Assembly (NCBI RefSeq): GCF_023715655.1
Contig: NZ_JAMBON010000019.1
Span: 1 to 58,685, forward strand
From: Oceanobacillus luteolus
GTDB taxonomy: Bacteria; Bacillota; Bacilli; Bacillales; Amphibacillaceae
Reading direction: 5' to 3'
Length of the DNA: 58,685 nt
A program made the position numbers and the translations under genes. Positions 1 to 58,685 of this stretch are shown here, one piece after another; the stretch's first letter is position 1, and each line of letters begins with the position of its first letter. The notes beneath the pieces were generated by a model. The model was not told where the DNA came from, made no database searches, and worked only from the letters and a program-made list of their open reading frames with translations.

Positions 1-2
1 GG

Positions 3-95
3 GAGGGTGGTCGCATTCAAAACTGGGCCATGGTTATGAACCAGCTTCTTCTTCATGATGAACTGAAAGATAGGGTGTTAAAGTACCTTGAATAA
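3..95 (+). CDS. C-terminal end of an unidentified protein (partial)
   Basis: An open frame runs from the window edge to a TAA at 93-95, giving the last 30 residues of a protein. The peptide is helical-looking and ends in DRVLKYLE. No upstream sequence is available and I do not recognise the family. It is followed directly by the 52-bp repeat array, and no terminator hairpin is visible between them. Confidence 0.45.
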   Translation, partial: EGGRIQNWAMVMNQLLLHDELKDRVLKYLE

Positions 96-129
96 ATGGG
101 AACTTACACACTTTATTTGACAAGCCCCC

Positions 130-540
130 GAATGGAGTATAGAATCATTCCTTCATGTCTTTATAGAGTTTCTAAGAGCCTGAATGGAGTGTGGAATCAT
201 TCCTTCGTGTCTTTATAGAGTTTCTAAGAGCCCGAATGGAGTAGAGAATCATACCTTCATGTCTTTATAGAGTTTCTAAGAGCCCGAATGGAGTAGAGAA
301 TCATACCTTCATGTCTTTATAGAGTTTCTAAGAGCCCGAATGGAGTGTGGAATCATTCCTTCGTGTCTTTAAAGAGTTTCTAAGAGCCCGAATGAAGTGC
401 AGAATCGTTCTTTCGAGTCTTTGTAGAGGTTATAAGAGCATGATCCGGATAGAAATATCTCCTTCGTGCCGTTTAAAGATCCTAGGAGCGTGAGGGAGAT
501 AAAGTTTATCTGGTTTATGTTGTTATAGAGCTTCTAATAA
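130..540. repeat. Tandem array of 52-bp repeats, decaying at the right end
   Basis: The phrase GAATGGAGT followed by GAATCATxCCTTC, TGTCTTTATAGAGTTTCTAAGAGCC recurs with an exact 52-bp period. Unit starts lie at 130, 182, 234, 286, 338 and 390, with decayed units near 442 and 492. Units 234 and 286 are identical over most of their length, while the last two are strongly diverged. Each unit contains a small GGAATcATTCC-type inverted repeat in some copies. The array is noncoding in all frames and sits between a gene end and the convergent barstar gene. Confidence 0.9.
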
Positions 541-595
541 CGTGAACGATTTGATTTCCCCATTTTTCATTTTAGAAGTTATCCATAATGGACTG

Positions 596-865
596 TCAAC
601 GAATGATAAATTTAATATTTGGATTTTCTTCCGTTGCATCATGAAACAACTGAACAATGGCTTGGGCGTATTCACCTAAGTTTTCAAGCAGGTCATCATG
701 ATGAAGCAGCTCAATCTGCAACACTTTGTTATATGTACTTAGTACATCCCATAATGCATCCAGGTTATTTCCATAGTATTCTTTTATAGACAATTTATCT
801 TTTAAATATGGATGTACATCTTCTTTTGTCAGCATTTCTTTTCCATTCAATGTAATATATTTCAT
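596..865 (-). CDS. Barstar-family ribonuclease inhibitor
   Basis: About 89 residues. The N-terminus MKYITLNG, the segment YYGNNLDALWDVL and the acidic centre are typical of barstar, the cytoplasmic protein that blocks the barnase active site. It lies directly downstream of the barnase-like gene on the same strand, overlapping its stop by a few bases. I chose the ATG at 865 because a GGAG motif at the barnase gene end lies about 9 bases upstream; an ATG at 874 is too close to it. The pair forms a toxin-immunity unit: barstar protects the producing cell from the RNase before or during export. Confidence 0.9.
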   Translation of the reverse strand: MKYITLNGKEMLTKEDVHPYLKDKLSIKEYYGNNLDALWDVLSTYNKVLQIELLHHDDLLENLGEYAQAIVQLFHDATEENPNIKFIIR

Positions 866-866
866 T

Positions 867-1328
867 TTATTCATCTCCATATAATAGAGTAAAAGTTTCA
901 TAATGGTCATCCGTATAGTAAATCAGCCCATCATTCGAATATACAATCCGTTCGGGACCACGATAGCCGCCTTCATAGTTGATATCGGCTTCGTAGTATT
1001 GCCTGCCTTCTTTTTTCGGAAGTTTTCCTTCGCGATTATAAAATTTATCACCGCCGATACTTTTCTTGTCGGTAACTTCCCAAAGGTTGCCTTCACTTGC
1101 CTCCCAGCCTAATTCGCTTGCTTCACGTTTTGTTATATAGTTTGGTGGGAGTTTGTTGTATGTATGGATGTATAGTGCAACTTCTTCTTTACTTGTATAA
1201 TGTCCATCTTCTGTTATAACGGTCAGATCTTCGTCCTGCAGCACATCCAACAATTCCGTTGGTGAACAACCGGCTAATAGTATGCTGAGCAGTGTTAGAA
1301 AAAATAAATAAATGATTTTCTTCGGCAT
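867..1328 (-). CDS. Barnase-family extracellular ribonuclease, predicted lipoprotein
   Basis: 153 residues. A hydrophobic signal ending in LLAGC forms a lipobox, so the mature protein should be lipid-anchored at the outer face of the membrane instead of freely secreted like Bacillus amyloliquefaciens barnase. The body aligns with barnase throughout (YNKLPPNYITKREA, SIGGDKFYNREGKLP, ADINYEGGYR, DHYETF). The catalytic residues are intact: Glu113, Arg127 and His142, each exactly 40 positions later than barnase Glu73, Arg87 and His102. It is followed by its barstar. Likely roles are RNA scavenging or competition between cells; the anchoring is inferred from the lipobox. Confidence 0.93.
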   Translation of the reverse strand: MPKKIIYLFFLTLLSILLAGCSPTELLDVLQDEDLTVITEDGHYTSKEEVALYIHTYNKLPPNYITKREASELGWEASEGNLWEVTDKKSIGGDKFYNREGKLPKKEGRQYYEADINYEGGYRGPERIVYSNDGLIYYTDDHYETFTLLYGDE

Positions 1329-1533
1329 TGTTTACCTCCCATGATATAGGGTATGTGAAATTTAATAGTCATTTGTATTATATCACGCTAATAGAAGAGT
1401 AGGTAAAACTTTTTTCTGTTTTTAGATAAAAAACAGCAAGAAGTTTAGGGTTTATGGTTAATGAATATAACTTATAATCATTATACAATTATATTGTGAA
1501 ATAAATCACAAACTTAAAGAGGAGTGTTAAAAC

Positions 1534-2274
1534 ATGAATGATCTTAAAGGTAAAGTAGCAATCATTACAGGTGGAGCTTCTGGTATTGGTTTAGCAACGG
1601 TTGAAGCATTTCTTGATAAAGGTTCTAAAGTCGTATTAAGTGATTATAATGAGGAATTAGGTAAACAACAAGCTGAACGTCTGGCTGAAAAAGGAGAAGT
1701 AATCTTTGTGAAAGCTGATGTTTCAAAAGAGGAAGAAGTTAAGGCGCTTGTTGATAAAACGGTAGAAACTTTTGGTACAGTAGACGTTATTTTCAACAAT
1801 GCTGGGATCGGCTCCCAAGGCGAAACACATGCCCTTTCTTATGAAGACTACGAAAAAGTAATAAAAATCAATCAGGATGGTGTGTTCTTTGGTGCAAAGC
1901 ATGCCCTTAATGTGATGCGGGAAAATGGTGGCGGGGTCATCATCAACTGTGCCTCTATTCTAGGTCTTGTTGGTGAGCCGACTGCTTTTGCATACAACGC
2001 TGCGAAGGGTGCAGTCGTATTAATGACTAAATCGTTGGCACTTCAGTATGCGAAAGATAATGTCCGTTGTGTGGGAATTGCTCCGGGTTATGTAGAATCT
2101 GGTATGGTAAATAAAGAAGCATTAGGAGAATACTATGATGGACTAGTTGCAAAACATCCAATCGGACGTCTTGGTGTGGCAGATGAAATTGCCCACGCAG
2201 TCATCTTCGCTGCAGAGAACACATTCTTAACAGGACTCACCATTCCAGTTGATGGTGGGTATACAGCTCAATAA
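1534..2274 (+). CDS. Short-chain dehydrogenase/reductase (SDR)
   Basis: 246 residues, the usual length of classical SDRs. It shows the Rossmann motif TGGASGIG near residue 13, the NNAG motif near 88, and the catalytic Ser-Tyr-Lys with YNAAK near 155-159. The C-terminal PVDGGYTAQ is characteristic of the glucose-1-dehydrogenase/3-oxoacyl reductase/dihydrodiol dehydrogenase groups. It should oxidise or reduce a hydroxyl group with NAD(P). A strong AAAGAGGAG ribosome site precedes the ATG. It is monocistronic, with a terminator just downstream. The substrate cannot be told from sequence; a link to the dioxygenase operon 8 kb away would be speculation. Confidence 0.9.
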   Translation: MNDLKGKVAIITGGASGIGLATVEAFLDKGSKVVLSDYNEELGKQQAERLAEKGEVIFVKADVSKEEEVKALVDKTVETFGTVDVIFNNAGIGSQGETHALSYEDYEKVIKINQDGVFFGAKHALNVMRENGGGVIINCASILGLVGEPTAFAYNAAKGAVVLMTKSLALQYAKDNVRCVGIAPGYVESGMVNKEALGEYYDGLVAKHPIGRLGVADEIAHAVIFAAENTFLTGLTIPVDGGYTAQ

Positions 2275-2288
2275 TGGAATATTGATCA

Positions 2289-2320
2289 AAACTCAAAACA
2301 GATATTGTTTTGAGTTTTTT
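2289..2320 (+). terminator. Intrinsic terminator of the SDR gene
   Basis: A perfect 12-bp stem (2289-2300 with 2306-2317), a five-base loop and a T run follow the SDR stop codon by 14 bases. Confidence 0.9.
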
Positions 2321-2392
2321 ATTTTGAATGCCCCTCATTGATATAGTTAATTTTCAAAAAGCGATATATAATCAAATTGGACTTATTTTTTT

Positions 2393-2869
2393 ATGACAGG
2401 GGATAGGATTTTGAAAGAGAAAGAGATGCATTGTTATCATTTTGCAGCAGAGATTTCTGCACCGATACATGTTGTATTTCAATGCTTAAACAAAGACGAA
2501 CATGTATTGAAGTGGAATACTCAAATCATTAGAAATATATATGAAGGCAGTGAAGAGGATCTAGAGGCAGGCTCAACTTTTACAACGGTCCAAAAAATAG
2601 GTGGAAAGGTATATGAATTGAAAGGAAAGTATGTAGAGTACGATCCACCATATTTCGCTGTTGTAGAGACGGAAACAAAAGAAGGTATAAGCAAGACGGA
2701 ATATAGACTAGAGGAACTAGACGGAGAAACGAGTTTTACCGTTGATGTATATTTAATCCCATCGAGCTGGATTTACAAAACGACAATGAAAATGATGAAA
2801 TGGGCTGTTAAGCGGATGTATGATGAGCAGTTTGAAAGATTTGTAGATTATATCCATACGGAAATGTAA
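2393..2869 (+). CDS. SRPBCC-superfamily protein (polyketide cyclase/START-like fold)
   Basis: About 158 residues with the START/Bet v1-like pattern: an N-terminal strand HFAAEISAPIHVVF, then a helix with LNKDEHVLKWN, alternating strands, and a long C-terminal amphipathic helix. Such proteins bind hydrophobic ligands; no catalytic function can be assigned. The ATG at 2393 has no ribosome site. A TTG at 2411, seven bases after AGGGGA, or an ATG at 2426, may be the true start. A possible terminator lies 80 bases downstream. Confidence 0.75.
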   Translation: MTGDRILKEKEMHCYHFAAEISAPIHVVFQCLNKDEHVLKWNTQIIRNIYEGSEEDLEAGSTFTTVQKIGGKVYELKGKYVEYDPPYFAVVETETKEGISKTEYRLEELDGETSFTVDVYLIPSSWIYKTTMKMMKWAVKRMYDEQFERFVDYIHTEM

Positions 2870-2946
2870 TGTTCTTCCATTCCGTATAGTCGGTTTGACG
2901 ATAAGCAAAACTTATTCGGAAAAATAGAGGGAGAATGTATAGTTTG

Positions 2947-2990
2947 AAGAACCCGGTGGTACATAATAACACAGGGTTCTTTTATTTATA
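2947..2990 (+). terminator. Terminator-like hairpin between SRPBCC and UbiA genes
   Basis: AAGAACCC (2947-2954) pairs with GGGTTCTT (2974-2981) across a 19-base loop and is followed by TTTATTT. It lies upstream of the prenyltransferase gene and probably ends the SRPBCC transcript. An attenuator role for the downstream gene cannot be excluded. Confidence 0.6.
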
Positions 2991-3022
2991 TACAAATCAA
3001 AGATGTGGAACGGAGGCAATCA

Positions 3023-3946
3023 ATGAAACAAATAGCTTATCATTTACGGGGAAGCTTAAAATTGCTGCGGATGATAGCGGTTTTGTCATCCAGCATGGTT
3101 ACGATTTTATCAAGTTTGCTCCCTCTATATCTCTATTCAAACCTTGATACGATTACTCTAACATTCATGTTTCTCTTTTTAACTTCTGCAGCGATCCTCT
3201 TTCATGGGGTATTGACACATGTATTTAATGATTATACCGATCATCTTTCTGGAACAGATACAAAAAGTCCTGCTATCTTGTCAGGTGGGAGCAGAGTGAT
3301 TCAGGATGGTATTTTCCCACCAGAATTGCTTTGGAAGATCGGTAAAATACTTTCGGGTACTTTTCTGTTGCTTGCTGTTCTTTTCTTCTTAACGAGTCAA
3401 ATTAAATTGAGTCTACTTATATTAATTGGGATATGGGCAGCGGTTTCGTATTCTCTTCCGCCTTTCCGTTTTAGTTATCGTCCATTTCTTGGTGAGTGGC
3501 TAAGTTTATTTCCTGCTTTCATATTTTTAGGGATTGCTGGTCCATGGTTGCTTCTTGATCAGATACCGGATTGGGCATACCAGAATGCAGTAGTGAATGC
3601 ACTCGTCTGTATGGCTTGGGTCATGGTCCATCATATTCCAGATATGGAAGCGGACAGAGAGGCAGTGCCACCTAAAAGAACATCGGTCGTATGGTTCGCT
3701 GAGTTATTTGGCCAATCTGCCGCAAAACTGCCAGCTATAATCTACTTCTTGTTAACTGGGTTTATTGCAATTTGGATTGCATATTATCGTCCATTGGCTG
3801 CTATGATGTTGGCTGTTCTTGTCCTACTTGCAGTTTGGTTATTGATAAGGGTGAATACCCAAGATGCTTATGACGTTACGAAAGTGGAGAAATACTTATT
3901 GGCTATCGCTATGCTGATAGCTCTGGGATTAGGAGTTATTCAGTAG
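3023..3946 (+). CDS. UbiA-family prenyltransferase
   Basis: About 307 residues with eight or nine hydrophobic segments, typical of the integral membrane UbiA/MenA family, which transfers isoprenoid chains to aromatic acceptors. The first Asp-rich motif is seen as NDYTDHLSGTD near residue 75, and the second as DMEADREAVPPKRT near residue 210; both bind the Mg-diphosphate of the prenyl donor. The ATG at 3023 lies six bases after CGGAGG, a better start than the GTG at 3005. There is no quinone biosynthesis gene nearby, so the acceptor is unknown. A terminator follows. Confidence 0.85.
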   Translation: MKQIAYHLRGSLKLLRMIAVLSSSMVTILSSLLPLYLYSNLDTITLTFMFLFLTSAAILFHGVLTHVFNDYTDHLSGTDTKSPAILSGGSRVIQDGIFPPELLWKIGKILSGTFLLLAVLFFLTSQIKLSLLILIGIWAAVSYSLPPFRFSYRPFLGEWLSLFPAFIFLGIAGPWLLLDQIPDWAYQNAVVNALVCMAWVMVHHIPDMEADREAVPPKRTSVVWFAELFGQSAAKLPAIIYFLLTGFIAIWIAYYRPLAAMMLAVLVLLAVWLLIRVNTQDAYDVTKVEKYLLAIAMLIALGLGVIQ

Positions 3947-3954
3947 TCTTTCAT

Positions 3955-3996
3955 AAAGAAACTCATGACATGTTAATGTTTTGAGTTTCTTTTTTG
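3955..3996 (+). terminator. Intrinsic terminator of the UbiA-family gene
   Basis: AAAGAAACTCA pairs with TGAGTTTCTTT and is followed by a T run, nine bases after the stop codon. Confidence 0.85.
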
Positions 3997-4030
3997 TTTT
4001 ATAATGTTTTGAGTTTCTTTTTTGTTTTAT
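3975..4030. repeat. Perfect 28-bp tandem duplication covering the terminator arm
   Basis: The 28-base unit beginning AATGTTTTGAGTTTC and ending TTTGTTTTAT is present twice head to tail (3975-4002 and 4003-4030) with no differences, so the terminator's 3' arm and T tract are duplicated. The remaining stretch to 4341 is AT-rich; I see no gene in it, only the probable promoter region of the next gene. Confidence 0.9.
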
Positions 4031-4341
4031 AAAGATAGTATACGGGATGGCTCATATAGGCATAAATCCCCTTAATTCGTTCTATACATAGTAGTAACAT
4101 CATTATTATTCTTCTCCTGCATCAATTTTGGCCTTGTTTTATAATACCCTCCTTGTTTGTTCATTTTTGATGAATCAAATCGATAAAATTCCTAAGTATT
4201 ATGGTGATTTATTATTATATTTTAATTTCATGCTTGTTAAAAACTGCTGGGAAAGTTTGTAGGTTTTTATTGTCCTAAAACAGAGCTGTTGATATGGCAA
4301 CACTTGGAGTTGCTTAAAAATATGGGAGGGAGATATGCGAT

Positions 4342-5748
4342 GTGAGATTTTGTAAAGAGTGCTACGAGCTACTAGAAGATGATCAAAGCTTTTGTCCAGA
4401 ATGCGGTAGCGAGCATCCTGATTATCAATCTAGCCAAGATGAGGAAGAGTTACGTTATAACACCAGACATCTGCTATCGAAACGGACAAAGTGGGTAGTT
4501 TGGATAGCAGGTGTGTTTGGTGTTCTTTTTATAGGATTGCACTTATTTTTAACATTTTATTTTGACCCTATGAAAGATTTCAGAGGGATGGAGCGGGCCA
4601 TTATAGAAGATGATGTCACTGCTTTTATGGAGTATATTGAACAGAATGATGCAGCTCTGATGGATGAGAAGAGTTATTTTGAGTTCATAAAATATGAGGA
4701 GTGGGAGGGGATAAAAGAACAATTTCTTCATCTTACTAAGGAAAACGAAAATGCTATGAATGAGATTATATATAGTAACAATGGAGGAAGGCTGTTCCAT
4801 CTGAAAAAGGAATCCATTTTATGGTTTTATCATACCTATTCTTTCCAGGCGGTCCCTACGCGGTTCATAATTTCTGCGAACATGGAGAGGACAGAAGTTT
4901 CGATTGACGGCATCACCCATACACTGGAGACGATGGAACCAACGGAACTGATGTGGGTCTATCCTGGAAAATATACGGTTCAGGCTTATGCTAATAATAA
5001 TTTTGGTGAATTCACTTATGAAGAAGAAGTAAATATTTATCCGAGTGAGGAGTATGAGTATTCTATTGGTTTCCTTGGAAAAACGTATCATTTCAGCACG
5101 AATAAAAATGATGCTTATTTATATATCAATGGAGAAAATACTGGAGTGAAATTTGCGGAATTGGATGAGTTAGGACCGTTTCCAGATGGTGCAAATCCGG
5201 AATTGCATGGAGTGTGGGAAAATGCAGCGGGAGAGATGATAGAGACGGCAGTTATGACACTCGCTGATAATGAGTTGTCTGGCTTGGATTTTTACTTTGT
5301 GGAGAACAACGACTTGAATGCAGTTGAACTGACGAATGAAGAAGCTGTACATGAAAATAGTGGACAGCTAGGAGAACTGGGACAATATCTTGCAAGTATC
5401 GTTGTGAACTTCCGGAATGACTATGAGACAGCCCTGAATAATAAGGATTTCAGTCTGATTGCGGACTATTTATTAATGGACAGTATTGTTTTCCGTGAAC
5501 TCCGGGATTATATCGCGGCTCTAAAGGACAGCACGTATCAATTTGATTTTAAAGAAAATAATGTATGGAGCGTTGTATCAATGGAAGATGGGAGCTATAT
5601 TGTTACGACCAATGAGAAATTTACTTTTACGAATCATCTAGACCAAGAAATTGATTATGAACGGATGAAGGAATATATCCTCATCGAGTCAGGGGAAACG
5701 TATCGGATTATGGAGATTAATTATGTGGAGACGAAACGGGAGTATTGA
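4342..5748 (+). CDS. Zinc-ribbon, single-pass membrane protein (TcaA/YvlB-like architecture)
   Basis: 468 residues. The N-terminus holds a zinc ribbon (CKEC near residue 4 and CPEC near residue 18). One transmembrane helix follows at about 52-72, then a large outside region of about 390 residues with alternating strands. This order of ribbon, helix and repeated extracytoplasmic domains resembles the TcaA group of Firmicute envelope-stress proteins. The C-terminal region from about residue 350 has an NTF2-like look. The GTG start lies nine bases after GGGAGGGAG. Function is unknown; a role in sensing or buffering cell-envelope stress is inferred from architecture only. Confidence 0.7.
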   Translation: MRFCKECYELLEDDQSFCPECGSEHPDYQSSQDEEELRYNTRHLLSKRTKWVVWIAGVFGVLFIGLHLFLTFYFDPMKDFRGMERAIIEDDVTAFMEYIEQNDAALMDEKSYFEFIKYEEWEGIKEQFLHLTKENENAMNEIIYSNNGGRLFHLKKESILWFYHTYSFQAVPTRFIISANMERTEVSIDGITHTLETMEPTELMWVYPGKYTVQAYANNNFGEFTYEEEVNIYPSEEYEYSIGFLGKTYHFSTNKNDAYLYINGENTGVKFAELDELGPFPDGANPELHGVWENAAGEMIETAVMTLADNELSGLDFYFVENNDLNAVELTNEEAVHENSGQLGELGQYLASIVVNFRNDYETALNNKDFSLIADYLLMDSIVFRELRDYIAALKDSTYQFDFKENNVWSVVSMEDGSYIVTTNEKFTFTNHLDQEIDYERMKEYILIESGETYRIMEINYVETKREY

Positions 5749-5770
5749 GGTGTCTGTAATTTCAAACAAT

Positions 5771-5816
5771 AAAAGGACAGCCAGAAAATTGTTTTCTTTC
5801 ATAGGCTGTCCCTTTT
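5771..5816. terminator. Bidirectional terminator between convergent genes
   Basis: AAAAGGACAGCC and GGCTGTCCCTTTT form a stem flanked by A and T runs, placed between the zinc-ribbon gene and the convergent chemotaxis receptor gene. Confidence 0.85.
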
Positions 5817-5819
5817 CGA

Positions 5820-7895
5820 TTACAATCTAAATTGATGAATTAATTCATTCAATTCTTCCGCTAGTATAGCAAGCTCATCGGAACTCGCAACTACTTCTTC
5901 CATGGAGCTGGTAATCTGTTGGGAAGAGGCAGAGGTTTGTTCGACACCTGCTGCAGATTCCTCGGAGATTGCGGCAATCTCTTGAATATTGACGTTCATC
6001 TTATCACTTTTTACAGAGATGGAGGAAAGATTATCCGAAATGGTTCGAATCCCCTCTACCATCTGGGTAACGGAGGCACTGATTTCTTCAAATGTATTTC
6101 TCGTAACCGTTAATTGCTCTGCTCCTTGTTCTACTTCTTTATATCCATCACGTAAAGACTCCGTAACTTGTGCAGATTCATATTGAATCGTCTCGACGAT
6201 GTCTGTGATGCCTGTAATGGATGAAGCTACTTGGTCTGCTAGTTTTCCGACTTCATTTGCAACCACTGCAAAGCCCTTACCACTTTCTCCAGCCCTAGCT
6301 GCTTCAATCGAGGCATTCAATGCAAGTAAGTTTGTTTGATCAGCAATTCCCTTAATCACAGAAACGAGTTCAGATATTTTTTTGCTTTCTGTATCCAGGC
6401 TTTCGACTTTTTCTACCGATTCATAAATGATATGGTCGATCCGTTTCATTTGTTCTGTCGAGCGTTCCATTAAGTTACTGCCCTCTGCGGTATGCTCAAG
6501 AACAGCATTGGAAGACTCGTAAACTTGTGTACTATTGTTATGCGCTTCAATAGCTTCTTCCGAGAATGAAGCCATGATTGCGGATAATTCTGTTGTCGAA
6601 TTTGCTTGGGATTCTGATCCGTCGGCTAAATCCTGCATCGTCGTGGCAACCTGTTCGGAACCAGCTTTCACATCGTTGGCTGATTGAGTCAGCTCTTCAC
6701 TCTTGCTATTGACCGTTTCCGATACGGTGCTGATTTTACTAATCAATTCACGCATTCTTTGCTGCATCAAATTTGTGGAATTAACGAGCTGTCCTATTTC
6801 ATCCTGAGATTTTGTTTCGATGTTGACAACGTTTAAGTTTCCTTGGCCAAGCTCGTTCATCACTTCAGTGACCCGTGGGATATTTCTAAGCATACGTGTC
6901 AGAACGATGGTGACGACCACCAGCAAAATCAGACAGGCTGCGATAAAGAATGAAACCATGAATAGTGTGAACGTCTTGAGCACGGATAGTGCTTCTTCTT
7001 CCGGTAAGCTTGTACCGATTGCCCATCCTGTTGTTGGTACAGGTGAATATCCAACATATTCTCTGTTGTTATTTACTACAAGAGATTGCAAACCGTTTTC
7101 CCCGGCAAGCATTTTAGTTCCAATATCACTGATTTCCCCGTCGAAAGAGAGGATATTCTTCTCATCGTTCAGTATAAACGAGTCATCTGGATGGTAAATA
7201 AATGTTCCATCATTTGTGACTAAGAAGGAATAACCATTCTCTCCAAGTTTGAAAGACTCCATCAGATTAGGTAACTCATCTAAGAATATATCAATTGCGA
7301 CAATCCCGATGACATTGCCATTCTCACTAATTGGTGTCATCGCACTTAGGATGATTTCTCCAAACACCTCATCCATATACGGTTCGGTAAAATAAACGTC
7401 CTCCTCTGCAATTGCTTGTTCATACCATGGTCTAGATGCGATATCGAAGGAAGGATCGGATAATACTTCATTACTTCCGACTAAAAAGTTCGAACGATTA
7501 CTTGCCACCCATGCCATAGCAATCGACTCATCGGTCTCTACAATTTCATCCAGCGCTTTAGAAACCCCTGCATAATAATCATTATCAAGAGCATCGTCTC
7601 TGGAGTCCGTAGTGTTTAAGTATTTGATTACTTCCTGGTTTGTAACGATTTGACGGACGATAGTAGCTTTTTCTTTAAACATGCTATTAACTTGATCAGC
7701 TATGGCATCACTTTGATTAGCCAGGTTCTCTTCCACACGCTCTAAAAGAATCGATTTCGTATAGGAGTGAATGAAGAAACCAGTGGCAGAGAATACCAAA
7801 AATATAGCTATGAAAAGTGCAAATGTGACTTTTCTTGAGATTTTCCTTTGAATCCAGTTGAATCTTGGTGATTTTTTGCTTTTGCTTGATGACAT
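5820..7895 (-). CDS. Methyl-accepting chemotaxis protein with a dCache-type sensor
   Basis: 691 residues. There is an N-terminal transmembrane helix at about 22-45, then an extracellular sensor of about 250 residues with dCache features ([45 protein letters not shown]). A second membrane helix lies at about 305-330, then a HAMP domain and a long coiled-coil signalling domain. The hairpin tip is the conserved [20 protein letters not shown]-type segment. It should relay ligand binding to CheA/CheW. dCache receptors often sense amino acids or carboxylates; the ligand here is not evident. A SigD-like promoter upstream fits co-expression with motility genes. Confidence 0.93.
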
Positions 7896-7965
7896 ATTTC
7901 TACCCGCTTCCTAATAATTTTATTGGTGCTTTGAAATCTAGTATGGATTTTGTCTGCCCTTTAGT

Positions 7966-7992
7966 TTATCGGTTACATTAAAATATAATTAA
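7966..7992 (-). promoter_or_regulatory. SigD-like promoter for the chemotaxis receptor
   Basis: On the minus strand ACCGATAA (7973-7966) resembles the SigD -10 box GCCGATAT, and a TTAA/TAAT element lies about 15 bases upstream. It lies about 70 bases before the receptor start. The match is imperfect. Confidence 0.45.
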
Positions 7993-8244
7993 TAGATTGT
8001 TAAATTTTCGTAAAAAATAGTGGAGTCTTAAAGAGGATTTTTATCGATGGTAGATAAAGTTATGATCCAATTCATTTTTGTTAAAAAATAACCTTCTAGT
8101 TCCACTTAGAGGAACAGCAACCTTTCCTCCATCGGAAATTCAATGTAGACTGAAGAGAGATAGTCTGACTATTTAGTAATTATACGTTTGATAACGACCC
8201 TCTAAGTTTTTGCACAGACAACAAAAATCCATAAGAAAAGAGGA
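7993..8244. other. Intergenic region between receptor and dehydrogenase genes
   Basis: With the adjoining leader this is a gene-free stretch of about 350 bases between divergent genes. It holds a small hairpin (GTTCC with GGAAC, around 8099-8115) and AT-rich sequence that must contain the dehydrogenase promoter. No ORF or RNA gene is convincing. Confidence 0.4.
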
Positions 8245-8250
8245 ATGAGA

Positions 8251-9204
8251 TTGAAAAATATAGCCGTAATTGGAGCAGGGATAATGGGGCATGGCGCCGC
8301 ACAGTTATTTGCCTTAGCTGGTAAACATGTAAAAATCCAAGCACGACGGGAATCCTCTCTGGAAAAAGCACGACAACTTATTAGTAACAGCCTAGAAATA
8401 ATGGTAGAGAAGAGAATGCTGGAAGAAAAAGCAGTGGAACAAACGTTAGCTCGAATCACTTTCACAACAGATTTACTGGAAGCGATACAAGGAGCAGATT
8501 TTATTCTTGAATCGATTCCGGAAGTTCTCGATCAAAAAATAGCTACTTATAGAATCATTGAGGACGCGGTTTCGAGTAGTGTAATTATTTCATCTAACAC
8601 ATCTACATTTCCATTGGAAGATTTGACCCAAGGGGCAAGTCATCCAGAAAGATTCATCATTACTCATTTCTTTAACCCGCCACAACTGGTGCCTATTGTA
8701 GAAATCGTTCAATTTGAAAAGACAGAAGAACATATCGTAAACAAAACGTATGACCTCATGAAAGAAATTGGTAAGTCTCCAGTAGTTCTAAAAAAAGAAA
8801 TTACAGGTTTTATCGTCAATCGCATTCAAGTAGCGATGCTCCGTGAGGCGTTTCATTTGATGGAAGCTGGTGTTGCAACTGCGGAAGATATTGATATTGC
8901 GATGAAGGGGAGTCTCGGTTTTAAGTGGGCATTCTGTGGTCCAATGGAAAGTCAGGATCTGGCAGGTCTTGAAACAACAAAGGCAATGGTAGGCAACATT
9001 ATGAAAGATCTATCAAACTCAAGAGAAGTTTCAACTCTTCTAACCGACATGGTAGAAAATAAACAACATGGTATTCGAACAAATCAAGGCTTTTATAAAT
9101 ATGATGATTTCGGTGAAAAAGCTATCGAAACAAGAGATGATCACTTCCTGGATCTATTGAAGTTGCAGCTTAGTAAAAGTAAAACTTTTTCATCCCAAAA
9201 ATAA
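8251..9204 (+). CDS. 3-hydroxyacyl-CoA dehydrogenase (3-hydroxybutyryl-CoA dehydrogenase type)
   Basis: About 317 residues. The N-terminal Rossmann domain has GAGIMGHG. The catalytic region has SNTSTFPLEDL and THFFNPP, and the C-terminal helical domain has GFIVNRIQVAMLREAF, all standard for the HAD/PaaH family. It oxidises (S)-3-hydroxyacyl-CoA to 3-oxoacyl-CoA with NAD. I prefer the TTG start because AAGAGGA lies six bases upstream; an in-frame ATG at 8245 touches that motif. It converges on the LysR gene, and the two share a terminator hairpin. It could serve the lower part of an aromatic-degradation route, but that is inference from location. Confidence 0.88.
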   Translation: MKNIAVIGAGIMGHGAAQLFALAGKHVKIQARRESSLEKARQLISNSLEIMVEKRMLEEKAVEQTLARITFTTDLLEAIQGADFILESIPEVLDQKIATYRIIEDAVSSSVIISSNTSTFPLEDLTQGASHPERFIITHFFNPPQLVPIVEIVQFEKTEEHIVNKTYDLMKEIGKSPVVLKKEITGFIVNRIQVAMLREAFHLMEAGVATAEDIDIAMKGSLGFKWAFCGPMESQDLAGLETTKAMVGNIMKDLSNSREVSTLLTDMVENKQHGIRTNQGFYKYDDFGEKAIETRDDHFLDLLKLQLSKSKTFSSQK

Positions 9205-9207
9205 AGC

Positions 9208-9234
9208 TAGGCAGGGGTTTCCCTGCCTATTCTT
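9208..9234. terminator. Shared terminator hairpin
   Basis: TAGGCAGGG, loop GTTT and CCCTGCCTA form a perfect 9-bp stem between the dehydrogenase stop and the LysR stop codon, with TTCTT after it. Confidence 0.75.
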
Positions 9235-10108
9235 CGCTATACTTATGTTGGATAACCGCATAAATGATCTTCTTTGCAAGCTTTTCCATTTGTGAGTTCC
9301 TTCGGTAATGGACATATACTTTATTTTGTATTTGGTCCAGCTCATCGATTCTCTTCGTTATAATCTTCGAATGATATTTAGAATCAATTCCGAGCTCTGG
9401 AATGATTCCAATCCCTAAATCATTTGCTACGGCGTTCAGCAGCATTTCATTATTCTCAACATCCACACGTGTGATGTCCCGAGCCCGGATAAGCTTTTGA
9501 TCAATCGACTTCCATAGTGAAGAGTTCCTTTTATAACTGAAAATGGTCTCATGATGTAAATCTTCTATAAACAGGGGGTGTTTTTGACTAAGATGGTGAT
9601 TGATAGGGAGAACGACAACAAGCTGATTGTCGAAAAGATATTCTGAAATGATATTCTGGCTGTCTGTAAGGATATCTCTCGTAAAAATTAAATCTAGTAC
9701 TCCTGATCGCAACATTTCATTTAAATTGGTGGAATCATAGTGATCAACAATTTGTGCATTCGTATTTTCTGTGGATTTTACAGCTTTCAAGATTTCAATA
9801 ATGAAAGAATAGGAATACCCGGGTGAGAACCCGACTTTTATCACAGGTTTTTTAACCATCTGTTTAATCTCTTTTGCGTGATTCATATAAATTAAGATAT
9901 TTTTAGCATACTCCGTAAATAAGACCCCTTCTTCGGTCAAGGAAATTTCATGGCCAAGCCTCGAAAATAACGAACACTGCAAGATTTCTTCTAATGATTT
10001 GATTCTTGATGTAACTGTAGGCTGGGTGACATTAAGGACTTCCGCAGCCTTCGAATAGCTTTTGTATTCGGAAATAGTAAGGAAAGTCTCCAATTGGCAC
10101 TCGTTCAT
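9227..10108 (-). CDS. LysR-family transcriptional regulator
   Basis: About 293 residues. The N-terminal winged helix-turn-helix is clear: LETFLTISEYKSYSKAAEVL followed by NVTQPTVTSRIKSLE. The C-terminal half is a periplasmic-binding-like effector domain. The ATG at 10108 follows a GGGGGGA motif; upstream codons lack a ribosome site. It is divergently placed from the Rieske dioxygenase operon across a 298-bp gap, the classical arrangement in which a LysR protein activates the neighbouring operon in response to the aromatic substrate or an intermediate. The effector is unknown. Confidence 0.92.
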   Translation of the reverse strand: MNECQLETFLTISEYKSYSKAAEVLNVTQPTVTSRIKSLEEILQCSLFSRLGHEISLTEEGVLFTEYAKNILIYMNHAKEIKQMVKKPVIKVGFSPGYSYSFIIEILKAVKSTENTNAQIVDHYDSTNLNEMLRSGVLDLIFTRDILTDSQNIISEYLFDNQLVVVLPINHHLSQKHPLFIEDLHHETIFSYKRNSSLWKSIDQKLIRARDITRVDVENNEMLLNAVANDLGIGIIPELGIDSKYHSKIITKRIDELDQIQNKVYVHYRRNSQMEKLAKKIIYAVIQHKYSEE

Positions 10109-10216
10109 ATAATCCCCCCAAGAACTTACTTTTAAAAAACGATACATTTCACTATTATTTCAGACAATTCTTAAGCTTTGTTATAAATATTAGTTTATTT
10201 AACCATAAAATGTCAA

Positions 10217-10230
10217 TGAAAACGTTATCA
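10217..10230 (+). promoter_or_regulatory. cre site (CcpA operator), full consensus match
   Basis: TGAAAACGTTATCA fits the Bacillus cre consensus TGWAANCGNTNWCA at every position. It lies between the LysR gene and the dioxygenase promoter, so catabolite repression of one or both transcripts by CcpA is likely. Confidence 0.75.
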
Positions 10231-10299
10231 AAAATAAACAAAATCATAACGACTATAAAATATATTTTTGAAATTAATTGAAAAGCAAAATAAATTCAA

Positions 10300-10329
10300 T
10301 TGGTATCTAAATAATCTGTCTATTATACT
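10300..10329 (+). promoter_or_regulatory. Probable SigA promoter of the dioxygenase operon
   Basis: TTGGTA (10300-10305), an 18-base spacer and TATACT (10324-10329) lie about 80 bases before the alpha-subunit start. The -35 box departs from consensus, as expected of an activator-dependent promoter. Confidence 0.5.
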
Positions 10330-10406
10330 TGATTTGAGTAAAAATTTTCCAATGCAATGTAAGTGGTTACATTGTGTTGGCAATTAATCATATTGGAGGG
10401 GTTCAT

Positions 10407-11681
10407 ATGGAAATCATCCAAGATAATTTTGAAAAGAGCGAGTTTCTTGTTAACAGACGTGTGTTTTCTGACAAAGAAATTTTGGCAAGAGAGCGAGCGG
10501 AAATTTTCAGCAAATGTTGGTTATTTATTGGACATGAGACGGAAATCCCGGAAATCGGAGATTACAAGCGTAAAAAGGTAGGTGGCCGTAACTTATTATT
10601 TGTCCGCAGTCACGACGGTGAGGTTCGGGCGTTATTCAATACATGTCCGCATCGTGGAGCACTTGTTTGCAGGGAAGATTCAGGGAATTCAAGGGTCTTT
10701 CGTTGCTTCTATCACGCGTGGAGTTTTAAAAATGATGGAGAACTAGTAGGGATGCCAGGTAAGGATGGGTTCCCTGAAGATTTTAATGATGAAGGTACCA
10801 AGAATATGAAAGCGGTTAACCGACTTGAAAGCTACCGTGGTTTCATGTTCGTTAACTTTGATGACAATGCTATTTCCCTAGAAGAATACTTAGGAAATGC
10901 GAAAGAATACATTGATTTGGTTGTTGATCAATCAGAGCACGGGATGGAAGCTTTAGGCGGTGTTCAACAGTATAGTGTGAGAGCGAACTGGAAGCTGTTG
11001 GCGGAGAATAGTGTGGATCTATATCATGGCATGCCGACGCACAAAACGTACTTTGATATAAAGCAGGCCCAAGATCCTAACTTAAAGCGCGTGCGTTTAG
11101 AAGGTAGAGGAATCAGCTTAGGCAATGGTCATAGTGTCATTGAATACGAGGCACCGTGGGGAAGACCGGTTGCGCAATGGACACCGATTTGGGATGACGA
11201 TTTCAAGAAAGTCATGGAAAAAATGAAGCAAAGATTAACGGAGCGTTTTGGAGAAGAACGTGCCAATCGTATAGCCAACTTCAACAGAAATATTGTTATT
11301 TTCCCGAATCTCGTCATCAATGACATTATGGCAGTAACCGCAAGAACCTTCTATCCTACATCCCCAGGATATATGGAAGTACAGGGTTATGCATTGGCTC
11401 CTAAAGGTGAAAGTGAAAAACATCGTTTAGCGAGAAATAATAACTTCCTAGAATTCTTAGGCCCAGGCGGCTTTGCAACTCCAGATGACAACGAAGCATT
11501 GGAACTATGTCAGGAAGCTTATAACAACAACGCCGAAGTCCAGTGGAACGACATTTCCAAAGGAATGGTCAGAGGAGAAGAAAACGCACTCGCGACTGAT
11601 GAACTGCAAATGCGGAGTTTTTGGAGACATTATAACACGATTATTCAACAATCCCTGGAAAAGGAGGTTGCACACCAATGA
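10407..11681 (+). CDS. Rieske ring-hydroxylating dioxygenase, alpha subunit
   Basis: 424 residues. The Rieske [2Fe-2S] ligands are Cys80, His82, Cys100 and His103 (CPHRG and CFYH). The mononuclear iron site is His207 and His212 within ENSVDLYHGMPTH, with Asp204 as the electron-transfer bridge, and Asp360/361 supplies the carboxylate ligand. It is the oxygen-activating subunit that adds O2 to an aromatic ring. The ATG at 10407 follows GGAGGGG. It is the first gene of a compact operon, and the beta-subunit start overlaps its stop (ATGA). Overall style is closer to aromatic-acid dioxygenases than to naphthalene types, but the substrate is not determined. Confidence 0.95.
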   Translation: MEIIQDNFEKSEFLVNRRVFSDKEILARERAEIFSKCWLFIGHETEIPEIGDYKRKKVGGRNLLFVRSHDGEVRALFNTCPHRGALVCREDSGNSRVFRCFYHAWSFKNDGELVGMPGKDGFPEDFNDEGTKNMKAVNRLESYRGFMFVNFDDNAISLEEYLGNAKEYIDLVVDQSEHGMEALGGVQQYSVRANWKLLAENSVDLYHGMPTHKTYFDIKQAQDPNLKRVRLEGRGISLGNGHSVIEYEAPWGRPVAQWTPIWDDDFKKVMEKMKQRLTERFGEERANRIANFNRNIVIFPNLVINDIMAVTARTFYPTSPGYMEVQGYALAPKGESEKHRLARNNNFLEFLGPGGFATPDDNEALELCQEAYNNNAEVQWNDISKGMVRGEENALATDELQMRSFWRHYNTIIQQSLEKEVAHQ

Positions 11682-12166
11682 CAGTGAAAACAGTAGAGCG
11701 TCAGGATGTTGTCGATTTTCTATACACCGAAGCGAAGATATTGGATGAATGGAGATTGAAAGAGTGGGCGGCATTATTCACAGATGATGGGACGTATATC
11801 GTTCCGCCGATTGGCAATCCGGAGGCCGAACCAACGACATCCCTTTACTACATCCATGATAACCGGACGCGACTCCAGGACCGGGCGGAAAGGCTACTGA
11901 AGAAAGAAGCCCATGTGGAGTACCCGCATTCTACGACGACTAGAAATTATCATAATATCCTTGTTGGTGATTTGGATGCTGATGTCATTACGGTGGAATG
12001 CAATTTTACAACCCATCGTACGAAGCGGGAAGTAGTCGATACGTTTATCGGCAAATTGAAATATGAACTCGTGATCGAAAATGATAGATTAGCAATCAAA
12101 CATAAAAAAGTAGTTTTAAATCTTGATAGTTTAAGACCCCAAGGCAAAATCAGTTTAATCCTTTAG
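11678..12166 (+). CDS. Rieske ring-hydroxylating dioxygenase, beta subunit
   Basis: 162 residues, the expected size of the small structural subunit with an NTF2-like cone fold. It starts with an N-terminal helix VVDFLYTEAKILDEWRLKEW, then FTDDGTYIVPPIG, YYIHDNRTRLQDR and HSTTTRNYHNI, all hallmark segments of the family. The start codon overlaps the alpha-subunit stop and has AAGGAGG upstream, which suggests coupled translation. Its role is to stabilise the alpha3beta3 hexamer. Together with the alpha subunit it needs the reductase and ferredoxin encoded in the same operon. Confidence 0.93.
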   Translation: MTVKTVERQDVVDFLYTEAKILDEWRLKEWAALFTDDGTYIVPPIGNPEAEPTTSLYYIHDNRTRLQDRAERLLKKEAHVEYPHSTTTRNYHNILVGDLDADVITVECNFTTHRTKREVVDTFIGKLKYELVIENDRLAIKHKKVVLNLDSLRPQGKISLIL

Positions 12167-12188
12167 CTTCATGAGAGGTGGTACATGA

Positions 12189-13217
12189 ATGAGAGATGAA
12201 ATTGAAGTAGTCGATATCGCCATAATTGGCGGAGGGCCTGTAGGTATGTTTACTGCCTTTTATGCAGGCATGCGACAAGCAAGTGTAAAAATAATCGAGA
12301 GTTTACCGCAGCTAGGTGGTCAGCTAGCTGCGTTATATCCAGATAAATATGTTTATGATGTAGCAGGTTTCCCTGAAATTAAGGCAAAAGATTTGGTGGA
12401 TCGCCTGATGAAGCAGATGAGCCAATTTGAACAGGAAATCTGCCTAAATGAAGAGGTTCTCGAGGTAACGAGGGAAGAGGATGTATTTAAAATAACGACA
12501 AGCTCGGACGTTCATTATTCCAGAACGATCATTATTACGGCAGGTAATGGTGCGTTTAAACCACGAATGTTGAATTTGGATAACGAAGCAAAGTTTGAAC
12601 ATGCGAATCTGCATTACAGTGTACATGATATCCAGGATTTTGCAGGAAAAGACGTCTGTATTTTTGGTGGAGGAGATTCAGCTGTCGACTGGGCATTAAT
12701 GCTTGAAAATATCGCATCAAGCGTTTCCATTGTCCACAGAAGAGATCGATTCCGTGCCCATGAACATAGTGTCCAACAATTGAAGGACGGTTCGGTACAA
12801 GTGGTTACCCCTTATGTTCCGAAAGAATTAATAGGGGAATCGAAAGTTGAATCCATTATTTTAAGAGAAGCAAAAACAAAAGAGGAAATCGAAATAATAG
12901 CAGATGATTATATCGTAAATTATGGTTTCATCTCCAATTTAGGTCCTATCAACAATTGGGGATTGGAAATCGACAAACAATCGATTGTCACGAACTCGCG
13001 GGCAGAGACGAACATACCTGGGATTTATGCAGTTGGAGATATTTCAACCTATCCCGGAAAAGTAGAGTTGATGGCAACTGGATTTGGAGAAGCACCAATT
13101 GCAGTTAGTAATGCAAAAATATTCATTAACCCGAATGAATCGTTACACGTTGCACATAGCACGTCGATCATGAGCAGAAAAAATAATGAACGGAAAAAAG
13201 AAAAAGTTAAAAATTAG
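12189..13217 (+). CDS. Ferredoxin-NADP+ reductase, thioredoxin-reductase-like (YumC type)
   Basis: 342 residues. The N-terminal FAD motif is [10 protein letters not shown], followed by LPQLGGQL and [13 protein letters not shown]. The NADPH motif [10 protein letters not shown] lies near residue 162, and [10 protein letters not shown] near the C-terminus binds FAD. There is no CxxC redox pair, so it is a ferredoxin reductase, not a thioredoxin reductase. In this operon it should pass electrons from NAD(P)H to the 7Fe-type ferredoxin gene product and on to the Rieske oxygenase. A dedicated copy of the YumC family inside an aromatic dioxygenase operon is less usual than the flavin-iron-sulfur reductases of Proteobacteria. 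Confidence 0.92.
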
Positions 13218-13229
13218 GGAGTGGATGAG

Positions 13230-14237
13230 ATGGCTAAGGTTCCAGAAAGTATTGCACAAGATTCTACACAGGCAAGGTTAGATGCTTACCTACGAACGGT
13301 CGCACATTTAGGTCATGTTGAAATCGGTGTGACAAAATTTGAAGAGTCTTTACGTTTTTATCGAGAAATACTTGGTCTTGAAGTAACCGAAGTGGAAGGG
13401 GATCGTGCGTATTTACGTGCATGGCAAGATTATGATCACCATACTTTAGTACTGAAAGCAGCGGATGTTTCCGAAGTGAATCGCGTAGGTTGGCGTGTCA
13501 GCTCAAAAGAATCATTGGATTTATTTGAAACACAGTTAACGAAGATGGGCATTGATTTTACTTGGGTGGAAGGTGGAACGAAGAAGGCACTGGGTGATGC
13601 GATTCATTTTACATCTCCATCAGGAATTCCCATCGAACTGTATTGGGAAAAGGAATTATTCACGACAGATGATCCGAACTTGAAATCCCTGATGCCGAGC
13701 CATCCAAGCAAATATCCTGCAAGAGGTGTCTCACCGCGTCGTTTCGACCATGTGAATTTCATGGTTAATGATGTGCAAAAAGAGCAACAATGGTGGACGG
13801 AATTACTAGGTATTCATCATCGTTATTTTGTACAAAACAAAGAAGATATCCGGTTAGGATCATGGTTAAGCCGCACAAATATTGCGCATGAAATAGCCTT
13901 TATGAGAAACGGCAATCAAAATGGAGGGATTTTCCACCACCTCGCCTATTATCTGGATTCACCAGATGAATTATTAAGAGCTTCCAATATCATGGCGGAA
14001 AATGGTATTAAAATCGAATGGGGACCAGGAAAACATGGTACGAGTGGTGCACAATTCATCTATGTATTTGAACCATCTGGTCACCGAGTAGAAATCTGGA
14101 CAGGAGGATTGTTGATGTTTGCTCCTGACTGGAAGCCGATAGAATGGCCGTCAAATGTTGGGGAGCTCGGTATGGAAATGTGGGGAAGCAAACCGCCGGA
14201 GTCTTATTTTACGTACGGTACGAAATTAGGAAAATAA
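13230..14237 (+). CDS. Extradiol ring-cleavage dioxygenase (VOC, catechol 2,3-dioxygenase type)
   Basis: About 335 residues in two vicinal-oxygen-chelate domains. The first begins LGHVEIGVTKFEES and the second RFDHVNFMVNDV. Metal ligands in the catalytic second domain appear as His in FDHVNF, His in FHHLAYY and Glu in GHRVEIWTGG; His and Tyr in FHHLAYY match the active-site set. The enzyme should open a catechol-type ring next to the hydroxyls (meta cleavage). The ATG at 13230 lies eight bases after GGGAG, better than a GTG at 13221 that overlaps it. A terminator-like hairpin follows before the decarboxylase gene. Confidence 0.92.
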   Translation: MAKVPESIAQDSTQARLDAYLRTVAHLGHVEIGVTKFEESLRFYREILGLEVTEVEGDRAYLRAWQDYDHHTLVLKAADVSEVNRVGWRVSSKESLDLFETQLTKMGIDFTWVEGGTKKALGDAIHFTSPSGIPIELYWEKELFTTDDPNLKSLMPSHPSKYPARGVSPRRFDHVNFMVNDVQKEQQWWTELLGIHHRYFVQNKEDIRLGSWLSRTNIAHEIAFMRNGNQNGGIFHHLAYYLDSPDELLRASNIMAENGIKIEWGPGKHGTSGAQFIYVFEPSGHRVEIWTGGLLMFAPDWKPIEWPSNVGELGMEMWGSKPPESYFTYGTKLGK

Positions 14238-14242
14238 AAAAG

Positions 14243-14265
14243 AAGGGAGATCCATTCTCCCTTTT
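14243..14265 (+). terminator. Terminator-like hairpin inside the dioxygenase operon
   Basis: AAGGGAGA (14243-14250) pairs perfectly with TCTCCCTT (14256-14263), followed by a short T run. It may reduce transcription of the decarboxylase and ferredoxin genes or act as a processing or stability element. Confidence 0.55.
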
Positions 14266-14295
14266 AACCATTCAATGACTAGGAGTGCCTTTACT

Positions 14296-15348
14296 GTGGA
14301 TAAAACTTTACGAATTGATTTTCATACGCATGTCATATCAGAAGAGTTTTTAAACTTAGCAGAGAAATACAATGATGAACGCTGGCCGATTCTAGAAAAA
14401 ACATGTGACTGTGGTGCCAATATCATGATCAAAGGAAAGAAATTCAGAGAAATAACCGATCAAGCATGGGATACGGAAACACGTTTGAAGGATATGGAGG
14501 AAGAAGGGATACATATCCAAGTTTTATCTCCAATTCCTGTGACGTTCAGTTATTGGTCAGATCCTGAAAAGGGATTGGAGCTGGCGAAATTTCAAAATGA
14601 TTTCATCGCTTCAATTGTTCAAAAGCATCCAACGAAGTTCATCGGGTTGGCCACTGTTCCTTTACAAGATACAAAATTAGCCATCCAAGAGATGGATAGG
14701 GCGATTAATGAATTGGGATTAAAAGGAATTCAAATCGGCAGTAATGTGAACGGAAAGAATTTAGATGATGAAGCGCTCGATGAATTTTTCAGGGCTGCTC
14801 ATGAAATGGATGTTCCTTTATTCGTGCATCCGTGGGAAACGATGGGAAGAGAACGGATGCCTCAGCATAATTTTATGTACATGGTGGGCATGCCTTCAGA
14901 AACGGCATTGGCAGCGGGAAGTATCATTATGAGCGGAATGTTGGATAAGTATCCGAATCTGAAAATTTGCTTCGCTCATGGCGGCGGTTCTTTGCCTTAT
15001 CTATTGCCGCGAATGGACAAGGGCTGGAATGTTTGGCCGCAGATTAGAAAAACGGAACACCCGCCAAGCCACTATGCGAAACTATTATATTATGATTCTC
15101 TCGTTTACGATGAGAACAATCTACAATTTATGATTGACCGTTTCGGGGCAGACCAAATCATCGCAGGCTCCGATTATCCTTTTCTACTCCGGGAAGCACC
15201 ATCCGGAAAAGTCGTGGATACATTAACTACTTTAAGCACAGAGGAGAAGCAAAAGATTCATGGTCTTAATGCTTTACGCTTCTTAGGATTGGATATTGAA
15301 AATTATCAGCCACTAGAAAAAGTACCTCATGAGGAAGGGAGAGGATAG
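14296..15348 (+). CDS. ACMSD-type amidohydrolase decarboxylase
   Basis: About 350 residues of the metal-dependent amidohydrolase fold. It starts with the metal motif DFHTHV. FVHPWETMGRERM contains another ligand, CFAHGGGSLPYLLPR the next, and AGSDYPF supplies the Asp. These fit aminocarboxymuconate-semialdehyde decarboxylase and relatives, which remove a carboxyl from ring-cleavage products or hydroxybenzoates. Next to the extradiol enzyme, a carboxylated muconate semialdehyde is the likely substrate. The GTG at 14296 has AGGAG ten bases upstream; an in-frame ATG at 14275 has none. Confidence 0.85.
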   Translation: MDKTLRIDFHTHVISEEFLNLAEKYNDERWPILEKTCDCGANIMIKGKKFREITDQAWDTETRLKDMEEEGIHIQVLSPIPVTFSYWSDPEKGLELAKFQNDFIASIVQKHPTKFIGLATVPLQDTKLAIQEMDRAINELGLKGIQIGSNVNGKNLDDEALDEFFRAAHEMDVPLFVHPWETMGRERMPQHNFMYMVGMPSETALAAGSIIMSGMLDKYPNLKICFAHGGGSLPYLLPRMDKGWNVWPQIRKTEHPPSHYAKLLYYDSLVYDENNLQFMIDRFGADQIIAGSDYPFLLREAPSGKVVDTLTTLSTEEKQKIHGLNALRFLGLDIENYQPLEKVPHEEGRG

Positions 15349-15349
15349 G

Positions 15350-15583
15350 ATGGCATTTGTCATTACAAGTCCTTGTACAAACGAGAAAGCAGGCGAATGT
15401 GTCAGCATTTGTCCGGTAGATTGTATTGTGGAAGGTGACGATCAGTTTTTTATTGATCCGAATGCTTGTATTGATTGTGGTGCATGTGTCGCTACATGCC
15501 CAGTTGAAGCCATTGTCGATGAACATGATTTGACGGAGGAGCAGGAAGTTTATTTGGAGAAGGCGGAGAGCTTTTTTGGATAA
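15350..15583 (+). CDS. 7Fe-type ([3Fe-4S][4Fe-4S]-like) ferredoxin
   Basis: 77 residues. Two Cys clusters are visible: C-x7-C-x3-CP near the N-terminus (CTNEKAGECVSICP) and CIDCGACVATCP further on. The spacing fits a seven-iron bacterial ferredoxin. It is the last gene of the dioxygenase operon, so it probably carries electrons from the YumC-like reductase to the Rieske oxygenase. Actinobacterial phthalate and related dioxygenases also use such ferredoxins in place of Rieske ferredoxins. The ATG follows AGGAAGGGAGAGG. A strong terminator lies about 70 bases downstream. Confidence 0.92.
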   Translation: MAFVITSPCTNEKAGECVSICPVDCIVEGDDQFFIDPNACIDCGACVATCPVEAIVDEHDLTEEQEVYLEKAESFFG

Positions 15584-15653
15584 TATTTCATTGGAGCATA
15601 TTGTTTCATGTTAAATGAAATCAGGTGCATACAACTGAATATCGGAAGTTAAG

Positions 15654-15698
15654 AACTGGAAGTGATGGGAGTTTCTTTTCATCGGTTCCAGTTTTTTT
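15654..15698 (+). terminator. Terminator of the dioxygenase operon
   Basis: AACTGGAA pairs with TTCCAGTT, an inner GATG/CATC extends the stem, and seven T residues follow. Confidence 0.88.
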
Positions 15699-15781
15699 GT
15701 TGAAATACTAGTCATAACCATCCTTATCCTTCTTGCACTTTACGTTAACGTCAATGGTACATTATAACAAAGATGATAGAC

Positions 15782-15978
15782 ATGAAGAGGGGAATAACCT
15801 ATACGATTGAAGAGCTTGCGGAAGAGGTTGGTACTGCTGTACGTGCTACCGCTATTATGAGGAACTTGGCTTGCTGGATTCAAAGAGAACAGAAGGCGGG
15901 CGAGTAGTTTTTACGAACAAAGAACTCGACCCGATGAAGCTGATTTTTCGCGGAAAGAAGTATGGTTTTCGATTTTAA
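15782..15978 (+). pseudogene. MerR-family regulator fragment, frameshifted and truncated
   Basis: Frame 1 reads MKRGITYTIEELAEEVGTAVR and then loses the family pattern. After a shift near 15846 another frame continues RYYEELGLLDSKRTEGGR and then FTNKELDPMKLIF before a stop. Together these are the DNA-binding half of a MerR regulator. The C-terminal half is absent, so the gene is a relic unless the sequence contains errors. Confidence 0.8.
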
Positions 15979-15990
15979 GTTCTAATACAG

Positions 15991-16004
15991 CGAATGTACG
16001 TTCT
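15991..16004 (+). promoter_or_regulatory. LexA/DinR-like box overlapping the toxin promoter
   Basis: CGAATGTACGTTCT matches the Gram-positive consensus CGAACRNRYGTTYC at 12 of 14 positions and is nearly palindromic. It overlaps the -35 position of the promoter at 16024, an ideal repressor position. Confidence 0.5.
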
Positions 16005-16029
16005 TATTTTAGGTAACCCATGTTATAAT
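16001..16029 (+). promoter_or_regulatory. Extended -10 promoter of the small toxin gene
   Basis: TG-T-TATAAT (16021-16029) is a perfect extended -10 element; the -35 (TTCTTA) is weak. Confidence 0.65.
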
Positions 16030-16095
16030 ATATTTAAGTGTGAAAGGCGTTCATGGGTGGTGGCTTGCTCCCTCTAAGAAAGGGGGTGATGCCAA

Positions 16096-16179
16096 ATGAC
16101 AGTATATGAAGCAATAGTTATAATGATTTCCTTTGGAGCATTAATTGTAGCTATTCTGTCTAATCAAAACAAAAAATAA
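16096..16179 (+). CDS. Small hydrophobic toxin of the Hol-Tox (putative holin-like toxin) family
   Basis: 27 residues: a short polar start MTVYEAI, one transmembrane helix of about 17 residues (VIMISFGALIVAILS), and a charged end NQNKK. This is the usual shape of type I toxin peptides in Firmicutes. A GGGGGTGATG ribosome site lies just upstream, and a strong hairpin covers the stop codon region, as in other type I loci where an antisense RNA pairs with the 3' end. The peptide probably inserts in the membrane. No antisense RNA promoter could be fixed by eye. Confidence 0.75.
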   Translation: MTVYEAIVIMISFGALIVAILSNQNKK

Positions 16180-16220
16180 CCACCCAAGCCTGACAAGCTA
16201 ATTTGAGGTGGTTATTTTTT
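16178..16220 (+). terminator. Terminator of the toxin mRNA
   Basis: AACCACC (16178-16184) pairs with GGTGGTT (16207-16213), followed by ATTTTTT. The 5' arm begins at the stop codon. Confidence 0.85.
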
Positions 16221-16265
16221 AGCCTTAAAATTAGTGAGTCGCCCCCTTGAAGGGCTATCTACACC

Positions 16266-16301
16266 AATACCGTTAGTGTGACAGCACTAGCGGTATTTTA
16301 G
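16266..16301. terminator. Long hairpin, possible terminator of an antisense antitoxin or second transcript
   Basis: AATACCGTTAGTG and CACTAGCGGTATT form a 13-bp stem with one G-T pair and a six-base loop. It stands between the toxin terminator and the end of the convergent protease gene. It could end either neighbour's transcript or belong to an antisense RNA. Confidence 0.5.
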
Positions 16302-16391
16302 TTTATTACTTTCTAGATATAAGTATACCCGATTTACAATAAAAAAGAAAATCTTGTAATATTATTTGACAGAACACTTTCTCAATAACTC

Positions 16392-17708
16392 CTACTCATC
16401 AAATTCACTTTCAAATTCGTCTTCATCCCAACTCTCGAACTCATCCTCGTAATCAATATCCTCCCAATCCTCGAATTCCTCATCATCCTCGTAACTGTCA
16501 TCCCATTCATCGTCATATTCCTCTTCTTCCCACTCATCAAAACTATCATCGTAATAATCCTCATCCGATTCGTCATACTCATACTCATCCGAATACCAGT
16601 ACTCTTCATCTTCCTCGTAATCATCCCAGTACCAATATTCCTCTTCATCATAATCCTCCCAGTCTTCCCAATACCAATCATCTTCAAATTCGAACCAATA
16701 ACTTTCATCAAAAGGAATCTCATAATATTCATAATAGTAATCACTATAATCCCCATCATCACTGAAGTACCCAAACGAATCAAGATAGTCATTAAAGTAG
16801 AATAAATCGTTATCATAATAAAACAGGGCATAGATGTCATCTTCAAGCATGGGTGAATTGATCCAATTATTGATCATGGAGGTTACTTGATGGACGGGTA
16901 TGCTAAATCCGATATTCATTTCTGATGTATCTCTTGCAGAATTAATGGCTATGACTTTTCCAGTCTGTTTGCTTAACAGAGGTCCACCACTACTCCCGGG
17001 AGCAATTGGAGCAGACATTTGATAAACCCCTTCAAATTCAAAAGGAGGAATAACGAAAGTCCGATCAACCCCACTGATATTACCTAAAGTAGCTGTATTT
17101 TCATATCCTCTAGGACTACCAAGGGCAATAACCTCATCCCCGATATTGATGTTAGTAGATTCTTCTAATTGTAAAGCAGTTCTGCCTTCTAACGCAGGGA
17201 CCTGTATAACGGCTATATCTGTCGTGTTACTATATCCTACTAATTTTCCTTCATACTCTGCGCCGTCCATTGTTCGGACGACAGGAGATACTTCTCCTTC
17301 AACTACATGTGCGTTCGTTAAGACATGGCCTTTTTCATCAATAAGAAAACCTGAGCCAAAACCGTATGTAGTGAGTATGGTGAATACTTTTGGCTGGGCC
17401 GCAGAAATAATTTCGGAGACATCTTTTGGTGGCTCCGTCAATTCACTTTTTACAGCTGTTACGGAACTTTGGGAATCAACAAACTGCTTTTTTGTTATTG
17501 TACTGTTTAATGTTTCATGTTTCCCTGAAGGAGCAGTGTATTCCAAGTTTGAAAAATAGATGATTAAAGATACACTCGCGAAGGCGATTACTAATAATGC
17601 AGTCAGGAAATAGGGAAGTTTGCTTTTGGACTTTTGAAGTGGATGACCACAACTGCCACAGTATTTGGAATGGCTTTCAATTTTATTTCCGCAGTTTTGA
17701 CAAAACAT
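16392..17708 (-). CDS. Zinc-ribbon, membrane-anchored trypsin-like serine protease with acidic tail
   Basis: 438 residues. An N-terminal zinc ribbon (CQNC and CGSC) is followed by a transmembrane helix at about 31-51 and an HtrA/DegP-type protease domain at about 95-290. The catalytic triad is seen as His in TNAHVV, Asp in TTDIAVI and Ser in PGSSGGPL. There is no PDZ domain. The last 140 residues are almost only Asp, Glu, Tyr, Trp and Ser in loose repeats such as EDDWYWEDWEDY. Such a tail could bind cations or the cell wall. With the ribbon inside, the protease domain should face outward. It is transcribed alone. Confidence 0.88.
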   Translation of the reverse strand: MFCQNCGNKIESHSKYCGSCGHPLQKSKSKLPYFLTALLVIAFASVSLIIYFSNLEYTAPSGKHETLNSTITKKQFVDSQSSVTAVKSELTEPPKDVSEIISAAQPKVFTILTTYGFGSGFLIDEKGHVLTNAHVVEGEVSPVVRTMDGAEYEGKLVGYSNTTDIAVIQVPALEGRTALQLEESTNINIGDEVIALGSPRGYENTATLGNISGVDRTFVIPPFEFEGVYQMSAPIAPGSSGGPLLSKQTGKVIAINSARDTSEMNIGFSIPVHQVTSMINNWINSPMLEDDIYALFYYDNDLFYFNDYLDSFGYFSDDGDYSDYYYEYYEIPFDESYWFEFEDDWYWEDWEDYDEEEYWYWDDYEEDEEYWYSDEYEYDESDEDYYDDSFDEWEEEEYDDEWDDSYEDDEEFEDWEDIDYEDEFESWDEDEFESEFDE

Positions 17709-18352
17709 GAGATCCCTCCTTAGTAATAAACATGAAACAAATACTTGTGGTTTTATAATTGAAGCACTATTTAACTAGTTCTATTTTACCACAGTATTCG
17801 TATTCCTAAAAGATAAAATGAAAACTATTCTAAATATTAAAATGCATTATTCCGTTCGACAAGCAGCACTAATTAATTATTCCTTTCAAATTTATTTATG
17901 CTAAAGCGATGGAAAAAAGTTTAGGGGATTGGGTTAAAGAAATATGCAGACGGGGTTTATAAATTCTATTCAAAGTGTGTTTAGGCAGGGTATGAAGTGA
18001 AGACATTTGATCAGGCATAGCAAATACTGAGTTGACATGGTGGGAGGAGATTGTCCAATGAAATTAAAATTTCTAACTCGGACTGGATCCCGGACTTATC
18101 CCCGGACTATTAATAGGACCATTCGCGGAACATACCTAAACTAAAACATAAACAAAAGAGAAGAAGAGGAGGCATCCGGATAAATAATTAAATTCTAAAA
18201 TCCTATACGCCACAAAAACTATTTACCCTTCGATTATAGGATGAAGGGTAGCTTAAGTAATAAAATAGGCTATTCTCTATACAGTAGATTATGATAATAT
18301 AAACCTAAAGTATTAGCAAATATTACCTAATTACCTAGGAGGAGAGGACATC
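17709..18352. other. Long intergenic region with a hairpin and gene fragments
   Basis: No intact gene is seen in this 644-base stretch. A short frame at 18059 encodes a 28-residue low-complexity peptide after a GGAGG-like site, and small open pieces occur around 17910; both look like relics. TACCCTTC and GAAGGGTA (about 18222-18250) form a hairpin without a T run. The downstream module has a strong AGGAGGAG site at 18339. Confidence 0.5.
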
Positions 18353-20035
18353 ATGTCCATACATAAATACATTAAAGAAAACATTGCGCTTTTAGGTTCA
18401 AATACATATACAGCACCGGATATTCCCGATAAAAGATTGAACGGAGCCTTAACTTCCTATGCTCCCGATGTAAACCTTGAACATGTTATCGCTATTAAGG
18501 ATTCTTCCATTCTATTATCAGGTAAGGAGGGCTGCTTATTTGTAGGAGATGCTGTTTATATAAAGACAGCATTTGAAAAGCCTATCCAATTGGAATATGA
18601 AGCGATTGAAGGAATCGAGTATTATACGATTGAAAAAGAAACAAAGTTTGGGAAGATAAAAACGATCGGAAAAGTTCAAGTGATGTTAAAGAATGAAGAA
18701 ACTATGGACTTGACGCCGCATCTGGTCAACGTCAACCTGGAAGGATTTGTCCAACTGATCCAAGGTATTTTAAAAGAAGGGGAGGAAGGTAAGGAATTCG
18801 TTAACACATCTCAGGTTACTCCACTTTCTGAAATGAGCGAGGATATTAAAGTGGATTACATCAAGCTCGTTGCAAATTTTACTTATTCCGACGATCAACA
18901 GATCGATGCCCGGGAATACGCTGAAATTGTTTCCTTAATTTCCCGTATTGATTTGAGCTCTCCAAAACGGATTGAGGTTCGGTCGTATATCAGCAATACG
19001 GAAAGTCTTGAATCAACGGAGGAACTGTTGAACAGAATTCAAGACAGTGTGGAAGAGGGAAGTTTTGACATTCTAAGCAAGTCGCTGTTCAAAGATATCT
19101 TATACATATTTGGCAAGAACAATCCCATAGATACCTGGGCAGATAATAAATTTTTGCAAGATATTTCCCAGACACTTGGTATGGAGGAAGAGGAAATTGA
19201 GCTCATTATTACGGCGATTAAGAACGATGAAGCGATTTTAAAGGAAAGAAAAAATGATTCGGAAATTAAGAAGTCGATGAAGGACATTGCAGCAAAAGCG
19301 GCAGCAGTAGGATTGCCGATGGCTGCGATTTACTTTTCCGGATCTGTCGTAGGACTGAGTGCTGCGGGAATCACTTCAGGACTCGCAGCAATGGGAATGG
19401 GAGGGATTCTCGGCTTCTCCAGCATGTTCACAGGTATTGGAACGATTGTGTTACTTGGGGTAGGAACGTACCAGGGATTAAAGAAAATTACTGGAATTAG
19501 TCAGTTGGAGAACAATAAGCAGCGGGAATTTATGCTGCAGGCAATTATACGCAATACCCAGAAGTCGTTGACCTATTTAATTGAGGATATTAATGAAATC
19601 ACCAGACAATTGTCGCTGGAAATAAAAAAGGGCAATGAGAACTCCACTAAAATAGAAAAGCTCTCGAATATGCTGAACATGTTGAGTCAAGGAGCACATA
19701 TTAACTCAGAGAAACAGCAACAGTCACAAGTCGAACAGATTCTTACAACACTTCCACTTACATTGGATGTGAATCGGTTGAATGAATTAACGAATAAACC
19801 AACCCTGGAGAAAATACGTCAATTTATCTTATCCTGCTATGTCGCATTGCCTGTAGTAGTGATGGATAATGAAAGAAGTGCAGAAAAAGAAGAGTTCCAG
19901 ATAAGAGAAGATTTGACGCTAGAGGAAGCAGAGGGGCTTCAAGAATGCTTTGAAAAAATCGAGTACAACAAAGTTGCTCAGGCCGCATTTGCAACTGTTA
20001 CCGGCAAAGCTAAGAATATGTTTAAAAATAGATAA
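18353..20035 (+). CDS. Unknown membrane protein with PH-like and TerB-like regions
   Basis: 560 residues. Residues 45-140 alternate strands in a pattern like a bacterial PH domain (HVIAIKDSSILLSGKEGCLF, then EAIEGIEYYTIEKE). Residues 160-215 look like a TerB-type helical bundle (LVANFTYSDDQQIDAREYAEIVS). A Gly/Ala-rich hydrophobic stretch at about 310-375 could be two or three membrane helices, and a coiled-coil-like region follows. I do not recognise a named family. Its stop overlaps the start of the next gene by one base, so the two proteins are probably made together and may form a complex at the membrane. Confidence 0.7.
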   Translation: MSIHKYIKENIALLGSNTYTAPDIPDKRLNGALTSYAPDVNLEHVIAIKDSSILLSGKEGCLFVGDAVYIKTAFEKPIQLEYEAIEGIEYYTIEKETKFGKIKTIGKVQVMLKNEETMDLTPHLVNVNLEGFVQLIQGILKEGEEGKEFVNTSQVTPLSEMSEDIKVDYIKLVANFTYSDDQQIDAREYAEIVSLISRIDLSSPKRIEVRSYISNTESLESTEELLNRIQDSVEEGSFDILSKSLFKDILYIFGKNNPIDTWADNKFLQDISQTLGMEEEEIELIITAIKNDEAILKERKNDSEIKKSMKDIAAKAAAVGLPMAAIYFSGSVVGLSAAGITSGLAAMGMGGILGFSSMFTGIGTIVLLGVGTYQGLKKITGISQLENNKQREFMLQAIIRNTQKSLTYLIEDINEITRQLSLEIKKGNENSTKIEKLSNMLNMLSQGAHINSEKQQQSQVEQILTTLPLTLDVNRLNELTNKPTLEKIRQFILSCYVALPVVVMDNERSAEKEEFQIREDLTLEEAEGLQECFEKIEYNKVAQAAFATVTGKAKNMFKNR

Positions 20036-21573
20036 TGAAAAAGATTAATTCATTAGACAAGGGGCTTATCAATGAAAGCGGCCGTTCATTGATTGCACAA
20101 AAAAATACCATGAAACAAGCAGAGGGACGAATTGGAGAGCTGCAGGATGATTTGGAGCAGTTGGGAAATTTGAATGATGTACAAGGCGACAAATTGGATG
20201 CTTTGCTTTTACAGGCCGAGCAACTGATGAAAGGGGAAAACAGTTCAACACCAGTTAGTGCGACGTCAAATTTTACTAGAATTACTGAAAAAGATTATGA
20301 AAATCTAAATACTCTAACTGTTTCGGATGGTGATTCATGGCAGGTATTTATGCTGAAGATGGATGATTATTTGGTTAATCATCAGATACATGTCCCAAAG
20401 GATCCTTTTGACGAACTGTTAAGTAAAAGAGAGAAAGCAGAACTGATTCAACGGGTCAGGGAAGACTATAAGATGAAAACTGCGGAATGTGACAAATATG
20501 ATTACATGATTGCGGCATTTTGTGGAGTCGCAGCAGGTTTCATTGATAGCTTTTTTGTAGGTGACCCTAATAACAGTAGATTACTTGAGTGGACGGATAA
20601 GCAAGTTGATAATGTCGTTATTAAATTTACCAAAACGGTCTGGCGGTTTGATAAGAAAAATGGTGCTCAATTGAGGAAAGAACCGGATACGATTGCAAGT
20701 GCAATTGGATTTTTGGAACGAAGATTTAAAGTGAATTATGATGCAAGGTATGCAGCAGATTTGAATCTAGGTGAAAATACATTAAATATGAGTGCAAGCA
20801 ATCATCATCTGAAATCACTTGGGCATTCTCCTGATTTGATTGGACTTTTCTTTTCCATTCTTGATCAGTTTACCGATAGAGCAAGTTTTATTTCAGATGG
20901 AAAAGTTATTAGGGTAGAACCAATTGAAGGTACGAATAAATTTGAACTGCGTGGCGGGAATTTTATGGCAAAGCTATTTGCAGGTTTTGCGAATTGGTTG
21001 GGGCATTTAATGTCAGATATTGCTGGCTCAAGTGGGACAAGAGGTCATATGGATGGTCGCAGAGGTGCAGGCATTCCTCTTCCGTTTTACTCATTGTTAC
21101 AGTTATTTGATTTTGGTTCAATCCCAGTACAAAAAGGAGACAAACTCGTAAGTGAAACCTTTGCGGAGTTTTCCGTCTCTGTGTTTGAATCGGGGTATGA
21201 TGCTCGCTTTGGAGTGACGATGGCGATTCCAGTTGCTTTTAATGAGCTGGCAATCCGATTGCTTTGGGCTTTAAAGAGTAAGTTCTACCATCAACGAAGC
21301 TGGAAGGAATCCATTCCTATTGGTAATAAGCCAGAATTGAGGAGAATGTTGCTGGTAGGTCATGGTGCGTTATGTATGATTGATGTAGTCGATGGTGCAT
21401 TGCGTTCAGGTGGAAATTTGTTGTTGTTTGCGACTAGGTTGAATGCTGTTGCTTGGTCGAGATTTTCATTTGCTGCGTTAAATGAAGTAAGGGCCATTTA
21501 TAGGGAAAATAGTTTGGATTTGAATGTGTTGGAGAGGGACTTGGAAGAGGAGTGGGGGAGGTTGTTTGGGTAA
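20035..21573 (+). CDS. Unknown protein, partner of the upstream PH/TerB-like membrane protein
   Basis: 512 residues. Residues 1-75 are a probable coiled coil (NTMKQAEGRIGELQDDLEQ). The rest is mostly helical, with short hydrophobic patches (MIAAFCGVAAGFIDSFF near 160; LFAGFANWLGHLMSDIAG near 310) that may be buried or membrane-associated. The C-terminal third holds VGHGALCMIDVVDGALRSGG. I can assign no fold or reaction. Translational overlap with the preceding gene argues for a joint function. It precedes the flagellin genes, but the SigD-type promoter between them suggests separate transcription. Confidence 0.65.
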   Translation: MKKINSLDKGLINESGRSLIAQKNTMKQAEGRIGELQDDLEQLGNLNDVQGDKLDALLLQAEQLMKGENSSTPVSATSNFTRITEKDYENLNTLTVSDGDSWQVFMLKMDDYLVNHQIHVPKDPFDELLSKREKAELIQRVREDYKMKTAECDKYDYMIAAFCGVAAGFIDSFFVGDPNNSRLLEWTDKQVDNVVIKFTKTVWRFDKKNGAQLRKEPDTIASAIGFLERRFKVNYDARYAADLNLGENTLNMSASNHHLKSLGHSPDLIGLFFSILDQFTDRASFISDGKVIRVEPIEGTNKFELRGGNFMAKLFAGFANWLGHLMSDIAGSSGTRGHMDGRRGAGIPLPFYSLLQLFDFGSIPVQKGDKLVSETFAEFSVSVFESGYDARFGVTMAIPVAFNELAIRLLWALKSKFYHQRSWKESIPIGNKPELRRMLLVGHGALCMIDVVDGALRSGGNLLLFATRLNAVAWSRFSFAALNEVRAIYRENSLDLNVLERDLEEEWGRLFG

Positions 21574-21670
21574 CAGTAGATTTAAGGTATTTTATTTGTC
21601 ACGAGATACCTACTAACTTATGTGAAAATTGATAAATATATATCTACTAACAAATATTGATAGAAATATT

Positions 21671-21696
21671 TAACTTATTATAATCCCTGCCGATAT
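21671..21696 (+). promoter_or_regulatory. SigD-type flagellin promoter
   Basis: GCCGATAT (21689-21696) is an exact SigD -10 box; TAAC lies 14 bases upstream as the -35. It would give a leader of about 175 bases before the first flagellin gene. Confidence 0.85.
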
Positions 21697-21729
21697 AATA
21701 ATTGAGTCACAAGGAGTGATTGTTTTAAA

Positions 21730-21763
21730 CATAATCTTAGCCATGGTACCAACTAAGATTATG
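21730..21763 (+). promoter_or_regulatory. Perfect 11-bp inverted repeat in the flagellin leader
   Basis: CATAATCTTAG and CTAAGATTATG flank a 12-base loop. A second small hairpin (AACTCTA with TAGAGTT) follows near 21803-21818. They probably stabilise the long leader. Confidence 0.6.
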
Positions 21764-21831
21764 TATTCATACACAATAAGGTGACTTATTAATTTCGGTA
21801 ATAACTCTACATAGAGTTGTTATAAATAAAA

Positions 21832-21851
21832 GGGACACAAGGACGTGACCC
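21832..21851 (+). promoter_or_regulatory. Probable CsrA-binding hairpin in flagellin 1 leader
   Basis: GGG-A-CAC pairs with GTG-A-CCC around the loop AAGGAC. The loop sequence ACACAAGGACGT matches the CsrA consensus RUACARGGAUGU at 10 of 12 positions, and a second GGA lies in the ribosome site (AGGGAGG). Bacillus subtilis hag is repressed in this way by CsrA and relieved by FliW. Confidence 0.6.
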
Positions 21852-21880
21852 CAAAAACAAAACAGGGAGGTAGATTGATT

Positions 21881-23485
21881 ATGATTATCAATCACAATAT
21901 TTCTGCTCTTAACGCACATCGCCAATTAGGAGCAAACCAAGGTGCAGTACAAAATTCATTGGAGAAGCTTTCTTCAGGTCTTCGTATTAACAAAGCTGGA
22001 GATGACGCTGCAGGTTTAGCAATTTCTGAGAAAATGCGTGGACAAATTCGTGGGTTGGAAATGGCCGGAAAAAACGCTCAAGACGGTATTTCTCTAATCC
22101 AAACTGCTGAAGGTGCATTAAATGAAACACATGCAATTCTTCAAAGAATGCGAGAACTAACAGTTCAAGCTGGTAACACTGGAACACAAGAACCAGAAGA
22201 TTTAAAAGCTCTTCAAGATGAAATGGAAGCATTAATAGAAGAACTAGGCGGAACAGATTCTAGTAAAGGTATCTCTGACCGCACTCAATTTAATGGTAAA
22301 AACCTTTTGGACGGTACTTTTTCAGGAACATTCCAAATTGGTGCTAATGATGAACAGCAATTAGATGTAGAAATTGGTGATATGAGTGCAGCAACTCTAG
22401 GGGTTGCTAATATTGTATTTACTTCAGGTACAGTAGAAGGTGGAGATTTAGCGGCTAATGTAACATTTGATGCTACTATTGATCTAATAGATACTGCAAT
22501 CAATACAGTTTCTACAGAACGTTCAAAATTAGGTGCAGTTCAAAACCGGCTAGAGCACACAATCAACAACTTAGGTGCTTCTCAAGAAAACCTAACTGCT
22601 GCAGAATCACGTATCCGTGACGTTGATTATGACTTAGCTGCTTAATTGCAGGAATAGTCACAGTCGTCCTAACTGGTAACGGTTAGAGATTATGACCGGG
22701 TGAATTGCTGGAAACCCCTTAGAGCTTGTCTTACCACAACGCAACTGGAAACAGTAAGCGTGAAGGTTAAAAAAAGATGAGATTGGGCAATCAGCAGCCG
22801 AGCTCCTGTGAGGAAACTCTGGAGAAGGTTCAACGACTAGAATATACCACCTAATGCACACGCAATGGTGATGAAATTCGTAGGTGAATGATAGAGCCGC
22901 AAATCTATCAAAATCCAAAGCTCCCGGCCCCTACTTAAATCGGTAGGGTGAAGATATAGTCTGGTCATTTATGAAAGTAAATGTTCGCACGATGGCGAAA
23001 GAAATGATGGAGTTCACTAAGAACAACATCCTTTCACAAGCGGCACAATCTATGTTAGCTCAATCTCAAACATATACTCAAGGAGTATTACAACTCTTAC
23101 AGTAATTTTTGAGCAGGGCGTCTAATCTGGTAACGGATTAGAGGATAACTGGGTGAATTGCTGGAAGTTCCTAAAGTGTTTTGTACCACAACGTAGCTGG
23201 AAACGGCAGGCGTGAAGGTTTGAAAAACAAAACAATGCTACAATGGATAATCAGCAGCCAAGCGCCCACGGTGAAAGCCTGGCGAAGGTTCAACGACTAG
23301 AATGTACTGCCTACGAGCTTAGCTCATGGCAATGAGATTCGTAGGGTGATCAGAATTAGGTCATTCGAAGTGCCCAGCCCCTTATAAATTTAAGGGTGAA
23401 GATATAGTCTATTCTACGATTGAAAGACGTAGCGGCGAAGCAAGCTAACCAAATGCCTCAAGGGGTATTACAGTTATTACAATAA
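21881..23485 (+). CDS. hag: Flagellin 1, split gene with two group I introns
   Basis: Exons are 21881-22627, 22992-23060 and 23441-23485. Joined they give 286 residues, a normal flagellin of the hag type. The N-terminal D0/D1 begins [17 protein letters not shown]; the C-terminal D1/D0 has [44 protein letters not shown] and [14 protein letters not shown]. Each of the two conserved C-terminal blocks falls in a separate exon, and all junctions lie on codon boundaries. Without splicing, translation stops after DYDLAA. The ATG at 21881 follows AGGGAGG. If only the first intron is removed, the frame ends at 23105 with an alternative tail of equal length. Flagellin 2 has an identical first 69 residues. 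Confidence 0.9.
22628..22991 (+). ncRNA. Group I intron 1 of flagellin 1 (364 nt)
   Basis: The conserved group I core is present in order: P (AATTGCTGGAAA, 22703-22714), Q (AATCAGCAGC, 22789-22798), R (GTTCAACGACTA near 22829-22840) and S (AAGATATAGTC, 22951-22961). R and S form P7 (GACTA with TAGTC). P1 can be drawn as UGAU|UAU (22624-22630) with AUAGUCA (22654-22660), with U22627-G22657 as the splice-site wobble. The intron ends in G22991, right before ATGGCGAAAG. An in-frame TAA lies five codons inside. It has no ORF. A nearly identical intron sits at the same site in flagellin 2. Confidence 0.93.
23061..23105 (+). other. In-frame alternative flagellin C-terminus inside intron 2
   Basis: Reading on from exon 2 into the unspliced intron gives 14 codons, [14 protein letters not shown], then TAA. 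The spliced exon 3 also encodes 14 codons, [14 protein letters not shown]. The last eight residues are the same but use partly different codons (CAAGGAGTATTA versus CAAGGGGTATTA). The element sits in the P1 loop, upstream of the internal guide sequence. Confidence 0.9.
23061..23440 (+). ncRNA. Group I intron 2 of flagellin 1 (380 nt)
   Basis: Core elements: P at 23156-23166, Q at 23249-23258, R near 23288-23301, S at 23399-23409. P2 is TCTAATC/GGATTAGA. P1 uses GCU|C (23058-23061) with GGGC (23116-23119), with U23060-G23117 as wobble. P9 (CTACG/CGTAG) is followed by eight bases to the terminal G23440, the same spacing as in the other introns. The first 45 bases encode, in frame, [14 protein letters not shown] and a stop, a flagellin tail. 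It contains no endonuclease gene. Confidence 0.92.
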
Positions 23486-23538
23486 TAATATTAAGATAAT
23501 CAATATTGAATCATCACGCTAAATTGTTTATTTATATC

Positions 23539-23564
23539 AGCATGTCAAATGGATGTGACATGCT
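23539..23564 (+). promoter_or_regulatory. Hairpin with GGAUGU loop upstream of flagellin 2, probable CsrA site
   Basis: AGCATGTCA (23539-23547) and TGACATGCT (23556-23564) form a perfect 9-bp stem with the loop AATGGATG. Loop and closing bases contain GGAUGU, the core of the CsrA consensus. The ribosome site ATGGAGG at 23576 supplies a second GGA. Position relative to the start parallels the flagellin 1 leader. I see no SigD box in the 105 bases between the genes. Confidence 0.55.
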
Positions 23565-23590
23565 AGAAACTATACATGGAGGTAAAAAAC

Positions 23591-25498
23591 ATGATTATCA
23601 ATCACAACATTTCAGCTCTTAACGCACACCGCCAATTAGGAGCAAACCAAGGTGCGGTACAAAACTCTTTGGAGAAGCTTTCTTCAGGTCTCCGTATTAA
23701 CAAAGCAGGAGATGACGCTGCAGGTCTTGCAATTTCTGAAAAAATGCGTGGACAAATTCGTGGATTAGAAATGGCGGGTAAAAACGCTCAAGACGGTAAA
23801 CTAGAAATGCCGCTCTAAGTAGTAATACTTAGATGAAAACTCCGTGAATTCGGTGGAACCCCAAACCAGACGAGCAGTGTGGATGGTGGGCAATACCGAG
23901 CCAAGCCTAATGAATTGGTTTAAAGTAGTTAGGAAGGTGTAACGATCAGGTGGTGAGGAACCAGACCAATAAACCACCCACGAGCGCGGAGCATCCCAAT
24001 GGGATGAAGATATGATCTGAACTTTATGGAAACATAAAGAAGTAATGGATTAAACGCCATTACGATAACAAATTTGATTTCTTTAATTCAAACTGCTGAA
24101 GGTGCTTTAAATGAAACTCATTCTATTCTTCAAAGAATGCGGGAATTAACTGTCCAAGCTGGTAATACTGGTACACAAGAGCCGGAAGATTTACAAGCAA
24201 TACAGGACGAGCTTGATTCATTAGTTGAAGAACTGGGTGGTATCTCTGACAAAAGTCCGGGAATCTCAGATAGAACACAATTTAACGGAAAAGATCTCTT
24301 AACTGGTGATTTTGCAGAAGATGGTGGTGCAAAGTTAACATTTCAAATCGGAGCTAATGCTGAACAACAATTAGAAGTTAATATTGAAAATATGTCTGCT
24401 GGTGCTCTATTTGGAGTAGCAGGTGCTGAGGGGACAGCTACAGCTGCAGAAGTTAAAGCAGTAATAGATGTAACAGCTTTTGTGGATGGAAATGGAGCTA
24501 CGGTAGAAAAAGCATTTGATAATCAATTGAAATTAATAGATGCAGCTATTACAAAAGTATCTAATCAACGCTCTGCATTAGGTGCTGTACAAAACCGTCT
24601 AGACCATACGATAAATAACTTAGGTGCTTCTCAAGAGAACCTAACTGCTGCAGAATCACGTATTCGTGACGTTGATTATGACTCAGCTGCTTAAAGCAGT
24701 GACAGTCACAGTCGTCCTAACTGGTAACGGTTAGTGATTACGATCGGGTGAATTGCTGGAAACCCCTTATAGCTTGTCTTACCACAACGCAGCTGGAAAC
24801 GGCAGACGTGATGGTTTGAAAAAAGATAAGATTGGGCAATCAGCAGCCGAGCTCCTGTGAGGAAACTCTGGAGAAGGTTCAACGACTAGAATATACCACC
24901 TAATGCAAATGCGATGGTGATGAAATTCGTAGGTGTATGATAGAGCCGCAATATCTATCAGAATCCGAAGATCCCGGCCCCTACTAGAAAACTAGAGGGT
25001 GAAGATATAGTCTGGTCATTTATGAAAGTAAATGTTCGCACGATGGCGAAAGAAATGATGGAGTTCACTAAGAACAACATCCTTTCACAAGCGGCACAAT
25101 CTATGTTAGCTCAATTTGAACAGATTGCAGCATAAACTGTTCACGGGCGTCCGTTGAAGTAATTTAACGGACTATGACTGGGTGAATTGCTGGGAAATCC
25201 TTAGAGCTTCATCGACCACAACGTGGCTGGAAACGGCGAGCGTGAAGGTTTGAAAACATGAAGATTGGATAATCAGCAGCGAAGCTCCTGTAGAGAAATC
25301 TTGGAGAACGTTCAACGACTAGGATATACCATCTAAGGCAAATGCTAAGATGATGAAATCCGTAGGGTGTTTAATACATTCGAAGTGCCCAGCCCCTTAA
25401 ACAAAGGGTGAAGATATAGTCTATTCTGTGAATCGAAAGACACAGCGGCAAAGCAAGCCAACCAAATGCCTCAAGGGGTATTACAATTACTTCAATAA
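23591..25498 (+). CDS. hag: Flagellin 2, split gene with three group I introns
   Basis: Exons are 23591-23797, 24077-24676, 25043-25111 and 25454-25498; joined they encode 306 residues. Exon 1 gives the same 69 residues as flagellin 1, ending KNAQDG, and exon 2 resumes [13 protein letters not shown]. The variable centre is longer than in flagellin 1 and differs strongly. The C-terminal blocks [12 protein letters not shown] and [14 protein letters not shown] are in exons 3 and 4. All junctions lie between codons. Retention of any intron stops translation within five to seven codons, so unlike gene 1 this gene needs all splices for an intact tail. Start ATG 23591 follows GGAGG. Confidence 0.9.
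23798..24076 (+). ncRNA. Group I intron 1 of flagellin 2 (279 nt, different subtype)
   Basis: Core elements differ from the other four introns: P AATTCGGTGGAA (23847-23858), Q AATACCGAGC (from 23892), R GTAACGATCA (23939-23948) and S AAGATATGATC (24007-24017), with GATCA/TGATC as P7. P1 pairs CGGU (23794-23797) with GCCG (23809-23812), including the U-G wobble at the splice site. It ends in G24076. Reading through yields GKLEMPL and a stop. It interrupts the conserved N-terminal D1 region; flagellin 1 has no intron here. Confidence 0.9.
24677..25042 (+). ncRNA. Group I intron 2 of flagellin 2 (366 nt)
   Basis: Same insertion point and nearly the same sequence as intron 1 of flagellin 1. P 24751-24762, Q 24838-24847, R 24876-24890, S 25002-25012. 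P1 is UGAU|U (24673-24677) with AGUCA (24704-24708), wobble U24676-G24705. The P9 hairpin CATTTA/TAAATG and the last bases TTCGCACG are identical to those of the sister intron. An in-frame TAA follows five codons. Confidence 0.93.
25112..25453 (+). ncRNA. Group I intron 3 of flagellin 2 (342 nt)
   Basis: Same site as intron 2 of flagellin 1 but clearly diverged. P 25185-25197, Q 25271-25280, R near 25311-25324, S 25411-25421. P1 is GCU|C (25109-25112) with GGGC (25145-25148), plus a distal stem TGAACAG/CTGTTCA (25117-25143). P9 is CTGTG/CACAG, then CGGCAAAG to the terminal G25453. Read-through gives QFEQIAA and a stop, which does not resemble a flagellin tail. Confidence 0.92.
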
Positions 25499-25510
25499 TC
25501 TTATACTTAG

Positions 25511-25541
25511 AGAGACTCCAGTCAAATTGGAGTCTCTTTTA
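25511..25541. terminator. Terminator after flagellin 2
   Basis: AGAGACTCCA (25511-25520) pairs perfectly with TGGAGTCTCT (25528-25537), followed by TTTAT. It can also serve the convergent endonuclease gene. Confidence 0.9.
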
Positions 25542-25562
25542 TTAATCTTAAAGAATTAATAT

Positions 25563-26480
25563 TTACGGAGTGAAACAAATTCTAGTCAACTCACTATAGT
25601 TTAAGCCTGTCGTTTCTTTCAGAAAGTGCAATTTAGACAGGTTGTTTTTGGATAAAGTAATCTGATAGCTTTTGGATTCCTTTCTAGTTGGGTTTATTAA
25701 TGGAAAATAATTAGAGTAAAACAAACCTTTTTTGTACATATTAACCCACTCATCAAGATTTTTTAGGAAAAAGTTAATCTCTCTTGTTGGATGTGTGAGA
25801 ATAATAGATGATGGCAAGTAAATGGTCGTTCTTCTTGGTTGAACATGAGTAGTATACTTATAGTATGGTACTATTTTTCTATGCATACTCTCATGGAGAT
25901 AAGGTGTTACAAGATAAAGGAAATAATATATTTGAAATTGGTTATAGAGAATAAGGCGATTTTGTTTATCTAGGCGGAACTGTAATTTATATTTTTTCTT
26001 TAACAAATCAGACAGCTGTATATTTTCGCAAGGAGTAAAACTATCGGTTGAAAGAATAATTTTTTGAGGTTTGTTATGATTCAGTTTTAAATGTCCATCA
26101 TCCATATACCACCAAGCAAGTGATTCTTTAGTGAACCACTCATTTAATAGTTTAAATGGAACTATTTTAGTGCCAGAAGGGTACCATTGTGATCTTAAAT
26201 AAGTAATGATACTTGAAGTTCTTGATTGAACATAATATGAGAAGCTGTAACCCTCTTTAAGTCTGGAATCTTTATAAGATTTATATTTCGGAGGATTTAA
26301 AGGTAAAGAATTATTCATTTGTTCATAGGAGTAGTTCGCCCAACTATAATCTCTAGAAGTATGTGTGAACTGAAAGCGTGGTTTTCTTCCTTTTTGAATT
26401 GTAATACACCCATCTCCAAGTAACTTCCCTATTATTTTTGCTTTAAAAGAAGTATTTGTAAGAAGCCAAGATTTCTCCAT
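25563..26480 (-). CDS. Free-standing LAGLIDADG homing endonuclease
   Basis: 305 residues with two LAGLIDADG-type helices: KIIGKLLGDGCI (Asp near 23) and ESLAWWYMDDGHL (Asp near 127-128), each followed by strand-rich halves. It fits the PF03161-like group of endonucleases found in introns and as free genes. The last 45 residues (SYQITLSKNNLSKLHFL, then GLNYSELTR) look like an added ribbon-helix-helix DNA-binding unit. It lies antisense and convergent to the flagellin genes, whose introns have no ORFs, so it may drive their mobility in trans. A GGGAGGGG ribosome site lies 10 bases before the ATG. Confidence 0.88.
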   Translation of the reverse strand: MEKSWLLTNTSFKAKIIGKLLGDGCITIQKGRKPRFQFTHTSRDYSWANYSYEQMNNSLPLNPPKYKSYKDSRLKEGYSFSYYVQSRTSSIITYLRSQWYPSGTKIVPFKLLNEWFTKESLAWWYMDDGHLKLNHNKPQKIILSTDSFTPCENIQLSDLLKKKYKLQFRLDKQNRLILYNQFQIYYFLYLVTPYLHESMHRKIVPYYKYTTHVQPRRTTIYLPSSIILTHPTREINFFLKNLDEWVNMYKKGLFYSNYFPLINPTRKESKSYQITLSKNNLSKLHFLKETTGLNYSELTRICFTP

Positions 26481-26895
26481 AGATAATCATCCCCTCCCTG
26501 AAAGGAACGTATGTTTGTGTTTATTTTATCAAATTACTTTTTATGTTACAACATTCAGAACCTGTTTAATTAGATTTGAAGATCGTTTGGCAAGGTAGGA
26601 TATTTTCTTCTATCTATTCACACTCTGCCTTCTATAAAAATAACAACTAAACCAACCAAACAAAACCCAATCTTTATCCATAGAAAAATAATAAAAGCTG
26701 GAACATGAAATCAATCAGTTCCAGCTTTATGCCATATAACATATCGTTCCAAATCAGTACCCAAATTCTTTCCTTATTTGGATCTCCTGATAGCTCCTTC
26801 AATATGCTCTTCTCTGAATAGAAGGACTGTATTTACAAATAATCTTAATAATAGCTGTCAACAAAATTTAGAACGATACATATCCTCTTCAATTC
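26481..26895. other. Intergenic region between endonuclease and DUF819 genes
   Basis: 415 bases without a gene. It contains the endonuclease promoter and leader at the left, and the terminator of the minus-strand DUF819 transcript at 26694-26728. The rest is AT-rich sequence without visible structure. Confidence 0.5.
26694..26728 (-). terminator. Terminator hairpin of the DUF819 operon
   Basis: AAAGCTGGAAC and GTTCCAGCTTT form an 11-bp stem. Read on the minus strand it is followed by TTATTATTTTT. Confidence 0.75.
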
Positions 26896-28113
26896 TTAAA
26901 AATTACTAAACCAAATCCCAATCGCCGATCCCGCATAGTTTCCAATAATATAACCAAGCGTCCCAACAATTAATATCGGTCCGACTAGTTTCATCCATCC
27001 ACGAGAAATCGCCATCGCAGCGGCTGTCGTTGGTCCACCGATATTTGCGTTACTTGCAAGGATGATTTCCTCAAGTGAAAACTTAAAGGCTTTCCCAAGT
27101 GTAAAGGAGACAAGCATATTAATGAATACCATAATTGCTACAAACACTAGAATAAGTGGAGCGTTTTGCAGAATTAATGGTAAAGATGCCGGTACCCCAA
27201 TGACAACAAAGAATATATAGATCAAATAAGTTCCAATTTCTTGTGCTCCATTGATGTTTTCGAACAAACGCGGGAAAAATGAGACGGAAAGTAAAGTTAA
27301 TGTTGTAAGCATTAAGTAATTGTCACCGAAGATCCCATTTAACACGTTATAAAAGACATTGACATTTTCACCGGATGGAATGAGTCCATCAAAGAATTCT
27401 GCTAGCGTAAAGGAGATTGCTACGATAGCAAATGCAGTTCCTACAGCAAGGCCGATATCTTTTAATGAAATCTCTTTTCTGCCCCAATAAGAAGACGCCA
27501 GGTTCTCGTCTTTGTTTGTATTGCTTTCCAGCTCGTCAATATATGGCGTTCTGAACTTTCTCCTAAAGAAGTTAAGGGTAGGTATTAAAATAAGTACAAG
27601 GAAGTAAATGGCCATAAGCAGGTTATCTGCTACAACTGTAGAAGAAACCGTTTCTCCTGGGACTTCAAACTTTGCTGCCATCGCTGCAAAGTTTACACCG
27701 CCTCCGATATAGGAACCTGTCATCATCGCACTGATCATATAAAGTCCTGGAATGACATCCTTAAGTAGGAAGAATGCAATAATTACTCCAGCAACCGTTC
27801 CAATCGAGCTTAATAGGAAAATGATCAATAATCTTCCACTTTCATTCCATATTTTAAAAATATTAGATTGGAATAAAAGAAGTGGAATCGCTAGTGGTAC
27901 AACATAAGTCCAAACCGTATCATAAACGGGTGATTCCGTTGGGATGATATTGAAGTTGGCAAGTAACATTGCACCAACAAGGGCGATGATTGCTCCTGAA
28001 AGTTTGGATGCCCAATCGTACTTTTGTTCCAAGTAAATACTTACTGCTGCCCAACCTGCTAAAAATGCCCATAAAATCCAGGTATCGTCTGGTTGAATAA
28101 TTGAATATAGCAA
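26896..28113 (-). CDS. DUF819-family membrane protein (YjcL-like)
   Basis: 405 residues with about ten hydrophobic segments. GSYIGGGVNFAAMA and NIGGPTTAAAMA in two symmetric halves are the family signatures and point to an inverted-repeat transporter fold. Members are putative transporters of unproven substrate. Upstream on the same strand are a regulator and a D-Ala-D-Ala dipeptidase, so uptake or export of cell-wall-derived D-amino acids or dipeptides is an attractive guess. A cre-like site lies 37 bases before the start, so this gene may also have its own catabolite-controlled promoter. Confidence 0.88.
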   Translation of the reverse strand: MLYSIIQPDDTWILWAFLAGWAAVSIYLEQKYDWASKLSGAIIALVGAMLLANFNIIPTESPVYDTVWTYVVPLAIPLLLFQSNIFKIWNESGRLLIIFLLSSIGTVAGVIIAFFLLKDVIPGLYMISAMMTGSYIGGGVNFAAMAAKFEVPGETVSSTVVADNLLMAIYFLVLILIPTLNFFRRKFRTPYIDELESNTNKDENLASSYWGRKEISLKDIGLAVGTAFAIVAISFTLAEFFDGLIPSGENVNVFYNVLNGIFGDNYLMLTTLTLLSVSFFPRLFENINGAQEIGTYLIYIFFVVIGVPASLPLILQNAPLILVFVAIMVFINMLVSFTLGKAFKFSLEEIILASNANIGGPTTAAAMAISRGWMKLVGPILIVGTLGYIIGNYAGSAIGIWFSNF

Positions 28114-28149
28114 AATAGTTTCTCCCTTTCTATTTTTTATTTAAGAATC

Positions 28150-28163
28150 AGTAACCGCTTTCA
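28150..28163 (-). promoter_or_regulatory. cre-like site upstream of the DUF819 gene
   Basis: AGTAACCGCTTTCA matches the cre consensus at 13 of 14 positions. It lies in the 53-base gap between the regulator stop and the transporter start. Confidence 0.55.
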
Positions 28164-28166
28164 AAA

Positions 28167-29525
28167 TTATTGCGAAATTTGTTCGTTACTCACTGCTCGA
28201 TGTAGTCGAGCAAGAGAATAAATCTGACGTGGTCTGCCTCTAGCTATCGGTTGTTCCTCCCCGGTAACTTCTGCTAAATCAGCCTGTTCCAATTTGTGCA
28301 GTATCCTCCGTGCACTTCTAATCGATATCCCTAAACCAGTCGCTAAATCTGTACTTGTGAAGGACTCTCCATTGCTATTGGAAAAAGATAGAATCCGATT
28401 AATTGTCGAACCGCTTAAATTAGCTTGTTTTGATATCGCGATAAGTTGTGGTTGGTTATTTCGTGTTGAATAGCTTAAAGGATTGTCTCCACCTATTGGT
28501 CCATGCACAATACCATCAATATCCCTGACGTAAAATGCCAGTTTGTCCTTTGGTGATTTTGCCAATGCTTCTCGGGCATAAATTTCTGCCTCATTCGTTG
28601 TTTGACCAATGCCAATTCCCATTCGAGGTATGATTTCCGTTTTCCGGTAAATTTCCTTAAGCAACTTCATTTCATTGGAAGAATGATTTTTTTCGAATTG
28701 AAGGGCGCCTCGAGTTGTAATGAATTTCAGTTCCTGCTTATGATCCGTCCATTTAATGATTGCTTGTAATTTCTCTCCATAGTTGATCATGATATTTTTT
28801 AAATCCAATATTTTTCTTTGAAACTGATACTCTGTCATTTTTACGAATTTCTCTGTATGATTCCATTGAATAATGCCTGTCGCAACTTGAGATTGAAGAT
28901 GGCGTAGGTTAATTCTTTCCATCAATACTTTATCCAAAGCAGTCCGGATCGATGTTCGGGTAGGGATAATCCGAGATGCCGGGACCCCTAGCTCCTTTAA
29001 TCTTTCATAGACAGAACCTACACAGGTGATCGCAATGTCCGTCTGTTTGCTCTGCCAAAGCTCATAATGAAATTCTACTATTCTATCAATATCTTGGAGT
29101 AAGCTGCCTTCATAGTAAAATAGCTTTTGATACTGTATGTCTAGCTCATCGAAGCATTCCTCGATTTCGAACTTTTGAAGATTATCAATGCTTAAATTGA
29201 GATTCCCGCTTAGTAGATCCGCTTTTGATTCACGAATCAATTGAAATAGAACCCGATATAACGCAGTTCCTTTAAATTCAATATAGACCATTCGCTTCTT
29301 AAGATTTAATTGTTCTTTTGTAATAGCATAGGGAAGGGAGCCGGCGAAAAAAAGCACATCATAGTTCTGTTCATGCTTCTTTACGATGCTTGCTACGTCA
29401 TCTTCCAAGCTATACGTTACATAGTCCATGTCTATTTCTTGATAATCCTTGGCTGTAGATACGATCAAATTCTCCAAATCAGCGGGTCCAATAGCAAGCA
29501 CAGAAATTTGCAAGTTAATGTTCAC
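28167..29525 (-). CDS. Transcriptional regulator with an unassigned sensor and C-terminal HTH
   Basis: 452 residues. The N-terminal 200 residues look like a Rossmann-type ligand sensor (ISVLAIGPADLENLIV, VLFFAGSLPYAIT, DIAITCVGSVYERL). A middle region at 210-370 has GIGIGQTTNEAEIYAREAL and resembles degenerate cyclase-type domains. The end is a winged helix (SFTSTDLATGLGISIRSARR) with an RGRPRQIYSL wing. It sits between the dipeptidase and DUF819 genes, four bases after the dipeptidase stop, and most likely controls them. The GTG start overlaps its AAGGGG site; a TTG at 29513 is an alternative. Confidence 0.75.
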   Translation of the reverse strand: MNINLQISVLAIGPADLENLIVSTAKDYQEIDMDYVTYSLEDDVASIVKKHEQNYDVLFFAGSLPYAITKEQLNLKKRMVYIEFKGTALYRVLFQLIRESKADLLSGNLNLSIDNLQKFEIEECFDELDIQYQKLFYYEGSLLQDIDRIVEFHYELWQSKQTDIAITCVGSVYERLKELGVPASRIIPTRTSIRTALDKVLMERINLRHLQSQVATGIIQWNHTEKFVKMTEYQFQRKILDLKNIMINYGEKLQAIIKWTDHKQELKFITTRGALQFEKNHSSNEMKLLKEIYRKTEIIPRMGIGIGQTTNEAEIYAREALAKSPKDKLAFYVRDIDGIVHGPIGGDNPLSYSTRNNQPQLIAISKQANLSGSTINRILSFSNSNGESFTSTDLATGLGISIRSARRILHKLEQADLAEVTGEEQPIARGRPRQIYSLARLHRAVSNEQISQ

Positions 29526-29528
29526 CCC

Positions 29529-30200
29529 TTAAGCTTGTTCAATCGAATGGATTCCACCATAGAAAGCGATATTTCCTGTTCGCGCAGCCCAATTTTGGTT
29601 CCCGTAATCAAAATGCCACCATTCTTCTTCGTAGTTCGTAAACCCGGCGTTTTCCATGATTTCTTTTAATAGAGCTCTGTTATTTCGATACAGGATTTCA
29701 CTATTTGTAGGGTTCTTTAATTTTTCGTATGTGTCTGTTTTGGAAGCTTCTGAGAAGTCGTCAAAGTCTGTTCCCATTGGGAGCAAACCACTATCTGTAG
29801 CAATCGTCAAATCGACAGCACCACCAGTTAAATGATTTGATGGTCTATTAGGATTTTTAGATGGTTTGTTCACATACTTATTAAGCGTTTCCAATAAAAG
29901 GTTTCCTGACAGTCCCTTTTCTTCAAGTTTCATTTTGAAATCATGGTATAGTGCGGACTGGACTTCAAACGGTCGCCAAGCGTCGAATATATGAAAGAAG
30001 AATCCCTCTGGCAGATTTTCCGCTGCTTGTAAAAGGCGTTCAGCTGCACTTTCCCTCAGGTAACATTCTTGAATGGCCCCTGGAATTTTCTGCAAGTAAT
30101 AATAAGGTTGTACTACTATTTTTGGAGATAGTCTGGAAAGTGGTACAAGACTCTCTCCATTTTCCTTAATAGGAATTTCCTCTTTTCTTACGGTAGTGAT
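29529..30200 (-). CDS. VanX-type D-alanyl-D-alanine dipeptidase with a non-AUG start
   Basis: About 223 residues of the zinc dipeptidase family M15D. Zinc ligands are seen in SNHLTGGAVDLT (His, Asp) and EEEWWHFDYGN (catalytic Glu, His), and the conserved Arg in IFDAWRPFEVQ. Family-like sequence extends upstream (KEEIPIKENGE, then KIVVQPYYYLQ) past an internal TTG at 30095 that has no ribosome site. The only good site, AAAGGAG at 30214-30208, lies seven bases before an ATC codon at 30200, which a single change would make ATG. The enzyme hydrolyses D-Ala-D-Ala. There are no vanH/vanA genes, so a catabolic role is more likely than glycopeptide resistance. Confidence 0.8.
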   Translation of the reverse strand: MTTVRKEEIPIKENGESLVPLSRLSPKIVVQPYYYLQKIPGAIQECYLRESAAERLLQAAENLPEGFFFHIFDAWRPFEVQSALYHDFKMKLEEKGLSGNLLLETLNKYVNKPSKNPNRPSNHLTGGAVDLTIATDSGLLPMGTDFDDFSEASKTDTYEKLKNPTNSEILYRNNRALLKEIMENAGFTNYEEEWWHFDYGNQNWAARTGNIAFYGGIHSIEQA

Positions 30201-30446
30201 TAGTATTCTCCTTTCATGCTGTAGTTTTGATTTGTGTAGTGAGAGATTTATCTAGATGTATAAATCACTCCTTGTCCACTAAATATAATATTTTGACTAT
30301 TTTTTATTCTAGTCCAACTGCTATTTAGTGTCAATGGCCGTTAATAGTCCTTAAATAAGGTGATATATAACTATAGGAAGACAGTACCGAATAATCTAAC
30401 TTGCCAAGAGAATAATATAAATGAGAAATTTTTTAGGAGGGAATAT

Positions 30447-30593
30447 ATGCCACAAAATCAACAATCTAGAAGGAGCTCAAACGCTATGAGTTCTGGCACA
30501 GACCCAAACAAAGTAAAACAAGAAATACAGAAAGATGTAAAGCGAGGACAAGGTGCGATGACTTCGAGAGAGGCAGGAGCAATGCGGGATTAA
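30447..30593 (+). CDS. Small hydrophilic protein, 48 residues
   Basis: A strong AGGAGG site lies seven bases before the ATG. The product is Gln, Ser, Lys and Arg rich, with SSGTDPNKVKQEI and GAMTSREAGAMRD, and lacks a membrane segment. Its composition recalls small acid-soluble spore proteins (the SSGTD stretch), but the match is too short to call. A hairpin 40 bases downstream probably ends its transcript. Confidence 0.6.
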   Translation: MPQNQQSRRSSNAMSSGTDPNKVKQEIQKDVKRGQGAMTSREAGAMRD

Positions 30594-30631
30594 AGAGTCT
30601 ATGAGAAAAGTATGTTTCACTAAAAGAACAA

Positions 30632-30686
30632 ATGGAGTGACAACTTGTACCACTTCCTATATTAACTCATGCAGTTATCACTCCAT
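30632..30686. terminator. Imperfect hairpin after the small protein gene
   Basis: ATGGAGTGACAACT and AGTTATCACTCCAT pair at 13 of 14 positions around a 27-base loop, with TTTTATCTC soon after. Confidence 0.55.
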
Positions 30687-30751
30687 GAACTTTTATCTCA
30701 TTTTTAAAATAGATGTTGTGCTTTCCTTTTAATTAGATAGAAAAACTATAT

Positions 30752-31024
30752 CTAATGCCCAGTCTGCCAAGGCCTCGCCGCACCAGCTGCTCTCTTCCTC
30801 GGCTTCACCGGCATATCCTCTTTCTTCACCAGTTTCGGCTCCATCCCACTTTCAATCGTCTGCTTTAATTTCCCATCCATCCGATATACAGTAGGCGGAG
30901 TAAAAACTCGTTTCGCTATATTAGAGCATGTTGGACATTCTTCTTCCAGTTTATTTCTTTTACTGCTTCTATGCCAGACTGTGAATTCTCCACAATCCTG
31001 GCACCTAAAAGAATAATACGGCAT
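30752..31024 (-). CDS. fmdB: FmdB-type zinc-ribbon protein
   Basis: 90 residues. It starts MPYYSFRCQDCGEF and has a second pair CPTCSN, the four-cysteine ribbon of the FmdB family, often found as a regulator next to amidase genes. The C-terminus is basic (KPRKRAAGAARPWQ). It lies 12 bases downstream of the FmdA-like gene on the same strand, reproducing the fmdA-fmdB arrangement of formamide-using bacteria. Its biochemical role is not established. Confidence 0.85.
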   Translation of the reverse strand: MPYYSFRCQDCGEFTVWHRSSKRNKLEEECPTCSNIAKRVFTPPTVYRMDGKLKQTIESGMEPKLVKKEDMPVKPRKRAAGAARPWQTGH

Positions 31025-31036
31025 ATGATCACTCCA

Positions 31037-32209
31037 TTATTTTGGTAGAATGTCTTTTGTGAAAATGGCTTTTGGAATACCGATTGTTGCGCATGTATTC
31101 GGAATGTCAACGACACCTGCTAAATGTCCTTGTACTGGAGCGGTGGAGAGTAGCATATAAGCTTGTTCACCAGTAAAGCCTTGTGTTTTCAAGTACTCAA
31201 TCGCGTTCAAACAAGCATTTTTGAAGGCAATATTTGCATCCAGGTAGGTCTGCTTACCTGACTGATCTACCGATACACCTTGGAATACAAGATATTCATT
31301 ATAGTTTGGATTTACTGGTCCTGGTTGATAGGCTGGGTTCTTTTTAATTTGATATTTTTCCATGCCGCCTTTAATAACATCGACCTTCAATTCTATCCAC
31401 CCAGACATTTCAATTCCACCACAGAAGGTGATTTCTCCATCTCCTTGGGAGAAATGCAAGTCCCCTACAGATAGCTTGGCTCCGTCTACAAAAACAGGGA
31501 AATATACTCGTGAACCTTTGGATAGATCCTTGATGTCACAGTTTCCACCATTCTCTCGTGGAGGTACAGTTCGGGCACCCTCTCTTGCTACACGGTCGAA
31601 GTCAGCCCCCTTCAGGCCGCCTAAAACACCATTTTCTGGATTCGGTGGATTAGCAAGTGGCGGAACACGTTCTGGGTCTGTTGCTATTAATTCGCGTTCC
31701 CGTTTGTTCCATTCGTCGAGTAATTCCTGTGAAGGAGCAACCCCCATCAATCCTGGGTGAATTAATCCTGCAAAGCGGACATTCGGCACATGTCTTGACG
31801 TGGTAAAGATTCCATCAAAGTCCCAGATCGATTTTGCAGCTTCTGGAAACTGGTCAACTAAGAAACTTCCGCCGTTTTCTTTGGCAAATATCCCGTTAAA
31901 GCCCCAAGGCTGCTCATCGAAAATCCCGATATCAAGAATATCGACGACGAGTAAGTCTCCAGGTTCTGCACCATTTACGTGTACAGGTCCACTAAGGACA
32001 TGAACCCTGTCTAAATTTACATGGCGGATATCCGATGGGTCATCATTGTTTTTAACTTGTCCATCGGTCCATTCCAAACACTCCATCTTAAATGACTCCC
32101 CAGGATTTACCGAAAAGGCAGCTGGAATATCCGGATGCCAACGGTTATGCCCTGGTACTTCTTGCTGATCCATCGTCTTGTTTAAATCTACTTTAAACAT
32201 TGTCTTCAT
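31037..32209 (-). CDS. fmdA: Formamidase/acetamidase (FmdA family)
   Basis: About 390 residues. Family segments are clear: HNRWHPDIPAAFSVNPGESF, GPVHVNGAEPGDLLVVDILD, HPGLMGVAPSQE, GGNCDIKDLSKGSRVYFPVF and FSQGDGEITFCGGIEM. The enzyme releases ammonia from formamide or other short amides in the cytoplasm. The ATG at 32209 is about ten bases after a GGGGGGG site. The FmdB gene follows closely. A nitrogen-scavenging role is likely; no transporter is encoded beside it. Confidence 0.93.
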   Translation of the reverse strand: MKTMFKVDLNKTMDQQEVPGHNRWHPDIPAAFSVNPGESFKMECLEWTDGQVKNNDDPSDIRHVNLDRVHVLSGPVHVNGAEPGDLLVVDILDIGIFDEQPWGFNGIFAKENGGSFLVDQFPEAAKSIWDFDGIFTTSRHVPNVRFAGLIHPGLMGVAPSQELLDEWNKRERELIATDPERVPPLANPPNPENGVLGGLKGADFDRVAREGARTVPPRENGGNCDIKDLSKGSRVYFPVFVDGAKLSVGDLHFSQGDGEITFCGGIEMSGWIELKVDVIKGGMEKYQIKKNPAYQPGPVNPNYNEYLVFQGVSVDQSGKQTYLDANIAFKNACLNAIEYLKTQGFTGEQAYMLLSTAPVQGHLAGVVDIPNTCATIGIPKAIFTKDILPK

Positions 32210-32422
32210 AAAAACCATTCCCCCCCCTTTTAAATTGTACAGGCACATCAGTACTACTCTATTCAACATATTAGAAAAAATGCCTATATGACGGGGATTG
32301 TCCAAAATGTTAAATGAATGGACCTCCAACGGATGGATTGTGGTGCATGTACAAAATAGATTACAATAAACATATCTATTATTCTCTGTCTACTAAGTTG
32401 GAAAATAAGAGGAGTGGAACTT

Positions 32423-33379
32423 ATGACTAAAATGATCCACCTTACTCAGCTTGAACGGGATGAGCTTTCAAAGAACCTGGATGAAAAACAGAAGCAATTC
32501 ATCGATGAGTATTTGATACGTGGTAGAAAAACTGTTTTTGCAAATGTCTTGGCAAAAGGGAAAGCTGGAGGCGTGGAAGAAATAGAGATTGAAAAAGTAG
32601 CCAATCAGTGGGAATTGCAGGATTTTATCGATGCTGGTCCAGGTTGGCGGAAGAATCCTAAGCTGTTTTGTGAATGTGGTCGTGCGCTAAGGTATCAATA
32701 TATTGTTCTAAACAAGGAAACGAAGGAGCTTAAAAAGTTCGGAATCAATCATTTTGAGGAGCATGTAGGAATTCCACCGCAGCTAGTGAAAGAAATAATT
32801 AAAGGGATAGAAGTAATTGATTACGAGCGGGATGAGATTCTTGTAAAAATTAATCAAAATTGGAATTTGATAGGTGAAGGCATCGCCATACCGGAAGAAT
32901 TGGATATCCCGAAAGATATCGAGCAGCATTTAGAATATAGTGTGCCTTTACTTGATCGGCAGATTACACGGTTAAAAACGATCATCACAGAATATAACAA
33001 AATGAAAGAGAGCGAACGGTTGAAAAGAAATCTAGCAGAACAACAATCCCAAAAAGAGAGAAAGAAGCAACATCTTGCACAACTTAGAGAAGACTTGCTC
33101 CAACAGGGTCGTTTCCAGTTTGATTTAGAATTGGATCCAGCATTGCAAGCGGGAATCTTGATTTATTTAGAAGATCTAAATAGAACTCAGTTTTTGGCTA
33201 GTGAAGTATGTCAGTACTTGATAGATTATCATGGGGCTTCGAACGAAAAGTATTCAAGTGGAACGTTTAAGATTTTTCCACAAGTATGTCTCTTCTTAGA
33301 AAATCTTACAAAAAACGGAGAGATTGTTTTTTTGGGGAGGAAGAGGGGAATTGATCGGCTCTATCAAATTAGTGGGTAG
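32423..33379 (+). CDS. DUF3895-like protein
   Basis: About 318 residues with no membrane segment. An N-terminal helix region QFIDEYLIRGRKTVFANVL is followed by a Cys-containing piece FCECGRALRYQYI that may bind metal or nucleic acid, a coiled coil around residues 200-230 and a C-terminal winged-helix-like part (LTKNGEIVFLGRKRGIDRLYQI). I recall similar proteins annotated DUF3895 in Bacillus, but no function is known. The ATG at 32423 follows AGAGGAG by nine bases. Confidence 0.65.
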   Translation: MTKMIHLTQLERDELSKNLDEKQKQFIDEYLIRGRKTVFANVLAKGKAGGVEEIEIEKVANQWELQDFIDAGPGWRKNPKLFCECGRALRYQYIVLNKETKELKKFGINHFEEHVGIPPQLVKEIIKGIEVIDYERDEILVKINQNWNLIGEGIAIPEELDIPKDIEQHLEYSVPLLDRQITRLKTIITEYNKMKESERLKRNLAEQQSQKERKKQHLAQLREDLLQQGRFQFDLELDPALQAGILIYLEDLNRTQFLASEVCQYLIDYHGASNEKYSSGTFKIFPQVCLFLENLTKNGEIVFLGRKRGIDRLYQISG

Positions 33380-33447
33380 CCGATGTTTAATTCTTACTAG
33401 TGCGGGCAAAGAAAATAACACAAGATAAATGAAAGAAGGCTCCATCC

Positions 33448-34089
33448 ATGTCCCAATCTTATCTACAAATTTATGAAAAACTATACAACCACTACGGTCC
33501 CCAAAACTGGTGGCCTGCAGAGACTTCTTTTGAAATGATGATCGGTTCCATCCTCGTTCAAAATACGAATTGGAGAAATGTCGAAAAAGCCTTCGAACGT
33601 TTAAGGCCACACTTAGAACCGGAAAAAATCGATAAGCTGTCGATGGAAGAGCTCGCACAGCTTATTCGGTCGAGCGGATTTTATACAGTTAAAGCCAAAC
33701 GGATAAAGGCATTCATATCATGGTTCAAACAATATGATTATGATATTGCTGTAATAAAGACAATGACGAAGGAAAAACTGCGGCAAGAATTATTACAGAT
33801 TCATGGGATTGGCAGGGAGACAGCTGATGTTATGCTCGTTTATGCATTTGATAAACCCATCTTCGTAGTAGACGCCTATGCAAGGCGAATTTTTTATCGC
33901 CTCGGATATGATATGCCGTCAAGTTATGATGGAGTTAGAGAGTTGGTTGAAATGGAGTTGCCGTCAGATGTAACTCTATATAATGAATACCATGCATTAC
34001 TTGTACAACATGCAAAAAGAACGTGCCGGGTGAAGCCGATTTGTGAAGCTTGTCCTTTACTTGATATATGTGAACAAAGAATAGAATGA
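33448..34089 (+). CDS. Endonuclease III-like HhH-GPD DNA glycosylase with Fe-S cluster
   Basis: 213 residues. The helix-hairpin-helix motif is LQIHGIGRETADVML, followed by the catalytic Asp in VVDAYARRI. A C-terminal [4Fe-4S] motif C-x6-C-x2-C-x5-C is present (CRVKPICEACPLLDIC). The Lys that endonuclease III uses for bifunctional lyase chemistry (GRKTA) is replaced by Glu (GRETA). It therefore belongs to the monofunctional MagIII-like/related group that probably removes alkylated bases. It is transcribed alone with its own terminator. Confidence 0.88.
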   Translation: MSQSYLQIYEKLYNHYGPQNWWPAETSFEMMIGSILVQNTNWRNVEKAFERLRPHLEPEKIDKLSMEELAQLIRSSGFYTVKAKRIKAFISWFKQYDYDIAVIKTMTKEKLRQELLQIHGIGRETADVMLVYAFDKPIFVVDAYARRIFYRLGYDMPSSYDGVRELVEMELPSDVTLYNEYHALLVQHAKRTCRVKPICEACPLLDICEQRIE

Positions 34090-34128
34090 AATTCATACTA
34101 TGTTTGTATTCTAACCAACCATAGAAAG

Positions 34129-34164
34129 CCAGGGAAAGATGTACTTTTTCTCTGGTCTTTTTTG
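34129..34164 (+). terminator. Terminator of the glycosylase gene
   Basis: CCAGGGAAA pairs with TTTCTCTGG (one G-T pair), followed by a long T run. Confidence 0.85.
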
Positions 34165-34257
34165 TTGCAAAAGTTGCTTAGGAATCTGCTTTGAAAAAGA
34201 TTTTTCACTAAATTATGAACATTTTTCGACAAAAAGTATTGATAAATTATTGTAATA

Positions 34258-34276
34258 TTGTATACTTGTAATACAA
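34258..34276 (+). promoter_or_regulatory. Inverted repeat in the TRAP promoter, possible GntR/FadR operator
   Basis: TTGTAT and ATACAA flank a 7-base centre, within three near-direct copies of TTGTAATA. GntR/FadR-family operators commonly contain GTAnnAC-like halves, and two such regulators are encoded downstream. Confidence 0.45.
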
Positions 34277-34280
34277 ATTA

Positions 34281-34294
34281 ATAAAACGCTTACA
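34281..34294 (+). promoter_or_regulatory. cre-like site before the TRAP operon
   Basis: ATAAAACGCTTACA matches 12 of 14 cre positions and lies about 20 bases before the first start codon, where CcpA would block transcription. Confidence 0.45.
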
Positions 34295-34314
34295 TTTAGA
34301 AGGGAGAGAATATT

Positions 34315-35295
34315 ATGAGAAAGGTGATGGCACCTATCCTCATTTTGCTTACACTGCTGCTCGCTGGATGCGGTGATACGAAGTACTTTTCTGTTGCAAC
34401 CGCTTCCTCTGGAGGAACGTATTATCCGATTGGTGTAGGACTCGGCCACTTGTGGACGGAAGAGATGGAAGGTATTAAAGTGACCGGGCAGTCGTCTGCA
34501 GGTTCGATTGAAAACATTGACTTACTTAGAAAAGGCGAAGCGGATCTCGCCATTTTACAAGGATTGATTGGGGCACAGGCTATCGAAGGGTCTGGTAGCT
34601 TCGAAGGAAATCCTTATGAAGATTTGCGCTCCATCACGATGCTGTGGGGAAACGTGGAGCACTTTGTGTTGATGAATAGTAAAGTAGAAACGGGCACGTT
34701 GGAAGATATTGAGGGGAAAAGATTTTCAGTAGGTCCACAGGCAAGTGGAACAGAGGAGTCCACGTTGACGATTATGGAGGGCCTTGGACTGACAAAGGAA
34801 AATATTACTCCTGAATATCTCGGGTACGACGATACAATATCTGCGATGAGGGATGGAAGGCTGGACGGTGGTTCTTTACCGGCAGGGGTACCTGTATCAT
34901 CCGTTATGGATATGTACGCTAGTGGAGTAGATGCAACAGTTCTGGAAGTCACCGATGAGCAATTGGAAGAGATAAACAGTATTTATAATACATGGTATCG
35001 CTTTGTCATACCGGCAGGAACTTACCCGGGTGTGGATGAAGAAATTCATACGATTGCCATGCCGAACTTCTTGGCAGGATCAGTTGAAATGGAAGAAGAA
35101 GACGTATATAACCTGACGAAAGCAATCTATGAAAACTTAGATACGGTTCATAGCATCCATAGTTCTGCAAAGGAAGTTTCCTTGGAAACAGCGCTGGATG
35201 GGTTACCGGCACCGCTTCATATTGGAGCATATAACTATTTTGTTGAAGTAGGATTGGAAATTCCAGAAGAACTTATTCCGCCAGAGGCAAAATAG
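34315..35295 (+). CDS. TAXI-family TRAP transporter substrate-binding lipoprotein
   Basis: 326 residues. The signal peptide ends with the lipobox LLLAGCGD. The mature protein begins with the TAXI signature FSVATASSGGTYYPIGVGL, followed by VTGQSSAGSIENIDLLRKGEADLA-type receptor segments. It should capture a small carboxylate outside the cell and deliver it to the membrane component encoded next. Ligands of TAXI receptors are poorly known (glutamate, succinate and others have been proposed). It is the first gene of an apparent operon. Confidence 0.92.
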   Translation: MRKVMAPILILLTLLLAGCGDTKYFSVATASSGGTYYPIGVGLGHLWTEEMEGIKVTGQSSAGSIENIDLLRKGEADLAILQGLIGAQAIEGSGSFEGNPYEDLRSITMLWGNVEHFVLMNSKVETGTLEDIEGKRFSVGPQASGTEESTLTIMEGLGLTKENITPEYLGYDDTISAMRDGRLDGGSLPAGVPVSSVMDMYASGVDATVLEVTDEQLEEINSIYNTWYRFVIPAGTYPGVDEEIHTIAMPNFLAGSVEMEEEDVYNLTKAIYENLDTVHSIHSSAKEVSLETALDGLPAPLHIGAYNYFVEVGLEIPEELIPPEAK

Positions 35296-35340
35296 GAAGT
35301 TTAACTTACAGTAAGAATATATTAGAGGGGTGGGAAACTC

Positions 35341-37317
35341 ATGCTTTTTAAAAAGAAAGCAGCAGTACAAACTGAAACAGTCGACTTGGATAAAGAAGGA
35401 GGCGGGGGAGGCCGCACACTTCAGGGCAACCAGGCAATCATTGTTGCAGCTTTTGCTTTAGCCTTGTCGCTTTTCGCAATTTATTCGAACAGTTTCATGA
35501 ACATCCAGGAGATATACCGCAACACGATTTTCTTGGCTTTTGTATTTGTGTTGGGATTCCTCTTGAATCCGGCAACCAAAAATGGGGATAGAACCAAGTT
35601 CTCGATGATGGATATTATCCTTGCCTTAATAGGACTATCCGGATTGTTGTATATTATTTTCAACTATTTCACCATACATAACGAGCGGATGTCACAGCCA
35701 ATTGTATGGGATTATGTATTCGCTATCATTACGATCCTAGCTTTACTGGAAGTGTCCAGAAGAAGTGTTGGGCTTTTCATTCCGATGCTGACGCTGGGGG
35801 CAATCATCTACGCCTTATTCGGTCCATACTTTGGAGGGATTATAGGGCATGCCGGATTTTCTTTGGAGCGTCTATTATTCCGCTTCTACATGACGACAGA
35901 AGGTATTTTCGGAATGACTCTATCGATTGCAACGACTTTCATTGTGTTATTCATACTTTTCGGGGCATTTCTTAACGCGAGCGGAGCCACACGTCTGTTT
36001 AATGATTTGGCGGTTGCCATTGCTGGACAGCGCCGCGGGGGACCGGCTCAAGTAGCAGTCCTTTCCAGTGCGTTGACCGGTTCCTTGAGTGGAAGTGCGG
36101 TTGCAAACGTAGCAACGACCGGTCCATTTACGATTCCGTTAATGAAACGGATTGGATTGAAGGCTCGTTATGCTGCTGCGGTAGAGGCAGCTGCATCAAC
36201 AGGTGGAATGATCATGCCGCCGATTATGGGTGCTGCCGCATTTATTATGGCAGGATTCCTCGGAGTCAGCTACAACATCATCATTCTGGCAGCGATTATT
36301 CCGTCCCTTCTTTACTATGCTGGTTTAATAATTGCCATTGATCTGGAAGCGAAAAAAGAAGGATTAAAAGGAATGAGCAAAGACTCGATTCCACAAGTTT
36401 GGGCAGTGTTAAAAGAAGGTGGAGTACTTCTTCTGCCGCTGATTATCGTTATTGGTACGTTACTTGCTGGAAAAACACCAATTGCAGCGGGATTTGCCGG
36501 CATTATTTCCGCAATCATTGCAAGCTGGCTGACAAAGGATAAATCGAACAGAATTACGATCAAGAAAGCAGCACAGGCACTGGTGGATGGAGCTAAAGGT
36601 ACTGTCCAGGTTACCATCGCTTGTGCGTCGGTAGGAATTTTAATAGCTGTCGTAACGATGACAGGGCTGGGGGCAACCCTTTCTTACAATATCATTCAGT
36701 TATCCGGTGGGTCACTGGCTATCATCCTAATTCTGATAGCAATCACTTGTATCATACTAAGTCTTGGTCTACCATCAACTGCACTTTATATTGTCGTAGC
36801 AGTTACTGCTGCACCAGCTTTAGTTGAGGCGGGGGTTAATCCAATTGCAGCTCACTTCTTTGTATTTTGGTTTGGTGCTTTGTCTAATATCACGCCACCA
36901 GTCGCTTTGGCATCATTTACAGCTGCCGGACTTGCCGGGGCCGACGCGATGAAGACGTCATGGACAGCACTCAAATTATGTCTGCCTGGTTTCATCATTC
37001 CGTTTATGATTGCTTATAATCCAATTATGGTGATGCAGACCGAGACTGGAGAGCTTGCTTCACCAGTAAGTGCCATTATTGTCTTTGTCACGGCGGTCAT
37101 CGGAGTGTACGCCCTTTCTATCTCCGTGTTTAATTACTTCAGTGCAAAGCTGAATATTTTAGAGCGTGTGATTTTCTTTGCGGTCGCTCTACTGTTGATT
37201 CAGCCAGGCCTAGTGACGGATGCAATTGGACTAGTAGTAGGTGGACTATTACTGGCATGGCATATCGTCCGTGCCAAAAAACAAAATGAATTGGAAGATA
37301 AAGTAGTCGGCATATAA
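35341..37317 (+). CDS. TRAP transporter fused permease, 4TM/12TM type
   Basis: 658 residues with about 17 hydrophobic segments. The N-terminal part is the small DctQ-like unit and the rest the DctM-like unit. Signatures include GSLSGSAVANVATTGPFTIPLM, STGGMIMPPIMGAAAF and GLPSTALYIVVAV. Such fused permeases pair with TAXI receptors and drive ion-coupled uptake. It begins 45 bases after the receptor stop, with GGGGTGGG before the ATG. A GntR gene follows after 17 bases. Confidence 0.94.
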   Translation: MLFKKKAAVQTETVDLDKEGGGGGRTLQGNQAIIVAAFALALSLFAIYSNSFMNIQEIYRNTIFLAFVFVLGFLLNPATKNGDRTKFSMMDIILALIGLSGLLYIIFNYFTIHNERMSQPIVWDYVFAIITILALLEVSRRSVGLFIPMLTLGAIIYALFGPYFGGIIGHAGFSLERLLFRFYMTTEGIFGMTLSIATTFIVLFILFGAFLNASGATRLFNDLAVAIAGQRRGGPAQVAVLSSALTGSLSGSAVANVATTGPFTIPLMKRIGLKARYAAAVEAAASTGGMIMPPIMGAAAFIMAGFLGVSYNIIILAAIIPSLLYYAGLIIAIDLEAKKEGLKGMSKDSIPQVWAVLKEGGVLLLPLIIVIGTLLAGKTPIAAGFAGIISAIIASWLTKDKSNRITIKKAAQALVDGAKGTVQVTIACASVGILIAVVTMTGLGATLSYNIIQLSGGSLAIILILIAITCIILSLGLPSTALYIVVAVTAAPALVEAGVNPIAAHFFVFWFGALSNITPPVALASFTAAGLAGADAMKTSWTALKLCLPGFIIPFMIAYNPIMVMQTETGELASPVSAIIVFVTAVIGVYALSISVFNYFSAKLNILERVIFFAVALLLIQPGLVTDAIGLVVGGLLLAWHIVRAKKQNELEDKVVGI

Positions 37318-37334
37318 TTATAAGGAGGAATTTC

Positions 37335-38069
37335 ATGCAAATACAACGGAAAAAAGTATCAGAATTGGTGCTAGATGAATTAAAAAATATGATTAAATCT
37401 GGAGAAATTCCTCCTAATAGTAAATTGCCGACAGAGAAAGAACTGACGGAGCGGTTTGGAGTGAGCCGTGTTCCTATCCGTGAGGCTTTAAGTGTATTGG
37501 AAGCGAGCGGCATCATTGAGTCAAAACAAGGCGGTGGAAATTGGGTGAGAGAAGTGAATCTTGCCAATATGTTCGAAAACGCCCAATTTGAAATGGTCGA
37601 TGTCGAGCAGGTACACGATCTCTTGGAAATGCGGACGATCATTGAATCAGAGTCCGCATTTCTCGCCGCTTCCCGTCATAAAGAATCAGATATGAAGAAA
37701 CTGAAGGAAAGTTTGGAAGCTTTCAAAGAAGTGATGGATGATGAGTGGTCTGTCGGCTATGAGGCGGATTTCACCTTCCACCGAATTGTAGTGGAGGCTG
37801 CTTATAACCCCTTCTTAACAAAGACAATGAATAACCTATCTGATCTTCATTTACGTGCCCTCAAGTTTTCCTTGGAGAAGAACCTGGGTTGGGCAGCGAA
37901 ACGGAAGGAAGTCTATTTGGAGCACGAGGAAATATATGAAGCGATTAAGCGAAGAGATGGAGAAGCAGCAAAGCAAGCTGTCATTAATCACCTGACAAAA
38001 GCTCGCATCAAGCTGAATGACCCTCGTGTGACGGGAAAAGGGGAGAACAGTAATCATGCAAATAAATAA
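37335..38069 (+). CDS. GntR-family regulator, FadR subfamily (first copy)
   Basis: 244 residues. The N-terminal winged helix has SGEIPPNSKLPTEKELTERFGVSRVPIREALSVLEASGII. The C-terminal all-helical FCD domain has the expected metal-binding His and Asp residues (DFTFHRIVVEAAYN). FadR-type regulators of this kind respond to carboxylates and usually repress neighbouring uptake and catabolic genes. AAGGAGG precedes the ATG. Its end overlaps the start of the FAH-family gene by 14 bases. Confidence 0.93.
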   Translation: MQIQRKKVSELVLDELKNMIKSGEIPPNSKLPTEKELTERFGVSRVPIREALSVLEASGIIESKQGGGNWVREVNLANMFENAQFEMVDVEQVHDLLEMRTIIESESAFLAASRHKESDMKKLKESLEAFKEVMDDEWSVGYEADFTFHRIVVEAAYNPFLTKTMNNLSDLHLRALKFSLEKNLGWAAKRKEVYLEHEEIYEAIKRRDGEAAKQAVINHLTKARIKLNDPRVTGKGENSNHANK

Positions 38070-38679
38070 TATCTATTGTATCGGAAGAAATTATAAGAAA
38101 CACGCATTGGAATTAGGTAATGAGGTGCCTGAAGCACCGCTTGTTTTTTCCAAGCCGACGAGCGCACTTGCAAAAGCGGATGGAAGTAGGATTTCATTTC
38201 CAGGCGACCGAGGAGAAATCCATCATGAATTGGAAATTGTCCTCTATGTAGGAAATAAGGTGGATGAAGGTTTCACAGTCGACGACGTAGTGACACATAT
38301 GGCGCTTGGAATTGATTTCACATTAAGGGATGTACAATCAAAGCTTAAGAAAAAAGGCCATCCTTGGCTGATTGCGAAAGGGTTTAGGAATGCTGCGATT
38401 GTTACAGATTTCTGGGATTTCCCAGGTGTGGAAAAACTGAAGGAAACAGATTTTTACCTACAGCGAAATGGTGATATCGTTCAAGAAGGTAATATTCAAT
38501 CGGTCATTTTTGATTTTCAAACACTGCTTGAATATATTCATCAGGAAATTGGTTTAAACGAAGGAGATATCATTTATACAGGAACTCCAGAAGGTGTTGG
38601 ACCAATTTCTGATTCTGATGAATTTGTATTGAACTGGGGAGAAGAGGTAAAAGGCAGTTTTGTGGTCGGGAAGAATTAG
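38056..38679 (+). CDS. Fumarylacetoacetate hydrolase (FAH)-family protein
   Basis: 207 residues, the short FAHD1-like form. It starts with IYCIGRNYKKHALELG. Metal ligands appear as HHELEIV (Glu-x-Glu) and IDFTLRDVQ (Asp), and YTGTPEGVGP is the conserved C-terminal loop. Members hydrolyse acylpyruvates or decarboxylate oxaloacetate. Here it lies between the two GntR regulators in the transporter cluster, so it probably acts on the imported compound or its oxidation product. A terminator follows. Confidence 0.9.
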   Translation: MQINNIYCIGRNYKKHALELGNEVPEAPLVFSKPTSALAKADGSRISFPGDRGEIHHELEIVLYVGNKVDEGFTVDDVVTHMALGIDFTLRDVQSKLKKKGHPWLIAKGFRNAAIVTDFWDFPGVEKLKETDFYLQRNGDIVQEGNIQSVIFDFQTLLEYIHQEIGLNEGDIIYTGTPEGVGPISDSDEFVLNWGEEVKGSFVVGKN

Positions 38680-38691
38680 AGTCCAAGTGAG

Positions 38692-38722
38692 AGTCGGGAT
38701 TTATCAGTTCCGACTTTTTTCT
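38692..38722 (+). terminator. Terminator after the FAH-family gene
   Basis: AGTCGG pairs with CCGACT (an adjacent pair may extend the stem), followed by TTTTTT. It splits the cluster into two transcripts. Confidence 0.8.
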
Positions 38723-38774
38723 AACCATCACTGGACTGCCCACTAAGCCACCTGATGATGTGAGGAGGGATAAG

Positions 38775-39527
38775 ATGGAGTTTACACCGATAAAAAAGCG
38801 GAAGAGAATCTATCAGACAATTATCCAACAAATACAAGAATCAATTGCAAACCAGAAAATTTTGCCCGGTGAGAAGCTTCCCTCGGAGCGTGCCTTAGCA
38901 GAAATGTTCGGTGTATCACGGACATCGGTGAAAGAGGCGGTGACGGTCTTGGAGTCATCGGGAATTATTACGGTTCGGCCGGGTGTCGGAATGTTTGTGA
39001 ATGAAGCTCCCCGGCAAGAATTGTTGCAGAAGTTTTCCGAAGTAGTGGAGAGAAGGAATTCTGATTTTATTAATCTACTAGAATTACGACAGTCTATTGA
39101 AGGAGATGCTGCCTATTATGCAGCAAAACGCATGACACAGAGGCAGAGGGAAAAACTGACAACGATCTATAACGATCTGCTTGAAGTGGAGAGAAAAGGC
39201 AGAATTGCATTGGATGAAGATTATGCTTTTCACTTCTGTATCGTGGAATCTTCCAATAACCCAATCATGGTGGATGTGATCAACTTGGTTGCAGATAAAA
39301 TCAGGAAGAACGTGAAAGAAAGCAGGGAGCATTCGACAAAGGATGATGTATTAAATCATCGGGTGATGCTGGAACATAAAAATATCTTCACCGCAATCAT
39401 GGAGAAAAAGCCGGAAGAAGCGAGAGTCGCCATGTGGGAGCATCACCAGAATATAAAAGAAAGATACATACAGCGGACTGAAGTGGGGGATGAAGATGAA
39501 ACAAGAGGAGTTAGCCGCATTACTTAA
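38775..39527 (+). CDS. GntR-family regulator, FadR subfamily (second copy)
   Basis: About 250 residues. Winged helix: GEKLPSERALAEMFGVSRTSVKEAV, with ITVRPGVGMFV as wing; FCD domain with DYAFHFCIVESSNNP. It resembles LldR/GlcC-type controllers of lactate and glycolate oxidation. The ATG at 38775 lies directly after a GAGGAGGGATAAG site, and the gene overlaps the glycolate-oxidase-like gene by about 30 bases, so the operon is probably autoregulated. Confidence 0.92.
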   Translation: MEFTPIKKRKRIYQTIIQQIQESIANQKILPGEKLPSERALAEMFGVSRTSVKEAVTVLESSGIITVRPGVGMFVNEAPRQELLQKFSEVVERRNSDFINLLELRQSIEGDAAYYAAKRMTQRQREKLTTIYNDLLEVERKGRIALDEDYAFHFCIVESSNNPIMVDVINLVADKIRKNVKESREHSTKDDVLNHRVMLEHKNIFTAIMEKKPEEARVAMWEHHQNIKERYIQRTEVGDEDETRGVSRIT

Positions 39528-40908
39528 AGAGATAATCCGTGATGAAAAAAGGATACTGACCGATAAGGTGGATTTATACAGCTACTCGTATGATGCGTCG
39601 TTTGGAACATATCTCCCAGACATTGTCGTGCTCGTCATGTCAACAACGGAGGTAGCAGCAATCATGAAGCTTGCCAATAAACATGGTATTCCGGTTTACC
39701 CAAGAGGACAGGCGACGAGCTTAAGCGGGGGACCTCTCCCGGTGCACGGAGGAATTGTCCTCGACTTGTCGAAATGGGATGATGTGCTGAAGGTAGATGC
39801 GGAGGATATGGTCGCTGTAGTGTCTCCAGGTGTATTGACGGCGGATATTAATGATGCTGCCTTAGAAGTGGGGCTGATTTATCCACCTGATCCGAGCAGT
39901 TCGAACGTTTCCACAATCGGTGGTAATTTGGCAGAGAACTCTGGTGGTCCACGTGGCTTGAAGTATGGAGTGACGAAAGATTACGTCATTGGTCTTGAGG
40001 TTGTGACACCGGAAGGGGAAGTCATCCGAACCGGGGGCAGGACGGTGAAAAATGTGACAGGCTATGATTTGACGAAGCTGATCGTCGGTTCGGAAGGAAC
40101 ACTCGGAATCATAACCGAAGCGACGTTACGGCTCTATCCGAAACCACAGGCTACGAAAACGATGATGGCAGTTTTTGATGACATTGTCGATTCGGGAAAA
40201 GCGATTACGAAGATTCTTAGCTCAGGAATTTTGCCTTCCAAACTTGAAATTATGGATAATGCAACGATTCAAGCGGTGGAAGCCTATGAACCTCTCGGAC
40301 TACCCGTTGATGCCGAAGCGATGCTTTTAGTTGAATTGGACGGACATCCCGCAGCGATAGATGAAGAAATTCTCCGAGTGGAGAAAGTGTGTAAAGAAAC
40401 AGAAGCCCGCACTGTTAAGGTGGCCAACACGAGTGAAGAAGCCAATGAATTATGGAGAGCAAGAAAGCTGGTCTCGCCTGCGATTGTTCGTGAAAAGCCG
40501 ACGAAGATTTCAGAAGATGCGACCATCCCGAGGAGTAAGATTCCTGATATGTTTCAGCGTCTAAAGGAAATCAGGGAGAAATACAATATCGATTTAGTTG
40601 TCTTTGGCCATGCTGGTGATGGAAATCTTCATCCGAACATTATCGCAGATAAGCGGGATAAGGAAGAAATGCGTCGGGTTGAACAGGCGGTGGAAGAAAT
40701 TTTTAAAGCCGCAATTGAACTCGGTGGAACATTATCCGGTGAGCATGGTATCGGTACACTGAAGGCGCCATTTATGGAAATGGAGCTTGGTGAAGTGGGA
40801 TTGGATATGATGAAGCGGATTAAAGAAAGCTGGGATCCGAATAATATTTTAAACCCCGGGAAAATCTTTCCACAACCCGGTCAAAGGCTGGTGCTGACGA
40901 ATGGCTGA
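39496..40908 (+). CDS. glcD: FAD-linked 2-hydroxyacid oxidase, GlcD type
   Basis: About 470 residues of the vanillyl-alcohol-oxidase flavin fold. FAD-binding segments include YPRGQATSLSGGPLPVHGG, DPSSSNVSTIGGNLAENSGG and GSEGTLGIITEA; the C-terminal FAD-oxidase part has VFGHAGDGNLHPN and GEHGIG. It should oxidise glycolate, D-lactate or a related 2-hydroxyacid and pass electrons to the GlcF-like partner. The ATG at 39496 lies eight bases after GGGGG; an ATG at 39490 touches it. It overlaps the next gene by eight bases. Confidence 0.92.
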   Translation: MKQEELAALLKEIIRDEKRILTDKVDLYSYSYDASFGTYLPDIVVLVMSTTEVAAIMKLANKHGIPVYPRGQATSLSGGPLPVHGGIVLDLSKWDDVLKVDAEDMVAVVSPGVLTADINDAALEVGLIYPPDPSSSNVSTIGGNLAENSGGPRGLKYGVTKDYVIGLEVVTPEGEVIRTGGRTVKNVTGYDLTKLIVGSEGTLGIITEATLRLYPKPQATKTMMAVFDDIVDSGKAITKILSSGILPSKLEIMDNATIQAVEAYEPLGLPVDAEAMLLVELDGHPAAIDEEILRVEKVCKETEARTVKVANTSEEANELWRARKLVSPAIVREKPTKISEDATIPRSKIPDMFQRLKEIREKYNIDLVVFGHAGDGNLHPNIIADKRDKEEMRRVEQAVEEIFKAAIELGGTLSGEHGIGTLKAPFMEMELGEVGLDMMKRIKESWDPNNILNPGKIFPQPGQRLVLTNG

Positions 40909-42184
40909 ACTCGCATATGAAGAAACATTTGACTGTGTCCAATGTGGATATTGTCTTCCGGCATGTCCTACATATATAACGATGAAAAGTGAAACGCATT
41001 CACCAAGAGGCCGGATTAATTTGGTGAAGATGGCTGCTGAAGGGAAAATCACTTATTCCGAATTGGAAGGGCCGATTGATCTCTGTCTCGGCTGTAGGGC
41101 GTGTGAAGTCGTCTGCCCGACCAATGTGCAATACGGAAAGATTCTTGAATCAGCTAAGGAAGCAATTCAGCATCATAAAAAAGAAAGTAAGACGATGACA
41201 AAGCGCGCGAAATTATTCCAGGATTTTGTCTTTGATAAAGCCATTCCGAATAACAAGCTGCTTCAAACCGCAGGCAGCGGACTTGCCCTGTATCAAAAAT
41301 CAGGTTTACAGACGGTTGCCAGGAAAACAAGGGCCATCAACCTCTTACCGGGAAAACTGCGTACCTTCGAGAAGATCTTGCCGAATGTGGAAGGGCCGAT
41401 TGAACGGAGAAGCAGAAAAGAGCACTACCCAGCAAAATTAAGGCCAGCATTTCGAATTGGATTCTTCACCGGATGCATTATGGATACGATGTTCTCGGAT
41501 ATTAACACGAAGAGCATCAAACTCCTTCAGGAAGCAGGCTGTGAAGTCACCGTCATCAAGGAACAGACATGCTGCGGCGCGCTTCAGAATCACAGTGGAG
41601 AAACGGAAATTACAAAAAAGCTCGCCAAGGAAAACATCCAGGCATTTGAAAAGTATGACTTTGATTATATTGTCAACAGTATCGGCGGGTGTGGAGCTCA
41701 AATGGTGGAATATGACAAGCTGTTGGCAGACGATCCGGAATGGGCATCACGTGCAGAGGAGTTTGCTAGAAAGAGTGTGGATATTAGTGTGATCCTCGGA
41801 CAAGTAAAACTTCCATTTGTCAAAGAGATTTCTAAGGTCGTAACCTATCAGCCATCCTGCCATATGACGAATGTACAAAAACGGGTGCAGGAACCGCTTG
41901 AATTATTGAAGAAGATACCTGGCATCACTTATATGGAACTGCCGCAGAAGAATATGTGCTGCGGCTCCGCTGGAATCTATAATATCGTAAACTATGAAGC
42001 TGCAATGGATATATTGGATGAAAAAATGAAACAGGTGGAAAAGGTCTCTCCGGAAGTCATTGTGACAACAAACCCAGGCTGCCACCTGCAAATGAAAGTC
42101 GGTGTGGAAAAAGAAGGACTGTCCGATCAGATTGAAGTCGTTCACATCGTTGAACTTTTGACTGAGGCTTGTGGAGTGGAATAA
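40901..42184 (+). CDS. glcF: Iron-sulfur subunit of 2-hydroxyacid oxidase, GlcF type
   Basis: 427 residues. Two [4Fe-4S] motifs are near the N-terminus: CVQCGYCLPACPTY and CLGCRACEVVCPTN. Two CCG domains follow: FFTGCIMDTMF with TCCGALQNHSGE, and YQPSCHMTNVQ with MCCGSAGIYN. This is the electron-transfer partner of GlcD-type flavoproteins, delivering electrons to the membrane quinone pool. No separate GlcE gene is present, as in several Firmicutes. Translational overlap with glcD supports a complex. Confidence 0.93.
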   Translation: MAELAYEETFDCVQCGYCLPACPTYITMKSETHSPRGRINLVKMAAEGKITYSELEGPIDLCLGCRACEVVCPTNVQYGKILESAKEAIQHHKKESKTMTKRAKLFQDFVFDKAIPNNKLLQTAGSGLALYQKSGLQTVARKTRAINLLPGKLRTFEKILPNVEGPIERRSRKEHYPAKLRPAFRIGFFTGCIMDTMFSDINTKSIKLLQEAGCEVTVIKEQTCCGALQNHSGETEITKKLAKENIQAFEKYDFDYIVNSIGGCGAQMVEYDKLLADDPEWASRAEEFARKSVDISVILGQVKLPFVKEISKVVTYQPSCHMTNVQKRVQEPLELLKKIPGITYMELPQKNMCCGSAGIYNIVNYEAAMDILDEKMKQVEKVSPEVIVTTNPGCHLQMKVGVEKEGLSDQIEVVHIVELLTEACGVE

Positions 42185-42429
42185 TATGATGGCTGATGGA
42201 AGAGTGGAGGAAGCAGAAAATGATTCTGCATTTTCCATTCTTTCATATTCTCCGTTTTCTTATCTCTTAAAATGGTGACAGATAAACTTTTTTAATAGCT
42301 CGCTTAGAATCTCCAACTGTGCACCTTAGTAAGTTTTTTAGTGGTACAATAAATTAAGTAAAACTTAGATATTTTAGATTCCTTTACCAAAAACTTACGT
42401 TTATCGTATAAGTATTAGGGGGATTACCT

Positions 42430-42981
42430 ATGAGGAAGTTTATGTGGACACTAGCAATTGTGACAGTCCTGGCATTGGCGGGAGCAGCCTGGTACATCGT
42501 TTCAGACCTGTTAGCAGTCGCAGAATCGGCAAATGAAGAATTAAAAACTGACGCAGTAGCGCAACCGGCACAAGAAGAACTAGAGTCAGAGAATACTATT
42601 GAGGCTAAAGAAGAGCTTCCGGAAGAAGAAGTCTATGAAAATCCTTTTGGTGAAAGTAAAGCCCATCGGCACCTGAGAGATGATGATTATCAAAATTACA
42701 TCCATCAAATGGCACATCAGAAAGTGATCGCTGATGTAAAATGGGGATTTATTGAGATTACCGGGGAGCGGATTGATTGGCTGCTTAAAGGATTACAGGA
42801 AACTGAATTAGAACATGAGGATGTTTATCGTGACATACTTGAGAGATGGGCTACGGATAATTTTGGACAAGTTGATCAAGACCATAATACAATCTGGAGA
42901 TTGCAAGGTGGTACGATTGGTGAGGCAACAGGGATTCTTAGTCCAGAAGAGGAAGAAGCTTACATAAAGAGTGCACGTTAA
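42430..42981 (+). CDS. Membrane-anchored protein of unknown function (DUF6241-like)
   Basis: 183 residues. An N-terminal hydrophobic segment at about 5-27 serves as an anchor or signal, followed by a Glu-rich linker (residues 35-75) and a folded part with HLRDDDYQNYIHQMAHQKV and ITGERIDWLLKGL. I recall Bacillaceae proteins with this C-terminal domain labelled DUF6241; function is unknown. It has a weak GGGGG ribosome site, its own terminator, and converges on the acyl-CoA dehydrogenase gene. Confidence 0.7.
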   Translation: MRKFMWTLAIVTVLALAGAAWYIVSDLLAVAESANEELKTDAVAQPAQEELESENTIEAKEELPEEEVYENPFGESKAHRHLRDDDYQNYIHQMAHQKVIADVKWGFIEITGERIDWLLKGLQETELEHEDVYRDILERWATDNFGQVDQDHNTIWRLQGGTIGEATGILSPEEEEAYIKSAR

Positions 42982-42983
42982 TG

Positions 42984-43027
42984 AAACAGGGACTATTGGA
43001 GGCATCCAGAAGGTCCCTGTTTTATTT
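42984..43027 (+). terminator. Terminator of the DUF6241-like gene
   Basis: AAACAGGGAC pairs with GTCCCTGTTT, followed by TATTTAT. Confidence 0.82.
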
Positions 43028-43059
43028 ATAAACTATAAAAGAGCTTTTCAGAGTTTCCC

Positions 43060-44211
43060 TTAATCCTGCAGTATTTTCTTTGCAATGATATTTTTCATGA
43101 TTTCTGTTGTTCCTGCGTAAATACTTGTTACCGGAATATCCCGATAGCGGCGAGCGATCTCGTATTCTTCCATATAGCCATAGCCACCATGGAGCTGCAT
43201 TGCTTCTGCTGCCACTCGTTTGGCCATTTCACTTATCCACCACTTGGCCATGGAGACTTCCTTGACGATTTCCTTCCCTTGTAAATGCATCTCGATGAGT
43301 CGGTTAACATAGGTCCTGCCTAAATCAATCTCCGTCGCCATCTCGGCAATTTTGTATTGGGTATGTTGAAAATCGGCGATGGTTTTGCCAAACGCTGTCC
43401 GTTCTTTGACATAACTTATCGTAAGTTCGAGCATTCTTTCAGCTTCGATTTGGACCTGCAAGGCAACTACTAGTCTTTCTTGCTGAAGTTGCTCCATCAA
43501 ATAATAGAATCCTTTTCCTTCCTCGCCAAGCAGATTTTCTACATGTACTTTCGCGTTGTCAAAAATCAGTTCTGCCGTATCACCACTATGCATCCCGACT
43601 TTGTTTAATTGTTTGCCGCGTTTAAATCCTTCCGTTCCATCTTCAATCACAAGCAAACTGATCCCTCTATGAGCAGGTTCTGCATCTGGGTTGGTCTTAC
43701 AAACAACAATGACATAATCAGCGTTGCCGCCGTTAGTGATAAATGTCTTCTCACCATTTACGATATAGTGTTCGCCGTTTCTTTTGGCAGTTGTACGGAT
43801 TCCGGCAAGATCGGAGCCGGCACCAGGTTCTGTCATTGCAATCGCAGAAATAAATTCACCAGTTACACTTTTCGGCAACCACTTTTTCTTTTGTTCCTCC
43901 GTTCCATAAATGGAGATATACGGGGTGACAATATCGGAATGGAGGCAAATTCCACTCGCGATACCAGAACCGACTTTTTCCAATTCCTCAAAGAGCACGG
44001 TCGAATAGGAAAAATCTAGTCCAAGGCCACCATATTTCTCATCTACCCATGGAAGTAAGAATCCATTTTCTCCAAGCTTATTCCACACCTCTCTAGGAAT
44101 AGCACGTTCTTCCTCCCAACGTTCATAATAAGGATAAACTTCTTTCTCTAACATTTTCCTTAAAGCATCACGAAACATATCGTGTTCATCGGTTAAGAAT
44201 GACGGTTTCAT
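43060..44211 (-). CDS. Acyl-CoA dehydrogenase
   Basis: About 383 residues with the standard three-part fold. FAD and substrate motifs are AIAMTEPGAGSDLAGI, KTFITNGGNADYVIV and the C-terminal QLHGGYGYMEEYEIARRYRD followed by IYAGTTEIMKNIIAKKIL. The catalytic base position is Glu in MEEYE/AGTTEI-type contexts as usual for the family. It introduces a double bond into acyl-CoA and reduces ETF. The ATG at 44211 follows GGAGGAGAG. It is transcribed alone, so the preferred acyl chain cannot be inferred. Confidence 0.93.
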   Translation of the reverse strand: MKPSFLTDEHDMFRDALRKMLEKEVYPYYERWEEERAIPREVWNKLGENGFLLPWVDEKYGGLGLDFSYSTVLFEELEKVGSGIASGICLHSDIVTPYISIYGTEEQKKKWLPKSVTGEFISAIAMTEPGAGSDLAGIRTTAKRNGEHYIVNGEKTFITNGGNADYVIVVCKTNPDAEPAHRGISLLVIEDGTEGFKRGKQLNKVGMHSGDTAELIFDNAKVHVENLLGEEGKGFYYLMEQLQQERLVVALQVQIEAERMLELTISYVKERTAFGKTIADFQHTQYKIAEMATEIDLGRTYVNRLIEMHLQGKEIVKEVSMAKWWISEMAKRVAAEAMQLHGGYGYMEEYEIARRYRDIPVTSIYAGTTEIMKNIIAKKILQD

Positions 44212-44437
44212 TGCATCTCTCCTCCTCATTTTATGGGATACCGTGAATTGGTATTTTTCTTACGCATAAAACTTGATGTAATAATTATCAGAATATTACT
44301 TATAGAGTAATATAACATAAAATGATGGAGATGAAATAATGATTTCTTTTATTGCAATAGACATTCACCCAACATCATTCAACAGAATACTATAGCAGGA
44401 GTGAACTAGAATATTTTTATGAGGTGGAATGAACAAC

Positions 44438-45106
44438 ATGTATTACTTTTATCAAAATCCATATATTCCGGTTTATCATCCATTAATGCCAAGGAATTTA
44501 CCGATGGATGCATATTATCCCCCAATGGGGCAACCAGCTTATCCAATCCAGCAACAAGGCCATTGTATAAGCCAAGCGGAAGTCGATTACCGGAATGAGA
44601 TGCGCAGTCTTTGGGAAGAACATGTGGCATGGACACGGATGGCAATTATCAGCTTAGTATTCGACTTGCCTGATATTGAATTTGTTTTGAAGCGATTACT
44701 GAGGAACGCAACAGATATGGGGAACATGATTCGCCGATTATATGGAGATTTAGTGGCGCAGACGTATACAGACCTCATTCAACAACATCTATTAATTGCT
44801 GCAGATCTAGTCAAAGCAGCGATAGCTGGAGATCAGCAAGCTGTTGCGGAAGCAGATAAAAAATGGCATGAAAATGCGGATGAAATTGCGGTATTTTTAA
44901 ATAGTGTAAATCGCTTTTTGCCGGAAGAGGTTGTTCGAGATATGTTTTATGAACATTTAGCACTGACAAAACAAGAAGCGGTCGCGATGATAAATAAAGA
45001 CTTTCAGAAAGATATTGATGTCTATGATGCTATTGAAAAGCAAGCACGGCAAATGGCAGATGCCATTTCAGATGCCATGGTCCAGGCTTATCCTAGTGTT
45101 TTTTAG
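44438..45106 (+). CDS. Helical protein of unknown function, spore-coat-like N-terminus
   Basis: About 222 residues. Residues 1-45 are Tyr, Pro and Met rich (YYFYQNPYIPVYHP, then YYPPMGQPAYPIQQ), as in some spore-coat proteins. The rest is all helical: EMRSLWEEHVAWTRMAIISLV, NATDMGNMIRRLYG and MFYEHLALTKQEAV. I recall Bacillaceae relatives mislabelled acetylglutamate kinase; no kinase motif is visible. GAGGTGG lies ten bases before the ATG at 44438; an ATG at 44429 is too close. Confidence 0.7.
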   Translation: MYYFYQNPYIPVYHPLMPRNLPMDAYYPPMGQPAYPIQQQGHCISQAEVDYRNEMRSLWEEHVAWTRMAIISLVFDLPDIEFVLKRLLRNATDMGNMIRRLYGDLVAQTYTDLIQQHLLIAADLVKAAIAGDQQAVAEADKKWHENADEIAVFLNSVNRFLPEEVVRDMFYEHLALTKQEAVAMINKDFQKDIDVYDAIEKQARQMADAISDAMVQAYPSVF

Positions 45107-45172
45107 AAAAGGAAAGTGGTGTCACTTTCTTTTTTTGTTGGTTGGGACAAGCCGTAGACAGGCATCATACAT

Positions 45173-46768
45173 TTATTTTCGATATTTTATTTCTCCGCCA
45201 ATAACGGTCATATCCACTTCGGTCTTCAATAAATCATCTGGATTCTCCATCTCAAACGGATGATGAGAGAAGACGGTCATGTCTGCAAATTTGCCTCTAG
45301 CAATGGTTCCTTTTTTAGTCTCCTCGTTTGTTGGATATGCTCCATACTCAGTGAATAACTGAAAAGCTTCTGTCACCGACAATTTTTCCTCTATATTATA
45401 TCCTCCATGGGTGTCGCCCGGAGTTTTTCGCGTCACTGCTGCATGTATACCGAGCAATGGATTCACCGGTTCGATAGGTGCATCGGAACCGCCAGCACAG
45501 ATGACACCTGCTTGAAGAAGAGATTTCCAAGCATAGGATGTTTGAATGCGTTCTGTGCCAAGTCTTTCCTGAACCCAAGGAAAATCACTCGCCAAGAAAC
45601 GCGGCTGGATATCAACGATACGCGATGGATGACGAAGCCTATCAATTAATTCTTTCCTTAATACTTGTACATGGATGATGCGATCCCGATAAGAGACCGT
45701 AGGAAATTTATCTAATGCATTCAATACATTTTCCACAGCTTGATCACCAATTGTATGAACTGCGACAGGAAAATGTAATTCTCGGGCTTTTCTAATGATA
45801 TTTATTAATTCATCCTCACTATACATAGCCGTCCCATAGTTATCTGGATCATCCGTATAGGCTTCAGATAATAGTGCAGTTCTTCTGCCGAATGCCCCGT
45901 CGGCAAATATTTTAATCGCACCGATTTGGAGCGTATCATTACCATAGCCTGCATACATTTTATTCGCTCGTAAATCATCCAGGAACTCATGGTTGATTAA
46001 GAGATTTGTCCGGAGACCGAGTTGCTCTTTATTCAATAATTGATCGTAGATTTGGTAGGTTTGTTCAAGGCCTCCAAGTGCAAAAGGGTCATTGGTATGA
46101 GCACTCGTGATTCCTTGTTTGATAGTGAATTGAATAGACTTTCGCAAAGCATTCTTCCAGTCCGCAAAAGAGCGCTTCGGAATATGCTGTGCAATAAGCT
46201 CTTTTGCACTCTCAAGCAGAAGTCCGGTAGGTTGCTTCGTCGTTTCATCTAAAACAATGGTTCCGCCCTTCGGTACTGCCATGTCCGGATGATAGTTGGC
46301 TATCTCTAAGGCTTTGCTGTTCGTAACAGCTGCATGCCGGCATATTCGAGTGAGAAGCAATGGGTTGTCGGGAGCTACATGGTCCAACTCGGAAATCGAA
46401 GGGATTTTACCTTCCGTAAATAGATTTTCATCCCAATTTCCGCCAATGATCCATTCTTCAGGGGGGAGGGATTTGGCCTTCTCTTCAATTTTCTCAAGCA
46501 TTTCCTGTTTTGTATTAGTTCCTGTCAGGTCAAGTGTCACAAAGCTTTCTGCAATTCCGGCTAGATGGAGATGGCTATCTGTCAGGCCTGGGGTTACAGT
46601 CTTCCCTTGCAGATCAATGACCTCTGTGTCAGAATCCTTCCAGAAGTTGAGCATTTGCTTGCTCTCGCCCATATCGATAAAAATTCCATTCTCTGTGACA
46701 ACAGCAGAAACGATAGGCTGGATTTTATTAAAGGTATATATCACACCATTTACGTAAATTTTTCGCAT
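45173..46768 (-). CDS. YtcJ-like metal-dependent amidohydrolase
   Basis: About 531 residues. The N-terminal beta-sandwich is followed by the metal motif TDSHLHLAG near residue 67, typical of the YtcJ/N-substituted formamide deformylase group. Later signatures are GGNWDENLF, IKIFADGAFGRRTALL, AVHTIGDQAVENVL and GGSDAPIEPVNPL, supplying the remaining His and Asp ligands. It should hydrolyse an amide or formyl bond; the true substrate is unknown. GGAGAG precedes two adjacent ATGs. Divergent from the S51 peptidase gene. Confidence 0.9.
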   Translation of the reverse strand: MRKIYVNGVIYTFNKIQPIVSAVVTENGIFIDMGESKQMLNFWKDSDTEVIDLQGKTVTPGLTDSHLHLAGIAESFVTLDLTGTNTKQEMLEKIEEKAKSLPPEEWIIGGNWDENLFTEGKIPSISELDHVAPDNPLLLTRICRHAAVTNSKALEIANYHPDMAVPKGGTIVLDETTKQPTGLLLESAKELIAQHIPKRSFADWKNALRKSIQFTIKQGITSAHTNDPFALGGLEQTYQIYDQLLNKEQLGLRTNLLINHEFLDDLRANKMYAGYGNDTLQIGAIKIFADGAFGRRTALLSEAYTDDPDNYGTAMYSEDELINIIRKARELHFPVAVHTIGDQAVENVLNALDKFPTVSYRDRIIHVQVLRKELIDRLRHPSRIVDIQPRFLASDFPWVQERLGTERIQTSYAWKSLLQAGVICAGGSDAPIEPVNPLLGIHAAVTRKTPGDTHGGYNIEEKLSVTEAFQLFTEYGAYPTNEETKKGTIARGKFADMTVFSHHPFEMENPDDLLKTEVDMTVIGGEIKYRK

Positions 46769-46973
46769 CATTTTCTCTCCTCATCATACCTATTAGCAGC
46801 AGACCATGATTTTTATTCCGAATTCTAAGAAATTACTAACATACTATCATATTAATAAAATTTGGCACAAGTATCGCTGTAAAATAGTTTGATAGGAAGT
46901 GAAAATGAAGGGAATCCAGCAGGGACTATAGAATGTAGTTAATAGCCAATTTTAGTAGGGGGAGGGTGAGAGA

Positions 46974-47618
46974 ATGACAAGTAGACATCTTTTTCTATTC
47001 GGCGGAAGTCCTCCATTTGTTGATTTTACTGGGGAAAAATTTGCAAATCTGTCTTTAAATGAAAAGGGAAAAGTTGCAATATTATTTCTTGAGAGGGAAG
47101 GCTGGAAGGAATATATGCCTAAATATACGGCAAACCTCGAAGCACATGGTGTAAATGACTTTATTTATATTCCGCTGGCTTCTATATACGATCAATCACT
47201 ATTATCCCAATTAGCATCATGTACAGGAGTAATTATTGGTGGTGGAGATACCGCGCTATATCGAGATTTTATTGTAGATACTGCAATTGGTAATGTAATA
47301 AAAGAAATGTATGAGAAAGGTGTGCCACTAGCAGGCTTCTCGGCAGGGGCTCTCATCAGCCCTAAAAATTGCGTCATTTCACCAATTGATAATACAAAGA
47401 AGAAACAGCTCTTTCTTGAGGGCTTGGGATTATTAAAAGATTTAGTGATTGCCGTACACTTTACGAAATGGAATGAGAAAGATAATTTAAAATCAGCGTT
47501 GAAAAAGACAGGTGTGTCAATTGGCTATGGAATTGACGATGAAGGATATCTATATTTTGAAAATGAAAGATTGATTGATAAAGGCTCTAGGAACTTTTAT
47601 GTCTTCAATGGATTATAA
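46974..47618 (+). CDS. Peptidase S51 family protein (dipeptidase E/cyanophycinase-like)
   Basis: 214 residues. GVIIGGGDTALYRDF and the nucleophile elbow GFSAGALIS, with the Ser near residue 123, define the family; a catalytic His candidate is in AVHFTKWNE. Family enzymes cut Asp-containing dipeptides. A GGGGGAGGGTGAG site precedes the ATG. The gene starts a run of peptide-related genes: an M3 oligopeptidase follows after 27 bases, suggesting co-transcription and a joint role in intracellular peptide breakdown. Confidence 0.85.
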   Translation: MTSRHLFLFGGSPPFVDFTGEKFANLSLNEKGKVAILFLEREGWKEYMPKYTANLEAHGVNDFIYIPLASIYDQSLLSQLASCTGVIIGGGDTALYRDFIVDTAIGNVIKEMYEKGVPLAGFSAGALISPKNCVISPIDNTKKKQLFLEGLGLLKDLVIAVHFTKWNEKDNLKSALKKTGVSIGYGIDDEGYLYFENERLIDKGSRNFYVFNGL

Positions 47619-47644
47619 CGCTTGAATATGATTGGGGTTTCATA

Positions 47645-49456
47645 ATGGGGAGAACAAAATATGTGAAAGTCTGGAACTTAGATAGTTTATTTCCAGAAGG
47701 CAGTAAATCTACACAATTTCAAGACCATGTTAATCAACTAGAAACAGATGTTTCTGCAATGGAATTATATATGGAGCAATATAATAAATCTTTAAGTGGT
47801 AATGCGAACCACGTCAAATATATTTTGGAGCAATTATCAAAGATAAGGTTAAATTTATCACAAGCCAACTCCTACATCACTTGTTTACTTGCACAAAACA
47901 CTAAAGACCATGAAGCCTATAAATTAAAAGAAGTTACTTCTTCAATAACTGCTCGTTATGATTCAATCCTAAAGATTTTTCAGCATGCCATATTACGTAC
48001 TACTGAACAGGCTTGGCAAAAAATATTAGGACATGAAGTCTTGAAGGATTACAGTTTTATACTTAATAATTGGCGCAGTAAGGCAGAGAGATACGAAAAT
48101 GTGGAATTAGAAGGAATAATTTCCGACTTGAAGATGAATGGTTTTGATGCTTGGGAACAGTTTTATCGTTCACTTATAGGCAGCATTAAAGTAAAGGTTA
48201 AAAAGGACGACGCCTTGAAAGAGTTTTCTGTTGGACAAACGATAAATTTGCGCTCCCACGCCGATGAGAACGTACGTAAAACTGCACATGAAGCAATGGA
48301 AAATGTTTGGAGAGAAAAGCAGGACATATTTGCACAGATTTTGAATCGTGTGGCAGGATTTCGCATACAGATCAACAGGAACAGAGGAATAGATACTTTG
48401 TCAGATTCACTGTTTGACAACCGTATGACTGAAAAAACGTTGAACGCTATGTGGTCAGCGGTAAATAAATATAAACATCCTTTTACCGCCTATCTCAATG
48501 AGAAGGCAAAATTGTATGGCGATAATAAAATGAAGTCATACAATTTCTGGGCACCAATTGGCGATAACAATCAAAGTTTAACGTATGATGATGCGGTGGA
48601 TTTTATATTAGAGCAATTTAGTAGTTTCGGAGATAAGTCGGAAAGTTTTTCTCAACAAGCATTTCATGAAGGCTGGATTGAGGCTGAAGATCGGACAAAT
48701 AAATCTCCAATTGCATTTTGTGCAAGTTTCCCTCGTTCTGCTGAATCTAGAATTTTTATGACTTTTAATGGAAGTATGACGAACGTGCTGACACTAGCCC
48801 ACGAATTAGGTCATGCTTTCCACAATGAAGCAATGAAATCCGTTCATGGATTTAATCGGCAATATCCGTTAACCATGGCTGAAACAGCTTCTACATTCTC
48901 TGAACAAATCATATTAGATGCAGCGTTAGAAAAAGCGGAGTCTGCCAAAGAAAAATTGCAGATACTTGATGAAAAACTAAAACGTAGCGTCATGAATTTC
49001 ATGAACATGCATTCCAGATTCCTCTTTGAAAAGTGGTTCTATGTGGAACGTGAAAAGGGGTATGTTTCAGCGACCAAGTTAAATGAATTAATGCAAGATG
49101 CATTTGAAGTTGCATATGATGGTTCATTTGATCAACCATCTTTATATTCCTGGGTTTGGACACCACATTATTATTTGACACAATCCCCTTTCTATAATTA
49201 TCCCTATACATTTGGATATTTATTTTCTATTAGTCTATATGCTAAAGCAAAGGAAGTAGGGAAGGGATTTGAAAAGAATTATATTTCCTTACTTCGTGAT
49301 TCAGGGAGTATGTCTATTGAAGAATTGATGAAAGAGCACTTAGGAGAGGATATTACATCTGAAGATTTTTGGGAAAAGGGATTAAAATTATGTGTCCGAG
49401 ATGCGGAGGATTTTATTGAATTAGTCCATGACATGAATCAGGAGGATAAAAAGTGA
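47645..49456 (+). CDS. Oligoendopeptidase F-like M3 metallopeptidase
   Basis: 603 residues, typical for PepF relatives. The zinc motif [15 protein letters not shown] lies near residue 386, followed by the downstream Glu in [16 protein letters not shown]-type context (here [15 protein letters not shown]). The C-terminal [23 protein letters not shown] is the substrate-binding region of the family. It cleaves short peptides in the cytoplasm. Its stop codon overlaps the GTG start of the fosB gene by four bases. Confidence 0.94.
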
Positions 49457-49875
49457 ATATAAAAGGTATTAACCATTTGTTGTTTTCCGTATCTGATTTA
49501 GATGAGTCTATTGAATTTTATCGAAATGTATTTCAGGCCAAATTATTGGTGAAAGGGAGGAGTACTGCCTATTTTGATTTAAATGGACTTTGGCTTGCTC
49601 TAAATGTGGAGCACGATATTCCTCGTAACGAGATAAAAGAATCTTATACTCATATCGCGTTCACCGTTGCTGAGGAAGAGTTCGATGATATCATTACAAA
49701 GTTAAAGCAACTGAATGTAAATATTTTACCTGGTCGGGAAAGAGATGCAAGGGACAAGAGATCCATCTATTTCACCGATCCGGATGGCCATAAATTTGAG
49801 TTTCATACAGGAACATTGGAAGACCGGCTGAGTTACTATAGAGAAGAGAAAACGCATATGGAGTTCTTTGACTAA
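49453..49875 (+). CDS. fosB: Metallothiol transferase FosB (fosfomycin resistance)
   Basis: 140 residues, very close to Bacillus subtilis FosB over its whole length: [68 protein letters not shown]. Metal ligands His7-type (INHLLF), His in YTHIAF and Glu in KFEFHTG are present. The enzyme adds bacillithiol (or cysteine) to fosfomycin. The GTG start follows AGGAGG and overlaps the peptidase stop, an unusual partner for a resistance gene. It implies a bacillithiol-producing host. Confidence 0.95.
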
Positions 49876-49903
49876 AAACATTCTATTCAATAGGGGTGAA
49901 TCT

Positions 49904-50716
49904 ATGAAACTTGCGGTTAATTATTCGAAAGAAACAGAGGAATTGATTCAGGAGGGCGCCATACAAGTAGATATGTTCAAGTGCCCGGATTTCAGTGATG
50001 AGCTGATTAAACAGGCTGAATCAACAAAAAGAAGTTATATTCATTTCGACCTGAATGCTGGAAGTGGACAAATGGGGGAAGTAAATTGGGAGCGTATCAA
50101 ATACCTTAAGAAAAATACAAATACACCTTATATCAATGTCCATGCCGTCGCCTATGCAAAGGATTTTCCGAATGTAGATGTTCTTACAACAGATCAAACC
50201 GATATTAAAAAGATAATCCATGCAGTTGTACATGATATTGAAATGTTGGCTGAAAAAGTTGGTGCTGAAAATATTATTTTAGAAAATGTAATCTGCCGCG
50301 GAAAAGGTGACTATATGATGCGGCCGATTATTGAACCAGCTGTCATCAGTGGAATTATTGGTCAAACTGGTTGTGGCCTCTTGCTTGATATTGCTCATGC
50401 TCAAATGACCTCCATGTGTCTTGGTTTTGATGTGAAAGACTATATATCACAACTGCCACTTGAACATTTAAAAGAACTTCATATTACAGGAATCCAGTAT
50501 CACGATGAATCTCGACGTCTGCGTGACAGCATGCCAATGACCGAAGACGATTGGAATTTGGCTTCATGGTCGTTAAAGCAAATTAAAGCCGGAAATTGGC
50601 CAGAACCATGGGTAGTTGCTTTTGAATATGGTGGAGTAGGTCCAATTTTTGAATGGCGGACGGACAAAAAGGTGCTGGCAGAACAATTGCCTGTTCTTTA
50701 TAATCTAGTGAAATAG
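49904..50716 (+). CDS. DUF692-family protein (TIM-barrel, MbnB/TglH-related)
   Basis: About 270 residues. LAVNYSKETEELI at the start, IHFDLNAGSG, INVHAVAY, NIILENVICRG, LLLDIAHAQM and ELHITGIQYHDE match the strand ends of the DUF692 barrel, whose His, Asp and Glu residues bind two or three irons in MbnB and TglH. Those enzymes modify cysteine in peptides, but no precursor peptide gene is apparent here. The ATG at 49904 follows AGGGGTGA. It is 29 bases after fosB and likely in the same transcript. Confidence 0.8.
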   Translation: MKLAVNYSKETEELIQEGAIQVDMFKCPDFSDELIKQAESTKRSYIHFDLNAGSGQMGEVNWERIKYLKKNTNTPYINVHAVAYAKDFPNVDVLTTDQTDIKKIIHAVVHDIEMLAEKVGAENIILENVICRGKGDYMMRPIIEPAVISGIIGQTGCGLLLDIAHAQMTSMCLGFDVKDYISQLPLEHLKELHITGIQYHDESRRLRDSMPMTEDDWNLASWSLKQIKAGNWPEPWVVAFEYGGVGPIFEWRTDKKVLAEQLPVLYNLVK

Positions 50717-50800
50717 ATTTTCCAGGCTATATTCTCCATTCATCGGTATAATAAAAGAGAGAATCATACATAAAAACGGCAATAGATAGGAGAATAGAAA

Positions 50801-51262
50801 ATGAGTATTGAAAAACGTTTAGAAGAACTTGGTATTGAACTACCTGAGCCGGTTGCTCCACTGTATAGCTATGTGCCACTTACGATTCATCAAGGAGTGG
50901 CCTATGTCAGCGGACAGGTCCCGAGGATTAATGGAGAAGTTCCATACCCGGGTAAAGTTGGAACAGAAGTTACCGTTGAGCAGGCACGGGAGCTCGCTGA
51001 GTATTGTGTTTTGAAAGGTTTGAGCAGTGTAAAACAGGAGATTGGCACGCTTGATAACGTCGAACAAATATTGAAATTATCCGGTTATATCCAAGCAGCT
51101 CCAGGATTTAATGAAATGGGTAAAATAATGGATGCAGCATCAGAGTTGCTTGTTCAGATTTTCGGTGAAAATGGTCACCATGCACGTGTCGCAATTGGAG
51201 CGGCAGAACTGCCAAGCAATACACCAATTGAGCTTGACTTGATCATTGCGGTAAAACAATAA
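50801..51262 (+). CDS. RidA/YjgF-family protein
   Basis: 153 residues of the longer RidA subgroup (YjgF/YER057c). Seen are GQVPRINGEVPYPGKVGTE, LSGYIQAAPGFNEMGKIMD and HHARVAIGAAELPSNTPIELD. The conserved Arg used to bind carboxylates of enamine/imine intermediates is in HARVAIG. The protein probably hydrolyses reactive imines, or acts as a related detoxifying enzyme. It has its own promoter region and a terminator. Confidence 0.92.
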   Translation: MSIEKRLEELGIELPEPVAPLYSYVPLTIHQGVAYVSGQVPRINGEVPYPGKVGTEVTVEQARELAEYCVLKGLSSVKQEIGTLDNVEQILKLSGYIQAAPGFNEMGKIMDAASELLVQIFGENGHHARVAIGAAELPSNTPIELDLIIAVKQ

Positions 51263-51277
51263 CAATAAGCATACATG

Positions 51278-51312
51278 TACAGACACTCCAAACAGAAGGG
51301 TGTCTGTATTTA
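51278..51312 (+). terminator. Terminator of the RidA-family gene
   Basis: TACAGACAC pairs with GTGTCTGTA, followed by TTTATG. Confidence 0.8.
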
Positions 51313-51400
51313 TGTTATATAATGGAAAAATGCACGCTGTAATCTTCTGAATAATATGCTACCATGGATTTATATTCAGGAGGGAATAGAGGGGTATGCA

Positions 51401-51790
51401 ATGGTATTACATGTGGGTGTTATCCTACTGACAACTATTATCATTAATATAGCGGTCAAACTGTTATTAAGAAGATTGCTTTCTATTAAAAAAGAACGAC
51501 TGAAAATCTTTTCTCATAATTATTTTAACAAATTGCATAGAAATATTGATCGGGTAGTTCGATATATGTCCTTGATTACTCAAATTGTTCTTCTTTATTA
51601 CGTGATATTTCATGACTCCTTTATACCTATTTTATTTGGTAGTATAATCTTCTTTTTTATTCTTCAAAGTCTCATTCAAGCTATATTTGAATGGAAGTAT
51701 TCACCGACTCCAAAGAAATCCATTCTGACATTTAGTGAAATGATAATTTGGACAGTGGGATTTATTTCTATTTTCCGAGTGCTGTTATAG
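51401..51790 (+). CDS. Small membrane protein of unknown function
   Basis: About 129 residues with four hydrophobic segments (VILLTTIIINIAVKLLL, ITQIVLLYYVIF, LFGSIIFFFILQSL, IIWTVGFISIF). The loop between the first two is basic. The ATG at 51401 follows GAGGGG by six bases. No family could be named. It precedes the phospholipase-C-like gene by about 30 bases. Confidence 0.65.
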   Translation: MVLHVGVILLTTIIINIAVKLLLRRLLSIKKERLKIFSHNYFNKLHRNIDRVVRYMSLITQIVLLYYVIFHDSFIPILFGSIIFFFILQSLIQAIFEWKYSPTPKKSILTFSEMIIWTVGFISIFRVLL

Positions 51791-51819
51791 TCACTTTAAA
51801 TTCATGAGGGGTGAATAAA

Positions 51820-52473
51820 TTGGGCTCAAGAATTATGCATGCCATTATTGGCCATAAAATTGCTGATGAAATTAAAATGAATGATAAGCAAGTTTTTCTA
51901 TTAGGTAGTATTGCACCGGATGCTGTATTCACCGTGGAAGAGAAAAATGCCTCGCATTATTTTATTGGTGATGCTGAAGATCATTCTAGAAGAGTTGATG
52001 TTGAGGGGTTTCTTAAGGAACACCATACTATGGTGGATGCCAGGAATGATTACATATTGGGATACTATACGCATTTACTAGCTGATGATATTTGGCTTAA
52101 AGGATTTTATCTTTCCTGGCTGAAAAACAGAATGAAAGAAGTTGAAGGACTATATCAGCTATACCACCAAGATTTCCGCTTACTGAATGGAAAACTATTA
52201 GAGCACTATGGGTTGGTGGATGACCTACGAAAAGCATTTACTATGATTCCAACTGTACCAGACCTGAATAACGTCAAATCCAAAGATGTGGAAGAGCTTG
52301 TCCCTTTTGTGTTAGGGGATATGGATTATGATCAAGCAGTGAAGAATGAGAAACTTCAAGTTTTTACATTGGAACAGATTATCGGCTATATCGAGACTTC
52401 TGTTGAATTGGGATTGTACAAATTGAAATCTTTCTCATCTTTAAATGAAAAAGAGAAATCTATCAAGAGTTAG
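51820..52473 (+). CDS. Zinc-dependent phospholipase C-like family protein
   Basis: About 217 residues. HAIIGHKIADEIK, LLGSIAPDAVF, SHYFIGDAEDHS and GYYTHLLADDIWLKGF have the His and Asp spacing of the zinc-dependent PLC-like hydrolases (PF00882 group), here without a signal peptide, so cytoplasmic. The substrate is unknown. The TTG at 51820 lies about six bases after GAGGGGTG; a GTG at 51811 overlaps that site. The next gene starts 25 bases later. Confidence 0.7.
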   Translation: MGSRIMHAIIGHKIADEIKMNDKQVFLLGSIAPDAVFTVEEKNASHYFIGDAEDHSRRVDVEGFLKEHHTMVDARNDYILGYYTHLLADDIWLKGFYLSWLKNRMKEVEGLYQLYHQDFRLLNGKLLEHYGLVDDLRKAFTMIPTVPDLNNVKSKDVEELVPFVLGDMDYDQAVKNEKLQVFTLEQIIGYIETSVELGLYKLKSFSSLNEKEKSIKS

Positions 52474-52498
52474 TAGGCAGCATTGGAGGGGATTGGAC

Positions 52499-53278
52499 TT
52501 GCAGAAAATAATTGATGCGCATATTCACTTGGATTTATATAGCGAATTCGAACAAAAAGAAATCCTAACCACATTGGAGCAAAACGATATTGCTGGACTA
52601 ATTACAGTTTCCAATCATTTGGAATCAGCTAAAAAGAATCTGGAGTTAGCTAAGGAATATGAAAACGTCTTTCCTGCATTTGGTTTTCATCCAGAACAAG
52701 TGTTACCGAAAGAAAATGAAATGGTAAAGCTCATCAATTTTATCAAACAGCATGAAAATGAGATGGTGGCGATCGGTGAAGTTGGATTGCCGTATTACTT
52801 AAGGAAAGAAGAGAAAGATATTGAGCTTGAAGCCTATCTCGAGTTACTGGAGCAGTTTATCCTTTTAGCAAAGGAAGTGGATAAACCGATTATTCTTCAT
52901 GCTATCTATGAAGATGCGCCGCTTGCTTGCTCATTATTAGAGAAGCATTCCGTCACCAATGCTCATTTCCATTGGTTTAAAGGTGATCAGAAGACGCTGG
53001 AACGTATGAAAGCAAACGGATATTATATATCCTTCACACCGGATATCACTTATAAAAAAGAAATACAGAATATCGCTGAGAATTTTCCACTCAGCAAAGT
53101 AATGGTCGAAACCGATGGACCATGGCAATTTAAAGGCCCATTCCACAATCAAATGACAAATCCCAATATGATTCACGAATCAATGAGAGTTATTGCTAGT
53201 ATAAAACAAGTCAATCTGCAGGAAGCATACGGTCAAATCTATCAAAACACTAAAGATTTTTATAAAATTCGGGGTTAA
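52499..53278 (+). CDS. TatD-like metal-dependent hydrolase
   Basis: About 259 residues. The first motif IIDAHIHLDLYS, then FPAFGFHPEQVL, AIGEVGLPYY, PIILHAIYEDAP, AHFHWFKGDQ and VMVETDGPWQF place the metal-binding His, Glu and Asp of the TatD amidohydrolase family. Family members act as DNases or on other phosphodiester or ester substrates. The TTG start follows GGAGGGG by seven bases; upstream codons belong to the end of the previous gene in another frame. Confidence 0.85.
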   Translation: MQKIIDAHIHLDLYSEFEQKEILTTLEQNDIAGLITVSNHLESAKKNLELAKEYENVFPAFGFHPEQVLPKENEMVKLINFIKQHENEMVAIGEVGLPYYLRKEEKDIELEAYLELLEQFILLAKEVDKPIILHAIYEDAPLACSLLEKHSVTNAHFHWFKGDQKTLERMKANGYYISFTPDITYKKEIQNIAENFPLSKVMVETDGPWQFKGPFHNQMTNPNMIHESMRVIASIKQVNLQEAYGQIYQNTKDFYKIRG

Positions 53279-53390
53279 ACCATGTCCTTCATTCAAATTT
53301 GTCTATAAATATCCTAAAATTCTATTAAATGTGTTAAAATTAGTATAAAAATTATTGGGACAATTGATCCCGGAACAGGAGGTTTACTGA

Positions 53391-54182
53391 ATGGACCTTA
53401 ATTTAACAGGAAAGTCAGTTATTGTTGCAGCCAGCAGCAAGGGGTTAGGTAAGGCGGTTGCTCTGCAGTTTGCTGAAGAAGGAGCTCATGTCCTAATTTC
53501 CAGTCGGAATGAGGCTGAATTAAAACAAACAGCTGCCTATATTATAGAAAAGACAGGGAATGAAAATGTCCGCTATCAGGTTTGTGGCATTACAAGCCCA
53601 GATCAAATAAACAGTTTAATAGATACCGCAATCGAGTGGAACGGTAAGGTGGATGTGCTTATCAATAATGCGGGCGGACCACCGGCAGGTACATTCGATA
53701 AATTTTCTGATGAAGATTGGCAACAAGCATTTGAATTAAATCTATTAAGCTTTATCAGATTGATCAGGGGAGTATTGCCATCCATGCGTGAAACTGGCAC
53801 TGGAAGAATTGTAAATATAGCATCTTCTTCCGTAAAACAATCGCTGGATAATCTAATTTTATCTAATACATATCGAGCTGGGATTGTCGGCCTATCAAAA
53901 AGTCTTTCCCAGGAATTAGCAAAAGATAATATCCTCATTAATACTGTTGGACCTGGACGGATTGCGACTGATCGAGTAACAGAATTGGATGGAATTCAAG
54001 CGAACATACAAGGAGTTACCGTCGATGAAATCCGTAGTAAAGCTGAAAGTTCCATCCCGATGGGGAGATATGGAAAACCGGAGGAATTTGCAAAAACAAT
54101 TGTTTTCCTTGCTTCAGGTGCTAATACCTATCTAACTGGTCAAACAATTGTTGTAGATGGTGGTTTAGTCAAGGCTTTATAA
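53391..54182 (+). CDS. Short-chain dehydrogenase/reductase (3-oxoacyl-ACP reductase-like)
   Basis: 263 residues. The Rossmann start VIVAASSKGLGKAV, then NNAGGPPAG, NIASSSVKQSLDNLILSNTYRAG and VGPGRIATDRV. The Ser and Tyr are present, but the usual YxxxK position reads YRAGIVG, so the catalytic Lys is replaced by Ile or shifted. This is the pattern of the divergent SDR subgroup close to BacC/ YxjF-like reductases. AACAGGAGG precedes the ATG. The next gene, a hydratase, starts 43 bases after it. Confidence 0.85.
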   Translation: MDLNLTGKSVIVAASSKGLGKAVALQFAEEGAHVLISSRNEAELKQTAAYIIEKTGNENVRYQVCGITSPDQINSLIDTAIEWNGKVDVLINNAGGPPAGTFDKFSDEDWQQAFELNLLSFIRLIRGVLPSMRETGTGRIVNIASSSVKQSLDNLILSNTYRAGIVGLSKSLSQELAKDNILINTVGPGRIATDRVTELDGIQANIQGVTVDEIRSKAESSIPMGRYGKPEEFAKTIVFLASGANTYLTGQTIVVDGGLVKAL

Positions 54183-54225
54183 TTATAAAAAAATACTTCA
54201 AAGTGTATGCATAAAAGGGGCAGAG

Positions 54226-55011
54226 ATGATGACAACGACAACTTTAGTTGATGAAGTTTCTACGATACTTCATAAAGCATATCAAACCAAAAAGCCGATT
54301 GAATTTATCAGTAACCAATATTCTTTAGATGAAGCCACATCCTATGCGGTACAGGATGAATTGATTAAACGTAGATGTAAATCGGAAAAATTGGAAGTTG
54401 CAGGCTACAAAATTAGTATGACTAGTGCAGAAACACAGGCGATTGCTAATACACATGAACCTGCATATGGGACATTGTTGACGAATAATATTGTGAAGAG
54501 CGGGGATGGAGTTCGTTTATCTTCACTATTTGATCCGCTGATAGAACCTGAGATTATGTTTATTTTAGAAGAAGATTTGAGTCTGGAAGCTAGCGAGGGG
54601 GAAATCATCAGCAAAAGCAGACTTGCTGCCGGGATTGAAATTCCAGATGCACGTTATATTGATTGGTTCCCTAATTTTTCATTAACTGACTTACTTTGCG
54701 ATAATACAGCAACAGGCTTAATTGTCGTTTCAGAATCCATTGCACCGCTATCTATTGCGGATTTAATGGGTATCAAAATGGAGCTGTTCCATAATGGAGA
54801 GAAAATCAGTGATGGGGATTCTTCCGCTGTTCTCGGTAATCCAGTTACTGCAGTAGCCTGGCTTTCAGAAAAACTCGCAAGTAAAGGCAAGGTGTTGAAG
54901 AAGGGAATGACAATTTCATCAGGAACATTCATCTCACCGATCAGGGCAGAAAAAGGAACATATAAAGTAAGCTACTCCCAAATTGGAGAAGTTGAAATTA
55001 CATTGAAATAA
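54226..55011 (+). CDS. 2-keto-4-pentenoate hydratase/4-oxalocrotonate decarboxylase-family protein
   Basis: 261 residues of the MhpD-like FAH superfamily. Signatures: AGYKISMTSAETQ, EPAYGTLL, DPLIEPEIMFILEEDL, GIEIPDARYIDWFPNFSLTDLLCDNTA and GNPVTAVAWL. The metal-binding Glu-x-Glu is in EPEIMF. Such enzymes hydrate 2-hydroxypentadienoate or decarboxylate 4-oxalocrotonate in meta-cleavage pathways. The extradiol dioxygenase operon is 40 kb away, so a joint pathway is possible but not shown. Confidence 0.88.
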   Translation: MMTTTTLVDEVSTILHKAYQTKKPIEFISNQYSLDEATSYAVQDELIKRRCKSEKLEVAGYKISMTSAETQAIANTHEPAYGTLLTNNIVKSGDGVRLSSLFDPLIEPEIMFILEEDLSLEASEGEIISKSRLAAGIEIPDARYIDWFPNFSLTDLLCDNTATGLIVVSESIAPLSIADLMGIKMELFHNGEKISDGDSSAVLGNPVTAVAWLSEKLASKGKVLKKGMTISSGTFISPIRAEKGTYKVSYSQIGEVEITLK

Positions 55012-55012
55012 T

Positions 55013-55040
55013 AAAAAAAGGTAGCGATAATGCTACCTTT
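55013..55040. terminator. Bidirectional terminator
   Basis: AAGGTAGC and GCTACCTT flank a six-base loop, with A and T runs on the two sides, between convergent genes. Confidence 0.9.
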
Positions 55041-55042
55041 TT

Positions 55043-55510
55043 TCAATCCAAGTATTTGTTTTTTAAACTGTCTGAACCAGCGCCACCAATAACCATTAAA
55101 ACTAATGGTGCAAAATTGACCACGCCTTTAGGCAGTCCTTCTAAGATCATAATATTTGTACCAATAAAATGGTTTAATCCAAAGATAATTAGTTTGAACA
55201 CTAATAGAAATGCACCTAACATAAACACACTATCAAAAAATGTTTTCCATTTTGGATATGCCAATTTTTTACTATCTTGAATCACTTGTTCCGTCAATTC
55301 TTTGTCACTCCTTAACATTTCATCTATTGTGATACCGAACAAATCACTTAATTCAATGATTATTTCGATACTCGGATAGTTCTTACCAGTTTCCCATTTT
55401 GAAACGGATTGACGACTCACATGGATTTTGTCAGCAAGCTCAGTTTGTGACCACCCCTTTTTTTCCCGTTCCTTCTTTAATCTTTCGCTAAAGATCATGT
55501 TAGTCATCAC
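55043..55510 (-). CDS. XRE-family regulator with two membrane helices
   Basis: 155 residues. The N-terminal HTH is FSERLKKEREKKGWSQTELA with VSRQSVSKWETGKNYPS. After a linker, two hydrophobic segments follow (DSVFMLGAFLLVFKLIIFG and VNFAPLVLMVIGG). This HTH plus short membrane domain type is common in Firmicutes and usually controls a neighbouring membrane protein gene in response to envelope changes. No obvious target lies beside it, so it may act only on itself. Confidence 0.88.
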   Translation of the reverse strand: MMTNMIFSERLKKEREKKGWSQTELADKIHVSRQSVSKWETGKNYPSIEIIIELSDLFGITIDEMLRSDKELTEQVIQDSKKLAYPKWKTFFDSVFMLGAFLLVFKLIIFGLNHFIGTNIMILEGLPKGVVNFAPLVLMVIGGAGSDSLKNKYLD

Positions 55511-55830
55511 CTTTCCTTATTTCCATTATTGATGGATGATATCATCAAAGTAAAGATAGTTATACGTGCATCAAGGAGCAACTTGATGTTGCCAGTTTAC
55601 AAGCTTGTCTATTTAAGTATTTTATCCTTAAAGTTTTAAAGTAACTACTGATGGATTTAATTGTATTGCAGCACTGTTTTGTAGGCAGTAAAAAGGGACA
55701 AAATCGTTAAGATTTTATCCCTCATTGTTTTTTATTTAATGACATATGGACTAGATGACCGTTATATCTTCATAATCCTTCGTCGTTATTTCCTGGGAAA
55801 TAACGACAGTACGATAGTATAGCAAATTGT
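55511..55830. other. Intergenic region with two strong hairpins
   Basis: 320 bases without a gene. AGGGACAAAATC with GATTTTATCCCT (55695-55722), followed by a T run, is an orphan terminator for the + strand. GTCGTTATTTCC with GGAAATAACGAC (55782-55807) is a 12-bp perfect palindrome with two central bases, just beyond the YtvI stop. The first must belong to a transcript whose gene I cannot see. Confidence 0.6.
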
Positions 55831-56955
55831 TTACAACTTTTTGGTTATATCCCCTTTAATAAATCCCCATAATCCATCAAATACTTTCGCATCGTATAAG
55901 GATATGATCAATACTAGAGATATCGGACCAATGATTAAACCAATCACACCAAATAACTGCAGTCCCGCAAATAAGGAGACAAGGATTGCGAGAGGGTTCA
56001 AACTTAGGCTTGTTGAAAGAACTTTTGGTTCTGCAAATTGCCGGACAGTTACAGTAGAAGCATAGAGGATCATTAATCCGATTCCCATGAACAAGTCTCC
56101 TGTGAAAAAGCTGTAAATACTCCACGGAATTAATACCAGTCCAGGGCCCAAGTAAGGTAATAAATCAAGTAGTCCAAGAATGACTGCAATGGTTAAAGCA
56201 TTTTCCACCCGTAAAATGAATAAACCAATGAGACTGACTACAAAGGTGAGGATCATCAAAATAATTTGTGATTTCAAAAAGCCGAAGATTTTTCTTTGCA
56301 AGTCACGAAATACATCCCATGTTTTTTCCCTAATAATAGAAGGCAGTTTACGATAGAATCTAGCGTACTTGTCAGAATCTTTGCTGATAAAATAAATGGC
56401 CAAAATGGAAAAGATTATCACTGTAAACGTAATCGGAAGAGCTCCGATGATGGAGGTGATGGCATTGGCAATACCTTGTCCAAGACTGCCAAGCATCGAT
56501 GCAATATTGTTTCCAACTATTAGAAACCCTTCTTGCAGTGCTTCTTGTTGGGCAGGATCCATTTCATCAAGCCAGCCTATACTTTGATCCCATAGAGGTA
56601 ATATAAATTCATTAAAGTAATTTTGTAGATTACTGGCGACGATTTTGATTTGATTAGGCACATACTCAGATAAATATAAAATCCCATCAATCGTCAATTT
56701 GATGAGGGCCGTAAGAAAACCGCCAACAATTGCTATTAGAAAGAGGATTCCGGTTAAAACCGCAAGTGGCCTAGGAAAGCGTAGGTACTTTTCGAATACA
56801 CTGACGATGGGTTGAATCAAAAAGGCGAGAAGTGCTGCTATAAGAAATGGATAGGTCAACCTTAGAAAGTGAAACAGTAAAAACAGCCCAATAACGGTGA
56901 GTAGAAGAATAAGCAATATTCTAAAAATCAATTGTACGACTGGGTGCTTCATCAA
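55831..56955 (-). CDS. ytvI: AI-2E-family membrane protein, sporulation protein YtvI type
   Basis: 374 residues with about eight membrane helices. LLDLLPYLGPGLVLIPWSIY, AEPKVLSTSLSLNPLAILVSLFAGLQLFG and IIGPISLVLIISLYDA are the family hallmarks; length and style fit the YtvI branch associated with sporulation, not the AI-2 exporter. What it transports is unknown. A GGAG site precedes the ATG. Transcribed alone on the minus strand. Confidence 0.88.
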   Translation of the reverse strand: MMKHPVVQLIFRILLILLLTVIGLFLLFHFLRLTYPFLIAALLAFLIQPIVSVFEKYLRFPRPLAVLTGILFLIAIVGGFLTALIKLTIDGILYLSEYVPNQIKIVASNLQNYFNEFILPLWDQSIGWLDEMDPAQQEALQEGFLIVGNNIASMLGSLGQGIANAITSIIGALPITFTVIIFSILAIYFISKDSDKYARFYRKLPSIIREKTWDVFRDLQRKIFGFLKSQIILMILTFVVSLIGLFILRVENALTIAVILGLLDLLPYLGPGLVLIPWSIYSFFTGDLFMGIGLMILYASTVTVRQFAEPKVLSTSLSLNPLAILVSLFAGLQLFGVIGLIIGPISLVLIISLYDAKVFDGLWGFIKGDITKKL

Positions 56956-57127
56956 ACGACACTCCTCTTACCATCAAGGGAAACCTGTTTAATAAACGTT
57001 CATTCCCTATATTCTTAAATAATGTTATCACAGATTTGAAAGTTGCACTAGATTGGGCTCGTTCACTAGATAGTTGTCCTCTTGTAAGAAAAATAGACGT
57101 AAAGGTTTTACCCTAAACGCCTAATAT

Positions 57128-58252
57128 CTAATCTGCTAAATAGTTTTCTGTATAGTAAGGCTGGGAGTTTTTATCAAATGCGACACCGACAGATAACGAT
57201 TCATATCCGTTTCGAAGTTTGTTCTCACGATGACCTAAAGAATTCATCAATCCTTCATGTGCAAATATACTGCTAGGCTGACCAGTTGCCAAATTTTCCC
57301 CAGCGATTCGATATGAAATGGCATCTTCCGTTAAACGGTCGAAGGGGGATTGACCTTGTAAGTTGGTATGACTAAAATAACTTTGTTCAGCCATATCCTC
57401 ACTATGTGCCCGAACCGTTTCTCTTGCTGATTCGTTCCACTCCAAAGCAGGTAATCCGAATTTGACTCTAGTTGAGTTCGTCAAATCAAATAAGACATAT
57501 TCAAGACCTTCCCGTAACTGTTGGTCAGGTTCTGCAAAATACTTTCTCTTTTGTTCTTCCAATTCCTCATCTATTATTAAAATCGATGTTACTTTTGATC
57601 CTTGGTGTTTATCATAGAAAAACGTCACATAGCTATCATCGAGTTTAAACATGTTAAATTCTCCATTATCTTGGATTTGATAATTTATCAATCCTTTTCT
57701 CAAAGCCTTGAGTGGTTTTGGCATGACGGAGAGGACTTCATCACGTGTACTTGCAAATGTTAAGCCGTTGGAAGAGCTTAGTAAATCGTGATTCGTATAC
57801 ATTGCATTTACTTTATCCTGTTCATTATAAGATACCATGATGAAATTCTGATAACTTTCATGGTATGCCACCCAATCCACTCCATACTCGTTTCTCGATG
57901 TCCTCTTCGGTTCTCCAACCTGATCTTCGACGTCATTACGATCGTCTCCGAGTACAATATTATGAATAGAAAAAGTTTGTTCACTAGGAGGGCTTAAGCT
58001 CGGCTTTTCTTGACTGGAAGGTGCTATATCTTCTGTTTGTTGGTCGGACAGCCTGTCAGCCAGATATTGTACCTCTTGTTTTACCCAATCCACACTATTG
58101 CTGACTACAGGATGTTCCCATATTTCATGAAGGTCATCGCGAACATCTTCATAGACTCCTATAAAACCAGCTTGTTCGAAACTATCTCCATAAAGATGCC
58201 ATAGAAAAGCACCAACAATAAACAAAACAATAAGATTCCGTAAAATTGACAA
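57128..58252 (-). CDS. ylbC: CAP-domain protein with N-terminal CAP-associated domain (YlbC-like)
   Basis: 374 residues. A signal anchor at 5-20 is followed by a polar linker, a CAP-associated domain at about 95-235 (FSIHNIVLGDDRNDVEDQVG, YGVDWVAYHESYQNFIMVSY) and a C-terminal CAP/SCP domain (LTNSTRVKFGLPALEWNESA, HSEDMAEQSYFSHTNLQGQS, ISYRIAGENLATG, MNSLGHRENKL). The conserved His and Glu residues of the CAP pocket are present. It should face the outside of the cell. YlbC of Bacillus has the same layout; function unclear. Confidence 0.9.
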   Translation of the reverse strand: MSILRNLIVLFIVGAFLWHLYGDSFEQAGFIGVYEDVRDDLHEIWEHPVVSNSVDWVKQEVQYLADRLSDQQTEDIAPSSQEKPSLSPPSEQTFSIHNIVLGDDRNDVEDQVGEPKRTSRNEYGVDWVAYHESYQNFIMVSYNEQDKVNAMYTNHDLLSSSNGLTFASTRDEVLSVMPKPLKALRKGLINYQIQDNGEFNMFKLDDSYVTFFYDKHQGSKVTSILIIDEELEEQKRKYFAEPDQQLREGLEYVLFDLTNSTRVKFGLPALEWNESARETVRAHSEDMAEQSYFSHTNLQGQSPFDRLTEDAISYRIAGENLATGQPSSIFAHEGLMNSLGHRENKLRNGYESLSVGVAFDKNSQPYYTENYLAD

Positions 58253-58666
58253 ATTCCCACTCCCGTCAGTCTGGGCTGTATTGTTCCCAGTTATTAATCT
58301 ATGATGTATAAAGTCCGAATGATATTAAGTTTCATAGTAATCATTCTTACCAAATGTCCAATCTACATACTTGTAAATTGCACACTTTATTTTATCATAT
58401 AAGCATACACGGATCGTACAATTTTAAATTACTGCAGATAAATAGCATGTAATAATCTTTCTAACCGCATTTAATAGCTATTACATTTCTGCTCATCATC
58501 TGCTAATCAAATGTGAGAACCTTTTACGTTCGATTAGGCACGGAATTTCAACTTCTAATGATAACGTCCTTATAATTGTGTAAAAAGGTATAAAAAAATA
58601 GGTCATCTTCCAGACCCATGTTAAAATATTTTCGACCAAGAAAACAACACATGGAGGTAGGAAAAG
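58253..58666. other. Gene-free region before a possible insertion sequence
   Basis: About 410 AT-rich bases. The left part holds the promoter and leader of the YlbC-type gene. The right part, from about 58590, may contain the terminal inverted repeat and leader of the mobile element starting at 58667. I see no other gene. Confidence 0.4.
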
Positions 58667-58685
58667 ATGACCCAAATAAATATTA
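58667..58685 (+). mobile_element. First codons of a possible IS256-family transposase
   Basis: ATGACCCAAATAAATATT encodes MTQINI, preceded by ATGGAGGTAGG. Many IS256-family transposases begin MTQIN, and the upstream stretch with ATCTTCCAGACCC resembles an IS end. Only six codons are visible, so this is a suggestion. Confidence 0.35.

Follow-up and report, generated by a model that had tools for sequence, protein, structure and literature searches.

Intron 2 of the flagellin 1 gene of Oceanobacillus luteolus begins with a second copy of the flagellin C-terminus, read in frame from exon 2, and this in-intron tail is very likely a selected, translated fail-safe ending of flagellin. A protein of the same length is read whether the intron is kept or removed, and both endings are conserved in amino acid sequence among many genera of the Bacilli. 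The DNA analysed, referred to here as the window, is a stretch of 58,685 nucleotides.

Organization of the flagellin genes

Two neighbouring flagellin genes of the window contain a total of five group I introns, as revealed by an Rfam search (family RF00028, gathering score cut-off 50). The features of flagellin 1 are as follows:

21881..22627 (+), exon 1, from the open reading frame and the joined translation; the Pfam Flagellin_C domain begins inside it
22628..22991 (+), intron 1, group I, after ..RIRDVD; RF00028 match at 22646-22983, 75.6 bits
22628..22645 (+), in-frame reading of intron 1 by translation, YDLAA-stop, resembling an ssrA degron
22992..23060 (+), exon 2, 23 codons, by translation
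23058..23121 (+), predicted P1 hairpin, GCU^C (23058-23061) with the internal guide GGGC
23061..23440 (+), intron 2, group I, 380 nt; RF00028 match at 23097-23432, 75.3 bits
23061..23105 (+), in-intron flagellin tail, 14 residues and a stop, by in-frame translation
23441..23485 (+), exon 3, the alternative tail of 14 residues and a stop, by translation

Those of flagellin 2 are:

23591..23797 (+), exon 1a, by translation
23798..24076 (+), first intron, group I; Rfam match at 23788-24039, 85 bits
24077..24676 (+), exon 1b, by translation
24677..25042 (+), intron at the RIRDVD site; Rfam match at 24691-25034, 62.9 bits
24677..24694 (+), unspliced reading at the RIRDVD site by translation, YDSAA-stop
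25043..25111 (+), exon 2, by translation
25112..25453 (+), intron at the C-terminal site, without a tail; Rfam match at 25116-25445, 67.5 bits
25112..25135 (+), unspliced reading at the C-terminal site by translation, QFEQIAA-stop
25454..25498 (+), exon 3, by translation

Intron 1 of flagellin 1 is preceded by a U at its 5' splice site and its last base is G. Exon 2 ends in ..TTAGCT at position 23060 and intron 2 also has a final G; together with the covariance model match and the pairing of the splice-site U with a G of the guide, these are the marks of a group I intron. A sixth match to the family lies elsewhere in the genome (contig C129:32487-32752 on the minus strand, locus L002, 79.6 bits). 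Just past flagellin 2 there is a free-standing gene for a homing endonuclease of the LAGLIDADG_2 type (25563-26480, minus strand; Pfam PF03161, E 2.5e-31), which may mobilise the flagellin introns in trans; homologues accompany 16 of the 117 flagellin loci listed from named genomes (E 1e-8). The window also contains a match to BsrG (RF01412, 16037-16292, plus strand, 84.2 bits against a cut-off of 55), which we take to be the RNA of a type I toxin-antitoxin pair.

The two readings of flagellin 1

The spliced gene specifies a protein of 286 amino acids. When intron 1 is removed and intron 2 is kept, the in-intron tail takes the place of the exon-3 tail and the product again has 286 residues. 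The original prediction of alternative C-termini of equal length is exact in its coordinates, and translation gives the five residue differences that it described between the two 14-residue endings. Over the last nine codons, stop included, the two tails differ at five of 27 bases, all of them synonymous. The reading with intron 2 retained matches Pfam Flagellin_C over positions 51-86 of 86, that is to the end of the model. A chance resemblance was rejected: the motif GVLQLL[QRK]-stop occurs three times in the six frames of the 58.7-kb window, once in the in-intron tail and once in each of the two exon-3 tails. As had also been claimed, flagellin 2 has no such backup: its unspliced reading at the C-terminal site ends in QFEQIAA and matches only positions 51-78 of the Flagellin_C model.

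Distribution of the in-intron tail

With intron 2, tail included, as the query, 46 of the 98 relatives searched gave matches. The in-frame tail is kept in 26 of the 30 loci fetched, the other four being a flagellin remnant (G006), a broken copy (G004), a tail-less intron (G088) and a match to intron 1 (G017). A broken frame in close relatives would have spoken against the original prediction; what was found is a frame kept in these 26 loci and far outside the genus. The remnant in G006 has stops inside the tail, exon 2 is broken in G004, and in a further copy (G003) the intron is truncated and the frame changes upstream; all three look like dying copies.

For a wider census the query was the intron core only, the tail being excluded, and the search covered 397 genomes from the order and 398 from the class. 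Matches, some of them at other sites, were found in 156 and 71 genomes, respectively. Among the matches listed, an in-frame tail, always of 14 residues, is present in 105 of 110 introns at the C-terminal site, a set chosen from matches whose query range and score pointed to this site and in which weak relatives are under-sampled. The set derives from 105 distinct sites in L154-L270, less L268 (the G003 locus, fetched by choice), leaving 104 of which 101 are tailed. To these were added four loci with variant hallmarks (L189, L204, L239 and L242), all of which have the tail, and two that lack it, flagellin 2 of the window and the G006 remnant. Left outside were a scrambled copy (L221), a copy at a contig edge (L255), two matches to intron 1 (L206 and L210) and two introns in other genes (L269 and L270). 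The classifier accepts tails with ends of the form V/I-L-x-L/I/M-L/I/M; those read include QSVLQLL, QAVLQLL, NGVLQLL or similar. The five tail-less introns are flagellin 2 of the window (FEQIAA), G478 (FEQVA), G467 (LLVA), G088, which shows no resemblance, and the remnant in G006. Since flagellin 2 of the window and three further introns do without it, the tail is not indispensable.

A scan of named genomes for the tail pattern revealed at least 117 stretches in Bacillus and the genera split off from it, Geobacillus, Anoxybacillus, Sporosarcina, Exiguobacterium, Paenibacillus, Brevibacillus and one Clostridia MAG. The pattern itself requires tail residues, and these loci were left out of the census and of the main dN/dS estimates. 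Two intronless flagellins (L083, around 3951; L150, around 7698) end in a 13-letter sequence that is the commonest type of in-intron tail, and which serves in these proteins as the sole C-terminus. The arrangement is common to the Bacilli and extends well beyond the genus. The recent spread of a single sequence was considered and ruled out by the near-saturated synonymous differences, described below, and by matches in many genera. A search of phage sequences returned 193 records matching the query in part, none over 80% or more of its length, and the best 20 of the 193 match parts of the intron. Searching the PDB gave 79 flagellin sequences at E 0.001 and nothing relevant to two tails.

Selection on both tails

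Length was examined in a mixed set of pattern-selected and other loci, which was used only for this purpose, for the distance from the stop to the guide and for position profiles. In this set, pattern-selected loci included, all 189 in-intron tails and all 181 exon-3 tails have 14 residues, and in the in-intron tails the residues V, L, Q, L and L are nearly invariant while third codon positions are free. For loci not chosen by pattern, 111 distinct tails gave pS 0.720, pN 0.174 and dN/dS 0.08, and 75 exon-3 tails from the same set gave 0.656, 0.087 and 0.06; the ratios are rough, as synonymous sites are near saturation. The set derives in part from a query containing the tail. Between 55 disjoint nearest pairs of tails there are 134 synonymous and 74 non-synonymous differences (p 9e-29), a non-synonymous share of 36% compared with a neutral expectation of 73%; the share for exon 3 is 21% (37 pairs).

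The two tails of a gene might resemble one another through gene conversion. This was rejected: across 115 pairs the synonymous difference between tail and exon 3 is 0.774 within a gene and 0.790 when partners are shuffled between genes, with 125 of 1000 shuffles as low, so synonymous sites are no closer inside a gene than across genes. The proteins are closer within a gene (0.110 as against 0.147 shuffled; 0 of 1000 as low), and the lineage-specific last residues of tail and exon 3 correspond in nearly all of the 115 genes (R/R in 89, Q/Q in 18, G/G in 4, mixed in 4). These counts are not independent, because of shared ancestry, and part of the likeness is due to that ancestry. A tree test of parallel change, made at two positions, had at either of them only four independent pairs with support, too small a number for a proper test; none went in the opposite direction (p 0.125). 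Tail and exon 3 seem, from these comparisons, to be held to the same constraints without copying one another.

A tail that was always spliced out would decay, as would exon 3 if splicing never took place; since both persist, both C-terminal forms of flagellin are very probably produced. This bears on the proposal that the intron either always or never splices, only one form being useful and the other tail being kept passively. We regard it as highly improbable, with dN/dS below 0.1 for both tails and, in two loci, a splice-site change that is matched by the guide, as splicing needs (see the next section). The notion that the mobile element arrived with a duplicate of the host 3' end, a copy that is now useless, draws on fungal mitochondrial mobile elements, some of which are described as bearing duplicated C-termini (PMC3630166, in the part available to us), and on the LAGLIDADG endonuclease gene that adjoins the flagellins of the window. 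A duplicate brought in by the intron may be the origin of the tail. As an account of its maintenance the proposal is scarcely credible: both copies are under purifying selection, and with the synonymous sites of tail and exon 3 close to saturation (pS 0.77) an unused copy would have decayed.

The tail as part of the predicted P1

The tail had been placed in the P1 region of the ribozyme, and it does lie within the predicted P1 hairpin. The extension stem and loop of the predicted P1 are made up of the tail plus bases 3' of its stop, with the opening codons of the tail pairing with bases beyond the stop. Of 124 sites, 121 have the splice-site pairing GCU^C with GGGC and two have UCU^C with GGGA; no guide was found at the remaining one. 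The two exceptions (L197 and L199) represent a compensatory change. Among 101 distinct pairs of P1 extension arms, the predicted pairing energy with the arm's own partner is -6.5 kcal/mol, compared with -3.7 kcal/mol for shuffled partners, and none of 200 shuffles did as well. In 186 of 189 sites, 7-16 bases separate the stop of the tail from the guide that follows it; no guide was found in the other three. On these folds the tail is both coding sequence and P1 stem, and a ribosome terminating at the tail stop would cover or melt P1, making translation of the tail and splicing momentarily exclusive.

Such a structure raises the question of whether the tail is retained for the RNA only, its coding capacity being incidental. 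The extended, co-varying arms are what this proposal would lead one to expect, but the constant length and nearly constant residues described above, with third positions free, are not, and three tail-less introns (L188, L205 and the C-terminal-site intron of flagellin 2 of the window) are still predicted to fold a P1 hairpin. We consider an explanation by RNA structure only very improbable.

A probable fail-safe ending

The account that we prefer is that the tail protects against failed splicing. If intron 2 is still in place when a ribosome comes to the end of exon 2, the ribosome would run on into P1 and, in reading through the tail, would complete a flagellin of full length whose C-terminal D0 end is functional. 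It would halt a few bases ahead of the internal guide (at the 7-16 bases given above). Once it has left, P1 could refold and the intron splice, and subsequent ribosomes would use exon 3. One gene would in this way give two C-terminal forms of equal length, their ratio depending on how translation and splicing compete in speed, and the benefit of making both would be protection from truncated flagellin. Protection of this kind was one of the two purposes suggested in the original prediction, and it is now well supported, with frame, length and amino acids kept, synonymous sites near saturation, and exon 3 conserved as well. Direct support exists for the two readings, for the conservation of frame and length, for the purifying selection on both tails, for the predicted P1 with its co-varying arms and for the compensatory change at the splice site.

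Apart from the tail-less introns, two observations weigh on the other side. In 34 of 124 loci with an intron at the C-terminal site, intron 1 shares the stretch with it, and flagellin 1 of the window is among these copies. As intron 2 is reached only after the removal of intron 1, the fail-safe would work less often in such genes. In addition, a passage citing Hayakawa and Ishizuka 2012 states that flagellin intron activity is temperature-dependent and promotes motility when warm (PMC4853749). If the unspliced flagellin is fully functional at the C-terminal site, motility should not depend on splicing there, which counts against the fail-safe account.

The same report favours a version of the second suggested purpose, in which the ribozyme responds to temperature or some other signal, and the resulting ratio of C-termini changes filament, FliS or export properties; the temperature-dependent activity is given there for flagellin introns of thermophilic Firmicutes (PMC4853749, citing passage). 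The tails also differ consistently: 88 of 115 genes have S as the first variable residue of the tail and A as that of exon 3, and in 74 of 115 the fourth is M, T or L in the tail as against Q in exon 3. On the other hand, the first variable residue is A in both tails in 26 of the 115 genes, and the differing residues sit in the P1 stem, where RNA pairing may account for them. A regulated switch of this sort is possible, and we think it rather unlikely.

Intron 1 and readings ending in Ala-Ala

Intron 1 interrupts the gene 37 residues before the end of flagellin, too far for a short copy to complete the protein, and the unspliced reading of this intron has a different character. At the RIRDVD site, 84 of 88 distinct introns give readings ending in -AA, 59 of them exactly in YALAA; among the 39 not found by pattern the numbers are 36 and 16. 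The two in the window read YDLAA (flagellin 1) and YDSAA (flagellin 2, without the Leu). As a set, these readings show the C-terminal Ala-Ala with upstream Leu and Tyr of an ssrA-type degron. In the five-codon readings the last codon is GCT (38), GCA (18), GCC (15), GCG (8) or GTA (1). Eight readings are one codon longer and all keep the frame, while the length of the spacer 3' of the stop changes by any number of bases, only five of 34 departures being in threes. The Ala codons of intron 1 form a small predicted hairpin with bases past the stop, the second base of the last codon being paired in 62 of 75 folds, and these codons could also be under an RNA constraint.

At a third site of insertion in flagellin genes, after AML, seen in other classes of the phylum, all 16 distinct introns give readings ending in -AA, preceded by varied residues (EGLAA, DEMAA, EVRWAA and others). 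All 16 predicted folds leave the last of the Ala codons unpaired, and 14 of the 16 introns use GCA there, many being close kin from one order. Group I introns in other genes served as controls (23 loci). They provided 17 clear readings, none ending in -AA and four ending in a single Ala, most of the introns being at one site of one gene and so non-independent. The gene in question is presumably that for ribonucleotide reductase. Of the remaining controls, L323 and L269 were ambiguous, though not -AA, and L317, L330, L332 and L002 gave no reading.

The E. coli ssrA tag ends in YALAA, and the E. coli ClpXP protease is described as degrading GFP-YALAA and not GFP-LAA (PMC7652416, in the text available to us). 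The genome from which the window comes has a tmRNA gene, with the tag GKNENYSLAAA, and a ClpX zinc-binding domain. All 17 tmRNA tags read from relatives end in AA, ARAGORN having read none at 12 of 29 loci; a tmRNA match was absent from one of 30 genomes. By analogy with ssrA, a YxLAA ending would route the useless fragment produced from intron 1 to ClpXP for destruction.

The pattern looks like one in which the intron finishes the protein if few residues are missing and condemns it if many are. We think it reasonably probable that flagellin introns in general render unspliced translation harmless, either by completing the protein (at the C-terminal site, mostly in the Bacilli) or by appending a putative ClpXP degron (YALAA at RIRDVD, x-A-A at AML). 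Two exceptions were encountered: the unspliced reading of the first, extra intron of flagellin 2 stops after 75 residues with KLEMPL and is neither tail nor degron, and the C-terminal-site reading in G088 has nothing degron-like.

Comparison with known systems

The closest system is that of the flagellin introns of thermophilic Bacillus and Geobacillus described by Hayakawa and Ishizuka (2009, 2012; known to us through citations), which involve the same gene and the same class of intron. Geobacillus and Parageobacillus loci (L038 and L133) have the same tailed intron at the C-terminal site. The passages of a review and of a citing article that deal with this work (PMC3984707, PMC4853749) make no mention of a second tail or of -AA readings. 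Among the titles and opening lines of abstracts listed in our literature search, none dealt with this tail or with a degron in a group I intron of natural origin; the two original papers being known through citations, this does not establish absence from print.

Early in-frame stops in bacterial group I introns have been viewed as sparing the ribozyme from ribosomes (PMC3984707, relevant section). The tail and degron readings likewise end in an early in-frame stop, and differ in that the residues ahead of the stop are themselves conserved; no control intron (0 of 17) ends in -AA. In Allomyces atp6 and in Glomus atp6, atp9, cox2 and nad3, endonuclease elements with a duplicated C-terminus have been reported, and like intron 2 they carry a second copy of the end of the host protein. 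In these fungal elements an endonuclease is encoded, and the inserted end is substituted for the native end or added to it, with no spliced alternative (PMC3630166). Intron 2, unlike them, would be an ORF-less ribozyme that gives both ends from one transcript; no plus-strand ORF of 40 or more amino acids is present within 23106-23440, and the endonuclease gene lies outside the intron. An IStron is a group I intron joined to an insertion sequence, with a transposase in the element. Alternative splice sites are mentioned for IStrons in the pertinent passage of PMC4853749, and they too are bacterial group I introns with more than one protein outcome. The 380-nt intron 2 is without a transposase ORF, and its second outcome would come from non-splicing. 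As to the degron, the ssrA tag of tmRNA and the alanine tails of RqcH are both read by ClpXP, according to the sections seen of PMC7652416 and PMC8012679. The intron 1 readings end alike, in YALAA or x-A-A; the tmRNA and RqcH systems add their tag, whereas in the flagellin introns it is encoded in the intron.

Implications

One reason given for the small number of introns in bacterial protein genes is that transcription and translation are coupled (PMC3984707). A harmless unspliced reading is a testable answer to this scarcity. If the account is true, readings that repair or destroy the product would explain the persistence of introns in flagellin genes, which are among the most heavily translated, in cells in which ribosomes chase the polymerase. 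A gene with an intron at the C-terminal site only would be annotated automatically as a complete, intron-free flagellin, and such introns are easily overlooked. The account also predicts that two C-terminal forms of flagellin would be made in many relatives of Bacillus.
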